Source of the DNA: Candidatus Magasanikbacteria bacterium GW2011_GWC2_37_14
GTDB lineage: Bacteria; Patescibacteriota; Patescibacteriia; Magasanikbacterales; UBA922
Assembly: GCA_000990355.1 (NCBI GenBank)
Contig: LBSX01000014.1
Coordinates: forward strand, 1 to 50,378
Reading direction: 5' to 3'
DNA length: 50,378 nt
The translations under genes were made by a program, and so were the position numbers. Shown piece by piece: positions 1-50,378 of this stretch (position 1 is its first letter; every line of letters starts with the position of its first letter). A model generated the notes under the pieces. That model was given only the letters and a program-made list of their open reading frames with translations, was not told the origin of the DNA and ran no database searches.

Positions 1-637
1 TACACCGCCTGGGGAGTACGGCCGCAAGGTTAAAACTCAAAGGAATAGACGGGGACCCGCACAAGCGGAGGATCATGCGGTTTAATTCGATGGTACGCGG
101 CGAACCTTACCTGGGCTCAACTACTAACTGCAAGCCTCTGGAAACAGAGGATTCCTTAGAGGGTGTTAGATAGGTGCTGCATGGTTGCCGTCAGCTCGTG
201 CCGTGAGGTGTACAGTTAAGTCTGGTAACGAGCGCAACCCCTATGCTGTGTTAAATGCACACAGCAGACTGCCTGTTTAAACAGGAGGAAGGCGGGGATG
301 ACGTCAAATCAGCATGGCTCTTACGTCCAGGGCCACACGCATGATACAATGGCCGGTACAGAGGGTTGCGAAGCCGTAAGGTGGAGCTAATCCCAGAAAG
401 CCGGTCTCAGTTCGGATTGAGGGCTGCAACTCGTCCTCATGAAGCTGGATTCGCTAGTAATTGCGCATCAGAACGGCGCAGTGAATACGTTCTCGGGTCT
501 TGTACTCACCGCCCGTCACACCACGAAAGTTGGCAATGTCCAAAAGCTCCTTACGGGGACTAAGGCAGGGTCAATGATCAGGGTGAAGTCGTAACAAGGC
601 ATCCCTAGCGGAAGCTGGGGATGGATCACCTCCTTTC
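1..637 (+). rRNA. rrs: 16S ribosomal RNA, 3' portion (5' end outside window)
   Basis: Conserved 16S blocks: AAACTCAAAGGAATAGACGG, GGTGCTGCATGGTTGCCGTCAGCTCGTG, GGAGGAAGGCGGGGATGACGTCAA, TTGTACTCACCGCCCGTCAC, AAGTCGTAACAAGG, and terminal GGATCACCTCCTTTCT with the anti-SD. Confidence 0.98.
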
Positions 638-784
638 TGGAGTAACTCAGTCGGAAGACTGTGATACCAAATAGTGATCACGAATTTTGATTCGGGATCA
701 AATTGTCAGTGAGTAGGCGTTTGACTGGTCTTTGTCACATTTTTGTTGTTAAATCCCACAGATATTAAAACACAGATTACACAG

Positions 785-815
785 AAAACTCTCTAAAATT
801 AGGGAGTTTTTTATT
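785..815 (+). terminator. Rho-independent-type hairpin after the 16S gene
   Basis: AAAACTCTCTAA-AA-TTAGGGAGTTTT followed by T-run. Confidence 0.7.
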
Positions 816-913
816 TAAAATTTCGCTTATTTTAGCCAAAAAATATCAAAAACCATTGACAAAAGGCTAAAAATGTGTTATAATATATATGTTAAATATT
901 TAATTATAAGTCT

Positions 914-1120
914 ATGTCATTTGAAGAACATGTACAAAAAGAAGAAGGGCTTCAGAGAATGCGAGAAGAAGGAGAAGTGCCTTTAACAAATCTTACAAGA
1001 AGAGAATATCTTGAAAAATTAAAAACTATGGGCGCTCTTAAACCAGAAGCTCAAGAGGAATTAGATAATCTAATTAGAATTGAACAGATTGAAGATGGAC
1101 AAAAAAGGACACAAGAATAA
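914..1120 (+). CDS. Hypothetical protein, 68 aa
   Basis: ORF preceded by AT-rich promoter-like sequence and followed by a hairpin (AAAAACTCCTTAAAAGGGAGTTTTT, ~1148-1172). Confidence 0.55.
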   Translation: MSFEEHVQKEEGLQRMREEGEVPLTNLTRREYLEKLKTMGALKPEAQEELDNLIRIEQIEDGQKRTQE

Positions 1121-1324
1121 GGCAACTAAATTATCAATATTTTTTTTAAAAACTCCTTAAAAGGGAGTTTTTAAATTTCAAATATTAAATTTTGATATTT
1201 GAATTTTGAATTTTATTGGAAATTAGAAATTGGTAATTTGATATTAAAAACACCCTCTTGACCATAAACTTTCTTCCCGCTATAATTGAACTATAAAAAG
1301 TTATTTTTGTTTTATATTTTAAAT

Positions 1325-1927
1325 ATGTCTTCACTCGAACGTTTAATAGATTTGGCCAAACGAACAGGGGATCGGCTAATTGTCCATAATCCTTACGAAA
1401 ATCAAGATGTGGTAATTATGGGCGTGGACGAATACGAAAGATTAGCTTTAAAAAAACAAGACGTGCGTGAATTATCTAGTGGTCAATTATTAGATCAAAT
1501 CAATCGCGATATTGCTATTTGGCGCGCCAATAAACAATTGGACGAAGAATTTGAAAAACAAGAAATGCTTGATAATGAATTGGCCGAACAAGGACCATTT
1601 GATCCTTTTGCGGAATTAGATTCGCATGTACCAGAGTGGCATACTGCGGGTGCGGTTTTGGGTAATCGCTACAATGATTTTAATTTTTGTGAAGACTGTG
1701 AAGAAGAACCAGAAGAAAATGAAATAAACGTAGCTGTGGATGATATTCCAAATTTTGGAGTAGAAGAAAAAGAAGTAGAGACGCAAGATTTTGCGTCTGC
1801 GTTAGAAACAGAAAAAAAAGAAGAAGACAAAACCAAAATTCCTTTTATGGTTCATGAAGATAATGTTTGGAAAGAAGAACCTTTGGATGATACTGATGAA
1901 CCTGTTTTTTATGAAGAGCCTGTGTAA
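1325..1927 (+). CDS. Hypothetical protein; N-terminus resembles a Phd/YefM-like antitoxin fold, acidic C-terminus
   Basis: ORF 1286-1927; internal ATG at 1325 gives MSSLERLIDLAKRTGDRLIVHNPYENQDVVIMGVDEYERL. Fold assignment is by pattern only. Confidence 0.6.
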   Translation: MSSLERLIDLAKRTGDRLIVHNPYENQDVVIMGVDEYERLALKKQDVRELSSGQLLDQINRDIAIWRANKQLDEEFEKQEMLDNELAEQGPFDPFAELDSHVPEWHTAGAVLGNRYNDFNFCEDCEEEPEENEINVAVDDIPNFGVEEKEVETQDFASALETEKKEEDKTKIPFMVHEDNVWKEEPLDDTDEPVFYEEPV

Positions 1928-1990
1928 TTTGTCCCCAGCTTATCCCTCTTGACGAGTTTAAAAAAGTGTTATATAATCACGTCACCTATT

Positions 1991-2018
1991 TCCACCTACG
2001 CTAAAGCTTTGGTGGACA
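1991..2018. repeat. 28-nt palindromic repeat TCCACCTACGCTAAAGCTTTGGTGGACA
   Basis: Near-identical copy inside rplV at 7399-7426; related copy in map at ~17631-17656. Confidence 0.7.
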
Positions 2019-2114
2019 GGTTGACGTTATTTTATTTAAAAATTATCCTAAAAAAAGCCGCTGGACACAAATCCTCCCCGACCACTCGGAGGTGGTGCGG
2101 CTCAAATAATTTGT

Positions 2115-3302
2115 ATGGCAGAGTTTGCACGTACAAAACCACATGTAAATGTGGGTACAATTGGTCACGTAGACCACGGTAAAACAACTTTAACAGCTGC
2201 AATTCTTGCAGTTGCTGGCGCACATGGTTTAATTGCACAAACCAAGAGTGTTGATCAAATCGACGCTGCCCCAGAAGAAAAAGCTCGTGGTATTACCATT
2301 AATACTGCTCATGTTGAATACGAAACTGCTGGTCGTCATTACGCCCACGTAGATTGTCCAGGCCATGCTGATTATGTTAAAAACATGATTACTGGTGCTG
2401 CTCAAATGGATGGTGCTATTTTGGTAGTTTCTGCTGCCGATGGCCCAATGCCTCAGACTCGTGAACATATCTTGCTTGCTCGCCAAGTAGGTGTGCCTTT
2501 TATTGTTGTTTTCTTAAATAAAGTTGACCAAGTAACAGATCCAGAACTTATTGACTTAGTAGAAGCCGAAGTTCGTGATTTGTTAAAGAAATACGAATTC
2601 CCTGGAGATACTACTCCAATTGTTCGTGGTTCTGCCCTAAAGGCCTTACAAAATCCAAATGACGAAGCTGCTTCCAAACCAATCATGGATTTATTAAAAA
2701 CCTTGGATGAATATATTCCAGAACCAGTTCGTGATTTGGACAAGGCCATGTTAATGCCTATTGAAGATGTTTTTTCTATTGAAGGTCGTGGTACAGTAGT
2801 TACTGGTAGAATTGATAGAGGTGTTGTAAAAATTGGTGATACCATTGAAATTGTTGGTATCAAAGATACTCAAACAACCACTGTTACTGGTGTAGAAATG
2901 TTTAACAAGAGCTTACAACAAGGTCAAGCAGGAGATAATGCTGGTATTTTGCTTCGTGGTACAAAGAAAGAAGATGTAGAACGTGGTATGGTCTTGGCCA
3001 AACCAGGTTCAATTACTCCACATACAGAATTTGAAGCTCAAGTTTATGCTTTAACCAAAGAAGAAGGTGGCCGTCATAAACCATTTTTCAATGGTTATAA
3101 ACCACAATTTTACATTCGTACTACCGATGTAACCGGTGATGTTACTTTACCAGAAGGAACCGAAATGGTAATGCCTGGTGACACAGTAAATTTAAAAATC
3201 AAATTAATTACCCCAGTAGCCTTGGAAGAAAAAATGCGTTTTGCTATCCGCGAGGGTGGTAGAACTGTTGGCGCTGGTTCGGTAACCAAAATTATTAACT
3301 AA
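2115..3302 (+). CDS. tuf: Elongation factor Tu
   Basis: [31 protein letters not shown]-box motifs DCPGH and NKVD. Confidence 0.99.
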
Positions 3303-3309
3303 TAAAATT

Positions 3310-3340
3310 GGAGGGCCCCTTCGGGGGCCCTCCTGTTCTT
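3310..3340 (+). terminator. Strong hairpin between tuf and rpsJ
   Basis: GGAGGGCCCC-TTCG-GGGGCCCTCC followed by TGTTCTTT. Confidence 0.8.
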
Positions 3341-3356
3341 TCGCTCATTATTAAAT

Positions 3357-3722
3357 ATGTCTACTGATAAAAAAACCGACGATAAAATCAACGCTGCTGC
3401 AAAAAAAGAAGAAGCTAGTCAAAAAATTCGTGTAAAAATTCGCGCTTTTGATAGTAAGATTATTGATAAAGCTGTAAAAACTATTATTGAAACTGCAGAA
3501 CGTAATAATGCTAAAGTTGTTGGTCCAGTACCATTGCCAACCGAAATTGCCAAATTTAGTGTAAATCGTTCAACTTTTGTACACAAAACTGCTTCGGAAC
3601 AATTTGAAATGCGCACCCACAAAAGACTTTTGGATATTATAAACATTAATCCAAGAGCGATTGATGCCCTAATGAATTTAAACTTACCAAGTGGCGTAGA
3701 TATAGAAATAAAAATGTTTTAA
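3357..3722 (+). CDS. rpsJ: 30S ribosomal protein S10
   Basis: RVKIRAFDSKIIDKAVKTIIETAERNNAKVVGPVPLPTE...MRTHKRLLDI. Confidence 0.98.
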   Translation: MSTDKKTDDKINAAAKKEEASQKIRVKIRAFDSKIIDKAVKTIIETAERNNAKVVGPVPLPTEIAKFSVNRSTFVHKTASEQFEMRTHKRLLDIININPRAIDALMNLNLPSGVDIEIKMF

Positions 3723-3775
3723 TTTCGGTTTTTTTAAGTAGATTTTGGTGGGGAAAAGTTACCCACTGCTGGCAC

Positions 3776-3804
3776 TTGACAAACAAAAGAAAATGTACTA
3801 AAAT
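3776..3804 (+). promoter_or_regulatory. Sigma70-type promoter upstream of the L3 operon leader
   Basis: TTGACA (3776-3781), 17-nt spacer, TAAAAT (3799-3804). Confidence 0.65.
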
Positions 3805-3947
3805 AGTGCCACTTTACAGTTAAAGTTGTACTTCAAGTGAGATAAGATCTCTAGAGTGAGAAAACATCTGGGCGAGAAGTATAATTTTTAAGAGGTGATT
3901 CATTAAAAATAATTTTTGCCATTCTTAATCTTTCGAATAAGAAAAGG

Positions 3948-4024
3948 CTAGAAGGAATTAACAATTTTTTATACTTTAATTATCTTAGTCTATTTTTGTG
4001 TAAAAAGTCAGTAATTCCTTCTAG
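3948..4024 (+). promoter_or_regulatory. Structured leader upstream of and abutting the L3 start
   Basis: Perfect 13-bp inverted repeat CTAGAAGGAATTA (3948-3960) / TAATTCCTTCTAG (4012-4024) in the ~230-nt leader between promoter and L3 ATG. Confidence 0.6.
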
Positions 4025-4037
4025 TTTTTATTTAGCT

Positions 4038-4742
4038 ATGAAATTTATCCTTGGTATCAAACAACACATGAGTCAGGTTTTTAGAGAAGATGGAATTGTG
4101 GTACCCGTAACCATTATTACTGCTGGCCCTTGTGTCGTTACACAAATAAAACATAAAGAAAAAGATAATGCCGAATCCGTGCAGATTGGTTTTGGTAAGC
4201 AAAAACTTTTTCGCTTAAATAAAGCTGCCCAAGGTCATTTAAAAAATCTTGCTTGGGATGACAAATTTTCTGTAAGAGTAATGAGAGATTTTAAAAATGA
4301 TAATGAATTACAAAAAGGTGATGTTTTTACAGTTGAAATATTTAAAGTAGGCGAAAAAGTGCAGGTAATTGGTACTTCCAAGGGTCGTGGTTTTCAGGGT
4401 GTAGTCAAACGTCATGGTTTCCACGGCGGTCCTGCTTCACACGGTCATAAAGATAATTTACGTATGCCAGGAAGTATTGGTTCCACTGGTCCTCAAAGAG
4501 TATTAAAAGGTTTGCGCATGGCTGGACATATGGGTGATGCACAAATCACTGTTAAGAACTTAGAAATTGTCGCTATTAAACCAGAAACCAATGAATTGGT
4601 AATCAAAGGCGCTGTTCCTGGAGCCAAAAATGGTTTATTGTTAATTTCTACTTTAGACGGAAAAATTGAAATTGAAAAAACACCTGTCTCTGCACCAGAA
4701 CCAGTGGTAGAAGCCGAAGCCGAAGTTGTAACCAATAATTAA
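4038..4742 (+). CDS. rplC: 50S ribosomal protein L3
   Basis: MKFILGIKQHMSQVFREDG; GTSKGRGFQGVVKRHGFHGGPASHG. Start moved to 4038. Confidence 0.97.
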   Translation: MKFILGIKQHMSQVFREDGIVVPVTIITAGPCVVTQIKHKEKDNAESVQIGFGKQKLFRLNKAAQGHLKNLAWDDKFSVRVMRDFKNDNELQKGDVFTVEIFKVGEKVQVIGTSKGRGFQGVVKRHGFHGGPASHGHKDNLRMPGSIGSTGPQRVLKGLRMAGHMGDAQITVKNLEIVAIKPETNELVIKGAVPGAKNGLLLISTLDGKIEIEKTPVSAPEPVVEAEAEVVTNN

Positions 4743-4753
4743 TTTATTAGAAT

Positions 4754-5386
4754 ATGTCTCTTAATGTAAAGGTTTACAATCAAGAAGGTAAGGAAGTAAA
4801 AGACCTAAGTATTTCTGAGGCAGTTTTTGCTATAAAACCAAAAAAATCTGTTTTGCACCAAGTGTTCAATGCCATGCTTGCCAACACTCGTGAACCTTGG
4901 GCCGATACCAAGAACAAGGGTGAAGTAAGTGGTGGTGGTAAGAAACCTTGGAAACAAAAAGGTACTGGACGTGCTCGCCATGGTTCTATTCGTTCACCAC
5001 TTTGGAAGGGTGGCGGTGTTACTTTTGGTCCTTTAACTAGTCGTAATTATAAACAAAAAATTAATCAAAAAATGAAAGCCGTGGCTACCAGAATGTGTTT
5101 AACCGATAAAGTAGCTGTAGGACATTTTTTGGTAGTAGAAAGTTTGCCAGCAGATGGAAAAAGCAAAACTTTGGTGGCTTTACGCAAGGCTTTGGCTGGT
5201 AGTGGCAAGAGCACAATGATTCTAACTCCAGGAATGGATAAAAATATTATTAAAGCTGCCAGTAATCTTACTAAACTAAAAGTACAGATTGTTAAAGATG
5301 TAAATGTTGTAGATTTATTAAATAATTTATTTGTGATTACTACCCCAGAAGGAGTACAGATTTTGGAAAAACGTTTAACTAAATAA
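4754..5386 (+). CDS. rplD: 50S ribosomal protein L4
   Basis: KKPWKQKGTGRARHGSIRSPLWKGGGVTFGP. Confidence 0.98.
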   Translation: MSLNVKVYNQEGKEVKDLSISEAVFAIKPKKSVLHQVFNAMLANTREPWADTKNKGEVSGGGKKPWKQKGTGRARHGSIRSPLWKGGGVTFGPLTSRNYKQKINQKMKAVATRMCLTDKVAVGHFLVVESLPADGKSKTLVALRKALAGSGKSTMILTPGMDKNIIKAASNLTKLKVQIVKDVNVVDLLNNLFVITTPEGVQILEKRLTK

Positions 5387-5387
5387 T

Positions 5388-5852
5388 ATGGGTTTATTAG
5401 ACCATTTTAAAAAAGATAATAAAAAAGAGGCTGCCAATAAGTTTGGTCAGGTTTCTGATAGAAAAAATAGTGTTAAAAATAAAACAGTTAAAGAAAAATC
5501 TGGAGAAGAAGATAAAAATGTAAAAGATAAGGAAATTGTTTATGATAAGCGTAATATTAAAGTTGGTAATGAAAGCTACAAAGCGTTGCTTAAGTCGATA
5601 GTTAGTGAAAAGGCTGCTATTGCCGAAAGTCATGGTTCTTATACCTTTAAAGTAAATAAAGATATAAATAAAATTCAGATTAAACAAGCAGTAGCATCTG
5701 TTTATAAAGTAAAACCTATTAAAGTAAGAATAATTAATGTGGATGGTAAGAGCGTACGTACTGGTCGCAAAACTGGCAGACGTAGTGATTGGAAAAAAGC
5801 TATTGTTACTTTAGCCAAAGGTCAATCTATAAGTATTCATGAAGGTGTATAA
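5388..5852 (+). CDS. rplW: 50S ribosomal protein L23 with Lys-rich N-terminal extension
   Basis: C-terminal SEKAAIAESHGSYTFKVNKDINKIQIKQAVASVYKVKPIKVRIINVDGK. Confidence 0.95.
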   Translation: MGLLDHFKKDNKKEAANKFGQVSDRKNSVKNKTVKEKSGEEDKNVKDKEIVYDKRNIKVGNESYKALLKSIVSEKAAIAESHGSYTFKVNKDINKIQIKQAVASVYKVKPIKVRIINVDGKSVRTGRKTGRRSDWKKAIVTLAKGQSISIHEGV

Positions 5853-5855
5853 AAT

Positions 5856-6692
5856 ATGTCAGTAAAAGTTTACAAACCAACTAGTCCAGGCAGACGCAAA
5901 TCAAGTGTTCAAGATTTTTCTGATATTACCAAAAGTAAACCAGAAAAGTCTTTAATTAAGATTTTAAAGAAAAAATCCGGTCGTAATAATACTGGTAATA
6001 TTACTGTGCGTCATCAAGGTGGTGGAGTAAAAAGAATGTATCGTGAAGTTGATTTTAAACAAAGTAAGTTTGATATTATTGCGGAAGTTAAGACCATAGA
6101 ATATGATCCAAATCGTGGGGCTCGCATAATGATGGTAGAATATACCGATGGCGTAAAAGCCTATTGGTTGGCTCCCCAAGGTATCAAAATTGGTGAAAAA
6201 TTAGTTTCTAGTGAAAAACATGTAGAACCAAAAGTTGGCAACCGCATGCCTTTACAAGAAATTCCCGTTGGTTTATTTGTTTATAATGTAGAATTAACCC
6301 AAGCCAAAGGTGGTCAAATAGTTCGTGGTGCTGGCAATGGCGCACAATTACAAGTTATCGAGGGTGATTATGCACAATTAAAATTACCATCTGGTGAAAT
6401 GCGTTTAGTAAAAAAGAATTGTTTGGCTAGTATTGGCATGGTTAGTAACCCAGATTATAATTTGATTCGTTGGGGCAAGGCTGGTAGAATGAGAAAGCGT
6501 GGTATAAGACCAACTGTAAAAGGTAAAAACATGAACCCAGTAGACCATCCACACGGTGGTGGTGAAGGACATTCACCAATTGGTTTAAGAGGTGGTCCAA
6601 AGACTATGTGGGGTAAAAAGGCCAGAGGTGTAAAAACCCGTAAGCCTGGTAAGTGGAGTAACAAATTTATTATTAGTAAGAGAAAAAAATAA
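5856..6692 (+). CDS. rplB: 50S ribosomal protein L2
   Basis: VKGKNMNPVDHPHGGGEGHSPIGLRGGPKTMWGKKARGVKTRK. Confidence 0.98.
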   Translation: MSVKVYKPTSPGRRKSSVQDFSDITKSKPEKSLIKILKKKSGRNNTGNITVRHQGGGVKRMYREVDFKQSKFDIIAEVKTIEYDPNRGARIMMVEYTDGVKAYWLAPQGIKIGEKLVSSEKHVEPKVGNRMPLQEIPVGLFVYNVELTQAKGGQIVRGAGNGAQLQVIEGDYAQLKLPSGEMRLVKKNCLASIGMVSNPDYNLIRWGKAGRMRKRGIRPTVKGKNMNPVDHPHGGGEGHSPIGLRGGPKTMWGKKARGVKTRKPGKWSNKFIISKRKK

Positions 6693-6709
6693 TTATTATT
6701 TAGTCAGCT

Positions 6710-7045
6710 ATGACAAGAAGTTTAAGAAAAGGACCTTACATTGATGCAAAATTACTAAGTAAGGTTTTAAAAGCCAAAGCTACCAGTGACCATAAACCAA
6801 TCAAAACTTGGGCTCGGGCTTCGGTTATTTCTCCAGAAATGGTTGGTGTAAATTTTGCTGTGCACAATGGAAAAGATTTTCTTGCTGTATTTGTTGACGA
6901 AAATATGGTTGGTCATAAACTTGGTGAATTTTCTCCTACTCGTAAGTTTGTGGTTCATGGTGGTAAAATGGCCAAAGAACAATCAAAATCTAGTTCAGGA
7001 TCTGCACCGGCTGTTGCCGCTCCAGTAAAAGTTAAAAACGCTTAA
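6710..7045 (+). CDS. rpsS: 30S ribosomal protein S19
   Basis: [12 protein letters not shown]...[12 protein letters not shown]. Confidence 0.97.
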
Positions 7046-7047
7046 AT

Positions 7048-7527
7048 ATGAAAATGCAAGCTGTAGCAAAATTAAGATATTTACGTTTGGCACCAAGAAA
7101 AGTTCGTTTATTGGCCGATCTTATTTGTGGTTTAAAAATTGACAAAGCCGAGAACCAATTAGAAAATTCGGCCAAAGAAGCAAAACGTCCAGTATTAAAA
7201 TTATTGCGTTCTGCTATTGCCAATGCTACAAATAATTTTAAAATAGACAAAGATACCTTAAGAGTAAAATCAGCTCGTGTGGATAATGGCCCTATTTTGT
7301 ATCGTAGTGTACCAAAAGCTCAAGGGCGGGCTACTCCAATTCGTAAACGTTCTTGCCATATAACCATAGTTTTAGAGGGTGATGTTGAAAGTAAAGAATC
7401 CACCTCCGCTAAAGCTACGGCGGACAAGGAAAAGAAAAAAATCGAAAAATTAGAAAAAAAAGTTGAAAAGAAAAAAGTTGAAAAAACTGTGAAAAAAGTT
7501 AAAGAAATTAAAAAAGCAAATAGTTAA
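7048..7527 (+). CDS. rplV: 50S ribosomal protein L22 with C-terminal extension
   Basis: LRYLRLAPRKVRLLADLICGL...GRATPIRKRSCHITIVL; tail contains repeat-derived STSAKATADKE. Confidence 0.96.
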   Translation: MKMQAVAKLRYLRLAPRKVRLLADLICGLKIDKAENQLENSAKEAKRPVLKLLRSAIANATNNFKIDKDTLRVKSARVDNGPILYRSVPKAQGRATPIRKRSCHITIVLEGDVESKESTSAKATADKEKKKIEKLEKKVEKKKVEKTVKKVKEIKKANS

Positions 7528-7531
7528 AAAT

Positions 7532-8263
7532 ATGGGACATAAAGTTCATCCAAAAGCACATCGCATGCAGGTAATTTATACCTGGGATTCACGTTGGTAT
7601 GCCAAAAAGGACTATGCTAAGTTTGCTGAACAAGAAAATAAAATTCGTGATTTTTTGTCAAAAAAATTCAAAGAAGCTCATATTGATGCAGTTGGAATTG
7701 AACGTGGCCCAAAAGAGTTAACTGTTAATATTGCGGCTGCCAAACCAGGTATAATTATTGGTAGAGCGGGAAAAGGTTTGGAAGATTTAAAAAAAGAATT
7801 AGAAAAAAAATATCTACAAATGTCACTTCGGGTTAAATTAAATATCAAAGAAGTTACTTCTCCTGCTTTGTCGGCACAAGTTATCGCTCAAACCATGGTG
7901 GCTGATATTGAAAAACGTATTCCTTTTCGTAGAGTAATGAAACAAACTGTTGAAAGAGTAATGAAAGCTGGAGCCAAAGGTGTTAAAGTTGTTATGGCCG
8001 GACGTTTGAATGGTGTAGAAATTGCTCGTCGTGAAAAAATAGCTGCCGGTACTGTTCCCCTTATTACTTTGCGTTCCGATGTAGACTATGCTTTGTGTGA
8101 AGCTCAAACTTTGTATGGTAAAATAGGTGTTAAAGTTTGGGTTTGTCATGGAAAAGTTTTTGGTCGTAAAGAAAAATTTGCTGAAGTTGAAAATAAAAAA
8201 GAAGAAACAAATAAAGAGGAAAAGAAAGTTGTTAAAAAATTTGTTCCTCGTACAGCTAAATAA
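7532..8263 (+). CDS. rpsC: 30S ribosomal protein S3
   Basis: [12 protein letters not shown]...[20 protein letters not shown]-like KH domain. Confidence 0.98.
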
Positions 8264-8280
8264 TACGAAATAATTTTGAT

Positions 8281-8697
8281 ATGCTTTTGCCCAAAAAAGT
8301 AAAACACAGAAAATGGCATAAACTAAGACGTCGAGACAAAGGCGTTGCTACTCGTATCAACAAAATATCATTTGGAAATTTTGGTTTAGTGTCTTTAGAA
8401 CATGGTTGGGTTACTTCTCGCCAGATTGAAGCTGCCAGACGGGTGCTTACTAGATTTGTTCGTCGTGGTGGTAAAATTTGGATTAGAATTTTTCCCGATA
8501 GACCAGTTACCAAAAAAGGCAATGAAGTGCCAATGGGCGGTGGTAAAGGTTCACCAGATCATTATGTAGCTACTGTCAAACCAGGTACTGTAATGTTTGA
8601 AATGGATGGTATAACTCTTGAATCAGCTACGCAGGCTTTGGTAGAGTCTGGTCACAAATTACCCGTAAAAACTAAATTTATAAAAAAACTTGTGTAA
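8281..8697 (+). CDS. rplP: 50S ribosomal protein L16
   Basis: [21 protein letters not shown]...[33 protein letters not shown]. Confidence 0.98.
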
Positions 8698-8698
8698 T

Positions 8699-8887
8699 AT
8701 GGATTTTATTGATTTAAAAAATAAAACTGATAAAGAACTACAGGAAATACTACACGAAGAAAGACACCATCTTCATGAGTTGAGATTAAAAGTTGGTGAA
8801 AAACAGTTAAAAAATGTTCGGGCAATTAGAAAAACCAAAAATTTAGTTGCAAAAGTTTTGACATTATTAAATAGCCGTAATAAATAA
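8699..8887 (+). CDS. rpmC: 50S ribosomal protein L29
   Basis: MDFIDLKNKTDKELQEILHEERHHLHELRLKVG; position between L16 and S17. Confidence 0.9.
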   Translation: MDFIDLKNKTDKELQEILHEERHHLHELRLKVGEKQLKNVRAIRKTKNLVAKVLTLLNSRNK

Positions 8888-8904
8888 ACGGTATAAATAT
8901 TAAT

Positions 8905-9171
8905 ATGGCTGTAGAAAAGAAAAACAATGTAGTTCACCGTTCTCTAAAGGGAGAAGTGATTAGTGCAAAAGGTAATAAGACTATTCATGTTTTGGTTAAG
9001 AATAAAGTAACCCATCCTAAATATCACAAACAGTATACTGTAACCAAAAAATATGCTGTTCATGATGAATTGGGATTGGCCAAAGCTGGTGATAAAATTT
9101 TGTTTCAAGAATGTCGTCCCTTATCCAAAACCAAACGTTGGCGTTTGGTAAATATAGAAAAAAAAGCTTAA
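8905..9171 (+). CDS. rpsQ: 30S ribosomal protein S17
   Basis: [42 protein letters not shown]. Confidence 0.96.
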
Positions 9172-9175
9172 TCAT

Positions 9176-9547
9176 ATGATTCAACATCGTAGCATGTTAC
9201 AAGTAGCAGATAATAGTGGTGCCAAGAAATTAATGTGCATTCGTGTTTTGGGTGGTTATAAAAAGCGCTATGCTAGAATTGGCGACATTATTACTTGCAG
9301 TGTAAAAGAAGCTGTACCAAGATCGGCTGTAAAAAAAGGTGAAGTTGTACATGCAGTAATCGTACGTCAAAGAAAAGAAATGCGTCGAACTGACGGAACT
9401 TATATCCGTTTTGATAATAATGCCGCAGTAATTGTTGATAGAAAAACCAAAGAAATCAAGGGTACACGTATTTTTGGACCAGTGGCCAGAGAATTAAGAA
9501 CCGAAGGTTTTCAAAAGATTATTTCTTTAGCTCCCGAAGTACTCTAA
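9176..9547 (+). CDS. rplN: 50S ribosomal protein L14
   Basis: [27 protein letters not shown]...[11 protein letters not shown]. Confidence 0.98.
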
Positions 9548-9558
9548 ATTAAATATTT

Positions 9559-9879
9559 ATGAAAATAAGAACTGGTGACAAAGTAAAAGTGTTAAGCGGT
9601 AAAGACCGCGGTAAAGAAGGCAAAGTAATTCAGGTTTTAAAAAATAAAACCAATGATAAATACTATGCGGTTGTTGAAGGTGCCAATTTATTAAAAAAAC
9701 ACATGCGTCCTCGCAAACAAGGCGAAAAAGGCCAAATTATTGAGTTGCCAGCTCCACTACATATTAGTAAAGTAATGTTGATTGATCCTAAATCAGGCAA
9801 GGCTACTCGTGTTGGCTACAAAATGGAAGGCAAAGAAAAGAAACGTGTAGCTAAAATTAGTGGTGAAATAATTAGTTAA
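9559..9879 (+). CDS. rplX: 50S ribosomal protein L24
   Basis: MKIRTGDKVKVLSGKDRGKEGKVIQV (KOW motif). Confidence 0.97.
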   Translation: MKIRTGDKVKVLSGKDRGKEGKVIQVLKNKTNDKYYAVVEGANLLKKHMRPRKQGEKGQIIELPAPLHISKVMLIDPKSGKATRVGYKMEGKEKKRVAKISGEIIS

Positions 9880-9883
9880 AAAT

Positions 9884-10429
9884 ATGGAATCAAGACTATA
9901 TAAAATGTATAAAAAAGATGTTGTGCCTGCTTTAAAAGAACAGTTTGGTTTTGCCAATGTTATGCAGGTTCCAAAGGTTAGTAAAGTTGTGCTTAATGTT
10001 GGTTATGGAAGAATGGTAAAAGAAAGTGCTTTTATAGAAAATGTAGAAAATACCCTAAAATCCATTACTGGCCAAAAACCAGTACACAACAAAGCTAAAC
10101 AGTCTATTTCCAATTTTAAAACTAGAGAGGGTATGGATATTGGTATGTCGGTGACTTTGCGTGGCAAAAGAATGTATGATTTTTTGGATAAGTTAGTCAA
10201 CATAACTTTCCCTCGGGTTAGAGATTTCCGTGGTATTTCGCCAAAAAGTTTTGATAAGCAAGGTAATTATTCTATTGGTTTTAAAGAACATATCGCTTTT
10301 CCAGAAATTAAGAGTGATGCGGTTGACAAGTTACATGGTTTGCAAGTAATTATTACAACTACTGCAAAAAATAAAGAGCAAGGTTTATCTTTGTTACAAA
10401 AATTAGGTTTTCCTTTTAAGAAAGATTAA
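9884..10429 (+). CDS. rplE: 50S ribosomal protein L5
   Basis: [19 protein letters not shown]...[20 protein letters not shown]. Confidence 0.97.
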
Positions 10430-10433
10430 ATTT

Positions 10434-10619
10434 ATGGCCACTGAGTCACAAAAAGCAAAATCCAGAAAAACTCCTAAATACAGCACAAGAATTGTTTTGC
10501 GCTGTTGGCGTTGCGGTCGCAAGCGCGGTTATATGCGTAAGTTCAATCTCTGCCGTATTTGTTTTAGAGAATTGGCCAACGCAGGACATTTGCCAGGAGT
10601 AAGAAAATCAAGCTGGTAA
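10434..10619 (+). CDS. rpsN: 30S ribosomal protein S14, zinc-binding type
   Basis: 61 aa with [25 protein letters not shown]. Confidence 0.96.
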
Positions 10620-10670
10620 TTAATTTCATAAAATTATTATTAAATTTATTATAAACGATTATATCCATAT

Positions 10671-11060
10671 ATGATGACCGATCCTATTGCTGACTTGCTA
10701 ACACGCATTCGAAATGCCCAGTCGGCACGTAAAACTGAAGTAGAGATAATGTCTTCTAAATTGAAGGCCGGTATTATTAATATATTGGTTACAGAAGGCT
10801 ATTTAGAGAAAGTTGTCGAACAGACAGGAACTCCTAAAAAGTTGCTGGTGACTTTAAAGTACAATGGTAAACAGCCTGTAATTAGAGTTATTAAAAGAGA
10901 AAGTAAACCTGGCCATCGTGTTTATACTGGCAAAGATGACTTGCCAAAGGTTTTAAATGATTATGGTATTGCTATTTTGTCCACTTCAAAAGGTTTGATG
11001 ACCAACAAAAAGGCTCGTCAGCTTGGTTTGGGTGGAGAAATGATTTGTTCAGTTTATTAA
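10671..11060 (+). CDS. rpsH: 30S ribosomal protein S8
   Basis: TDPIADLLTRIRNAQ...ILSTSKGLMTNKKARQLGLGGEMIC. Confidence 0.97.
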   Translation: MMTDPIADLLTRIRNAQSARKTEVEIMSSKLKAGIINILVTEGYLEKVVEQTGTPKKLLVTLKYNGKQPVIRVIKRESKPGHRVYTGKDDLPKVLNDYGIAILSTSKGLMTNKKARQLGLGGEMICSVY

Positions 11061-11072
11061 TATAATAAGAAT

Positions 11073-11618
11073 ATGTCTAGAGTTGGCAAACAACAAATAA
11101 TGATTCCCGCTGGTGTGGTAGCAGAAGTGCAACCTGGTTTGGTTAAAATAAAAGGGCCAAAAGGTGAATTGCAAAGAATTATTGATAAACGCGTTACAGT
11201 CAATTTGACAGATGGTGTTTTGACTTGTGATGTAAAAAACAAAGAAAATAAAACCGAAAGAGCTTTGTGGGGTACTTTTGCTTCCCATTTAAAAAATATG
11301 GTTATTGGTGTAACCCAAGGTTTCAAAAAACAATTAGAAATAAATGGTGTTGGTTATAAAGTTGCCATGCAAGGAACAGATCTAAAGTTAGAAGTTGGTT
11401 TTTCTCATTCTGTTATTTTCAAAATTCCTACAGGTATTAAAGCTACAGTAGAAAAGAATCAGATTGCTTTAGAAGGAATAGATAAAGAGCTTTTAGGAAA
11501 AACTGCTGCCGAATTACGGGCTGTTAAAAAACCAGAACCTTATAAGGGTAAAGGTATTAAATATTTAGATGAAGTGGTAAGACGTAAGGCTGGTAAAGCA
11601 GTTAAAGGCGGATCATAA
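11073..11618 (+). CDS. rplF: 50S ribosomal protein L6
   Basis: MSRVGKQQIMIPAGV...KPEPYKGKGIKYLDEVVRRKAGKA. Confidence 0.98.
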   Translation: MSRVGKQQIMIPAGVVAEVQPGLVKIKGPKGELQRIIDKRVTVNLTDGVLTCDVKNKENKTERALWGTFASHLKNMVIGVTQGFKKQLEINGVGYKVAMQGTDLKLEVGFSHSVIFKIPTGIKATVEKNQIALEGIDKELLGKTAAELRAVKKPEPYKGKGIKYLDEVVRRKAGKAVKGGS

Positions 11619-11636
11619 AAATAATATTTTGCAATT

Positions 11637-12008
11637 ATGAAAAAAATAATTCCTAAAAAATCTCGTGAGGTAAGAAGAGCCCGAGTAAGAGCTACAGTTA
11701 CTGGAACTGGGATTCGCCCTCGTTTAAATGTGTTTCGTAGTTTAAAAGGTATGTATGTACAGATTATTGATGATGTAAAAGCTGTGACTTTGGTGGCCGC
11801 TGATGTTAAAGAAATTAAAAAAGTAGAAAAATCTGATAAATACAAAAACAATAAAGAAGCCCAAGCCTATAATTTAGGCAAATTATTGGCAGAAAAAGCT
11901 GTTGCCAAAAAAATTGAATCAGTAGTATTCGATCGTGCTGGTTATCGTTACCATGGTAGAGTAAAAGCTTTGGCCGAAGGCGCCAGAGAAGGTGGTTTAA
12001 AATTTTAA
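11637..12008 (+). CDS. rplR: 50S ribosomal protein L18
   Basis: [20 protein letters not shown]...[26 protein letters not shown]. Confidence 0.96.
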
Positions 12009-12040
12009 TTTTACACTTTATTTGTTAATAAAAAAGTATT

Positions 12041-12628
12041 ATGTCATTTAAAGGCAGAGGAAATAGAGAAAAAACTCAGAAAGAAAAGCCAGAATTTGAA
12101 CAACAAATTGTAGATTTGGCTAGAGTAACTCGTGTTACCAAAGGTGGTAAGCAATTAAGTTTTCGTGCCGTTGTTTTAATTGGTGATCGTCGTGGTCGTG
12201 TTGGTTATGGTGTAGACAAAGGTAAAGATGTGCAATTAGCCACCACCAAGGCTTTTAACCAAGCCAAGAAAAATTTAATTACTATCCCACTTCGTTTCGA
12301 AACTATTCCTCACATGGTTCAGGCCAAATTTGGCGCTGCCAAGGTTTTATTAAAACCAGCTCCACAAGGATCGGGAATTATTGCTGGCAGTTCTATTCGT
12401 AGTGTTTTGGAAATGGCTGGAGTACCAAATGTTTCTGCCAAAATGTTGGGTAAGAGTGGTAATAAAATGAACAATATCAAAGCTACTTTTCTAGCTTTAC
12501 AATCTTTTAAAGTTAAAATTGTTAGAAAAGAAAAAAAAGAAGTAGCGACAGAAAAATTAGTAGAAAAGATGCCTGAAGATAAAAATTCTAAAAAAACAAA
12601 AGTAGTTAAAGAAGTTTCCAAAGAATAA
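12041..12628 (+). CDS. rpsE: 30S ribosomal protein S5
   Basis: VTKGGKQLSFRAVVLIGDRRGRVGYGVDKGKDV. Confidence 0.97.
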   Translation: MSFKGRGNREKTQKEKPEFEQQIVDLARVTRVTKGGKQLSFRAVVLIGDRRGRVGYGVDKGKDVQLATTKAFNQAKKNLITIPLRFETIPHMVQAKFGAAKVLLKPAPQGSGIIAGSSIRSVLEMAGVPNVSAKMLGKSGNKMNNIKATFLALQSFKVKIVRKEKKEVATEKLVEKMPEDKNSKKTKVVKEVSKE

Positions 12629-12647
12629 ACTATAATTCAAGAATAAT

Positions 12648-13091
12648 ATGGTATTAACACCAGCAACAATTGCCCCAGCAAAAGGAGCCACAAGAAATAT
12701 AAAACGCGTAGGCCGCGGTAATGCTTCTGGTCGCGGAACTTTTTCTGGTCGTGGTGGTAAAGGACAAACTGCTCGTTCTGGCGGCAAGAGCCGTACCCAA
12801 TTTCGTGGTTTCAAAGCTTATTTACAAAAAGTTCCCAAATTACGTGGTTTTAAAAGTATTCATGCTAAATTAGAAACGATTACTTTAAAAACTTTAAATA
12901 GGGTAGTAAAAACAGACGTAGAAGTTACACCAAACTTTTTAAAACAAAAAGGTTTAATTAGCAAACCTGCCAATGGAGTTAAGATTGTTGGTACCGAAGA
13001 AGTAAAAGTTAAAATGACAGTTAAAGGTTGTGTTTTAAGTAAAGGTGCCTTGTCGGCAATAGAAAAAGCTGGTGGAAAAGTTATTTTTTAA
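12648..13091 (+). CDS. rplO: 50S ribosomal protein L15
   Basis: KRVGRGNASGRGTFSGRGGKGQTARSGG. Confidence 0.96.
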   Translation: MVLTPATIAPAKGATRNIKRVGRGNASGRGTFSGRGGKGQTARSGGKSRTQFRGFKAYLQKVPKLRGFKSIHAKLETITLKTLNRVVKTDVEVTPNFLKQKGLISKPANGVKIVGTEEVKVKMTVKGCVLSKGALSAIEKAGGKVIF

Positions 13092-13092
13092 T

Positions 13093-13150
13093 TGTCATGC
13101 TGAATTTATTTCAGCATCCCAGGGGATCCTGAAACTAGTTCAGGATGACA
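13093..13150. repeat. Dispersed palindromic repeat between rplO and secY
   Basis: TGTCATGCTGAATTTATTTCAGCATCCCAGGGGATCCTGAAACTAGTTCAGGATGACA; two hairpins (GCTGAA/TTCAGC and TCCTGAA/TTCAGGA), ends TGTCAT/ATGACA. Confidence 0.75.
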
Positions 13151-13160
13151 TATAATCTAT

Positions 13161-14432
13161 ATGTGGGAAAAATTTCTTCGTGTTTGGAAAATTAAAGATT
13201 TAAGAAGAAGTGTTTTAATAGTATTGGGTTTACTAGTTGTTTTTCGTTTTGCTGCCCATATTCCTGTTCCTGGCATAGATTTAATTGCTTTAAAAAAGTT
13301 TTTATCGGGTAATCAAATTTTAGGTTTAATGAACTTATTTTCTGGTGGCACGATGAATAATTTTTCCGTGGTGCTTTTGGGTGTTGCCCCCTATATTACT
13401 TCTTCAATTATTTTTCAGCTTTTAACCATGATTATTCCTCGTTTGGAAGAAATGTCCAAAGAAGGGGAGAGTGGCCAGCAAAAAATCAACATGTATACCC
13501 GTTGGGCTACTGTGCCTTTGGCTTTTTTACAAGCTTTTGGCATGATCAAATTATTGGCCGGTTCTCAATTCAATATTATTCCAGATTTAACTACTTACAA
13601 AATGGTTGCCATCATGTTAACGGTAACTGCTGGTACAATATTTTTAATGTGGATTGGTGAATTGATTACCGAACAAAAAATTGGTAATGGTACTTCTTTA
13701 ATAATTTTTTCTGGTATTGTGGCCGGGTTGCCAACCATGATCCAAAATGTTCTTATCAACTATAATCCTTCTGATTTGTATACCTATCTTTCTTTTGTGG
13801 TTATTGCTTTAATAACTATTGTGGGAGTAATTATTATTAGTGAAGGTCAACGCAATATTCCGGTAAGTTATGCCAAACAAATACGGGGCAATAAAATGTA
13901 TGGTGGTTCTACCACTCATTTACCGCTTCGGGTAAATATGGCTGGAGTAATCCCGATTATCTTTGCTATTTCAATTATTTTGTTTCCTTCCATGATTGCT
14001 CAGTTTTTTGTTAATCACGCCGGCTGGTTGGGCACCATGGCCAAAGGTATTTTAAGTTTATTTAATAATCAGTTATTTTACGGTGGATTATATTTCTTAT
14101 TGGTATTTGGTTTTACTTATTTTTATACTGCAGTTATTTTTCATCCACAAAAAATTGCCGAGAATTTACAACGCCAGGGTGGTTTTGTGCCTGGCATTCG
14201 TCCTGGTAAACAAACCGAAGAATATTTAGGGCACACTATGACACGTTTGGTATTTGCTGGCGCACTATTTTTGGGTATTATTGCTATTTTGCCAAATGTT
14301 TTAAAAGCTTTTACCGGAATTCAATCTTTAGCAATTGGTGGCACTTCACTTTTAATCGTTGTTTCTGTAGCGATTGAAACTGCCAAACAAATTGATTCAC
14401 AAATAGAGGTTCATGAGTACGATCGCATGTAA
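13161..14432 (+). CDS. secY: Preprotein translocase subunit SecY
   Basis: RFAAHIPVPGIDL; SGGTMNNFSVVLLGVAPYITSSIIFQLL; GFVPGIRPGKQTEEYL. Confidence 0.98.
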   Translation: MWEKFLRVWKIKDLRRSVLIVLGLLVVFRFAAHIPVPGIDLIALKKFLSGNQILGLMNLFSGGTMNNFSVVLLGVAPYITSSIIFQLLTMIIPRLEEMSKEGESGQQKINMYTRWATVPLAFLQAFGMIKLLAGSQFNIIPDLTTYKMVAIMLTVTAGTIFLMWIGELITEQKIGNGTSLIIFSGIVAGLPTMIQNVLINYNPSDLYTYLSFVVIALITIVGVIIISEGQRNIPVSYAKQIRGNKMYGGSTTHLPLRVNMAGVIPIIFAISIILFPSMIAQFFVNHAGWLGTMAKGILSLFNNQLFYGGLYFLLVFGFTYFYTAVIFHPQKIAENLQRQGGFVPGIRPGKQTEEYLGHTMTRLVFAGALFLGIIAILPNVLKAFTGIQSLAIGGTSLLIVVSVAIETAKQIDSQIEVHEYDRM

Positions 14433-14471
14433 AGAATGTGCGAAATACGAAAATTACGAAATTACTAAAAC

Positions 14472-14496
14472 AACCGCCGATAAGGCGGTTTTTTTG
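14472..14496 (+). terminator. Terminator after secY
   Basis: AACCGCC-GATAA-GGCGGTTTTTTT. Confidence 0.8.
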
Positions 14497-14497
14497 T

Positions 14498-14700
14498 AAA
14501 GCCTCCCCTTGTAGGGGAGGTACCCCGAGGATACGGGGTGGTGGGGTTCGTAGTTCTAATATGAACCCCCACCCTCCGACTGCGACGTCGGAGGACTCCC
14601 CCTACGAGGGGGAGAATTACGAATTGTGTTTGTGCGCGCGTGAACGAGCTGGTGGTTCGTTTTCCTCCCCTTTATAAGGGGAGGATTAAGGAGGGGTAAG
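14498..14700. repeat. Cluster of G/C-run palindromic repeats
   Basis: CCTCCCCTTGTAGGGGAGG, CCGACTGCGACGTCGG, CTCCCCCTACGAGGGGGAG, CCTCCCCTTTATAAGGGGAGG in succession; related units at 15227-15266, 24109-24189, 30050-30080, 30758-30806. Confidence 0.75.
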
Positions 14701-14815
14701 TTAAAAACAAAAAATACCCCAACAATTTTATATAAATGTATTCTGGAGATCGGAACCGAGGGTAGGTGCCGATCATCCTTGGTGGGTGGTCGGCCGGAAT
14801 TGGCCTCAAGAAGTT

Positions 14816-15145
14816 CTAGGAGAGGCAGAGCTGAGTCGGCGGTCTGTGATACCAGCGCCAGAAGGGGTAGCAGACGTACGGCGTAGCCCACGTCAGAAGA
14901 ACGATTGTCGCACTGTACAGCATGAACCAGGATATGGCTGCTGTCAGGCAGACGGCGAAGTATACGAACAGATTGTCGGGGAGTATTCCCATGAGCCAGT
15001 TCATCGCTGGGTTTGCGATGTACTTCCCCAAGGGCCAATCGTTCGCCCAGAAGGGAATGAACAGGAATGCCGCCGCCGAGAAGAACGTGATCGCCATGAT
15101 TTCGCCCTTGGCCCACCACCAGGCTGCCTTGAGTTCTCCACTCAT
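14816..15145 (-). CDS. Small GC-rich predicted membrane protein, 109 aa
   Basis: MSGELKAAWWWAKGEIMAITFFSAAAFLFIPFWANDW...; hydrophobic segments; AAGGA upstream of the start. GC content sharply above the flanks. Confidence 0.6.
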   Translation of the reverse strand: MSGELKAAWWWAKGEIMAITFFSAAAFLFIPFWANDWPLGKYIANPAMNWLMGILPDNLFVYFAVCLTAAISWFMLYSATIVLLTWATPYVCYPFWRWYHRPPTQLCLS

Positions 15146-15226
15146 GAACGTTGTCCTTGTCTGTTAAGTCCAAATATATAATAGCACAATATTCTTGATT
15201 TTTATACATTAAAGAGGGTGTGTTGG

Positions 15227-15266
15227 TTTCCCTCCCCTATGAGGGGAGGGTTAGGGTGGGGTTTCG
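15227..15266. repeat. 40-nt repeat, exact reverse complement of 24107-24146 inside the rsmB-like gene
   Basis: TTTCCCTCCCCTATGAGGGGAGGGTTAGGGTGGGGTTTCG. Confidence 0.85.
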
Positions 15267-15340
15267 TTATCATCGTCTGTCATTCCTGTCCCGTAATCTG
15301 GTACGGGATAAACTCCGGCAGGAATCCAGAAATCATTCAA

Positions 15341-15550
15341 TTACTCTTACCTCCACTTTTTTAAAAAAGTGGAGTAAAAACTTCGCGCTAAACAAACACT
15401 ACGGAAAATTTAGGTCTCGTCATTCGTTTTTGCTCGTGCGAACCTAAAGAGGTTCTAGACGAGCAAATCCTTCTTCGCTATAGAGCTCCGAAGGACCACT
15501 CTTCCTCGCCTCTAAATTTTTACCTGGTGTTTGTGCGCGCGTGAACGAGT
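15341..15550. repeat. Dispersed ~200-bp repeat, copy A
   Basis: Long shared stretches with 30884-31073. Confidence 0.85.
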
Positions 15551-15557
15551 GATGGTT

Positions 15558-15689
15558 AAATCCCCTCTAGAGAGGGGTGCCCCAAAGGGCGGGGTGTGTA
15601 ACAGTGGCATTAAAGATAACCCCACGGTAACACACCCCGTCTTGCTTCCGCTCCGACTCCAGCAATCCACCCCTCTCTAGAGGGGATTT
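15558..15689. repeat. Element with 22-bp perfect terminal inverted repeats
   Basis: AAATCCCCTCTAGAGAGGGGTG (15558-15579) / CACCCCTCTCTAGAGGGGATTT (15668-15689), inner GGGGTGTGT/ACACACCCC pair. Confidence 0.8.
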
Positions 15690-15839
15690 ACAAAACAAAA
15701 AACCAACCGTTTAAAAAACGGTTGGTTTTATATTTCACCCTCGGTTCTCCACAACACACTTAATTTCTTAAATGTATTCTGGAGATCGGAACCGAGGGTT
15801 CAGTGCCGATCGTCCTTGGGGGAGATCGGCCGAATTGGC

Positions 15840-16004
15840 CTAGCGGGACTGCTGAGTCGTGGTGGTGGGTGCCGGTGCGGGGGGCTGTTCGCGGGTAACG
15901 CTCGCGTAGATGAGGGTGCCGATGATCAGGAGGAACATGACGATTGCAGTGACAACACCCTTGTTGATCGGCTGGGGGCGATCGAAGTCGTCCTGGTGGC
16001 TCAT
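15840..16004 (-). CDS. Small single-TM protein, 54 aa, GC-rich
   Basis: Read directly (absent from the ORF track, too short): MSHQDDFDRPQPINKGVVTAIVMFLLIIGTLIYASVTREQPPAPAPTTTTQQSR*; AAGGAG 8 nt upstream of ATG. Confidence 0.65.
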   Translation of the reverse strand: MSHQDDFDRPQPINKGVVTAIVMFLLIIGTLIYASVTREQPPAPAPTTTTQQSR

Positions 16005-16329
16005 GGGAAGTTCTCCTTCTCGTGTTCTGCGGACAGGTCCACGACGGGGTAGTCAACGCGACCTTCGCGTTAACCACTATCTCTCTCTAAGCTAACTTGT
16101 CAAAGAAACGATGATTGTGCTACAAGAGCACAAAACCTCTGAGTTAGAGAGGCTTATTTTAGCCTGTCTGCCGACAGGCAGGCCAATAACGCCTCTCTAA
16201 ACGTCATTTTACTAAATAACAAAGTAGTATAGCACATTTTTGTCATCTTGTCAAGAGTATAGTTTTATGATACAATATTTTTAGCCTGCCTTCCGGTAGG
16301 AATGGCTTAATCTAGCTAAAATAATCTAT

Positions 16330-16608
16330 ATGTCATTTTTTGGAAGTACCGAATATTCTACCAACTCTCATCATTTGCACGAACCTGATATTCGTCATTT
16401 AGCATCCCACCACAAAGTGGCTTCTTTAGAAGATCGCCAAGAAAAAATTGTGGCCGAGGCAATTATGGCGGCACGTGATGGTGAACACCGAATTTCTATG
16501 CAAAAAATTCATGATGTTTTGTATCATTTACGCGAACAAAGTCTAATTAGTGAACATGATCGTTCGGGATTAATGGTAGAATTTAAAGATTTTTTTAATC
16601 GTTTATGA
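16330..16608 (+). CDS. Hypothetical protein, 92 aa
   Basis: ORF overlapping the adk start by 4 nt. Confidence 0.6.
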   Translation: MSFFGSTEYSTNSHHLHEPDIRHLASHHKVASLEDRQEKIVAEAIMAARDGEHRISMQKIHDVLYHLREQSLISEHDRSGLMVEFKDFFNRL

Positions 16609-17261
16609 AAAAAATTATTATCCTAATGGGTGTGCCAGGCAGTGGTAAGGGCACCCAGGCGAGGTTATTGGCCAAACGCCACAATTATGGTCATCTCTCT
16701 ACTGGCGACCTTTTACGGGCCTTAGATGCCAATCCCAATGCCGATCCGGAAGATTTAGCCATGCTTGCCGAAATGAAAGCTGGTAAATTGGTGGCCGATT
16801 CCTTAATCTACAAATTAGCTTTTGCGGAAATAGCCAAATATTTAAATAATAACCAAGGAGTAATTTTGGATGGTGCCATTCGGAATGTTGTTCAAGCCCA
16901 AAAATATCAAGAATTTTTTGTTAGTAAAAATGTTGCCGATGAAGTAATGGTTATTGAAATTAAATTGACTGATGAATCTAGTTGGAATCGTTTAACCAAA
17001 CGCAAGGTTTGCCCAGCTTGTGGTTTTATTTTGCCGTATTCATTAGAAAACGAAACAAAAACTGTTTGCCCAGAATGTGGTGGTAAATTAATTGTGCGTA
17101 AAGACGACAATCCCGAAACAATTAAGAAAAGAATTATTGATCAAGGCAATGTAGCTATTAAACCAATTTTAGAATATTACCAAAATTTAGGAATACTTCT
17201 AACTGTGGATGGGGAAGTAAATATTGACAGAGTAGATGTAGAGATTGAAAAATTGTTGTAA
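16605..17261 (+). CDS. adk: Adenylate kinase (zinc-type lid)
   Basis: GVPGSGKGTQARLLAKRHNYGHLSTGDLLR; lid CPACG...CPECGG. Confidence 0.95.
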   Translation: MKKIIILMGVPGSGKGTQARLLAKRHNYGHLSTGDLLRALDANPNADPEDLAMLAEMKAGKLVADSLIYKLAFAEIAKYLNNNQGVILDGAIRNVVQAQKYQEFFVSKNVADEVMVIEIKLTDESSWNRLTKRKVCPACGFILPYSLENETKTVCPECGGKLIVRKDDNPETIKKRIIDQGNVAIKPILEYYQNLGILLTVDGEVNIDRVDVEIEKLL

Positions 17262-17309
17262 TAAAAGTGGCTTGTAAAAGCCATTTTTTTGTTGTAAAAT
17301 ATAGCTATT

Positions 17310-18128
17310 ATGGCTTACATAAAAACTAAACAAGAAACACAATTAATTTTGGAAGGTGGAAAAATTTTAGGTAAAATTTTGGCCGAATTAGGTAAAATGG
17401 CTCAGCCGGGAGTTAGTGCTTTTACTATAGATCAAAAAGCCGAAGAATTAATAAAAGCCGCTGGTGGTCGTCCGGCTTTTAAAGGTTACAAAAATCATCG
17501 CCATGATCCTCCATTTCCTTCTACTATTTGTGCTTGTATAAACGAAGAATTAGTACATGGTATTGCTACCAAAGAAAAAGTTTTAAAAGAAGGTGATATT
17601 TTTACCATAGATATTGGCATGGAGTATCCAGTCTACGCTAAAGCTTCGCCCGGCAAGAAAGGTTATTTTACCGACACAGCCTTAACTGTACCTGTGGGCA
17701 AAATACCAGAAAAAGTTCAAAAATTATTAGCAGATACACAAAAGTCGTTATCTTTGGCAATCAAAGCTTGTAAAGTTAAAAATACCGTAGCAGATATTGG
17801 TAAAGCAGTAGAAGATTATATTTCACCAAAAGGTTATGGTATTGTGCGAGATTTGGTAGGTCATGGAGTAGGGCATGCAGTACACGAAGACCCACGTGTG
17901 CCAAATTATTATTCACCGGAAAATAAAAAATGGGTTTTGGAAGAAGGCGTGGTAATTGCGATTGAACCAATGATAACTTTAGGTACACACGAAATTATGA
18001 CTGCAAATGATGGTTGGTCAATTTCTACAGTTGATAATTCTTTGTGTGCACATTTTGAACATACAATTATTATAACTAAAAAAGGTCCGGTAATTGCTAC
18101 CTTACGGCCTGGAGAAAAAAAGTTATGA
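17310..18128 (+). CDS. map: Methionine aminopeptidase
   Basis: FPSTICACINEELVHGI, DIGMEY, GHGVGHAVHEDPRVPNY, IEPMI. Confidence 0.97.
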   Translation: MAYIKTKQETQLILEGGKILGKILAELGKMAQPGVSAFTIDQKAEELIKAAGGRPAFKGYKNHRHDPPFPSTICACINEELVHGIATKEKVLKEGDIFTIDIGMEYPVYAKASPGKKGYFTDTALTVPVGKIPEKVQKLLADTQKSLSLAIKACKVKNTVADIGKAVEDYISPKGYGIVRDLVGHGVGHAVHEDPRVPNYYSPENKKWVLEEGVVIAIEPMITLGTHEIMTANDGWSISTVDNSLCAHFEHTIIITKKGPVIATLRPGEKKL

Positions 18129-18505
18129 ATCTTTTAGGAATAGATTATGGTAAAAAAAAGATTGGTTTGGCCTATGCAGTTTTAGGTGTGGATTTGGTAA
18201 TGCCTTTGGGGCAAATTGGTGGAGGTGAAGAAAAAATTCGCCGAGGTAAAGTAATAGAAATTATCAAAGAAAAACAAATTAATAAAATTGTTGTTGGCTA
18301 TCCATATGGACTTAAAGGTGAAAAAAATGAAAACACTGCTCGGGTAGATAAATTTGTAAATCAATTAAAAAATGATTTTGATATTGAAATAGAATTGGTA
18401 GATGAACGCTTTAGTTCTTTGTTGGCAGACAGAATGGGTGGAACAGTAAGCAGAGACGAAAAAGCTGCAATGGTGATCTTGCAATCATATTTGGCGAAAA
18501 AGTAA
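18125..18505 (+). CDS. ruvX: Putative Holliday junction resolvase YqgF/RuvX
   Basis: LGIDYGKKKIGLAYA; VVGYPYGLKGE; DERFSS. Confidence 0.92.
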   Translation: MNLLGIDYGKKKIGLAYAVLGVDLVMPLGQIGGGEEKIRRGKVIEIIKEKQINKIVVGYPYGLKGEKNENTARVDKFVNQLKNDFDIEIELVDERFSSLLADRMGGTVSRDEKAAMVILQSYLAKK

Positions 18506-18541
18506 TTAAGTTAACTAAGTTTGCTAAGTAGCTAAGTAAAG

Positions 18542-18587
18542 AAAACTTAGAAAACTTAATAAACTTAGAAAACTTAATAAACTTAGA
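18542..18587. repeat. Short tandem repeat (18-nt unit AAAACTTAATAAACTTAG)
   Basis: gaaaacttagaaaacttaataaacttagaaaacttaataaacttag. Confidence 0.8.
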
Positions 18588-18592
18588 TAAAT

Positions 18593-19807
18593 ATGTTCTA
18601 CTTTAGCAATGTTATTCACAAACGAGTTCATGATACAAATGATGAAGTTTTAGGTATACTTACTGATGTAATTGTTGAAGCGAATAAAAAGAATTTTCCT
18701 CCGGTCATTGGTATTATGGTAAAAGATAAAGCGAATAAGCGTGATTTGTTTGTGCCAACTAACCAAATAGATAGTTGGAGTAGCGATGGGATTGTTTTAA
18801 ATTGTTTAAATAGTCAAGTGTTAGAAGAAGTTCCTAATAATTCAGAATTATTATTTTTGCATGACAATATTGTTGATAAACAAATTGTGGATTTGTCGGG
18901 TGCTAAAGTTGTGCGCGTAAATGACTTACAGTTTGGGGTAGTTCGTGGGACTACCAGTCTTTTGGCTATTGATGTTTCTACTAGTGGTTTGTTTCGTCGT
19001 TTGGGTATAAATAAACCTTTTTTAAATATTTTTAAACCTAATTTATTGGAATGGAAAAATGTGCATTTGATTGGTGATAAATTACAATTAGCAATTGGTA
19101 AAAATGAATTAATCAAATTGCACCCGGCCGATATTGCCAACATTGTCGAAAAATTAAATTTAAAACAAGGAAGTTTATTGTTAAAATCTTTGGACGAAGC
19201 CACGGCTGCCAAGGTTATGGAAGAAATTCAACCCGAGATTCAAAAACTTTTGGTACAACATTTGGGTGTAGAACGTTCTGCCGATATTATGTCCAAAATG
19301 TCTACCGACGAATTAGTAGATTTGATCCAACTTTTACCAGCGCGGGAAGCCAGAAAAATTATTAATGATTTACCAATCAATAAAGACATGCATCGGGTAA
19401 AAAAGATTTTGGAATATGAAGAAGACGAAGCAGGGGGTTTAATGACTACTGAATATTTATCCGTCCTTCCTGGTGACACAGTTAAAAAAGCCATAGAAAC
19501 AATTCGCACTCATTCCCATTTACATCGTTCAATTAATTTTTTGTATGTGGTTAGTGAAGATAATAAATTTTTAGGGGTAGTTTCTTTGCGTCGTTTAGTA
19601 GTCGCCGAAGATAGTGAAATGGTTAGAGATATTATGAAACATACTGCTCGAGTGCCAGGAATTAGAGCCCATGAAAAATTAAGTGATATCGCCGAAAAAA
19701 TGACTAAATACAATCTTTTTTCTGTAGCTGTAGTAGATAAAGAAAATATTATGCTTGGTGTGGTGACTATCGATGATGTAATGCGTTGTTTATTCCCCGA
19801 AGCCTAA
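18593..19807 (+). CDS. PRC-barrel + MgtE intracellular N domain + CBS domains, no membrane domain
   Basis: LHPADIANIVEKLN...LLPAREARKIINDLP...LEYEEDEAGGLMTTEYLSV; CBS repeats; ends without TM segments. Confidence 0.85.
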   Translation: MFYFSNVIHKRVHDTNDEVLGILTDVIVEANKKNFPPVIGIMVKDKANKRDLFVPTNQIDSWSSDGIVLNCLNSQVLEEVPNNSELLFLHDNIVDKQIVDLSGAKVVRVNDLQFGVVRGTTSLLAIDVSTSGLFRRLGINKPFLNIFKPNLLEWKNVHLIGDKLQLAIGKNELIKLHPADIANIVEKLNLKQGSLLLKSLDEATAAKVMEEIQPEIQKLLVQHLGVERSADIMSKMSTDELVDLIQLLPAREARKIINDLPINKDMHRVKKILEYEEDEAGGLMTTEYLSVLPGDTVKKAIETIRTHSHLHRSINFLYVVSEDNKFLGVVSLRRLVVAEDSEMVRDIMKHTARVPGIRAHEKLSDIAEKMTKYNLFSVAVVDKENIMLGVVTIDDVMRCLFPEA

Positions 19808-19814
19808 AAATAAT

Positions 19815-21065
19815 ATGGAAGAAGTTAAAAAAAATAATTGGTGGCTTAAAATTACTTTCTTTTTTAGTGTTATTGGGCCAGGAATTATTGCGGCCAATGC
19901 CGATAATGACGCTGGTGGTATTTCTACCTATTCAATTGTAGGAGCCCATTTTGGTATAAAAATGCTTTGGGTACTTTTTTTAATTACTTTTTCTTTGGCT
20001 ATTACTCAAGAAATGGGAGTCCGGATTGGTTTGGTTACTCGCCAAGGTTTAGGTGGTTTAATTCGTGAAAAATTTGGCGTCAAGTGGACGTTATTTGCCA
20101 TGGTTACCATGCTTATAGCCAATCTAGGTACGATTACGGCCGAATTTGCTGGTATTGCTTCAGCTTTTGAAATTGGTAATATTTCCAAATATTGGTCAGT
20201 ACCAATTGCAGCTTTGGTGGTTTGGTTTATTTTGTCCAAAGGTTCATTCAAAACTACCCAAAAGATTTTTTTAATTTTTTCGGCTTTTTATTTTGTTTAT
20301 ATTATTAATGGGTTTTTGGTTCAGCCCGATTTTGGTGAGGCAACTTTGGCTTTAATTACCCCGACTTTAGAGTGGTCAGCTCCTTTTTTGCTTACTATGA
20401 TTGCTTTAATTGGTACGACAATCACGCCCTGGGGTCAATTTTTTATTCAATCTTATGTAGTAGACAAAGGTTTGAATATTAAACACTACAAAGCAGAAAA
20501 AGTTGAAGTTTTTTTAGGAGCTTTTATTACAAACATTGTTAGTTTTTTCATCATCATTTCCACTGCTTATACTTTGTACAAAACTGGGGTGCACATTACC
20601 GATGCCAAAGATGCGGCTTTGGCTTTGGAACCATTGGCCGGACATTTTTCTTTAATTCTTTTTGGTTTTGGCTTGTTTGTAGCTTCTATGCTGGGTGCTT
20701 TTATTTTGCCTACTGCCACTGCCTATGCAATTTGTGAAGCCTTTGGCTGGGAACATGGATTCAACAAAGGTTGGGATGAAGCCAAAATATTTTATGGTAT
20801 TATTTTTGTTTCAATTTTTATTCCCGCAATTTTAGTTTTAATTCCTGGCTTGCCTTTAATTAAAGTTATGCTTTTGTCTCAGGATGTGAATGGAATCTTA
20901 TTACCAATTATTTTAATTTTTGTGCTTAAAATTATTAATGACAAAAAAATAATGGGGGAACATATCAATAAACCAATTGGTAATATTATTGCTTGGGCTA
21001 CGGTCATTGGTATTATTTTGGCTACTGTAGCTTTGGTTATTTCTTCAATATTTTATCAATTTTAA
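19815..21065 (+). CDS. NRAMP-family (SLC11-like) divalent metal transporter
   Basis: GPGIIAANADNDAGGISTYS in TM1 region; multi-TM; GTTITPWGQFFIQSYVV in TM6 region. Confidence 0.85.
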   Translation: MEEVKKNNWWLKITFFFSVIGPGIIAANADNDAGGISTYSIVGAHFGIKMLWVLFLITFSLAITQEMGVRIGLVTRQGLGGLIREKFGVKWTLFAMVTMLIANLGTITAEFAGIASAFEIGNISKYWSVPIAALVVWFILSKGSFKTTQKIFLIFSAFYFVYIINGFLVQPDFGEATLALITPTLEWSAPFLLTMIALIGTTITPWGQFFIQSYVVDKGLNIKHYKAEKVEVFLGAFITNIVSFFIIISTAYTLYKTGVHITDAKDAALALEPLAGHFSLILFGFGLFVASMLGAFILPTATAYAICEAFGWEHGFNKGWDEAKIFYGIIFVSIFIPAILVLIPGLPLIKVMLLSQDVNGILLPIILIFVLKIINDKKIMGEHINKPIGNIIAWATVIGIILATVALVISSIFYQF

Positions 21066-21066
21066 T

Positions 21067-21603
21067 ATGTTAGGTTTAGTGCTCTCTCGCCGTAATTTTC
21101 GTGAAGCGGATCAAATAATTTCGTTGTATACACTGGAGCAGGGGAAAGTGGAGGTTTTGGCGCGAGGAGTAAAAAAAATTACTAGTAAGAATTCGGCTCA
21201 TTTAGAGCCGTTTTCCTATATTGATGCCGAAATTATTCCTGGCAAGGAATTACCACATTTGGGTGCAGTCCAATCACTTGAATATTTTTCTCATATTCGT
21301 CAAGATTTACAAAAAAGTCTGGTTGCTAGTTTTGTGGTAAATTTCTTAAATAAAATTTTGCATGATGGTGAAAAAGATGAACGATTGTTTACGGTCACGC
21401 TCGATTTTATAAAATATCTTAATCAAGAATCAACCGTTTGTAATTTAGAATTAATTGATGGTTACATTGTTAAACTGTTACATTGTCTAGGTTATGATAT
21501 ACAAATTATCAAAGCCAACCCTGATCATGAATTTATTTATAATTTTTTAGTAAATCAATTAGAAAGAAAAATAGGGGATTGGAAAAAACTATTTCTTGCA
21601 TAA
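21067..21603 (+). CDS. recO: DNA repair protein RecO
   Basis: LVLSRRNFREADQIISLYTLEQGKVEVLARGVKK. Confidence 0.88.
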   Translation: MLGLVLSRRNFREADQIISLYTLEQGKVEVLARGVKKITSKNSAHLEPFSYIDAEIIPGKELPHLGAVQSLEYFSHIRQDLQKSLVASFVVNFLNKILHDGEKDERLFTVTLDFIKYLNQESTVCNLELIDGYIVKLLHCLGYDIQIIKANPDHEFIYNFLVNQLERKIGDWKKLFLA

Positions 21604-21640
21604 ATTAGCCAAAATTGGTAAGATATAGCCAATAATTTAT

Positions 21641-22306
21641 ATGTTTTCACTTTGGTTTTACAGTTTATTTTTTCGGGAAATTAATATTGACAAATGGCAA
21701 AAAATGCCAGCAAATTTGGCTAATTTAAGCCAAAAAATAATTAATGGAGAACCAGTAGTTGGCAAGGTATATCGTCCTACACCGGAAAAAAGTCTGTTTA
21801 TGACTATTTTAATGACTGCCTTTTTTGTGGTTTTTATACTAGCTTTTGTATTTTTATTAGGTGGAGGAGTTTCTTTTTTTGTCTATGTCTGGCAAGAAAT
21901 GCGGTGGTTTGTGGTGGTAGCTTTGTTAATAATTTTTTATTTTTTTTATTATTCATTACTTTGTTATTGGTTTTTTCCAAGTTGGCTTCAAAAAAAAATA
22001 AATCATTATTATATTTATATTGGCCCAGAAGGAATATTGCGTAAAGATTACTATCGTTTTGCATATCTACCTTGGCCAATAGTTAGTGGGGCAATTTTTA
22101 ATCACTCTTATGTTGGTGATGATGGAGCTAGTTTGTCTTTGGACTTATTTTTAAAAAATAATAAAGTTTGGAATCCTATGCTTGTTAATGCCTATGGTTA
22201 TGGTTCACTGTGGTTTGGTTTAGTAACTTACAATATTAATGATCTAAAATTAATTGCCGATAATATTAATTTTTATGCCAAAGAAGTTGGTTTTAAAACA
22301 AATTAA
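21641..22306 (+). CDS. Hypothetical membrane protein, 221 aa
   Basis: ORF with two hydrophobic segments. Confidence 0.65.
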   Translation: MFSLWFYSLFFREINIDKWQKMPANLANLSQKIINGEPVVGKVYRPTPEKSLFMTILMTAFFVVFILAFVFLLGGGVSFFVYVWQEMRWFVVVALLIIFYFFYYSLLCYWFFPSWLQKKINHYYIYIGPEGILRKDYYRFAYLPWPIVSGAIFNHSYVGDDGASLSLDLFLKNNKVWNPMLVNAYGYGSLWFGLVTYNINDLKLIADNINFYAKEVGFKTN

Positions 22307-22311
22307 ATAAT

Positions 22312-23610
22312 ATGCAAACATTTATAAAAAATTTAGCTAAATATGTTGAAGAAGAAGTAATTTTAAAAGGCTGGGTAAACAATATTCGTTCTTCTGGTTC
22401 AATTGCTTTTTTGGAATTACGCGATGGTAGTGGTTTTGTTCAGTGTGTAGTTAGTAAAAAGGAATTGAGTGAAGAAATTTGGGGATTGGTGGAAAAAGCT
22501 ACTCAAGAATCTTCAGGAATTGTTACCGGTCTTGTAACCAAACATCCCAAACAAGATGGTTTATTTGAAATTCAAGTTACTAATTTTGAATTAATTCAAC
22601 AAGCAATTGATTATCCAATTAGTAACAAAGAACATGGTCCAGAATTTTTAATGGATAATCGTCATTTGTGGTTGCGTAGCAAAAAACAGTGGGCAATTTT
22701 AAAGATTAGAGATGAAGTATTTTTTAGTTTACAGTCATTTTTGCGTGAAGAAAATTTTACTCGGGTTGATGCACCAATTTTGCAACCAACCTCATGTGAA
22801 GATACGTCAGAATTATTTCAAATAGATTTTTTTGGTGAACCAGTTTATCTCACTCAGTCTGGACAATTATATATTGAAGCTGCAGAAATGAGTTTGGGTC
22901 GTGTTTATGATTTTGGTCCGGTTTTTCGAGCTGAAAAATCTAAAACCCGTAAACATTTAAATGAATTTTGGATGATGGATGCCGAATTGCCATTTGAATC
23001 ATTGGAACAAATGATGGATTTTATCGAAAAAATGATGAAAAGATTGACTACCGATGTGTTAACTCATTGCGAAGAAGAATTAAAAATATTAGAGCGTGAC
23101 CTTAAGCCACTTGAACATGTGCGTGATGCTGGTTTTGTACGTTTAAAACATAAAGAAGTAATTGAAAAGCTTAACAGCAAGTTTCAGGCTGGCCTAACGC
23201 TTGTTGATGACATTGGCGCTCCTGAAGAGAGTATGATTGCCAAACTTTATGATGTGCCAGTGTTTGTTACTGATTGGCCGGCTGAAATTAAAGCTTTTTA
23301 TATGCCTCATTTTATGGATGGCGATATGGAACGTGTGCGTTCAGTTGATTTAATTGGCATTGAGGGTTATGGTGAATTAGTTGGTGGCGCGGAACGTGAA
23401 TATGATTATGACAAATTAATTGCAGTAATGAAAAAACGTAATTATAATTTGGAGGATTATTCTTGGTATCTTGATTTACGCCGTTATGGATCAATTCCGC
23501 ACAGTGGTTTTGGGCTAGGGTTGGAAAGAATGGTAGCTTGGCTTTCGGGCATTCACCATGTACGCGAGGCTATTCCTTTTGCTAGAACAATGAATCGTAT
23601 AAGACCGTAA
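22312..23610 (+). CDS. asnS: Asparaginyl-tRNA synthetase
   Basis: VILKGWVNNIRSSGSIAFLELRDGSG; FGPVFRAEKSKTRKHLNEFWMMDAE; GFGLGLERMV. Confidence 0.93.
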   Translation: MQTFIKNLAKYVEEEVILKGWVNNIRSSGSIAFLELRDGSGFVQCVVSKKELSEEIWGLVEKATQESSGIVTGLVTKHPKQDGLFEIQVTNFELIQQAIDYPISNKEHGPEFLMDNRHLWLRSKKQWAILKIRDEVFFSLQSFLREENFTRVDAPILQPTSCEDTSELFQIDFFGEPVYLTQSGQLYIEAAEMSLGRVYDFGPVFRAEKSKTRKHLNEFWMMDAELPFESLEQMMDFIEKMMKRLTTDVLTHCEEELKILERDLKPLEHVRDAGFVRLKHKEVIEKLNSKFQAGLTLVDDIGAPEESMIAKLYDVPVFVTDWPAEIKAFYMPHFMDGDMERVRSVDLIGIEGYGELVGGAEREYDYDKLIAVMKKRNYNLEDYSWYLDLRRYGSIPHSGFGLGLERMVAWLSGIHHVREAIPFARTMNRIRP

Positions 23611-23613
23611 ACT

Positions 23614-24651
23614 ATGGGTAAAAATAAACAACGTGAGCGAGGAATTCCTAGTAAATTTACTGAACGCCTTACAGAAATGTTTGGCGTTTCTTTGTCTGCC
23701 GAAATTTCCAAAACTTTTGTTGCCCGGCCTACTACCTTTCGGGTTAATACACTTAAGGCGAGGAAAGAGGAAATAATTGAAATTTTAAATCAAAATGGTT
23801 TTAAGTTTGAACGTGTCTTGTGGTACAAAGATTCTTTTGTTTTAAAAAATAAAACCAAACGAGAGTTAACTGATTTAGAAATTTATAAACAGGGCAAAAT
23901 TTATATCCAAAGTCTAGCAAGTATGGTACCACCCATGGTTTTACAACCTCAGCCAGGCGAAAAAGTGTTGGATTTAACTGCTGCTCCAGGTAGTAAAACT
24001 TCGCAAATAGCTGCACTCATGAATGGCGAGGGCGAATTAATTGCCAATGATAATAATAAAATTAGATTTTTTAAATTAAAGCATAATATGGAAATGTTGG
24101 GGGTGTCGAAACCCCACCCTAACCCTCCCCTCATAGGGGAGGGAAAAGACATTTCCTCCCCCTACGAGGGGGAGGTGAGGAGGGGGTTTGTCTTCAGTCT
24201 TCGCATGGAACATGGCTCAGACTTAGCCCGTGAATATCCCGAATATTTTGATAAAATTTTGTTAGATGCACCTTGTAGTGCTGAAGCGCGGTTTATTGAT
24301 GGTGATTCAGAAACATATGGTTATTGGAAAGAACAAAAAATTAAAGAAATGGCCTACAAACAACGCCAATTATTATTTGCTGCTTGGGGAGCTCTAAAAC
24401 CTGGTGGTATAATGGTGTACTCCACCTGTACTTTTGCGCCAGAAGAAAATGAAATTCAAGTTACCCGACTTATAGAACAATATACAAATTGCGAAGTATT
24501 ACCAATTGATCTTGGCCTAAAAAAAATAGCTATTAATAGTAAATTTAAAAATAAAGAAATGAACAAAGACGTAATAAAAAAAGCCTTACGAATTATGCCC
24601 ACCAAAGAAATTGAAGGTTTTTTTGTGGTAAAGTTAATGAAGAAAAGCTAA
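23614..24651 (+). CDS. RsmB/NOP (Nol1/Nop2/Sun) family RNA m5C methyltransferase with in-frame repeat insertion
   Basis: VLDLTAAPGSKTSQIAALM; KILLDAPCSAEARF; VYSTCTFAPEENE. Confidence 0.92.
   Translation: MGKNKQRERGIPSKFTERLTEMFGVSLSAEISKTFVARPTTFRVNTLKARKEEIIEILNQNGFKFERVLWYKDSFVLKNKTKRELTDLEIYKQGKIYIQSLASMVPPMVLQPQPGEKVLDLTAAPGSKTSQIAALMNGEGELIANDNNKIRFFKLKHNMEMLGVSKPHPNPPLIGEGKDISSPYEGEVRRGFVFSLRMEHGSDLAREYPEYFDKILLDAPCSAEARFIDGDSETYGYWKEQKIKEMAYKQRQLLFAAWGALKPGGIMVYSTCTFAPEENEIQVTRLIEQYTNCEVLPIDLGLKKIAINSKFKNKEMNKDVIKKALRIMPTKEIEGFFVVKLMKKS
24109..24189. repeat. 81-nt palindromic repeat inside the rsmB-like CDS, in frame (27 codons)
   Basis: AAACCCCACCCTAACCCTCCCC...GGGGGAGGTGAGGAGGGGGTTT, encoding part of KPHPNPPLIGEGKDISSPYEGEVRRGF. 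Confidence 0.85.
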
Positions 24652-24723
24652 GTTGTCATTCCTGTGAAAACAGGAATCTAGAAAAAAATTTTAAAATACA
24701 CTTTAATTTGGTGTATTTTTTGT

Positions 24724-24751
24724 TTGACTTTCATAGCTAATATTCTATAAT
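24724..24751 (+). promoter_or_regulatory. Promoter of small GC-rich gene
   Basis: TTGACT about 16-17 nt upstream of TATAAT. Confidence 0.55.
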
Positions 24752-24783
24752 AATACTAGACAGACAAAAGAATGGAGGATGAC

Positions 24784-24987
24784 ATGGGGGCACAGGTGTT
24801 CAGTTTGAACAGCGCACAGATGGATGCGAATCGTCATCCCTCGCCGCCAACTGGCTGGGGTTACACACCCGAATGGGACGTAGTGCCCGACCCCTGCAAG
24901 ATTCTCGGCATCAAGCCGGGGACAACCATGCCAGTGGACGTGTACGAACGAGTTCGACGTTTCCTCCAGAGGGGGTTAAACACGTGA
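24784..24987 (+). CDS. Small GC-rich hypothetical protein, ~67 aa
   Basis: GGAGG 5 nt upstream of ATG 24784; MGAQVFSLNSAQMDANRHPSPPTGWGYTPEWDVVPDPCKILGIKPGTTMPVDVYERVRRFLQRGLNT; followed by CCCGAAGG...CCTTCGGG hairpin. Confidence 0.65.
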   Translation: MGAQVFSLNSAQMDANRHPSPPTGWGYTPEWDVVPDPCKILGIKPGTTMPVDVYERVRRFLQRGLNT

Positions 24988-25116
24988 AAGGAGAATACCC
25001 GAAGGTCGTCTGCGCCTTCGGGACGACTCAAAAGCATCTTAAAATAGGGTGCTTTTGATTTGCCAAAAAGTTGTTATTTTGCTAAAATAGCAGTATAATT
25101 TTTGTTTAAAATTCTT

Positions 25117-26874
25117 ATGTATCGTACACATACTTGTGGGGAATTAACTAAAAAACAAGCTGGAGAAGAAGTGATGCTCTCTGGTTGGGTACACAAACAT
25201 CGCAAAATGGGTGGATTGGTGTTTGTGGATTTACGCGACCGTTTTGGTATTACGCAAATTGTTTTTAATCCCGATAAAACGAGTAATTTTGCTTTGGTAG
25301 AAGAATTAAAATATGAATATGTAATTAAAGTTACTGGAGAAGTTTTAAAAAGAGATAGTAAAGCAGTTAATCAAGATTTAGCAACTGGCGAAATTGAAGT
25401 TTTGGTTAATAATTTAGAAATAATTAGTCGTGCCAAAACTTTACCCTTTGAAATTTTTGATGCTCACAAAGAAATAGAAGACGAAGATTTACGTTTAAAA
25501 TATCGCTATCTAGAATTACGTCGAACCAAATTAAAAAATAATATTTTGTTTCGTGCCAAAATGGTCAAGTACATTCGTGATTATATGGATAATCGTGGTT
25601 TTTTGGATATTGCTACGCCAATTTTAACTGTATCTTCACCAGAAGGCGCGCGTGATTTTTTGGTGCCTAGTCGATTGCACCCTGGAAAGTTTTATGCTTT
25701 ACCTCAAGCCCCTCAACAGTACAAACAATTATTAATGGTGGCTGGTTTTGATAAATATTATCAAATTGCTCCTTGTATGCGCGACGAAGATCCACGTGCC
25801 GACCGTTCTCCTGGAGAATTTTATCAACTTGATTGCGAAACTAGTTTTTTAACCCCAGATGAATTTTTTGAATTAATGGAACCACTGTTTATTGGTTTAA
25901 CCGAAGAATTAACTGGAAAAAAGGTTTGGCAAAAACCTTTTCCACGCATTCCTTACAGAGAAATTTTGGAAACCTATGGATCAGATAGACCAGATTTGCG
26001 TTTTGCTTTACCAATGACAGATGTGAGTACCTGGGCAAAGGCAAGTGATTTTAAAGTTTTTAAAGAAGCAGAGTTTGTTCGTTGTTTGTATGTTCCAGGC
26101 GGCAATGCTTTTACTCGTAAAGAAATAGATGAAGAATTTACTGATAAAGCCAAACGTGCCAAAGCCAAAGGTTTAGCTTGGCTTAAATATGAAAATGGTA
26201 AATTCGAAGGTAGTATTAGCAAATTTTTTAGTGAAGAACAATTAAATGAATTAAAAGAAATTGTAAAAGTAAAAGATAATGGTATTTTGTTTTTTGTAGC
26301 CGACAAATGGCAGGTTTCTTGTATGGCTTTGGGAGCTGTGCGTGATTTAGTAGGCGATAAATTAAATTTAAAAGATCCAAATTTAGTGGCTTGGGCTTGG
26401 GTAATTGATTTTCCTATGTATGAATGGAGCGAATTGGAAAATAAGGTGGATTTTGGTCACAATCCTTTTTCTATGCCACAGGGTGGTATGGAAGCCTTAA
26501 AAACCAAAGATCCACTAGACATTTTGGCTTATCAATATGATATTATTGCCAATGGTTTAGAATTAAGCTCTGGTGCAGTGCGTAATATGGATACAGAAAT
26601 TATGTATGAAGCTTTTAAAATTGCTGGCTATGATAAAAGTGTTGTTGACAAAAAATTTGGCCACATGATTAATGCTTTTGAATTTGGAGCGCCACCACAT
26701 TGTGGTTTTGCTCCAGGAATTGAACGACTGGTAATGTTGCTTTTGGGAGAAAAAAATATTCGTTCAGTGGTACCATTTCCAAAAAATCAGCGTGCCGAAG
26801 AACCAATGGTTGGAAGCCCAGGAGAAGTGGATGATATGCAGCTCAAAGAGCTGAATATTAAAATTAGAGAATAG
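25117..26874 (+). CDS. aspS: Aspartyl-tRNA synthetase
   Basis: MYRTHTCGELTKKQAGEEVMLSGWVHKHRKMGGLVFVDLRDRFG; APQQYKQLLMVAGFDKYYQIAPCMRDEDPRADRSPGEFYQLD. Confidence 0.97.
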   Translation: MYRTHTCGELTKKQAGEEVMLSGWVHKHRKMGGLVFVDLRDRFGITQIVFNPDKTSNFALVEELKYEYVIKVTGEVLKRDSKAVNQDLATGEIEVLVNNLEIISRAKTLPFEIFDAHKEIEDEDLRLKYRYLELRRTKLKNNILFRAKMVKYIRDYMDNRGFLDIATPILTVSSPEGARDFLVPSRLHPGKFYALPQAPQQYKQLLMVAGFDKYYQIAPCMRDEDPRADRSPGEFYQLDCETSFLTPDEFFELMEPLFIGLTEELTGKKVWQKPFPRIPYREILETYGSDRPDLRFALPMTDVSTWAKASDFKVFKEAEFVRCLYVPGGNAFTRKEIDEEFTDKAKRAKAKGLAWLKYENGKFEGSISKFFSEEQLNELKEIVKVKDNGILFFVADKWQVSCMALGAVRDLVGDKLNLKDPNLVAWAWVIDFPMYEWSELENKVDFGHNPFSMPQGGMEALKTKDPLDILAYQYDIIANGLELSSGAVRNMDTEIMYEAFKIAGYDKSVVDKKFGHMINAFEFGAPPHCGFAPGIERLVMLLLGEKNIRSVVPFPKNQRAEEPMVGSPGEVDDMQLKELNIKIRE

Positions 26875-26879
26875 ATAAT

Positions 26880-27749
26880 ATGTTTAAAAGACCTTTGGAG
26901 GAGTGGCAAGATGGAAAAGAAAATTTAGAAGAAAATCAAATTATGGATGAAACAGAATATTTATTGGGAGATAACGAACCAATAAGAAATAAAAAATTGT
27001 TAGATGTTTTGGAAATTGTAAGAAATGAATATCCGGAAATCTTTAAAGCTGCTATAATTGATGTAGGTGACAAAGATGTAGATAAATCTTTAAAAGCTGG
27101 TCCAGCAATTTTTGGGGCCGAAGACAAAGCCGGTTATGTTTCAAGAATTGCTATTTCGCCAGAATTAGAAATAATGACCACTGATTCGGAATATTTTAAA
27201 AATTTATTACTAACCCGTCGAATTTCGTTGGAACATTTGCAAAAACAATTAGCCGACGAATTAGGTATTAAAGATTTTATCTTTACTGCCGAAAATTTGA
27301 AAAAATTAATTTTGCTTCACGAGTTAGGGCATTTAAAATATTATCAAGAAAACTATAAAAAACCAAATGTTAATTTTGCCGAAGCTTTTGAAACTAGGAG
27401 TATTGAATATCATAAGAATTTACAAAATTTACCAATTCCTGGGGTAATAATTTCGGTTGCTCGCCGAGCTTGGGAAAAAAGTATTGGGAAAACGGTAAAA
27501 GAAAAATTAACTTCAATGAAAGAAATTTTAGTGGAAATGTATTTTAAACAGGCTCGACCTGATCATTATAAGAAAATAAAAAGTGGAGAAATTAATTTTG
27601 ATTTTTCTCCAGAAGCAGGAGAAACAGCAGAAGAACTCTTGGATCGTCATGAAAGGGCAGAACAAGAAACTCCGCTAGAAAAATTTGCTGATGAATTTGT
27701 GTTGGAAGTATTAAAAAACCATCCGGAATTAATTGTTGAAAATAAATAA
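26880..27749 (+). CDS. Putative zincin-like metalloprotease (HELGH motif)
   Basis: KKLILLHELGHLKYYQENY. Confidence 0.6.
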   Translation: MFKRPLEEWQDGKENLEENQIMDETEYLLGDNEPIRNKKLLDVLEIVRNEYPEIFKAAIIDVGDKDVDKSLKAGPAIFGAEDKAGYVSRIAISPELEIMTTDSEYFKNLLLTRRISLEHLQKQLADELGIKDFIFTAENLKKLILLHELGHLKYYQENYKKPNVNFAEAFETRSIEYHKNLQNLPIPGVIISVARRAWEKSIGKTVKEKLTSMKEILVEMYFKQARPDHYKKIKSGEINFDFSPEAGETAEELLDRHERAEQETPLEKFADEFVLEVLKNHPELIVENK

Positions 27750-27759
27750 TTCTATAAAC

Positions 27760-28452
27760 ATGGAAACAAAGTATAATATTGGTGATTTTTCTGGACCACT
27801 AGATTTGCTTCTAGGGTTAATTGAAGAAGAAGAATTGAATATCAACGAAGTTTCTTTGTCTCAAGTCACTGAACAGTTTTTAAAATACTTAGAAAAAATA
27901 GAAAATAAACAACCAGAAGAATTGGCAGATTTTCTATTGGTTGCTTCTCGTCTTTTACTTTTAAAATCTAAAAAACTTTTACCACAATTTGTATTGGATG
28001 AAGAAGAAGGTCCAAGTTTAGAAGAACAATTACGTTTGTATAAATTATTTATTGATGCAGCGAAAGAAATAAATAAAAAATGGTTAAGTAGCACTCAAGC
28101 ATATTTTCGTGAAGAACCAGCACGCCGGCTTGAAGCTTTTACACCACCAAGTAATTTGTCTTTAATTAGTTTAGAAGAACAATATCGTAAATTATTGGTT
28201 AGGTTGCAACCACCAAAGCCATTACCACAAACTCACATAGACAGAACAGTGCTTTTGGAAGAAAAAATAAAATCAATTTATGGTTTATTAAAAAAAATGA
28301 AAAATTTAAATTTTTCAGAAATTTTAAATAGTGCTCAAAATCGTACAGAAGTAATTGTTACTTTTTTGGCTTTATTGGAATTAGTTAAAGGTAAACAAGT
28401 TTTATTACGACAGTCCAATGTGTTTAGTGATATTGCAATAGAAAAAGTTTAG
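27760..28452 (+). CDS. scpA: Segregation and condensation protein A
   Basis: FSGPLDLLLGLIEEEELNINEVSLSQVTEQFLKYL; LLVASRLLLLKSKKLLP. Confidence 0.95.
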   Translation: METKYNIGDFSGPLDLLLGLIEEEELNINEVSLSQVTEQFLKYLEKIENKQPEELADFLLVASRLLLLKSKKLLPQFVLDEEEGPSLEEQLRLYKLFIDAAKEINKKWLSSTQAYFREEPARRLEAFTPPSNLSLISLEEQYRKLLVRLQPPKPLPQTHIDRTVLLEEKIKSIYGLLKKMKNLNFSEILNSAQNRTEVIVTFLALLELVKGKQVLLRQSNVFSDIAIEKV

Positions 28453-28476
28453 TTTTTATGATATGATATTTAAACT

Positions 28477-29037
28477 ATGAATCTAATTTCTCAAATCGAA
28501 TCAATTTTATTTGTGGCTTCCAAGCCTTTGTCTTTTAAGGATTTAATTAAGGCCACAGGAGTTAAAGAAGAAGAAATAAAAATTGCTCTAGAAGAATTAA
28601 AATTAAAATACAATAATTCGGGGTCAGGAATTAATATTTTGTTTTTGGAAGATAAAGTACAAATGGCTACTAATTCAGAAAACCAGGCAGTAGTAGATTT
28701 GTTTGTAAAAATTGAAGCCAGTGGAGAATTAACCAAAGCCCAATTAGAAACATTAACAGTAATTGCTTATCGTGGGCCGATTACTCGTCCAGAATTAGAA
28801 CAAGTGCGGGGAGTTAATTGTGCGTTAATTTTGCGTAATTTATTATTGCGTGGTTTAATAGAAGAAAATGATGCAGAAAATAAAATTTTACCTACTTTTT
28901 GTTTATCTTTTGAGGCATTAAAACATTTGGGTGTAAATACACCTGCCAATTTGCCAAATTACAATGATTTACATACACATGAATTTGTAGAAAGAATATT
29001 GGGAAATGGTAATTTAAATTCCGACCAAGCAGAATAA
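28477..29037 (+). CDS. scpB: Segregation and condensation protein B
   Basis: LTKAQLETLTVIAYRGPITRPELEQVRGVNCALILRNLLLRGLIE. Confidence 0.95.
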   Translation: MNLISQIESILFVASKPLSFKDLIKATGVKEEEIKIALEELKLKYNNSGSGINILFLEDKVQMATNSENQAVVDLFVKIEASGELTKAQLETLTVIAYRGPITRPELEQVRGVNCALILRNLLLRGLIEENDAENKILPTFCLSFEALKHLGVNTPANLPNYNDLHTHEFVERILGNGNLNSDQAE

Positions 29038-29040
29038 GTT

Positions 29041-30051
29041 ATGGAAGAAAATTTTTTGAATAATAATTTTAATAAGGGAAATAGCTGGCGTGCTTTGTTA
29101 GCTATTTTTGTTATTATTTTGATTGTGATTATCGCTATTTTTAGCAAAGATCAATTAGTTTTACCAAATTTTAAAGAAGTAAATAAAATTATTAAACCAC
29201 TGGAAAATATTTTAAATAATCAGAATAATAACAAACCAGAACCTGTCAAAATAGTAAAACCAAAATTACCGGTTTTAAAAACCGTCATGCTTGATGCTAA
29301 TAAATTTACAGCCAAAGCTATAATTGTGAAAGATAAAAAAACTGGAGCCGTACTTTTTAAAAAAAACGAATATGAAAAACGACCAATTGCCAGTATTACC
29401 AAATTAATGAGTGCCTTGGTGGTTTTGGAAAGAAATCCAGATTGGTTAGCTACTACAACAGTAATTGGAGAAGATTCACTAGATACCCATATGTACGCGG
29501 GTGATGTTTATACATTAGAAGAGTTATGGCAGGCGGCTTTGGTTGGATCTTCCAATAAAGCTATTTTAACTCTTAGCCAGGCTCTTGGTTGGCCATTGGA
29601 AGCCTTTGTAGAGCGTATGAATATCAAAGCTTTGGAATTAGGTATGATTGATGGCCATTTTGTAGATCCAACAGGGCTAAGTGAAGAAAATGTGGCCAGT
29701 GCTTCGGATTTGGCAATTCTTTTGAATGAAGCTTTAACGCAGAAAAAAATTCAAGAAACATTACTCATTAAAGAAATAAATTTATATTCGGCTGAACGTA
29801 AAAAGTCGCATCATATATGGAATACAGATTGGTTACTCTTGGGTTGGGTTCCCCAAAGTTTTCCGGAATTTATTGGTGGTAAAACTGGTTTTATTACTCT
29901 TTCTGGTTATAATTTTGCGATGCAAGTAGGGGATAGCGCTGGACACAAAATTACCATAGTAGTTTTGGGTGCCGACACTCATGAAGCGCGTTTTACGGAA
30001 GCCAAAGAAGCAGGTGAATGGGTTTTTGCCAATTACACCTGGCCACAATAA
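29041..30051 (+). CDS. D-alanyl-D-alanine carboxypeptidase, peptidase S11 family
   Basis: RPIASITKLMSALVVLE (SxxK); SSNKAILTLSQALG; GGKTGFITLSGYN. Confidence 0.9.
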   Translation: MEENFLNNNFNKGNSWRALLAIFVIILIVIIAIFSKDQLVLPNFKEVNKIIKPLENILNNQNNNKPEPVKIVKPKLPVLKTVMLDANKFTAKAIIVKDKKTGAVLFKKNEYEKRPIASITKLMSALVVLERNPDWLATTTVIGEDSLDTHMYAGDVYTLEELWQAALVGSSNKAILTLSQALGWPLEAFVERMNIKALELGMIDGHFVDPTGLSEENVASASDLAILLNEALTQKKIQETLLIKEINLYSAERKKSHHIWNTDWLLLGWVPQSFPEFIGGKTGFITLSGYNFAMQVGDSAGHKITIVVLGADTHEARFTEAKEAGEWVFANYTWPQ

Positions 30052-30080
30052 TTTCCCCCTTAATAAAGGGGGAGTAAGGG
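30050..30080. repeat. Palindromic repeat between convergent genes
   Basis: TTTCCCCCTTAATAAAGGGGGAGTAAGGGGG. Confidence 0.6.
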
Positions 30081-30086
30081 GGTTGT

Positions 30087-30701
30087 TCAAACAACATCCT
30101 TAATCTCCACAATATCATCAATTAAATAATCCGGCTTTGACTTTGCTAATTCGTTTTTGTGTTGATAACCCCAACTAATACCAATGGTTTTAAAACCAGC
30201 AATTTTTCCAGCTTCTACATCGCCAAAAGTGTCACCTACATAATAACTTAGATTTTTATCCAGGTTGTATTCCTCTGTCAAAGAAATTAAAGTATCTTGT
30301 TTTTCGTGAACTTCGCCAATAGTTTTGCTAATTAATTTAGCAAAGCCAGATTTTTTTACATCGGGTAATAAGGTAGAAAGAGGATCAGAACTTAAAATAA
30401 AAAGTTGGTAGTTATTTTGATTTAAGTAATTAATGATTTCTGTTACCTGTGGATAAATTTCTGCTGTACCAGCCTCTTGTAAATGTTTTTCGTACAAAAT
30501 GTTTTGTTTTTCTTTGCTAAGTTCAGGGAAATATTTATTCCAAAATTTCATGTAGGGCAAAGTAAAATTTCTTTTAATTTCGTCTTGGGTAATTGTCTCT
30601 CTACCTAATTCGGGGAAAATATTATCAACCACTTTACAAAAGAGGTGAAAATTATCACACAATGTTCCTGACCAGTCAAAAATAAACGCTTTGTTTTTCA
30701 T
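30087..30701 (-). CDS. HAD-superfamily hydrolase
   Basis: AFIFDWSGTLCDNF; LFILSSDPLS; YYVGDTFGDVEAGKIAGFKTIGISWGY. Confidence 0.88.
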   Translation of the reverse strand: MKNKAFIFDWSGTLCDNFHLFCKVVDNIFPELGRETITQDEIKRNFTLPYMKFWNKYFPELSKEKQNILYEKHLQEAGTAEIYPQVTEIINYLNQNNYQLFILSSDPLSTLLPDVKKSGFAKLISKTIGEVHEKQDTLISLTEEYNLDKNLSYYVGDTFGDVEAGKIAGFKTIGISWGYQHKNELAKSKPDYLIDDIVEIKDVV

Positions 30702-30757
30702 AAATATTATTTATTTGGTATATCTATTTTAAAGAAGGGACATGGTGTTACTGTCTC

Positions 30758-30806
30758 CTCCTTACGAAGGAGGAGTACCCCGACGTCGCAGTCGGGGGGA
30801 GGTGGT
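30758..30806. repeat. Palindromic repeat
   Basis: CTCCTCCTTACGAAGGAGGAG and CCCCGACGTCGCAGTCGGGG. Confidence 0.65.
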
Positions 30807-30883
30807 TTGTCTGTCATTCCTGTCCCGTAACCTGGTACGGGATTCGCTATGCTCTAGCATTAGCGGGCAGGGAAATCGTCCAC

Positions 30884-31073
30884 TTACTCTTACTTCCACT
30901 TTTTTAAAAAAGTGGAGTAAAAACTTCGCGCTAAACAAACACTGCGGAAAATTTAGGTCTCGTCATCCTTTTTGCTCGTGCGAACCTAAAGAGGTTCTAG
31001 ACGAGCAAACCCTTCGGGTCACTCTTCCTCGCCTCTAAATTTTTACCTTGTGTTTGTGCGCGCGTGAACGAGT
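30884..31073. repeat. Dispersed ~200-bp repeat, copy B
   Basis: Shares CCACTTTTTTAAAAAAGTGGAGTAAAAACTTCGCGCTAAACAAACACT and TGCTCGTGCGAACCTAAAGAGGTTCTAGACGAGCAAA with copy A. Confidence 0.85.
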
Positions 31074-31104
31074 GAGTGAACGTTCTTTTGTTAATTGGCT
31101 TATG

Positions 31105-31767
31105 CTACTTCATTAATCTAAATATGATAACTTCGTATCTGCCTTTAACTATCTTGTAAGATTTTGCAGTTAACAAATGTCTGATTTTTGTAGAAATGGG
31201 CACCTGCACAATTTTGTCAATTTTAAATCCTATTTTATTAATCGCCTCAAAATAGTCTTTAAATTGATGATGAAAAATGTCTGAATTTTCTGAAAGGACA
31301 AAATCGGGCCTGTCTTTCATCTCGAAACCATCCCAATTCATTTCTGGGTGGGTGACAGAAAAAATTAGAGTACCACCTTTATGTAAAACACGAAAAAATT
31401 CATTTAAAGTAGGCTGTATATTTCGTAGGTGTTTTAATGTTTGAGCACAGTTAATTTTATCGAATTGCTCGTTTTTAAAACTCAATTTTTTTTCTAAGTC
31501 GGCTTGATAAAATTTTATAGCAGGGTATTTATTTCGAGCGACTTCTAACATTTGTTTTGAAAAATCAATACCGATAATATCAGCGTCTTTTTTATGAAAT
31601 TCAACAGAATATTTTCCCGTTCCACATCCAGCATCAAGAATTTTTTCGTGTCGTTTCGGTGCCATCAATTTCAAAACATCATCATGCTCTAACAAGATGT
31701 GAGGATTGGGGTCAGTATCATATGCAGGCGCCCATTTATCGTATGCTTTTTGAGTACGTTTTGTCAT
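31105..31767 (-). CDS. Class I SAM-dependent methyltransferase
   Basis: KILDAGCGTGKYSVEFHKKDADIIGIDFSKQML. Confidence 0.9.
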   Translation of the reverse strand: MTKRTQKAYDKWAPAYDTDPNPHILLEHDDVLKLMAPKRHEKILDAGCGTGKYSVEFHKKDADIIGIDFSKQMLEVARNKYPAIKFYQADLEKKLSFKNEQFDKINCAQTLKHLRNIQPTLNEFFRVLHKGGTLIFSVTHPEMNWDGFEMKDRPDFVLSENSDIFHHQFKDYFEAINKIGFKIDKIVQVPISTKIRHLLTAKSYKIVKGRYEVIIFRLMK

Positions 31768-31787
31768 AAGATTTGTTATAGTTGTTG

Positions 31788-32762
31788 TTATTTAATCATT
31801 AAAAATACCACTTCGGGAGGATTGAAAAGGCGAGCGCGAACGCCGGTTTCGCCAACCCCGCTAGTAATTAAAATTTTTCCTTTGTTGTTATCTAAATTTT
31901 GTAAGCCTTGGTAATATTTGGTTGGAAGTTTTGTGTCTACCCGGCCAACTGGGCCAACAAAAGGTAAGCGGATTTGTCCACCGTGAGTATGGCCTGAAAG
32001 TACCAAATCAATGTTTGGGTAATTATCTAATATAAAACTAGGGTTGTGGATAAGAGCAAGAGTTGGTACATTTTCTGTTCTTGTGGCTAAAATATTAAAA
32101 TTAAGTTTTTTGGTCCAATATTCATCACCACCAAACAAATAAAAAGAAGAACTGTTAATGGTTATTTTTTCTAAATCGTTCATTAAATATCTAATACCCA
32201 TGTTAGTTAAAATTTGTTTTGTTTCTTCATTTACATCACCACTATAATCACATTTATCATTTATTCCTCTAGAGCAAGAAACGCCATATTCGTGATTGCC
32301 GGGCACGGCATAAGTTGGGTAGAGTTTGGCTAGTTTTCTTAAAGGTTCTAAATAATCAAATTCTTCCGGTTGATAACTTTCATTGTCTACCAAATCTCCA
32401 CCTAGTAATACTAAATCTGGTTTTAAAGAAACTATCCTATCAGCTACTTTTTCTCCCCAAATTGTTTGTTTGTATTTACCGGCCTGTAAGTCAGCAATAA
32501 AAACAATTTTTATTGGTTTGACAATATTTGGTAAATCAATTTCATAATAATTAGTAATTAATAATTTTGGTTCTAAAAAACTACCATAGACAGTTAAGAG
32601 AGTTAAAAAAAATAAAATTGTTATAATTAGTTTGGTAGTTTTGGAATGTCTTTTTTCCCAACTTTGGTTTTTTGAAATAGATAAATGGTATAATAAAAAA
32701 ACCGCAGACAATGCAGTTCCGGCAATTAGAGCGACTATTAACAAATCAAAATATTCTTTCAT
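31788..32762 (-). CDS. Metallophosphoesterase with N-terminal TM segments
   Basis: VFIADLQAGKY; LLGGDLVDN; VPGNHEYG; LVLSGHTHGGQIRLPF. Confidence 0.92.
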   Translation of the reverse strand: MKEYFDLLIVALIAGTALSAVFLLYHLSISKNQSWEKRHSKTTKLIITILFFLTLLTVYGSFLEPKLLITNYYEIDLPNIVKPIKIVFIADLQAGKYKQTIWGEKVADRIVSLKPDLVLLGGDLVDNESYQPEEFDYLEPLRKLAKLYPTYAVPGNHEYGVSCSRGINDKCDYSGDVNEETKQILTNMGIRYLMNDLEKITINSSSFYLFGGDEYWTKKLNFNILATRTENVPTLALIHNPSFILDNYPNIDLVLSGHTHGGQIRLPFVGPVGRVDTKLPTKYYQGLQNLDNNKGKILITSGVGETGVRARLFNPPEVVFLMIK

Positions 32763-32780
32763 AGTTGTCTAGTCAAAGTG

Positions 32781-32862
32781 TACCCAAGGAGGGACTTGAA
32801 CCCTCACTCCCGAAGGAACACGATTTTGAGTCGTGCGCGTCTACCAATTCCGCCACTCGGGC
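32781..32862 (-). tRNA. tRNA-Leu (anticodon CAA)
   Basis: Reverse complement GCCCGAGTGGCGGAATTGGTAGACGCGCACGACTCAAAATCGTG...GGGTTCAAGTCCCTCCTTGGGTA; loop CTCAAAA; class II variable arm; no encoded CCA. Confidence 0.95.
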
Positions 32863-32929
32863 CTAAAAAACAGTGGATATATTGTATAATATCTTGGTTT
32901 TTTTGTCAACTTCTGTTATAATATGGCAT

Positions 32930-33697
32930 ATGGCGAAAGTAATCTCGGTGGTAAACCAAAAAGGTGGGGTGGGCAAAACCACTACTGCCATGAATTTGGC
33001 TGCAGTTTTAAGTGATCTGGGTAAATTTGTGTTATTGGTCGACATGGATCCACAAGGCAATGCTTCTAGTGGTCTTGGTTTTGGTCACGATAAAGTAGAT
33101 GTTGGTATTTATGAAGCTTTGGCCAAACAAAAGCGGGTTCACGATGTTATTAGAAATACGGCTCACGAAGGACTAAGACTTGCTCCTGCCACTCCAGACT
33201 TGGCTGGTGCCAATATAGAGTTGGTAGATATGGATAGGCGTGAACATCAATTAGCTGATTTACTTTCAGAATTAAAACACGCTTATGATTATATTATTAT
33301 CGATTGTCCACCTTCACTTGGACTTTTAACAATAAACAGTTTGGTAGCAGCCGATGAACTTTTAATACCAGTACAAGCAGAGTATTATGCCTTAGAAGGT
33401 TTAGGACAATTATTGCAAACAATCAATTTAATTCAAACTCACGTAAAGCCAGAACTAGCAATTTTGGGAGCGGTAATTACCATGTTTGATAAAAGGACGA
33501 AATTATCCGAAGATATTTTGCATGAATTATATAAATATTTTCCCAGTACTATTTTTCGCACAGTAATTCCTCGCACCGTGCGCTTGGCCGAAGCTCCAAG
33601 TTTTGGTAAATCTATTTTTCATTATGAACCAGGTGGCAAGGGTGCTCATGCTTACGAAAAATTAGCCAGAGAAATTTTAGAAAAACATCAAATTTAA
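32930..33697 (+). CDS. parA: Chromosome partitioning ATPase ParA/Soj
   Basis: MAKVISVVNQKGGVGKTTTAMNLAAVL. Confidence 0.96.
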   Translation: MAKVISVVNQKGGVGKTTTAMNLAAVLSDLGKFVLLVDMDPQGNASSGLGFGHDKVDVGIYEALAKQKRVHDVIRNTAHEGLRLAPATPDLAGANIELVDMDRREHQLADLLSELKHAYDYIIIDCPPSLGLLTINSLVAADELLIPVQAEYYALEGLGQLLQTINLIQTHVKPELAILGAVITMFDKRTKLSEDILHELYKYFPSTIFRTVIPRTVRLAEAPSFGKSIFHYEPGGKGAHAYEKLAREILEKHQI

Positions 33698-33708
33698 TTT
33701 TATTACCT

Positions 33709-34563
33709 ATGCCTCTAGGAAAGGGTTTAAGTTCGCTTTTACCACAAACCAATCGCAAAATAATTCGTAGAGAAACTGGAATTATTGAAGATAATTCTCG
33801 TATTTGGCATATACCAATTTCTCAAATTGTGCCCAACCCCGAACAGCCACGGCAGGTTTTTTCGCATCAAGAATTAGAAGATTTGGTTTCCTCAATCAAA
33901 CAGCATGGAATTATTCAACCATTAACAGTTTCGGAAAAAGATGATGGTGGTTATGAATTAATTGCCGGTGAACGTCGTTTGCGTTCGGCTCAAATTTTGG
34001 GTTTAGAAACTGTGCCGGCCATTGTGCGTAGTGCTACACAACAAGAAAAATTAGAATTAGCTTTAATTGAAAATATTCAACGTCAAAATCTTAACCCTAT
34101 AGAAGAAGCTTTTGCTTACAGTCGTTTGTTAGTCGAATTTAATTTGACTCAAGAAGAAGTGTCAGTGCGGGTTGGCAAAAATCGTTCCACAGTTGCCAAT
34201 TTAGTGCGTTTATTAAGTTTACCAGAAAATATTCAAAAAGCTTTAGCCGATGGTAAAATTAGTTTGGGTCAAAGTAAAGCTTTACTTGGTTTGGAAGATA
34301 AAAAAACTCAAGCCGAAGTTTTTGCCAGTATGTTGGGTCAAAAAATGACAGTAAGAGAAGTAGAAGAAGCAGTAACTATTAAAAAACAACAATCTCACAA
34401 AGGTTTAGTAAGGCGTGATCCTAATATTTTGGCGGCTGAACAGTTGTTGGCCGAACATTTGGGTACCAAGGTTCATATTACTCAAAAAGGAGGAAGAGGA
34501 AAAATAGAAATTGAATTTTATTCTACAGAAGAGTTTAAAAAGATTTTGAATGAATTAACTTAA
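33709..34563 (+). CDS. parB: ParB/Spo0J family partition protein
   Basis: IVPNPEQPRQVF; LIAGERRLRSAQILG; ALIENIQRQNLNPIEEA. Confidence 0.96.
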   Translation: MPLGKGLSSLLPQTNRKIIRRETGIIEDNSRIWHIPISQIVPNPEQPRQVFSHQELEDLVSSIKQHGIIQPLTVSEKDDGGYELIAGERRLRSAQILGLETVPAIVRSATQQEKLELALIENIQRQNLNPIEEAFAYSRLLVEFNLTQEEVSVRVGKNRSTVANLVRLLSLPENIQKALADGKISLGQSKALLGLEDKKTQAEVFASMLGQKMTVREVEEAVTIKKQQSHKGLVRRDPNILAAEQLLAEHLGTKVHITQKGGRGKIEIEFYSTEEFKKILNELT

Positions 34564-34567
34564 AAAT

Positions 34568-34592
34568 ACCCCGGGATGAACCCGGGGTTTAT
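34568..34592. terminator. Bidirectional terminator between convergent parB and rel
   Basis: ACCCCGGG-ATGAA-CCCGGGGT with flanking A/T runs. Confidence 0.85.
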
Positions 34593-36070
34593 TTTCCTGG
34601 TTTAATATATTTAAAGAAGTCAGATAATTTGCTGTGTTTGTTTTTGATATAGTTTTTTACATGACTTTTGGCAGTATTAGTTTTAACAAATTTAAGCCAA
34701 TCTTGTGCCGGTCCCTTACGATTTTTGTCAATAATTATTTCTACGACGTCACCGTTTCTTAATTCTGTATCTAGGCTAGTTAATTGATCATTGATCATCG
34801 CTCCAACACATTTATCGCCTACATCTGTATGAATGTGGTAGGCAAAATCTATTGGGGTGGCCCCTTCTGGTAGGTCGATTACGTCTCCTTTTGGAGTAAA
34901 AACAAAAATACGTGATTGTAAAAAATCTACTTTTATTTCTTCTAAATCAGAAAGACGGTTAAGAATATTTTTTTGTATGTCAGCCAATTCTTTTACCCAG
35001 CGTATTTCTTTTTTTGGTAAGCGGGCGCCAAATTCGTCATAATGCCAATGGGCTGCCACACCATATTCAGCCTCTTCATGCATTTCTGGAGTACGAATTT
35101 GAAATTCTACTACTTCTCCATCTTCCACAAATACAGTTGTGTGAAGTGAACGATAACCATTTGGTTTTGGTTGGGCAATGTAATCTTTAATACGTCCTTT
35201 TAGAGGTTTCCAAATTTTGTGGATAACCCCCAAAGAAGCATAACAATCTGCAATAGTTGGTACAATAATACGAAGTGCAACCAAGTCATAAATTTTTGCC
35301 ACATCGTTGTCTTTGCGTTGCATTTTTTGGTAAAGACTATACATTTTTTTTTCGCGGCCGTGTAAATCAATAATTTTTATACCAGCTTCGCCAATTTCAT
35401 TTTTTGCTTGCTCCTGAACGTTTTTTAATAATTGTTCCTTATCTTTTAATTTTGTTTCTTTTAACAAAATTGTCGCCTCATATTCTTTGGGGTAAATATA
35501 TTTAAAAGCTAAATCTTCGAGCATACCTTTCATTTCGCCAATACCCAAGCGATTGGCAATAGGTGCATAAATTTCTAAACTTTCCAAAGCAATACGATAT
35601 TGTTTGGGGGGAGGTAGAGCGTCTAAGGTCATTAGGTTGTGTATGCGATCAGCAAATTTAACAATCATTACTCGAATATCTTCTGCCATAGCAATAAACA
35701 TTTTACGCAAATTTTCAATATAGCGTTCTACACCCCGGTATTTTAGTTTTCCTAATTTTGTAATTCCTTCTACAATAGAGGCAATTTCTGGGCCAAAATT
35801 TTTATTTAATTCTTCCAAAGTTACATTGGTGTCTTCTGGCACATCGTGGAGTAGGGCCGCACAAATAATAATCGGGTCAATTCTCATGTCTGTTAAAATC
35901 ATGGCTGTTGATAAAGGATGAATAATATACGGTTCACCACTTTTTCTGGTTTGCCCCGCATGGGCTTTTTCAGCAAAATCATAAGCTAGCCTTACTAAAT
36001 CAAGGTTTGATTGGTTGGTATAGGCAGTCATTTTTTCCAACAGATTTTCAATTGTTGGGTGTTTATCCAT
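34589..36070 (-). CDS. RelA/SpoT homolog ((p)ppGpp synthetase/hydrolase), HD + synthetase + TGS, no C-terminal ACT region
   Basis: HAGQTRKSGEPYIIHP, LLHDVPEDT, PKPNGYRSLHTTVF, TGS IFVFTPKGDVIDLPEGATPIDFAYHIHT. Confidence 0.95.
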   Translation of the reverse strand: MDKHPTIENLLEKMTAYTNQSNLDLVRLAYDFAEKAHAGQTRKSGEPYIIHPLSTAMILTDMRIDPIIICAALLHDVPEDTNVTLEELNKNFGPEIASIVEGITKLGKLKYRGVERYIENLRKMFIAMAEDIRVMIVKFADRIHNLMTLDALPPPKQYRIALESLEIYAPIANRLGIGEMKGMLEDLAFKYIYPKEYEATILLKETKLKDKEQLLKNVQEQAKNEIGEAGIKIIDLHGREKKMYSLYQKMQRKDNDVAKIYDLVALRIIVPTIADCYASLGVIHKIWKPLKGRIKDYIAQPKPNGYRSLHTTVFVEDGEVVEFQIRTPEMHEEAEYGVAAHWHYDEFGARLPKKEIRWVKELADIQKNILNRLSDLEEIKVDFLQSRIFVFTPKGDVIDLPEGATPIDFAYHIHTDVGDKCVGAMINDQLTSLDTELRNGDVVEIIIDKNRKGPAQDWLKFVKTNTAKSHVKNYIKNKHSKLSDFFKYIKPGK

Positions 36071-36153
36071 ATATAGTATTTTTACTATATTTTAAGGTTT
36101 TTTGCAAGTTTTAAGGATTTTAAACCCCGAGTTTGTCTTCGGGGTTAAATCAT

Positions 36154-38427
36154 TTATTTACTTTTTCTTTTAAAAAATCTTTTACGGCGTTCAGGAGCAT
36201 TTTTTATAATTTCTGTACATTCTTCAAAAGTTAAACTGTTTGGTTCCCTATCTGTCGGTATTTTGCCGTTCTTTTTGCCGTCAGTAATATAAGGTCCATA
36301 ACGACCATTTAATACTTTTAGGTCGGAATCAGGAAAAGTTTTAATTTCAATATTGGCTTTTCTCTCGGCTTCTTCTTTGGTTAGACTAATTACTTCTGCT
36401 AAAGTTATGGTATAGGGATCTTGTTCTTTAAGTGAAAAATTATTTGTACCTATTTTGGCATAAGGCCCAAAACGACCAATAGTAACAATTACTTCTTCAC
36501 CTTTTTCGTTTTTGCCTAAAGATTTTGGTAATTCAAACAAAGGAAGAACTTCTGCCAAAGTTACCGTGTCTAGATCTTGTTCTTTTTTAAGTTTAGAAAA
36601 TTTTGGTTTTTCTTCGTCGTCTTTGTCTCCTAATTGAGCAAAAGCTCCGTAGCGGCCAACACGTACAGATACTTTTTTATTGGTTTTAGGGTCAATTCCC
36701 AAATCACGTGTCATGGTTGTTTCGGCTTTGGATAATTCATCACTTTTCTTAACAATTAGTTCGTGAAAAGGAGCATAAAAAGTAGCGATAATTGGTTGCC
36801 AGTCTTTGGTGCCTTCGGCAATTTCATCTAAATTTTCTTCCATTTGAGCAGTAAACTGGTAATCAACTATTTGGGGAAAGTGTGCTACTAATAAATCATT
36901 TACTACAAAAGCAATTTTCTTTGGGGCTAATCGTTTATTATCGTCGCGTTCCACGTAGCCACGGTCTTCAATAGTGGCAATGGTGGGAGCGTAAGTGCTT
37001 GGCCGGCCAATGCCATATTCTTCCATAGCTTTTACCAAAGTAGCATCGGAATAACGGGCTGGCGGTTCAGTAAAATGTTGTTCAGGTTTTAATTCTTGAC
37101 AATTTAAAGCATCATTAATTTTTAATTCTGGTAAAATTTCTTCTTTAATGTTTTCGGGATAAATTTTTAACCAGCCTTCAAATAGCATGGTTTGGCCATT
37201 GGCTCTAAAGGTATATTGTTTTGCAGAAATGTCTATCGAAGTTTTGTTTAATTTAGCATCAGACATTTGAGTGGCTACAGCGCGACGCCAAATAAGGTCA
37301 TAAAGTTTGTATTGTTGCGGTGACAAGAATTCTTTAATAGATTCTGGAGTGCGGAAAACGTCGGCTGGACGGATAGCTTCATGGGCTTCTTGTGCGCCTT
37401 TAGATTTGTTTTGGTAATAACGAGGTTTTTCTAAAGAATATTGTTTGCCGTATTCTTTATTAGTTAATTCTTTAGCTTCGGTTAAAAATTTTTGCGATAA
37501 ATTTACCGAGTCTGTTCTCATGTAAGTAATAAGACCGATTGAACCTTCAGTCCCAAGTTCAATACCCTCATAAAGTTGTTGTGCCAAAACCATAGTTTGT
37601 TTGGCAGAATAACCAAATTTTTGATTGGCATTTTGCTGTAAACTAGAAGTGGTAAAAGGTGGTGGAGGAGTACGTTTGGTTTCTGATTTTTTTAAATCAG
37701 TAATTTTGTATTCCGTTTTTTCTAAATCTATTAAAATTTTATCAATTTGTTCTTTGTTTTTTAAATCTAGTTTATCTAGTTTTTTATTATCAATAGCATT
37801 TAATTCTGCACTAAAGTTTTGTTCTTGTTTATTTTTATTAAATATTCCCTCAAGACTCCAATATTCTTCGGCATTAAAGGCCAAAATTTCCTTTTCCCTT
37901 TCCACACACAAACGAACAGCCACGGATTGTACACGTCCAGCTGAGAGACCACGGGCGACTTTTTTCCACAATAGTGGTGATAATTCATAACCAACCAATC
38001 TATCTAAAATTCGTCTGGCTTGTTGAGCATCAACTAATTTTAAATCAATAGAGCGAGGATTTTTTAAAGCTTCTTCGATTGCCGATTTGGTAATTTCATG
38101 GAAAACTATACGTTTGGCTTTTGTAGGGTCAATGTCTAGTACTTGCGCTAAATGCCAAGAAATAGCTTCTCCTTCACGATCTTCGTCCGAAGCAAAGACA
38201 ACTTCTTTTTTACTAGCCGCTTTTTTAAGCAGAGCCACTTGTTTAATCTTTTCTTTGGAAACAGTATAGGTTGGTAAAAAAGTACCGCCTAGAATATCAA
38301 TCCCCATTTTACTTTTTGGCAAATCTCGCACATGACCAAAAGAAGACTCTACAACAAAGTCTTTGCCAAGGAATTTACTAATTGTTTTTGCTTTAGTAGG
38401 GGATTCTACTATTACTAAGGTTTTCAT
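36154..38427 (-). CDS. topA: DNA topoisomerase I
   Basis: LVIVESPTKAKTISKFLG; SDEDREGEAISWHL; GLITYMRTDSVNLS; GIGRPSTYAPTIATI. Confidence 0.98.
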   Translation of the reverse strand: MKTLVIVESPTKAKTISKFLGKDFVVESSFGHVRDLPKSKMGIDILGGTFLPTYTVSKEKIKQVALLKKAASKKEVVFASDEDREGEAISWHLAQVLDIDPTKAKRIVFHEITKSAIEEALKNPRSIDLKLVDAQQARRILDRLVGYELSPLLWKKVARGLSAGRVQSVAVRLCVEREKEILAFNAEEYWSLEGIFNKNKQEQNFSAELNAIDNKKLDKLDLKNKEQIDKILIDLEKTEYKITDLKKSETKRTPPPPFTTSSLQQNANQKFGYSAKQTMVLAQQLYEGIELGTEGSIGLITYMRTDSVNLSQKFLTEAKELTNKEYGKQYSLEKPRYYQNKSKGAQEAHEAIRPADVFRTPESIKEFLSPQQYKLYDLIWRRAVATQMSDAKLNKTSIDISAKQYTFRANGQTMLFEGWLKIYPENIKEEILPELKINDALNCQELKPEQHFTEPPARYSDATLVKAMEEYGIGRPSTYAPTIATIEDRGYVERDDNKRLAPKKIAFVVNDLLVAHFPQIVDYQFTAQMEENLDEIAEGTKDWQPIIATFYAPFHELIVKKSDELSKAETTMTRDLGIDPKTNKKVSVRVGRYGAFAQLGDKDDEEKPKFSKLKKEQDLDTVTLAEVLPLFELPKSLGKNEKGEEVIVTIGRFGPYAKIGTNNFSLKEQDPYTITLAEVISLTKEEAERKANIEIKTFPDSDLKVLNGRYGPYITDGKKNGKIPTDREPNSLTFEECTEIIKNAPERRKRFFKRKSK

Positions 38428-38449
38428 ATTTATACAGCATAAAGCAAAA

Positions 38450-39757
38450 TTAGTGAATTGTCAACTTTTGTCGAATTTCGCCGGCCAAATACAATGAGCC
38501 TGTTACCAGTAATAAATCATTCTTTTTGGTTTTTTTTAAACTCCATTTATAAGCCTCGATAGATTTATTAAAAGTTCTAATTTGACAGTTAATTTTGCTA
38601 TCTTTAAGCATTTTTTTAATTAAAGCTAGTTTAGCTGGTTTTTTAAATTGTGAAGCAAATTTGGTAATAGCAATAGTATTTAGTTTAAGAGTGATTAACT
38701 GTTTTATAATTTTTTTGATGTTTTTGTCTTCTGAAAAGCCAATAACCAAATTTAAATTTATAAAATTAAGTTTATTTACAGTTTCAACTGTTGTTTTCAT
38801 CTTATCTGGATTGTGGGCACCATCCAAAATAATTAAAGGTTTTTTAGAAATAATCTCCACTCGTAATGGTAACTTTGTTTTTTCTAAACCAGTTTTTATT
38901 TTTGAATAGGGGATTTTAAGTGATTTGGCAATATTAATTGCTAAAATAGCATTTTTTATTTGATGATTACCAAGTGCGTTTAATTTATAATTATTGTTTT
39001 GGTATTTGAAAATTTGATAATTTGAAAATTGATTGGAAATTGGAAATTGGTTATTGGAAATTTCAAGAGAAACTTGTCTTTTTTTACATTCAGCTTTGAT
39101 AATATTTAAAATGTTTTTATTTTTTTCCGTGGTAAACATTTTGCAGTTTCTCTTGATGATTCCTGCTTTTTCATATGCAATCTTGGTTTTAGTTTTGCCT
39201 AATATTTCGGTGTGGTCCAAACCAATATTGGTTATTACAGCAACATCTTTGTAAGGAATTACATTGGTAGAGTCATAACGCCCACCACAGCCAACTTCCA
39301 AAATACACCACTTTACTCGTTTTTGGGCAAACCAATATAAACCAACGGCAGTCATTAATTCAAAATGAGAAATTGGATCATAAGGAGAATTTTTTAAATA
39401 AGTTGTTAGTTTTGGTTTAAGCTTGGTTATTATTTTTGCAAATTCTTGTTCATTAATTGTTTTACCATTAATTTGCCAACGGGTCATAGTTGGGCCAACT
39501 TCTGGTGAGGTCATGGTACCAGTTTTAAATTTATTGGCTCGCAAAATACTATCAAGCATTAAACAAACTGAACCTTTGCCCGAAGTACCAGTAACATGAA
39601 TATAGTGGGGGATTTGACGTTCTGGATTGTCAATTAAATCTAAAAAATATTGTAAACGTTCAAGATAGACACCACACTCTGTAGCATCTTTTAAATATTC
39701 TTTTCTGCCAAGTTTGGACCACAAAAGAATAAATTTTTTTGCCTGTGAATAATTCAT
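38450..39757 (-). CDS. folC: Folylpolyglutamate/dihydrofolate synthase family (Mur ligase fold)
   Basis: HVTGTSGKGSVCLMLDSIL; EVGCGGRYDSTNVI; GLDHTEILG; LDGAHNPDKM. Confidence 0.92.
   Translation of the reverse strand: MNYSQAKKFILLWSKLGRKEYLKDATECGVYLERLQYFLDLIDNPERQIPHYIHVTGTSGKGSVCLMLDSILRANKFKTGTMTSPEVGPTMTRWQINGKTINEQEFAKIITKLKPKLTTYLKNSPYDPISHFELMTAVGLYWFAQKRVKWCILEVGCGGRYDSTNVIPYKDVAVITNIGLDHTEILGKTKTKIAYEKAGIIKRNCKMFTTEKNKNILNIIKAECKKRQVSLEISNNQFPISNQFSNYQIFKYQNNNYKLNALGNHQIKNAILAINIAKSLKIPYSKIKTGLEKTKLPLRVEIISKKPLIILDGAHNPDKMKTTVETVNKLNFINLNLVIGFSEDKNIKKIIKQLITLKLNTIAITKFASQFKKPAKLALIKKMLKDSKINCQIRTFNKSIEAYKWSLKKTKKNDLLLVTGSLYLAGEIRQKLTIH
39001..39062. repeat. AT-rich repeat inside folC encoding NNQFPISNQFSNYQIFKYQ
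   Basis: GGTATTTGAAAATTTGATAATTTGAAAATTGATTGGAAATTGGAAATTGGTTATTGGAAATT; similar text intergenically at ~1175-1245. Confidence 0.65.
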
Positions 39758-39813
39758 ATTTTAAAAGGCATTTGGCTGTTTTTTTATAAGTATAATATAC
39801 TAAAAAACACCTA

Positions 39814-39842
39814 TTGACAAATTCGTTAAAATGTGCTATGAT
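39814..39842 (+). promoter_or_regulatory. Sigma70-type promoter for the DGR variable-protein gene
   Basis: TTGACA (39814-39819), 17-nt spacer, TATGAT (39837-39842). Confidence 0.7.
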
Positions 39843-39884
39843 AATTTGTTAGTTCTTTTTAAGTTCCTGGTTTTCTTTTTGCTT

Positions 39885-39947
39885 TGTCATCGCGAGGCCG
39901 AAGGCCATGGCCATCCCAATGGGATTGCTTCGTTCCTCGTAATGACA
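39885..39947. repeat. Palindromic repeat in the 5' leader of the DGR target gene
   Basis: TGTCATCGCGAGGCCGAAGGCCATGGCCATCCCAATGGGATTGCTTCGTTCCTCGTAATGACA; termini TGTCAT/ATGACA. Confidence 0.7.
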
Positions 39948-40052
39948 TGTAGAAAGAAGGCCGGGATTACAATATCTCGGCAAAAGGGTGGTAAACCCCA
40001 ACCCGACATGGAGTCGGGTAAAGGCAAACCACACAGCTGGGAGGTGCGGAAC

Positions 40053-40847
40053 ATGGATCGCAAGTTTAAGGGATCGCAGAGCCGGCAGATCGAGAAACTG
40101 GTGGGTGACGTTCTTGCGTCGCTTGCTCCAGACAAGGATGAGCTTCAGGAGCGCGTTCTCGCTGCCCCCGAACGTTCCGCGTTGTTTCAGCAACGTGTGC
40201 GCGAGGTGTTGGTCGCGATGCTGGCGCGGTATTTCATCTCGCTCACGGACGAGGAGGCGTTTGCGTGGCTCATGGAAGATGCCGGGCAGGAGGAGCTGTA
40301 CGCGCGACAGATCATCACTGGTTGCCGCAAGGGCGCCAGGGAGCAAGGGTTCGCGGATAACGTGCCGTGCCACTACGCCGTTGAGGCAGGCGCGACGCTC
40401 AAGTTCACGATCCCCACACTGGGCTTGTGCGTGGATGACTTCAGGTACCTGCAGGGCTGGGCGTTCCCAGACACCCCGACCGAGCGCTGTCTCGTGTCCG
40501 GTGTCCCCACCGCGCTGCGCGAGGCTGCAAGCCAGAACATTACTACGCAGCTCCGGACGCTCGCGGCAGTGGAAGTCCACTGGGGCGTACCGACCGGCTT
40601 CTTCAGTCAGGAGCTTCTGCCGACCGTCTACACGGCGGGTGTCGCCCTCATGCACCACAAGGTCACCAAGCGTGACATGTTCAACGGCCTGTGGGTGCGC
40701 ACTGGCACCTGCATTGCGGGCGGGCGCCGGCTCCGTCTGGACTGGCGCGGTGGTCGGCTCGCCTGCGGCATCTGGCGCTGGGGTGCCGATGGCTTCCCGG
40801 GCCTCGCCGTCGCCGCTCTGGGGGTGACCAAGGCACTCGAGCACTAG
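40053..40847 (+). CDS. DGR variable (target) protein with C-terminal variable region, CLec-like end expected
   Basis: In-frame GC-rich ORF; start 40053 (or 40008) because the promoter -10 overlaps the longer ORF start; C-terminus CIAGGRRLRLDWRGGRLACGIWRWGADGFPGLAVAALGV aligns to the TR. Confidence 0.9.
   Translation: MDRKFKGSQSRQIEKLVGDVLASLAPDKDELQERVLAAPERSALFQQRVREVLVAMLARYFISLTDEEAFAWLMEDAGQEELYARQIITGCRKGAREQGFADNVPCHYAVEAGATLKFTIPTLGLCVDDFRYLQGWAFPDTPTERCLVSGVPTALREAASQNITTQLRTLAAVEVHWGVPTGFFSQELLPTVYTAGVALMHHKVTKRDMFNGLWVRTGTCIAGGRRLRLDWRGGRLACGIWRWGADGFPGLAVAALGVTKALEH
40711..40820 (+). repeat. DGR variable repeat (VR)
   Basis: Gapless alignment to TR 41221-41330: 25 of 29 TR adenines substituted, 1 of 81 non-adenines. 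Confidence 0.97.
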
Positions 40848-40892
40848 GGCTTTCGGCCCTGTCGTTCGGCACGTTGGTCGCTTCGGTTCTTT

Positions 40893-40925
40893 GGCCCTCG
40901 GTTCGCTTCGCGCGGATCGAGGGCC
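40893..40925 (+). terminator. Hairpin downstream of the variable-protein gene
   Basis: GGCCCTCG...CGAGGGCC. Confidence 0.65.
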
Positions 40926-41191
40926 TCTTCATTTATAAAATAAGTTTTTTTAAAGTAAAATTTTTGTTATAATATGTTTGGCTGCGTCGCCAGTTGCTTA
41001 TGTCTATGTCTGCCTGCTGGTAGGCAGGGATATAAGCCGGCAGTACAGGATATATACTCGCCCGAATATCTGCACTTATGGGTTCAGATAGTGTGTGTTT
41101 ATATATTAAATTTATATTCTTTACACCCCGTGCCATTCATTAACGCGCTCAAGGCGCGGCATTAGTTGTAGCTCGCGGAGTATTCCAAAGG

Positions 41192-41200
41192 TGGTATAAT
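41192..41200 (+). promoter_or_regulatory. Extended -10 promoter for TR RNA
   Basis: TGGTATAAT immediately 5' of TR homology; no good -35. Confidence 0.55.
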
Positions 41201-41220
41201 GGACAGTGTTTGGCATTTCT

Positions 41221-41330
41221 GCAATGCGGACGGCAACCGGCTCAATCTGAACTGGAACGATGGTCGGCTCAACTGCGACAACTGGAACTGGGATGACAAT
41301 GACAACCCGAACATCGCCGTCGCCGCTCTG
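41221..41330 (+). repeat. DGR template repeat (TR)
   Basis: AAC/AAT-rich codons in the same phase as VR (CNADGNRLNLNWNDGRLNCDNWNWDDNDNPNIAVAAL); 17-nt identical 3' end TCGCCGTCGCCGCTCTG (41314-41330 / 40804-40820). Confidence 0.97.
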
Positions 41331-41350
41331 ATGGTGTAAAGGTTTAAAAA

Positions 41351-41380
41351 AAAGATACTCAATTTGTTTGAGTATCTTTT
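41351..41380. terminator. Bidirectional hairpin between TR and avd
   Basis: AAAGATACTCAA-ATTTG-like loop-TTGAGTATCTTT, 12-bp perfect stem (41351-41362/41368-41379). Confidence 0.8.
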
Positions 41381-41391
41381 AAATGAGATAT

Positions 41392-41799
41392 TTATTTGTA
41401 AAAATTTTGAGTACTTTGAATCCATTTGCCTAGCATTCTTCCTGTGCTGGCAAGTTTTTGAGATAATTGTCCATATTTTTTAGCGTCCAATCCTTTTGCT
41501 TCCCACAGAAGTGTGACAAAAAATTTTAAGTTATCTAATTTTCTGCTTAACTCATTTAGAAAAATCAGCTTATCTTCGCGTTTAGTATATTTAGCGGTTA
41601 AAGTTATTTCTAAGATATTAATAAACATTTCATCTATTTTTATTCCCAAAGTGTGCCGCGTCAAGCGTGGTAAAAATAATAAAAAATTATGCCACAACAA
41701 ATAACACTCTTTGAACAAAACCAGAATGGGCAGATCATCACTCCGTTGGGGGGGGGTCTTAAAAGTATTCAGATTATTAGAAAGATCCAATTGATTCAT
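41392..41799 (-). CDS. DGR accessory variability determinant-like four-helix-bundle protein
   Basis: LPILVLFKECYLLWHNFLLFLPRLTRHTLGIKIDEMFINILEITLTAKYTKREDKLIFLNELSRKLDNLKFFVTLLWEAKGLDAKKYGQLSQKLASTGRMLGKWIQS; typical Avd layout. Confidence 0.85.
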   Translation of the reverse strand: MNQLDLSNNLNTFKTPPQRSDDLPILVLFKECYLLWHNFLLFLPRLTRHTLGIKIDEMFINILEITLTAKYTKREDKLIFLNELSRKLDNLKFFVTLLWEAKGLDAKKYGQLSQKLASTGRMLGKWIQSTQNFYK

Positions 41800-42816
41800 A
41801 CATATAATGATATTATCAATTTAGAAAATTTATGTTTAGCGTGGAAAGAATTTATTCTTGGTAGGAAAAAGAAAAATGATGTATTAAAATTTAGTGATAA
41901 TCTAATGGATAATATTGTAACACTTCACGAAGATTTGGCAAGTAAGATTTACCAACATGGTGGTTATGAAAATTTTTATGTTAATGACCCGAAACGTCGG
42001 CATATTCACAAAGCAGCTGTCTGTGACCGCTTGCTCCACCACGCCATTTACCGTATTTTGTATCCATTTTTTGATAGAACATTTATTGACAATTCATTTT
42101 CTTGTAGAAAAAATAAGGGACTGCATAAGGCCTTAAACAAGTTTAGAGAAATGTTTTGTAAAGTTAGTAAAAATAACCACCGTGCTTACTGGGTATTAAA
42201 GTGTGATATTAAAAAGTTTTTTGACAGTATCGATCACAAAATTTTATTAGATATTTTGAGTGAGTATATTTCAGATAAAGATGTTATATGGCTACTGGAG
42301 AATGTAGTTGAAAGTTATAGTACAACTCCGGCAACTCCCCTTGAACCCCTTCTTGGTAACAGGGGGACAACAGGCCTGCCACTCGGAAATTTAACCTCGC
42401 AGCTTTTTGCTAATGTTTTTATGAATGTATTTGATCAATTTGTAAAACATAAATTAAAAGTTAAGTATTATGTTCGCTACGCCGATGATTTTGTATTTTT
42501 ATCTAATGATAGACAATATTTAGAAAGTATAATACCTGTAATTCGCAATTTTTTAGTTGAAAAATTAAAATTAACTTTGCATCCTAATAAAATATTTTTG
42601 CAGACAATTACTTCGGGTATCGATTTTCTTGGCTGGAAGCATTTCGTTGGTCATCGTGTACTCCGCAAAACAACACGAAAAAGAATGCTGAGAAGAATTA
42701 AAGAGAACCATACAAATGAAACATTACAATCTTATCTGGGTTTGTTAAGCCACGGTAATGGTGGCAAGGTTAAAGAACAACTTTTAAATGAATATTGGTT
42801 TAATAAAAATTTGTAA
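41689..42816 (+). CDS. DGR-type reverse transcriptase
   Basis: KCDIKKFFDSIDH; TTGLPLGNLTSQLFANVFMN (DGR-type GxxxSQ); YYVRYADDFVFLS (YADD); IDFLGWKHF. True start uncertain (ATG 41689 or TTG 41791). Confidence 0.96.
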   Translation: MPQQITLFEQNQNGQIITPLGGGLKSIQIIRKIQLIHTYNDIINLENLCLAWKEFILGRKKKNDVLKFSDNLMDNIVTLHEDLASKIYQHGGYENFYVNDPKRRHIHKAAVCDRLLHHAIYRILYPFFDRTFIDNSFSCRKNKGLHKALNKFREMFCKVSKNNHRAYWVLKCDIKKFFDSIDHKILLDILSEYISDKDVIWLLENVVESYSTTPATPLEPLLGNRGTTGLPLGNLTSQLFANVFMNVFDQFVKHKLKVKYYVRYADDFVFLSNDRQYLESIIPVIRNFLVEKLKLTLHPNKIFLQTITSGIDFLGWKHFVGHRVLRKTTRKRMLRRIKENHTNETLQSYLGLLSHGNGGKVKEQLLNEYWFNKNL

Positions 42817-42837
42817 TAATGCAAAGATATGGTTAAA

Positions 42838-42868
42838 CAAAAAACAGCTCGATAAAAGCTGTTTTTTG
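42838..42868. terminator. Bidirectional terminator
   Basis: AAAAAACAGCTCGATAAAAGCTGTTTTTT. Confidence 0.8.
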
Positions 42869-42875
42869 TTTCTAA

Positions 42876-43553
42876 TTATTTTACAGAATATTTAGGATTC
42901 AATTTTACAAATGGTAAAGTAATATGGAATTTTTTATTTAGCAAACTAAATAAGTAATTAAAACCAATAAAAGTAACGGTAATACCAATTGCCATTAAAC
43001 CTCGTTCTTTCCAAACAATTGGAATTAAACCAATCCAGACATAAGACTTAAGACCTAAGATATAAAGAAATAAAACCCCGCCAACCGCATGGGCAGTAAA
43101 AGTTGTTCCAAGCGCCCGCAATAAAATTGATTTTTCGTAAAAGAAATAAGCAATGATTGGAACTAACCAATAAAGTGCGTATACCCAAGCAATTCGGCCT
43201 TCGGGGTGAGCCCAAAAAGCAATCATACAAATTGCTGGCACAAGTAATATTAGTTTTGATTTTCGAGCAAAATAGAGAGCAGAAAATAATACTGGAAATA
43301 AACGAATGATTACACTTAGGTCGGTATTAAAACCTTGCCAAGCCCAATTAATTAATTGCATGACGCCAACAGTTACCAAACCCCAAATTGAACCTACAAA
43401 AGCTCCCGCAATTGGACCGTAGAAGTCAAAAAGACTAAATTTGGTGTTAGAACCAATAATGTTGGTAAAAGGAATTTGCATTAAACCAAAACCGGTTAGT
43501 ACAAAAAGTGCGATAAATATTGATTTTTTAGAAATTAAATTTTTTATTTGCAT
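42876..43553 (-). CDS. Integral membrane protein, possibly ECF transporter S-component-like
   Basis: Six or so hydrophobic helices; FDFYGPIAGAFVGSIWGLVTVGVMQLINW. Confidence 0.6.
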   Translation of the reverse strand: MQIKNLISKKSIFIALFVLTGFGLMQIPFTNIIGSNTKFSLFDFYGPIAGAFVGSIWGLVTVGVMQLINWAWQGFNTDLSVIIRLFPVLFSALYFARKSKLILLVPAICMIAFWAHPEGRIAWVYALYWLVPIIAYFFYEKSILLRALGTTFTAHAVGGVLFLYILGLKSYVWIGLIPIVWKERGLMAIGITVTFIGFNYLFSLLNKKFHITLPFVKLNPKYSVK

Positions 43554-43608
43554 ACGTTTTGTTTAAGTTAATAAGTGTATAAGTTTGTAAGTGTGTAAGT
43601 AGCCATTA

Positions 43609-43974
43609 TCACTTTTGAGATTGTATCCAGCGTCTGAGTAGTTTGCCAACTTCATTTGTTAAAGAATAGATTTCTCTTGCTTTTTTTATGTCCAAATATT
43701 CTAAATCTTTTGAAAGAATTAAATAATACTTTACTTCTTCCAACGAAGTTAAAGCCATTGTATAGAAATGTAATCTATCTTTTTTGGTTTCGCGGTGAAA
43801 ACCCTCTGTTATATTAGCTGCTACAGAAACAGAAGCACGACGCATTTGAGAAATTAAAGCATAAAGTTCATCTTTAGGATATGTTTTAGTTATTTTGTAA
43901 ATATGTATTACCAGTTGGTGGGCTTTTTGCCAAGCGTTTAAATCAGTCCAATTTTTTACTAATACCATACTCAA
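43609..43974 (-). CDS. Four-helix-bundle protein, S23/IVS family
   Basis: LNAWQKAHQLVIHIYKITKTYPKDELYALISQMRRASVSVAANITEGFHRETKKDRLHFYTMALTSLEEVKYYLILSKDL. Confidence 0.92.
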   Translation of the reverse strand: MSMVLVKNWTDLNAWQKAHQLVIHIYKITKTYPKDELYALISQMRRASVSVAANITEGFHRETKKDRLHFYTMALTSLEEVKYYLILSKDLEYLDIKKAREIYSLTNEVGKLLRRWIQSQK

Positions 43975-43999
43975 AATACTTATTCACTTACACACTTAC

Positions 44000-45085
44000 T
44001 CACTTACCACTGCCAAGAACGTACATCATTCCACCAAGATTTTTTACCTTACCTTTCATTTCCATTAGGGTAAGTGTAGCATTTGTAGTGGCGCTGTCAA
44101 GGTCAGAGTTTTTAATGATTTGTTCAATATTAATTGGTTCTCGAGAAAGGATTTTCAAAATTTTGGCTTCATTTTCGGTTTCGGGAATAATTTCTCGATT
44201 AACAATAATATCATTTAAACTATCCAATTCTAAAATTTCTAAAATATCTTGGGCTTTGGTAATTAAATGGGCACCAGTTTTTAATAAATTATTTCCACCT
44301 GCTGAATTCATAGTATTGATATTTTGTGGTACAGCAAAAACTTCACGATTATTGTCCAAGGAACATTGAGCAGTAATTAGAGCCCCGGAAGATTCTGGAG
44401 CTTCAATTACTAAAGTGCCCAAGCTCATGCCAGCCACAATGCGGTTGCGACGAGGAAAGGTGTAGTGGGTGGGGATAGTTCCAGGTGGATATTCAGAAAT
44501 TATTGCTCCACCAGCTTCCACAATGCGTTTAGACAGGTTTAAGTGTTGTTTGGGAAAGATGTGGGCGTTGTTGATTCCAGAGCCCAAAACCGCAATAGTT
44601 TGGCCGCCAGCTTTTAGACAGGTGTCGTGGGCAATGCCGTCAATGCCTAGTGCCAACCCAGAGACAATGGTTAAGCCGTGATTCACGAGTTCGTGTGTTA
44701 GTTCTTCGGTAATTTGTTTGCCATAAGTAGAATATTTTCTAGTACCAACTACTGCCAAATTGTAGCCAGTATTATTTAATTTACCTTTTACAAATAAGCA
44801 AAATGGGGGATCATAAATTTCCTTTAATAAACGTGGGTAATCCTGATCTTCTTTGGTTAAACAATAAATGTTTTCGTGTTTTAAAATTTTGGCAATTTTT
44901 TCTTCGTCTAAATTATTTTTCCAGTTTATAAATTCACTAACTAACTTTTCTTCCCAGCCCATTTTTATTAAATCATTGGCGCTAGCTTGCCAGGCATTGT
45001 CTAGATTATCAAAAACCGCTATCAAATTTTGATAGCGTTTAGAGGTTATTTTGGGAAAGTATGAAAGTAAAATTTCTTTTTTCAT
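44000..45085 (-). CDS. dprA: DNA processing protein DprA
   Basis: VGTRKYSTYGKQITEELTHELVNHGLTIVSGLALGIDGIAH; FPRRNRIVAGMS. Confidence 0.96.
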   Translation of the reverse strand: MKKEILLSYFPKITSKRYQNLIAVFDNLDNAWQASANDLIKMGWEEKLVSEFINWKNNLDEEKIAKILKHENIYCLTKEDQDYPRLLKEIYDPPFCLFVKGKLNNTGYNLAVVGTRKYSTYGKQITEELTHELVNHGLTIVSGLALGIDGIAHDTCLKAGGQTIAVLGSGINNAHIFPKQHLNLSKRIVEAGGAIISEYPPGTIPTHYTFPRRNRIVAGMSLGTLVIEAPESSGALITAQCSLDNNREVFAVPQNINTMNSAGGNNLLKTGAHLITKAQDILEILELDSLNDIIVNREIIPETENEAKILKILSREPINIEQIIKNSDLDSATTNATLTLMEMKGKVKNLGGMMYVLGSGK

Positions 45086-45628
45086 TTAAATTAATTTTAA
45101 TATTTCCTCCAGACTCCTGTTTATTACTTCTTCAACTTTTTTTCTTTCCAAAAGTCCAAATTTATTTAAAACAAATTTAGCAGTATCTTTCATTTTTTTT
45201 TCGTTTTCACTTGCAATACCTACTCGTACTCGGATAAAATTTTGAGTTTTAAGGTGTTCAATAATTGATTTGACTCCGTTGTGTCCAGCATCGCTTCGGT
45301 CTTTTTGTACGCGAATGTCTCCTAATTTTAAATCTTTGTCATCATGCACCACAATTAAATCTTTAACAGTTAATTTATAAAAATGAGCAATTAATTGTAC
45401 GGCCTCACCAGAGTTATTCATAAATGTTAAAGGCTTGGTCAAAACTATTTTTTCATTGTTTAATGTTAGCCCACAGATTTCGGCATTAAATTTTTTGCTT
45501 AATTCCCAATTAGAAGCGCCAGAAAGTACCAGTTTTTTTTGTAAAGCATCCAGCACCATAAAACCCACGTTATGACGTGTTTTAAGATATTCTTTTCCAG
45601 GATTTCCTAAACCAATGATTAATTTCAT
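45086..45628 (-). CDS. pth: Peptidyl-tRNA hydrolase
   Basis: MKLIIGLGNPGKEYLKTRHNVGFMVLD; LTKPLTFMNNSGEAV. Confidence 0.97.
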   Translation of the reverse strand: MKLIIGLGNPGKEYLKTRHNVGFMVLDALQKKLVLSGASNWELSKKFNAEICGLTLNNEKIVLTKPLTFMNNSGEAVQLIAHFYKLTVKDLIVVHDDKDLKLGDIRVQKDRSDAGHNGVKSIIEHLKTQNFIRVRVGIASENEKKMKDTAKFVLNKFGLLERKKVEEVINRSLEEILKLI

Positions 45629-45632
45629 AAGT

Positions 45633-47039
45633 TTATCTTTTCATTTTTGTCATTCTTATCATTATTGGTGTGCCATAAAAATCAAATTCTTCACGCAAAC
45701 GTCGTTCGATAAAATTTATATAAGAACGATGTAAAGAAGTTTTTGGTTTAATGTAAAGTTCAAAGACTGGGGGATTAATGTCTAGTTGTTTAAAACCAAG
45801 AATTTCTGGATGATGCACGCCTTTGTCGCGAGAAGGCAAATGTTCTTTTACTAGTTTTTTCATAAAATCATGCAATACATCCTCTGGAACAGTTGTTTTT
45901 CGGGTTTGGTAAGCGTGGATAATTTCTGGGAAAATACTGTGAATTTTTTGTCCGCTAAGGGCGCTAACAAACAAAATTGGCGCAAAATCAACATGAGGAA
46001 AGTAATCTTTAATCATTTGTTTTACAGAATTATAAATATAATCTGTACGTTCTTCGGCCAAATCCCACTTATTTATTAAAATTATAACGCTTTTTACTCT
46101 TTTTTCCAAAAGTCCGCCTAATTGGCGATCTTGTACGGAGATAGTTTCACTGCCATCTAAGACAAACAAAATAACCTCAGCATCTTCGGTAGACAAAATA
46201 CTGCGACGAATACCTTCTTTTTCCAAAAAGCCATCTACTTTGGCTTTGCGACGAATACCGGCTGTATCAATAAAATTAATTAATTGATTTTTTTCTTTGC
46301 CATTTTCCAAATATTTGTAAGTTACCAAAGTATCAAATGGTTCGCGAGTGGTGTGGGCAATTGGACTAACAATTACTTTATCTTCACCAACCAATTTATT
46401 AAATAAAGAAGATTTGCCAACATTGGGCTTGCCAATAATACTAACATTTATTACCTCTTCATTTTCTTTTTCAATTTTTGGGGATTTTTTTTGTTTGTTT
46501 AAAAGTTTATAAATTAAGTCCAACAAATCACCAACATTTCTACCATTCCCGGCCGAAAGCGAGAATGGTTCACCCAAACCTAATTTTTGCCAATCACCAT
46601 TAAAAATATTTTGTTCAATTTTAGCAGTATCGGCTTTATTAGCCAAAAGCAAAATTGGAGTTTTTTTACCGCGGACCAACTTGGCCAATTCCTTTTCTTG
46701 AGGTAAAATGCCGTGCTTGGCATCGGTTACAAACAAAATTAAGTCTGCTTCGGCAATAGCTTTTTTAGTTTGGATAATAATTTCTTTTTCCAAGGGCACA
46801 TCATCGGTAAAAGTAAGACCACCAGTGTCTATTAAATGAATATTTTTTCCTCGCCAAATAACAGTTTCTTCATTTCTGGTACGTGTCGTTCCAGCAATTG
46901 TAGAAACCAAAGCTTTATGAGTTTCGGTTAAACGATTAAACAAGGTTGATTTACCAACATTTACTCGTCCAACCAAAACAACTTTTGGTAAATTGTCGGT
47001 TTTAATTTTTTTGTTCCATTCAGACATATTATTATTCAA
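45633..47039 (-). CDS. der: Ribosome-associated GTPase Der (EngA)
   Basis: Two G domains: GRVNVGKSTLFNRL and GKPNVGKSSLFNKL; C-terminal KH-like region. Confidence 0.97.
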   Translation of the reverse strand: MNNNMSEWNKKIKTDNLPKVVLVGRVNVGKSTLFNRLTETHKALVSTIAGTTRTRNEETVIWRGKNIHLIDTGGLTFTDDVPLEKEIIIQTKKAIAEADLILFVTDAKHGILPQEKELAKLVRGKKTPILLLANKADTAKIEQNIFNGDWQKLGLGEPFSLSAGNGRNVGDLLDLIYKLLNKQKKSPKIEKENEEVINVSIIGKPNVGKSSLFNKLVGEDKVIVSPIAHTTREPFDTLVTYKYLENGKEKNQLINFIDTAGIRRKAKVDGFLEKEGIRRSILSTEDAEVILFVLDGSETISVQDRQLGGLLEKRVKSVIILINKWDLAEERTDYIYNSVKQMIKDYFPHVDFAPILFVSALSGQKIHSIFPEIIHAYQTRKTTVPEDVLHDFMKKLVKEHLPSRDKGVHHPEILGFKQLDINPPVFELYIKPKTSLHRSYINFIERRLREEFDFYGTPIMIRMTKMKR

Positions 47040-48471
47040 TATTATCTTCGCCCAGTAAAATTAAGATATCGGTGCCGGTGGCGGCATTTATATTTGTGGG
47101 TGGTTGTTGCTTAATGGGTAAGTGAAGTTCTTGACTTAAAGAGTTTTCAATTTCTGTTTTTTTGTTTGTTAAATTAAATATTCCACTGTATGGTTGAGGT
47201 CTGGTTTCACTATTGCCAATAAGTTCAATTGTAAAACCTTTATCTTCTAAACGTTTTTTTAGACGAGCAGCCAAGCCAGCATTCCAAGTACCATTTTGGA
47301 TTTCTACTGTTATAATTTTGTCGATAATATTTTCGTTTTTTAAAGTTTGTTTTGGAGTATCGTCGGTTTTCGTTTCTTTGGCAGTTAATTCTCCAGAAAA
47401 AACATTACTTATAGTATTATTTATTTCTGTAAAATTGCCAGTTTTGGGAATTAATAAAAATGCTCCATCAACTCCAAAAGTTGATTTTAAATAGCCAGTT
47501 TCCGAATCATCAAATACTAAATTGGTAATTTGATTAAAATTTAATTCGCGAGCAAGTTTAATAAAACTAATAATGTCAGAAAATTCTAAATTGGTAGTAA
47601 TATGATTTTCCAAACTTTTAATAATATTATTTATTTTTAAAGGATTGCTTAAGGTAGAAAAGGAAAGCATTTTTTCTTTTAAGGCCAAAAGAATTTTTTG
47701 TTGTCGTCTGGCTCGAGCAAAATCCGAACCTTCTGTGCCAGAGCCATGGCGTGAGCGAGCATATTTTAAGGCTGTGTTACCATCCATAGTTTGCACGCCT
47801 TTAACAAAACTTACTGTTTGATAGTCGTTGTTTGGGGCAGGGTACATGTGATCGGTAAAGTCATTTTCAACATCAATAGTCACTCCACCTACAGCCTCAA
47901 TAATTTCACCAAAAGCTTTAAAATCTACTCTTATATAATAAGGAATATTTAGATCAAATGTTTCACTAAAAATTTTTCTGGCAAATTCGCCACCTGTACC
48001 AGTTTCTTTTGTTTCGCCCAAAGAATTTATATAATTTATTTTTTTAATGCCTTGTTTTGGTACTGCTACACCCAAATCACGAGGAATAGAAATCATGGCA
48101 ATTTGGCCATTTGAGGGTTTTAAACCAACAATAATATTTGTGTCAGTTAAAAAAGGTCCATCATGTCCAACTCCACCCATGCCTAATAATAAAATATTAA
48201 TTCGATCTTTGTCTTGTCCAATAAGTTCTTTGTCTTGATTAAAGACCAAGTATTTCATTTTTTGGAAAAATCCTTCTGGTTTTTTTGGTTTAAGTGTAAT
48301 CGGATCGTAAGCTTCAGGGTCATTGGGAGCTTTTTCACTAATAATGTTTTTGGCTAAACACCCACCCAAAAAAAGTAAAATAATAATAATTAAAAAAATT
48401 AGCCAACGTGGTTTTTTAGGCTTAATTATTTCTGTTTGTTGTTCCAAAAAATTGATTGGCCGATATTCCAT
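47032..48471 (-). CDS. LytR-CpsA-Psr (LCP) family protein with LytR C-terminal domain
   Basis: INILLLGMGG; DTNIIVGLKPSNGQIAMISIPRDLGV; GNTALKYARSRHGSGTEGSDFARARRQQKIL; EIQNGTWNAGLAARLKKRLEDKGF. Confidence 0.93.
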   Translation of the reverse strand: MEYRPINFLEQQTEIIKPKKPRWLIFLIIIILLFLGGCLAKNIISEKAPNDPEAYDPITLKPKKPEGFFQKMKYLVFNQDKELIGQDKDRINILLLGMGGVGHDGPFLTDTNIIVGLKPSNGQIAMISIPRDLGVAVPKQGIKKINYINSLGETKETGTGGEFARKIFSETFDLNIPYYIRVDFKAFGEIIEAVGGVTIDVENDFTDHMYPAPNNDYQTVSFVKGVQTMDGNTALKYARSRHGSGTEGSDFARARRQQKILLALKEKMLSFSTLSNPLKINNIIKSLENHITTNLEFSDIISFIKLARELNFNQITNLVFDDSETGYLKSTFGVDGAFLLIPKTGNFTEINNTISNVFSGELTAKETKTDDTPKQTLKNENIIDKIITVEIQNGTWNAGLAARLKKRLEDKGFTIELIGNSETRPQPYSGIFNLTNKKTEIENSLSQELHLPIKQQPPTNINAATGTDILILLGEDNIE

Positions 48472-48595
48472 ATACGTGACTTATTATAGGCTATTTTGTG
48501 GTTTTTGGCAATTGTGGCAGTATTGTCACAAGATATTTAATTTGTTATACTTTTTGTGCTATAATGGATCTGTAGCTCATTTTTAAATAAATTAT

Positions 48596-49099
48596 ATGCC
48601 ACAATTAATTAAAGATATTGCTAGTTTGGGTCAAGTTTTGCACGAATGGTCAATTTTGGAATACGAGCAACACGAAAGGAATACTGCTTGGTATGTAATA
48701 ATGGGAGTGCTCGGTGTAGGCTTGGTAACTTATGCTTTGTTAACTGGTAATTTTTTGTTTGCTTTAATTGTGGTATTGTTTGCAATTATTTTGTTTTTGC
48801 AGTCACACCAAAGTCCACGAAACGTGCTTTTCCAAATTACTGATTTGGGCGTGGTGGTGGGTAGTCGTTTTTATCCTTATTCCGAATTAAATAATTTTTA
48901 TGTAGTTTATAATCCGCCAGAAGTAAAGAATTTGTTTATTAGTTGTAAAAGCACTTGGCGACCACTTTTACGTATTCCTTTGTTAGACAAAAATCCCGTA
49001 GAAGTAAAATATAGTTTACGCGAATTTTTAACAGAAGATTTAGAAAAAGAAGATGAACCTATGAGTGAAAAGATCGGGCGTAATTGGCGCATTCATTAA
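48596..49099 (+). CDS. Hypothetical membrane protein, 167 aa
   Basis: ORF with two TM segments. Confidence 0.7.
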   Translation: MPQLIKDIASLGQVLHEWSILEYEQHERNTAWYVIMGVLGVGLVTYALLTGNFLFALIVVLFAIILFLQSHQSPRNVLFQITDLGVVVGSRFYPYSELNNFYVVYNPPEVKNLFISCKSTWRPLLRIPLLDKNPVEVKYSLREFLTEDLEKEDEPMSEKIGRNWRIH

Positions 49100-49114
49100 A
49101 AACAGTTAATTAAT

Positions 49115-49140
49115 ACAAAAATAGCCTTGGGGCTATTTTT
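49115..49140 (+). terminator. Terminator
   Basis: AAAAATAGCCTTGGGGCTATTTTT. Confidence 0.8.
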
Positions 49141-49146
49141 GATTTG

Positions 49147-49275
49147 TGCACTCGGCAGGGAATCTCGCTCGTCCGCTTGTGGCGGACTCTCACGAAAACC
49201 TTCTGGTTTTCGTGGGCTTTCCTCGGCAAGTGAAAACTTTCGTTTTCACCCTTTCCTGTTCGATTCCTGAGTGCA
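49147..49275. other. Multi-hairpin structured intergenic element
   Basis: Closing stem TGCACTC (49147-49153)/GAGTGCA (49269-49275) around GTCCGC/GCGGAC, CACGAAAACC/GGTTTTCGTG and GTGAAAAC/GTTTTCAC hairpins. Confidence 0.6.
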
Positions 49276-49554
49276 AAAACAAAAATCGCTTTTAAGCGAT
49301 TTTGTGTTTGTGCACTTGCACGGTCTAGAACCAAATTAATACAGTCAACCAAGGGCTTATTTGAGGGTCATCTAGAATTCGGCCTGAAGCACCTCGGTCT
49401 GGGGTCATAATATCATATTTGAGGAAATGGGACAAGACATGTGGGACAGTTTTTGAAGATTTTTTTGAAGTATCAGAAAAGGGCTTTTTTATCTAAATTT
49501 AGTATAAAATCAGACAGGACACAACTTCCTTCTGGATGTCTTACTGTCCCATAA

Positions 49555-50378
49555 TTATTCCGTAGCAATCTGAATTCGTCCACATTTAGCCTCTGCCTCA
49601 TTAACAATTTTCATTACATCATCAATCACTGGCTCGCTGGCGATTAGTTTGTTTCCATTTTTAAGTTCTAAATTAACAATCCGACTATGCGATTGAAAGG
49701 CTTTAGTCACTTCGCAATTAGCCACGGCAGTTTTAGCCATATCCCAAGTACTGTTAGTTTCTTGGGTAAATGTTTTTCCATCAGGGGTAGCACACTGTGG
49801 TGGGTTGGATTTCATTATAGAAAAACCAGCGTTAACACATTCATCAAAATTTCTAATATTACTTAATAACTCTTGGCATTTTTCATGGCTCACTATGTCA
49901 CTTTTAGGCAGACAATCTTTTAATTCTTCGGCTATGGATAATTCTTTAGATTGAACTTTAATGCTTTGGGCGATGCGATCCACTATACCATCAACATCAA
50001 AAGCTGTACGTTCATTTTCACATTCAGATGCTTTTGGTTCATCGTAATTTTGACACTGAACAAAACGCAAGCTGAAAGTAATGTTAGTTGTCTTGTTATC
50101 TTTGCTAAAAGCATAAATATAGCTAGTGTAAGTACTTCCCGCCGCCCCTTCGCTTTGTCGGGTGACACAATATGAACGGTCATCTACTAACCGTAATTCA
50201 GTCTGTTCGCTAGATTGAACTTCCACACCAGACGGCACACAAACAAACGGCGTGTTTAGTATTTGAACTTGTGGTGGCCACTCTGCTTCATTAATGTATT
50301 TGGCTAAAATTTCTTTTGGATAACTAAATGATATACCATCCCTGGTAGTGGCATCTTGCCAAAGTTCATTATCTGTTT
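49555..50378 (-). CDS. Hypothetical secreted/lipoprotein-like protein, partial (5' end beyond window)
   Basis: Frame stays open to the window end (TDNELWQDATTRDGISFSYPKEILAKYINEAEWPPQVQILNTPFVCVPSGVEV...); C-terminal NFDECVNAGFSIMKSNPPQCATPDGKTFTQE. Confidence 0.7.
   Translation of the reverse strand, partial: TDNELWQDATTRDGISFSYPKEILAKYINEAEWPPQVQILNTPFVCVPSGVEVQSSEQTELRLVDDRSYCVTRQSEGAAGSTYTSYIYAFSKDNKTTNITFSLRFVQCQNYDEPKASECENERTAFDVDGIVDRIAQSIKVQSKELSIAEELKDCLPKSDIVSHEKCQELLSNIRNFDECVNAGFSIMKSNPPQCATPDGKTFTQETNSTWDMAKTAVANCEVTKAFQSHSRIVNLELKNGNKLIASEPVIDDVMKIVNEAEAKCGRIQIATE

Follow-up and report, generated by a model that had tools for sequence, protein, structure and literature searches.

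A chromosomal diversity-generating retroelement in Patescibacteria with putatively phase-variable machinery and a structured 5′ leader predicted to pair with the 3′ side of the template repeat

The window, by which we mean the whole stretch of DNA analysed, comprised 50,378 nucleotides of contig LBSX01000014.1 from Candidatus Magasanikbacteria bacterium GW2011_GWC2_37_14 (assembly GCA_000990355.1). It carries a unit that reads, from left to right, as a target gene with the variable repeat (VR) at its end, an intergenic stretch, the template repeat (TR), the avd gene on the minus strand and a reverse transcriptase (RT) gene. The features of the unit are listed in Table 1.

Table 1. Features in and around the unit, by position in the window.
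Feature	Position	Strand	Basis or remark
Promoter-like site for target, TTGACA-17-TATGAT	39814..39842	+	Consensus scan, 11/12; no evidence of function
Target gene, 264 aa, VR at C-terminus	40053..40847	+	ORF; GC 0.61-0.67
VR	40711..40820	+	Ungapped alignment; homology continues to about 40826
GC-rich 5-bp inverted repeat AGGGC-TTTCG-GCCCT, just 3′ of VR	40846..40860	+	Seen in window sequence; possible DGR hairpin
Terminator-like hairpin after target, 14-bp stem	40893..40925	+	
Extended -10, TGnTATAAT (TG at 40965-40966), before TR RNA	40968..40973	+	Seen in sequence; similar TATAAT-like box there in relatives
Structured TR RNA leader	40985..41198	+	Start set from the -10 box; covarying helices in 62 consensus-type loci
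Leader element TCTTTACACC, 5′ strand of TR-closing helix	41118..41127	+	Pairs with 41333-41342; covariation over 77 loci, z 13.3
TR	41221..41330	+	Ungapped alignment with VR; homology continues to about 41336
Tail element GGTGTAAAGG, directly 3′ of TR, 3′ strand of closing helix	41333..41342	+	Covariation with leader element
Hairpin with flanking A and T runs	41350..41380		Terminator-like for TR RNA (+) and avd (-); seen in sequence
avd, 135 aa	41392..41799	-	Antisense, overlaps RT 5′ end by 111 nt; ATG 41797-41799
DGR reverse transcriptase, 375 aa	41689..42816	+	RVT_1 E = 8.8e-24; PHROG 1423 E = 1.3e-104
Poly-G tract (G9), inside RT and avd frames	41748..41756	+	Putative phase-variation switch; ON length for both genes
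Promoter-like site for avd within RT gene, TTGCCA-16-TACAAT	41914..41941	-	Consensus scan, 10/12; no evidence of function

Judged at the sequence level, the locus is a chromosomal diversity-generating retroelement (DGR), as shown by adenine-specific differences between TR and VR, an RT of the DGR type, an Avd gene and a conserved gene order. The first-pass annotation had also read it as a DGR, and this was supported by the adenine-only pattern, the matches of RT to PHROG 1423 and of Avd to PHROG 3206 and DivGenRetAVD, and the conserved order. The host is a Magasanikbacteria-like member of the Patescibacteria, and the DGR is of the clade 2 lineage, a membership that rests on the host and on RT similarity and not on a position of the RT in the tree of Roux et al. 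The RT was matched in 67 of 147 genomes searched (the source genome and relatives), and the named relatives in the genome collection were nearly all Patescibacteria (Magasanik-, Yanofsky-, Kerfeld-, Uhr-, Nomura- and Kaiserbacteria, among others). A TR/VR pair in the same order was found in 32 of the 40 relative loci that were fetched, or 33 of 41 counting the window.

Realignment of TR with VR at an offset of 510, with no gaps, reproduced the counts given in the first-pass annotation: 25 of 29 TR adenines differed, compared with 1 of 81 other bases (C to G at 41234). Thus 25 of the 26 mismatches lay at TR adenines (P = 1.6e-19 for at least this number, hypergeometric), and the changes were not spread over all four bases. 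The adenine changes were 14 A to G, 7 A to C and 4 A to T. When the repeat was extended to 118 nt, ending at about 41336, 26 of 30 adenines and 2 of 88 other bases differed. A recount of AAC/AAT codons in the TR frame again gave 11. The second-best ungapped match to TR in the window had 64 mismatches (VR had 26), and a search of the source genome (1.10 Mb in 24 contigs, GC about 0.35) returned only this target and, as a second match, TR itself. The adenine bias extended to related loci, where 95 TR/VR pairs differed at 1618 of 2931 adenines (55%) and at 74 of 8702 other bases (0.9%). A 46-aa open reading frame in TR (41199-41339, ATG to TAA, preceded by GGTGGT) was taken as chance, as the in-frame TR reading frames of relatives vary in start and length.

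The start of the target gene was supported by its L070 homologue, which is 64% identical over the full length and begins at the same Met. VR homology stops about 7 codons ahead of the target stop codon, a layout repeated in relatives. Profile searches found no Pfam, NCBIfam or PHROG family for the 264-aa protein, and its AlphaFold model (pLDDT 50.5, about 27 over VR) was too poor for a search for a C-type lectin fold. At 39880-39960, upstream of the target gene and past its promoter-like site, the short sequence CGCGAGGCCGAAGGCC...CCTCGTAATGACA resembles dispersed repeats. Targets were GC-rich relative to their own loci, with a GC3 of 0.64 versus 0.41 for the RT, and were higher in 84 of 90 loci. 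In the window and in loci L028-L067, in AT-rich genomes, the rise in GC begins at the target start and includes synonymous sites; RT and avd match the host. The RT of the window is nearest to that of L028 (75%); the loci that share the window's target and RNA type, L037, L041 and L046, have less similar RTs. Because RT similarity disagrees with target and RNA type in this way, cassettes of target and template may be exchanged separately from RT-avd units.

The RT motifs LGNLTSQ and YADD were invariant over 14 homologues. The Avd protein matched NCBIfam DivGenRetAVD (E = 1.5e-15; 57 bits, curated cut-off 80), PHROG 3206, "Avd protein of DGR" (E = 8.5e-15), and Pfam bAvd (38.2, cut-off 40); it fell below the curated NCBIfam and Pfam cut-offs, yet Avd was the top match in all three libraries. 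The consensus scan gave no convincing plus-strand promoter for the RT. The Avd start position was fixed in most loci. Opposite the avd ATG lies a His codon of the RT, which was CAT in 87 cases and CAC in 1, compared with 975 to 611 in the rest of the RT (p = 9e-17), and this codon bias indicates selection on the Avd ATG. About 0.8 kb past the RT, outside the conserved unit, 43609-43974 on the minus strand encodes a four-helix-bundle protein of the 23S rRNA-intervening-sequence type, a family related to Avd. The first-pass annotation did not mention the features that make the locus unusual: the antisense avd, the poly-G tract and the conserved RNA around TR.

The poly-G tract was compared over 112 distinct related loci. 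A simple-sequence repeat (SSR) was present at the avd/RT overlap in 101 of these, of which 94 were poly-G (7-15 nt), 6 dinucleotide and 1 tetranucleotide, with (GA)n and (ATTG)7 among the alternative units. For background, 762 kb of these loci outside the overlap held 13 G/C runs of at least 7. Exactly one of the three phases connects Avd to a start codon beyond the tract in 84 of 98 loci; of these 84, 25 are now ON and 59 OFF, where one third would be expected ON at random (p = 0.56). In 34 loci, the window included, no RT start lies beyond the tract; with the RT ON phase defined as the tract length giving the longest RT frame, the ON phases of RT and Avd agreed in 26 of 26 scorable loci. In the other 67 of the 101 loci the RT start lies downstream, and Avd alone is exposed to the tract. 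Tract length differed between close relatives (RT 75-90% identical). Each genome gave a single tract length, and with one genome per species no mixture of lengths within a population was seen. As in phase-variable genes of the SSR kind, a hypermutable repeat in the 5′ coding region sets the frame, and relatives differ in tract length, with both ON and OFF states present.

A second RT ATG at about 41725-41740 in the window, just before the tract, would be in frame at G10, and several relatives have the same arrangement. Through it the RT might be made in two phases of three, and Avd in one. This second ATG and the RT starts downstream of the tract both count against the phase-variation reading. 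Elsewhere in the source genome there are about 11 other G/C runs of at least 8 (L148-L158), several of them inside dispersed CCCCCTT...AAGGGGG repeats; in L148, a C10 lies where a secreted-enzyme-like reading frame breaks.

Viral loci provided a control for the SSR. No comparable repeat preceded the RT in seven phage DGR-type RT loci; one of these has a short (CAA)4 216 nt upstream. We also considered 80 viral-contig relatives, their viral status being that of IMG/VR, which may be wrong for short contigs. The nine nearest (RT at least 42% identical) had an antisense avd in 9 of 9 and an SSR in 2 of 9, whereas the SSR was present in 101 of the 112 genome-derived loci (Fisher p = 1.5e-5). The 71 more distant relatives had avd on the RT strand, or none was found, and had no SSR. 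The antisense avd is therefore characteristic of the clade as a whole, and the SSR chiefly of those members that come from genomes. Scarcity of the SSR in viral members would be expected if cells, and not phages, need mutation to stop.

We infer the DGR copying mechanism at this locus because its anatomy matches the mechanism known from Bordetella phage BPP-1. RT and Avd would reverse transcribe the TR RNA, adenines being copied with errors, and the cDNA would replace the target gene's 3′-terminal VR and so give variants of the 264-aa protein. Slipped-strand changes in the shared poly-G tract would shift Avd, and here the RT too, in and out of frame. A population would then contain mutating (ON) and frozen (OFF) cells, the window having the ON length. 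In BPP-1 tested in E. coli, loss of Avd brought activity to background and abolished homing (PMC12875486), and by analogy a switch of the Avd frame should switch the DGR. The tract, the frames, the conserved start and the mixture of ON and OFF states across species are direct observations; what we infer is that slipped-strand mispairing alters the tract within populations and that retrohoming stops in OFF cells. TR/VR divergence was the same in ON and OFF loci, with no extra TR/VR decay in the OFF loci. Switching, if real, would therefore be frequent on an evolutionary scale; equal divergence fits fast switching, and it also fits no effect of the tract.

Homopolymers can cause polymerase slippage, and the tract could accordingly act at the level of transcription or translation instead of DNA, allowing a low and constant amount of Avd at any DNA length. 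Such slippage would account for the random-looking phases and for the many loci that are out of frame without TR/VR decay. Against it, 7 loci have di- or tetranucleotide repeats at the tract site; GA or ATTG as the repeat unit fits replication slippage, since units of 2 and 4 slip in replication and are poor substrates for transcript slippage, and we regard this explanation as unlikely. Less probable again is an ordinary DGR with a poly-G tract that is neutral or structural, for instance a Gly/Pro run that the proteins tolerate or a structure formed by G-rich DNA, and that has no role in switching. The other long G runs of the source genome, several in dispersed repeats, lend this some plausibility, as does the fact that switching is deduced and not directly observed. 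The position of the tract is nonetheless conserved in 101 of 112 loci, with GA or ATTG substituting in some, and about 70% of loci have Avd out of frame, a state that would not be allowed if the tract were simply a tolerated in-frame stretch of amino acids. Moreover, 7 of the 9 viral-contig members of the clade lack the tract though they keep the antisense avd. DNA phase variation thus remains the preferred reading of the tract.

The RNA around TR was the second subject of comparison. A conserved leader of about 200 nt lies between the target terminator and TR, and over 62 loci its helices stay paired despite changes on both strands. One element of the leader, about 100 nt before TR, has as its partner the bases directly after TR. 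The pairing is of the type AAUGAAGA-ACU with AGU-UCUUCAUU in most loci and, in the window, of UCUUUACACC with GGUGUAAAGG. In the RNA type that the window shares with L037, L041 and L046, both strands are very different in letters and the pairing is kept. Leaders scored 17.3 with their own tails, compared with 13.4 (sd 0.30) when tails were permuted among the 77 loci; with one locus per distinct leader the permutation z was 11.7, a statistic in which shared ancestry remains. A free search for leader-tail pairing locus by locus was not significant for most loci, whereas the test at homologous positions was. In most relatives TR is followed on its 3′ side by a hairpin and T run, which in the window starts about 20 nt after TR. 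No Rfam family, RT-n included, matched the window or 13 relatives.

That the conserved bases are instead DNA signals (promoter, terminator, or repeat ends for cDNA integration) is the least probable of the alternatives: a -10 box and a terminator-like hairpin do stand on either side of the unit, and the end of TR/VR homology falls inside the tail, but the helices stay paired through two-sided changes (for example, 59-61 of 61 sequences pair at hairpin columns 103-106, using 3-5 types of pair) and leader and tail covary at a distance of about 215 nt. Under the RNA reading, the structured leader element 5′ of TR would pair with the bases directly 3′ of TR. The leader would thereby probably bring the RT-Avd binding and priming region to the TR end from the 5′ side and not the 3′ side. 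That the leader strand next to the TR end acts as a primer is a guess, and one we hold as slightly more doubtful than not.

Taken together, the comparisons point to a chromosomal DGR of Patescibacteria with phase-variable machinery and a 5′ structured leader paired to the 3′ side of TR, a reading to which we give a probability of roughly 0.8. The wider statement, that the cellular DGRs of Patescibacteria are phase-variable mutators, with one tract in two antisense genes, whose TR RNA has its primer side 5′ and a long-range helix to the 3′ end, we consider fairly likely, with less confidence than in the locus itself. The DGR signature is ordinary; the putative frame switch and the predicted RNA layout are the parts of interest, each backed by comparison over more than 70 loci.

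In the literature searched, which consisted largely of titles and abstracts and did not extend to the major DGR surveys, no link was found between DGRs and phase variation of the retroelement itself. Neither the frame switch nor the unusual template RNA was found described in these sources, which is not the same as their being absent from the literature, and the surveys (Paul 2017; Wu 2017) may mention an antisense avd. Each round of DGR activity erases the successes of earlier rounds, which raises the question of how a cell retains a variant that serves it well; on this point a 2022 review goes no further than to suggest that hypermutation may be suppressed when conditions are stable (PMC8867640). 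A stochastic switch of the Avd frame, if true, would be a concrete answer, in that a lineage could search among protein variants and then freeze a good one, and two classical mechanisms of variation would be joined in one device. Tract length could be read in existing long-read metagenomes. The 5′ RNA architecture provides a second arrangement for studying the priming of DGR cDNA synthesis.

Several known systems resemble the locus in part. Like the Rfam RT-n motifs, such as RT-15, annotated ahead of a DGR-like RT in Pseudomonas phage Cruim01, it has a structured RNA beside an RT gene, and it differs from them in that neither the window nor the 13 relatives match any RT-n family. Roux et al. 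(2021) found DGR clade 2 to be restricted to Patescibacteria, with CPR clade 2 targets that have no recognised domains or transmembrane segment (PMC8144416). The locus agrees with that description in its host group and in a target that has no recognised domain or transmembrane segment; the same study mentions neither Avd nor GC content. With BPP-1 (mtd-avd-TR-brt) it shares adenine-specific transfer from TR to VR, a C-terminal VR, an RT with Avd, and a GC-rich end of TR and VR. In BPP-1, however, avd is 5′ of TR and a structured priming spacer lies between TR and brt, that is, 3′ of TR (PMC12875486; PMC8867640), whereas in the present locus an antisense avd separates TR from the RT, and the structured RNA lies on the 5′ side of TR. 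In place of a BPP-1-type structured spacer, TR is followed by the terminator-like hairpin and then by the antisense avd. The tract is like the poly-G contingency loci of Neisseria and Campylobacter, with a repeat in the 5′ coding region, one length of three in frame, and lengths that vary between relatives. It is unlike them in that the product being switched would be a mutator, and in that a single tract, shared by overlapping genes on opposite strands, can set the two frames together.
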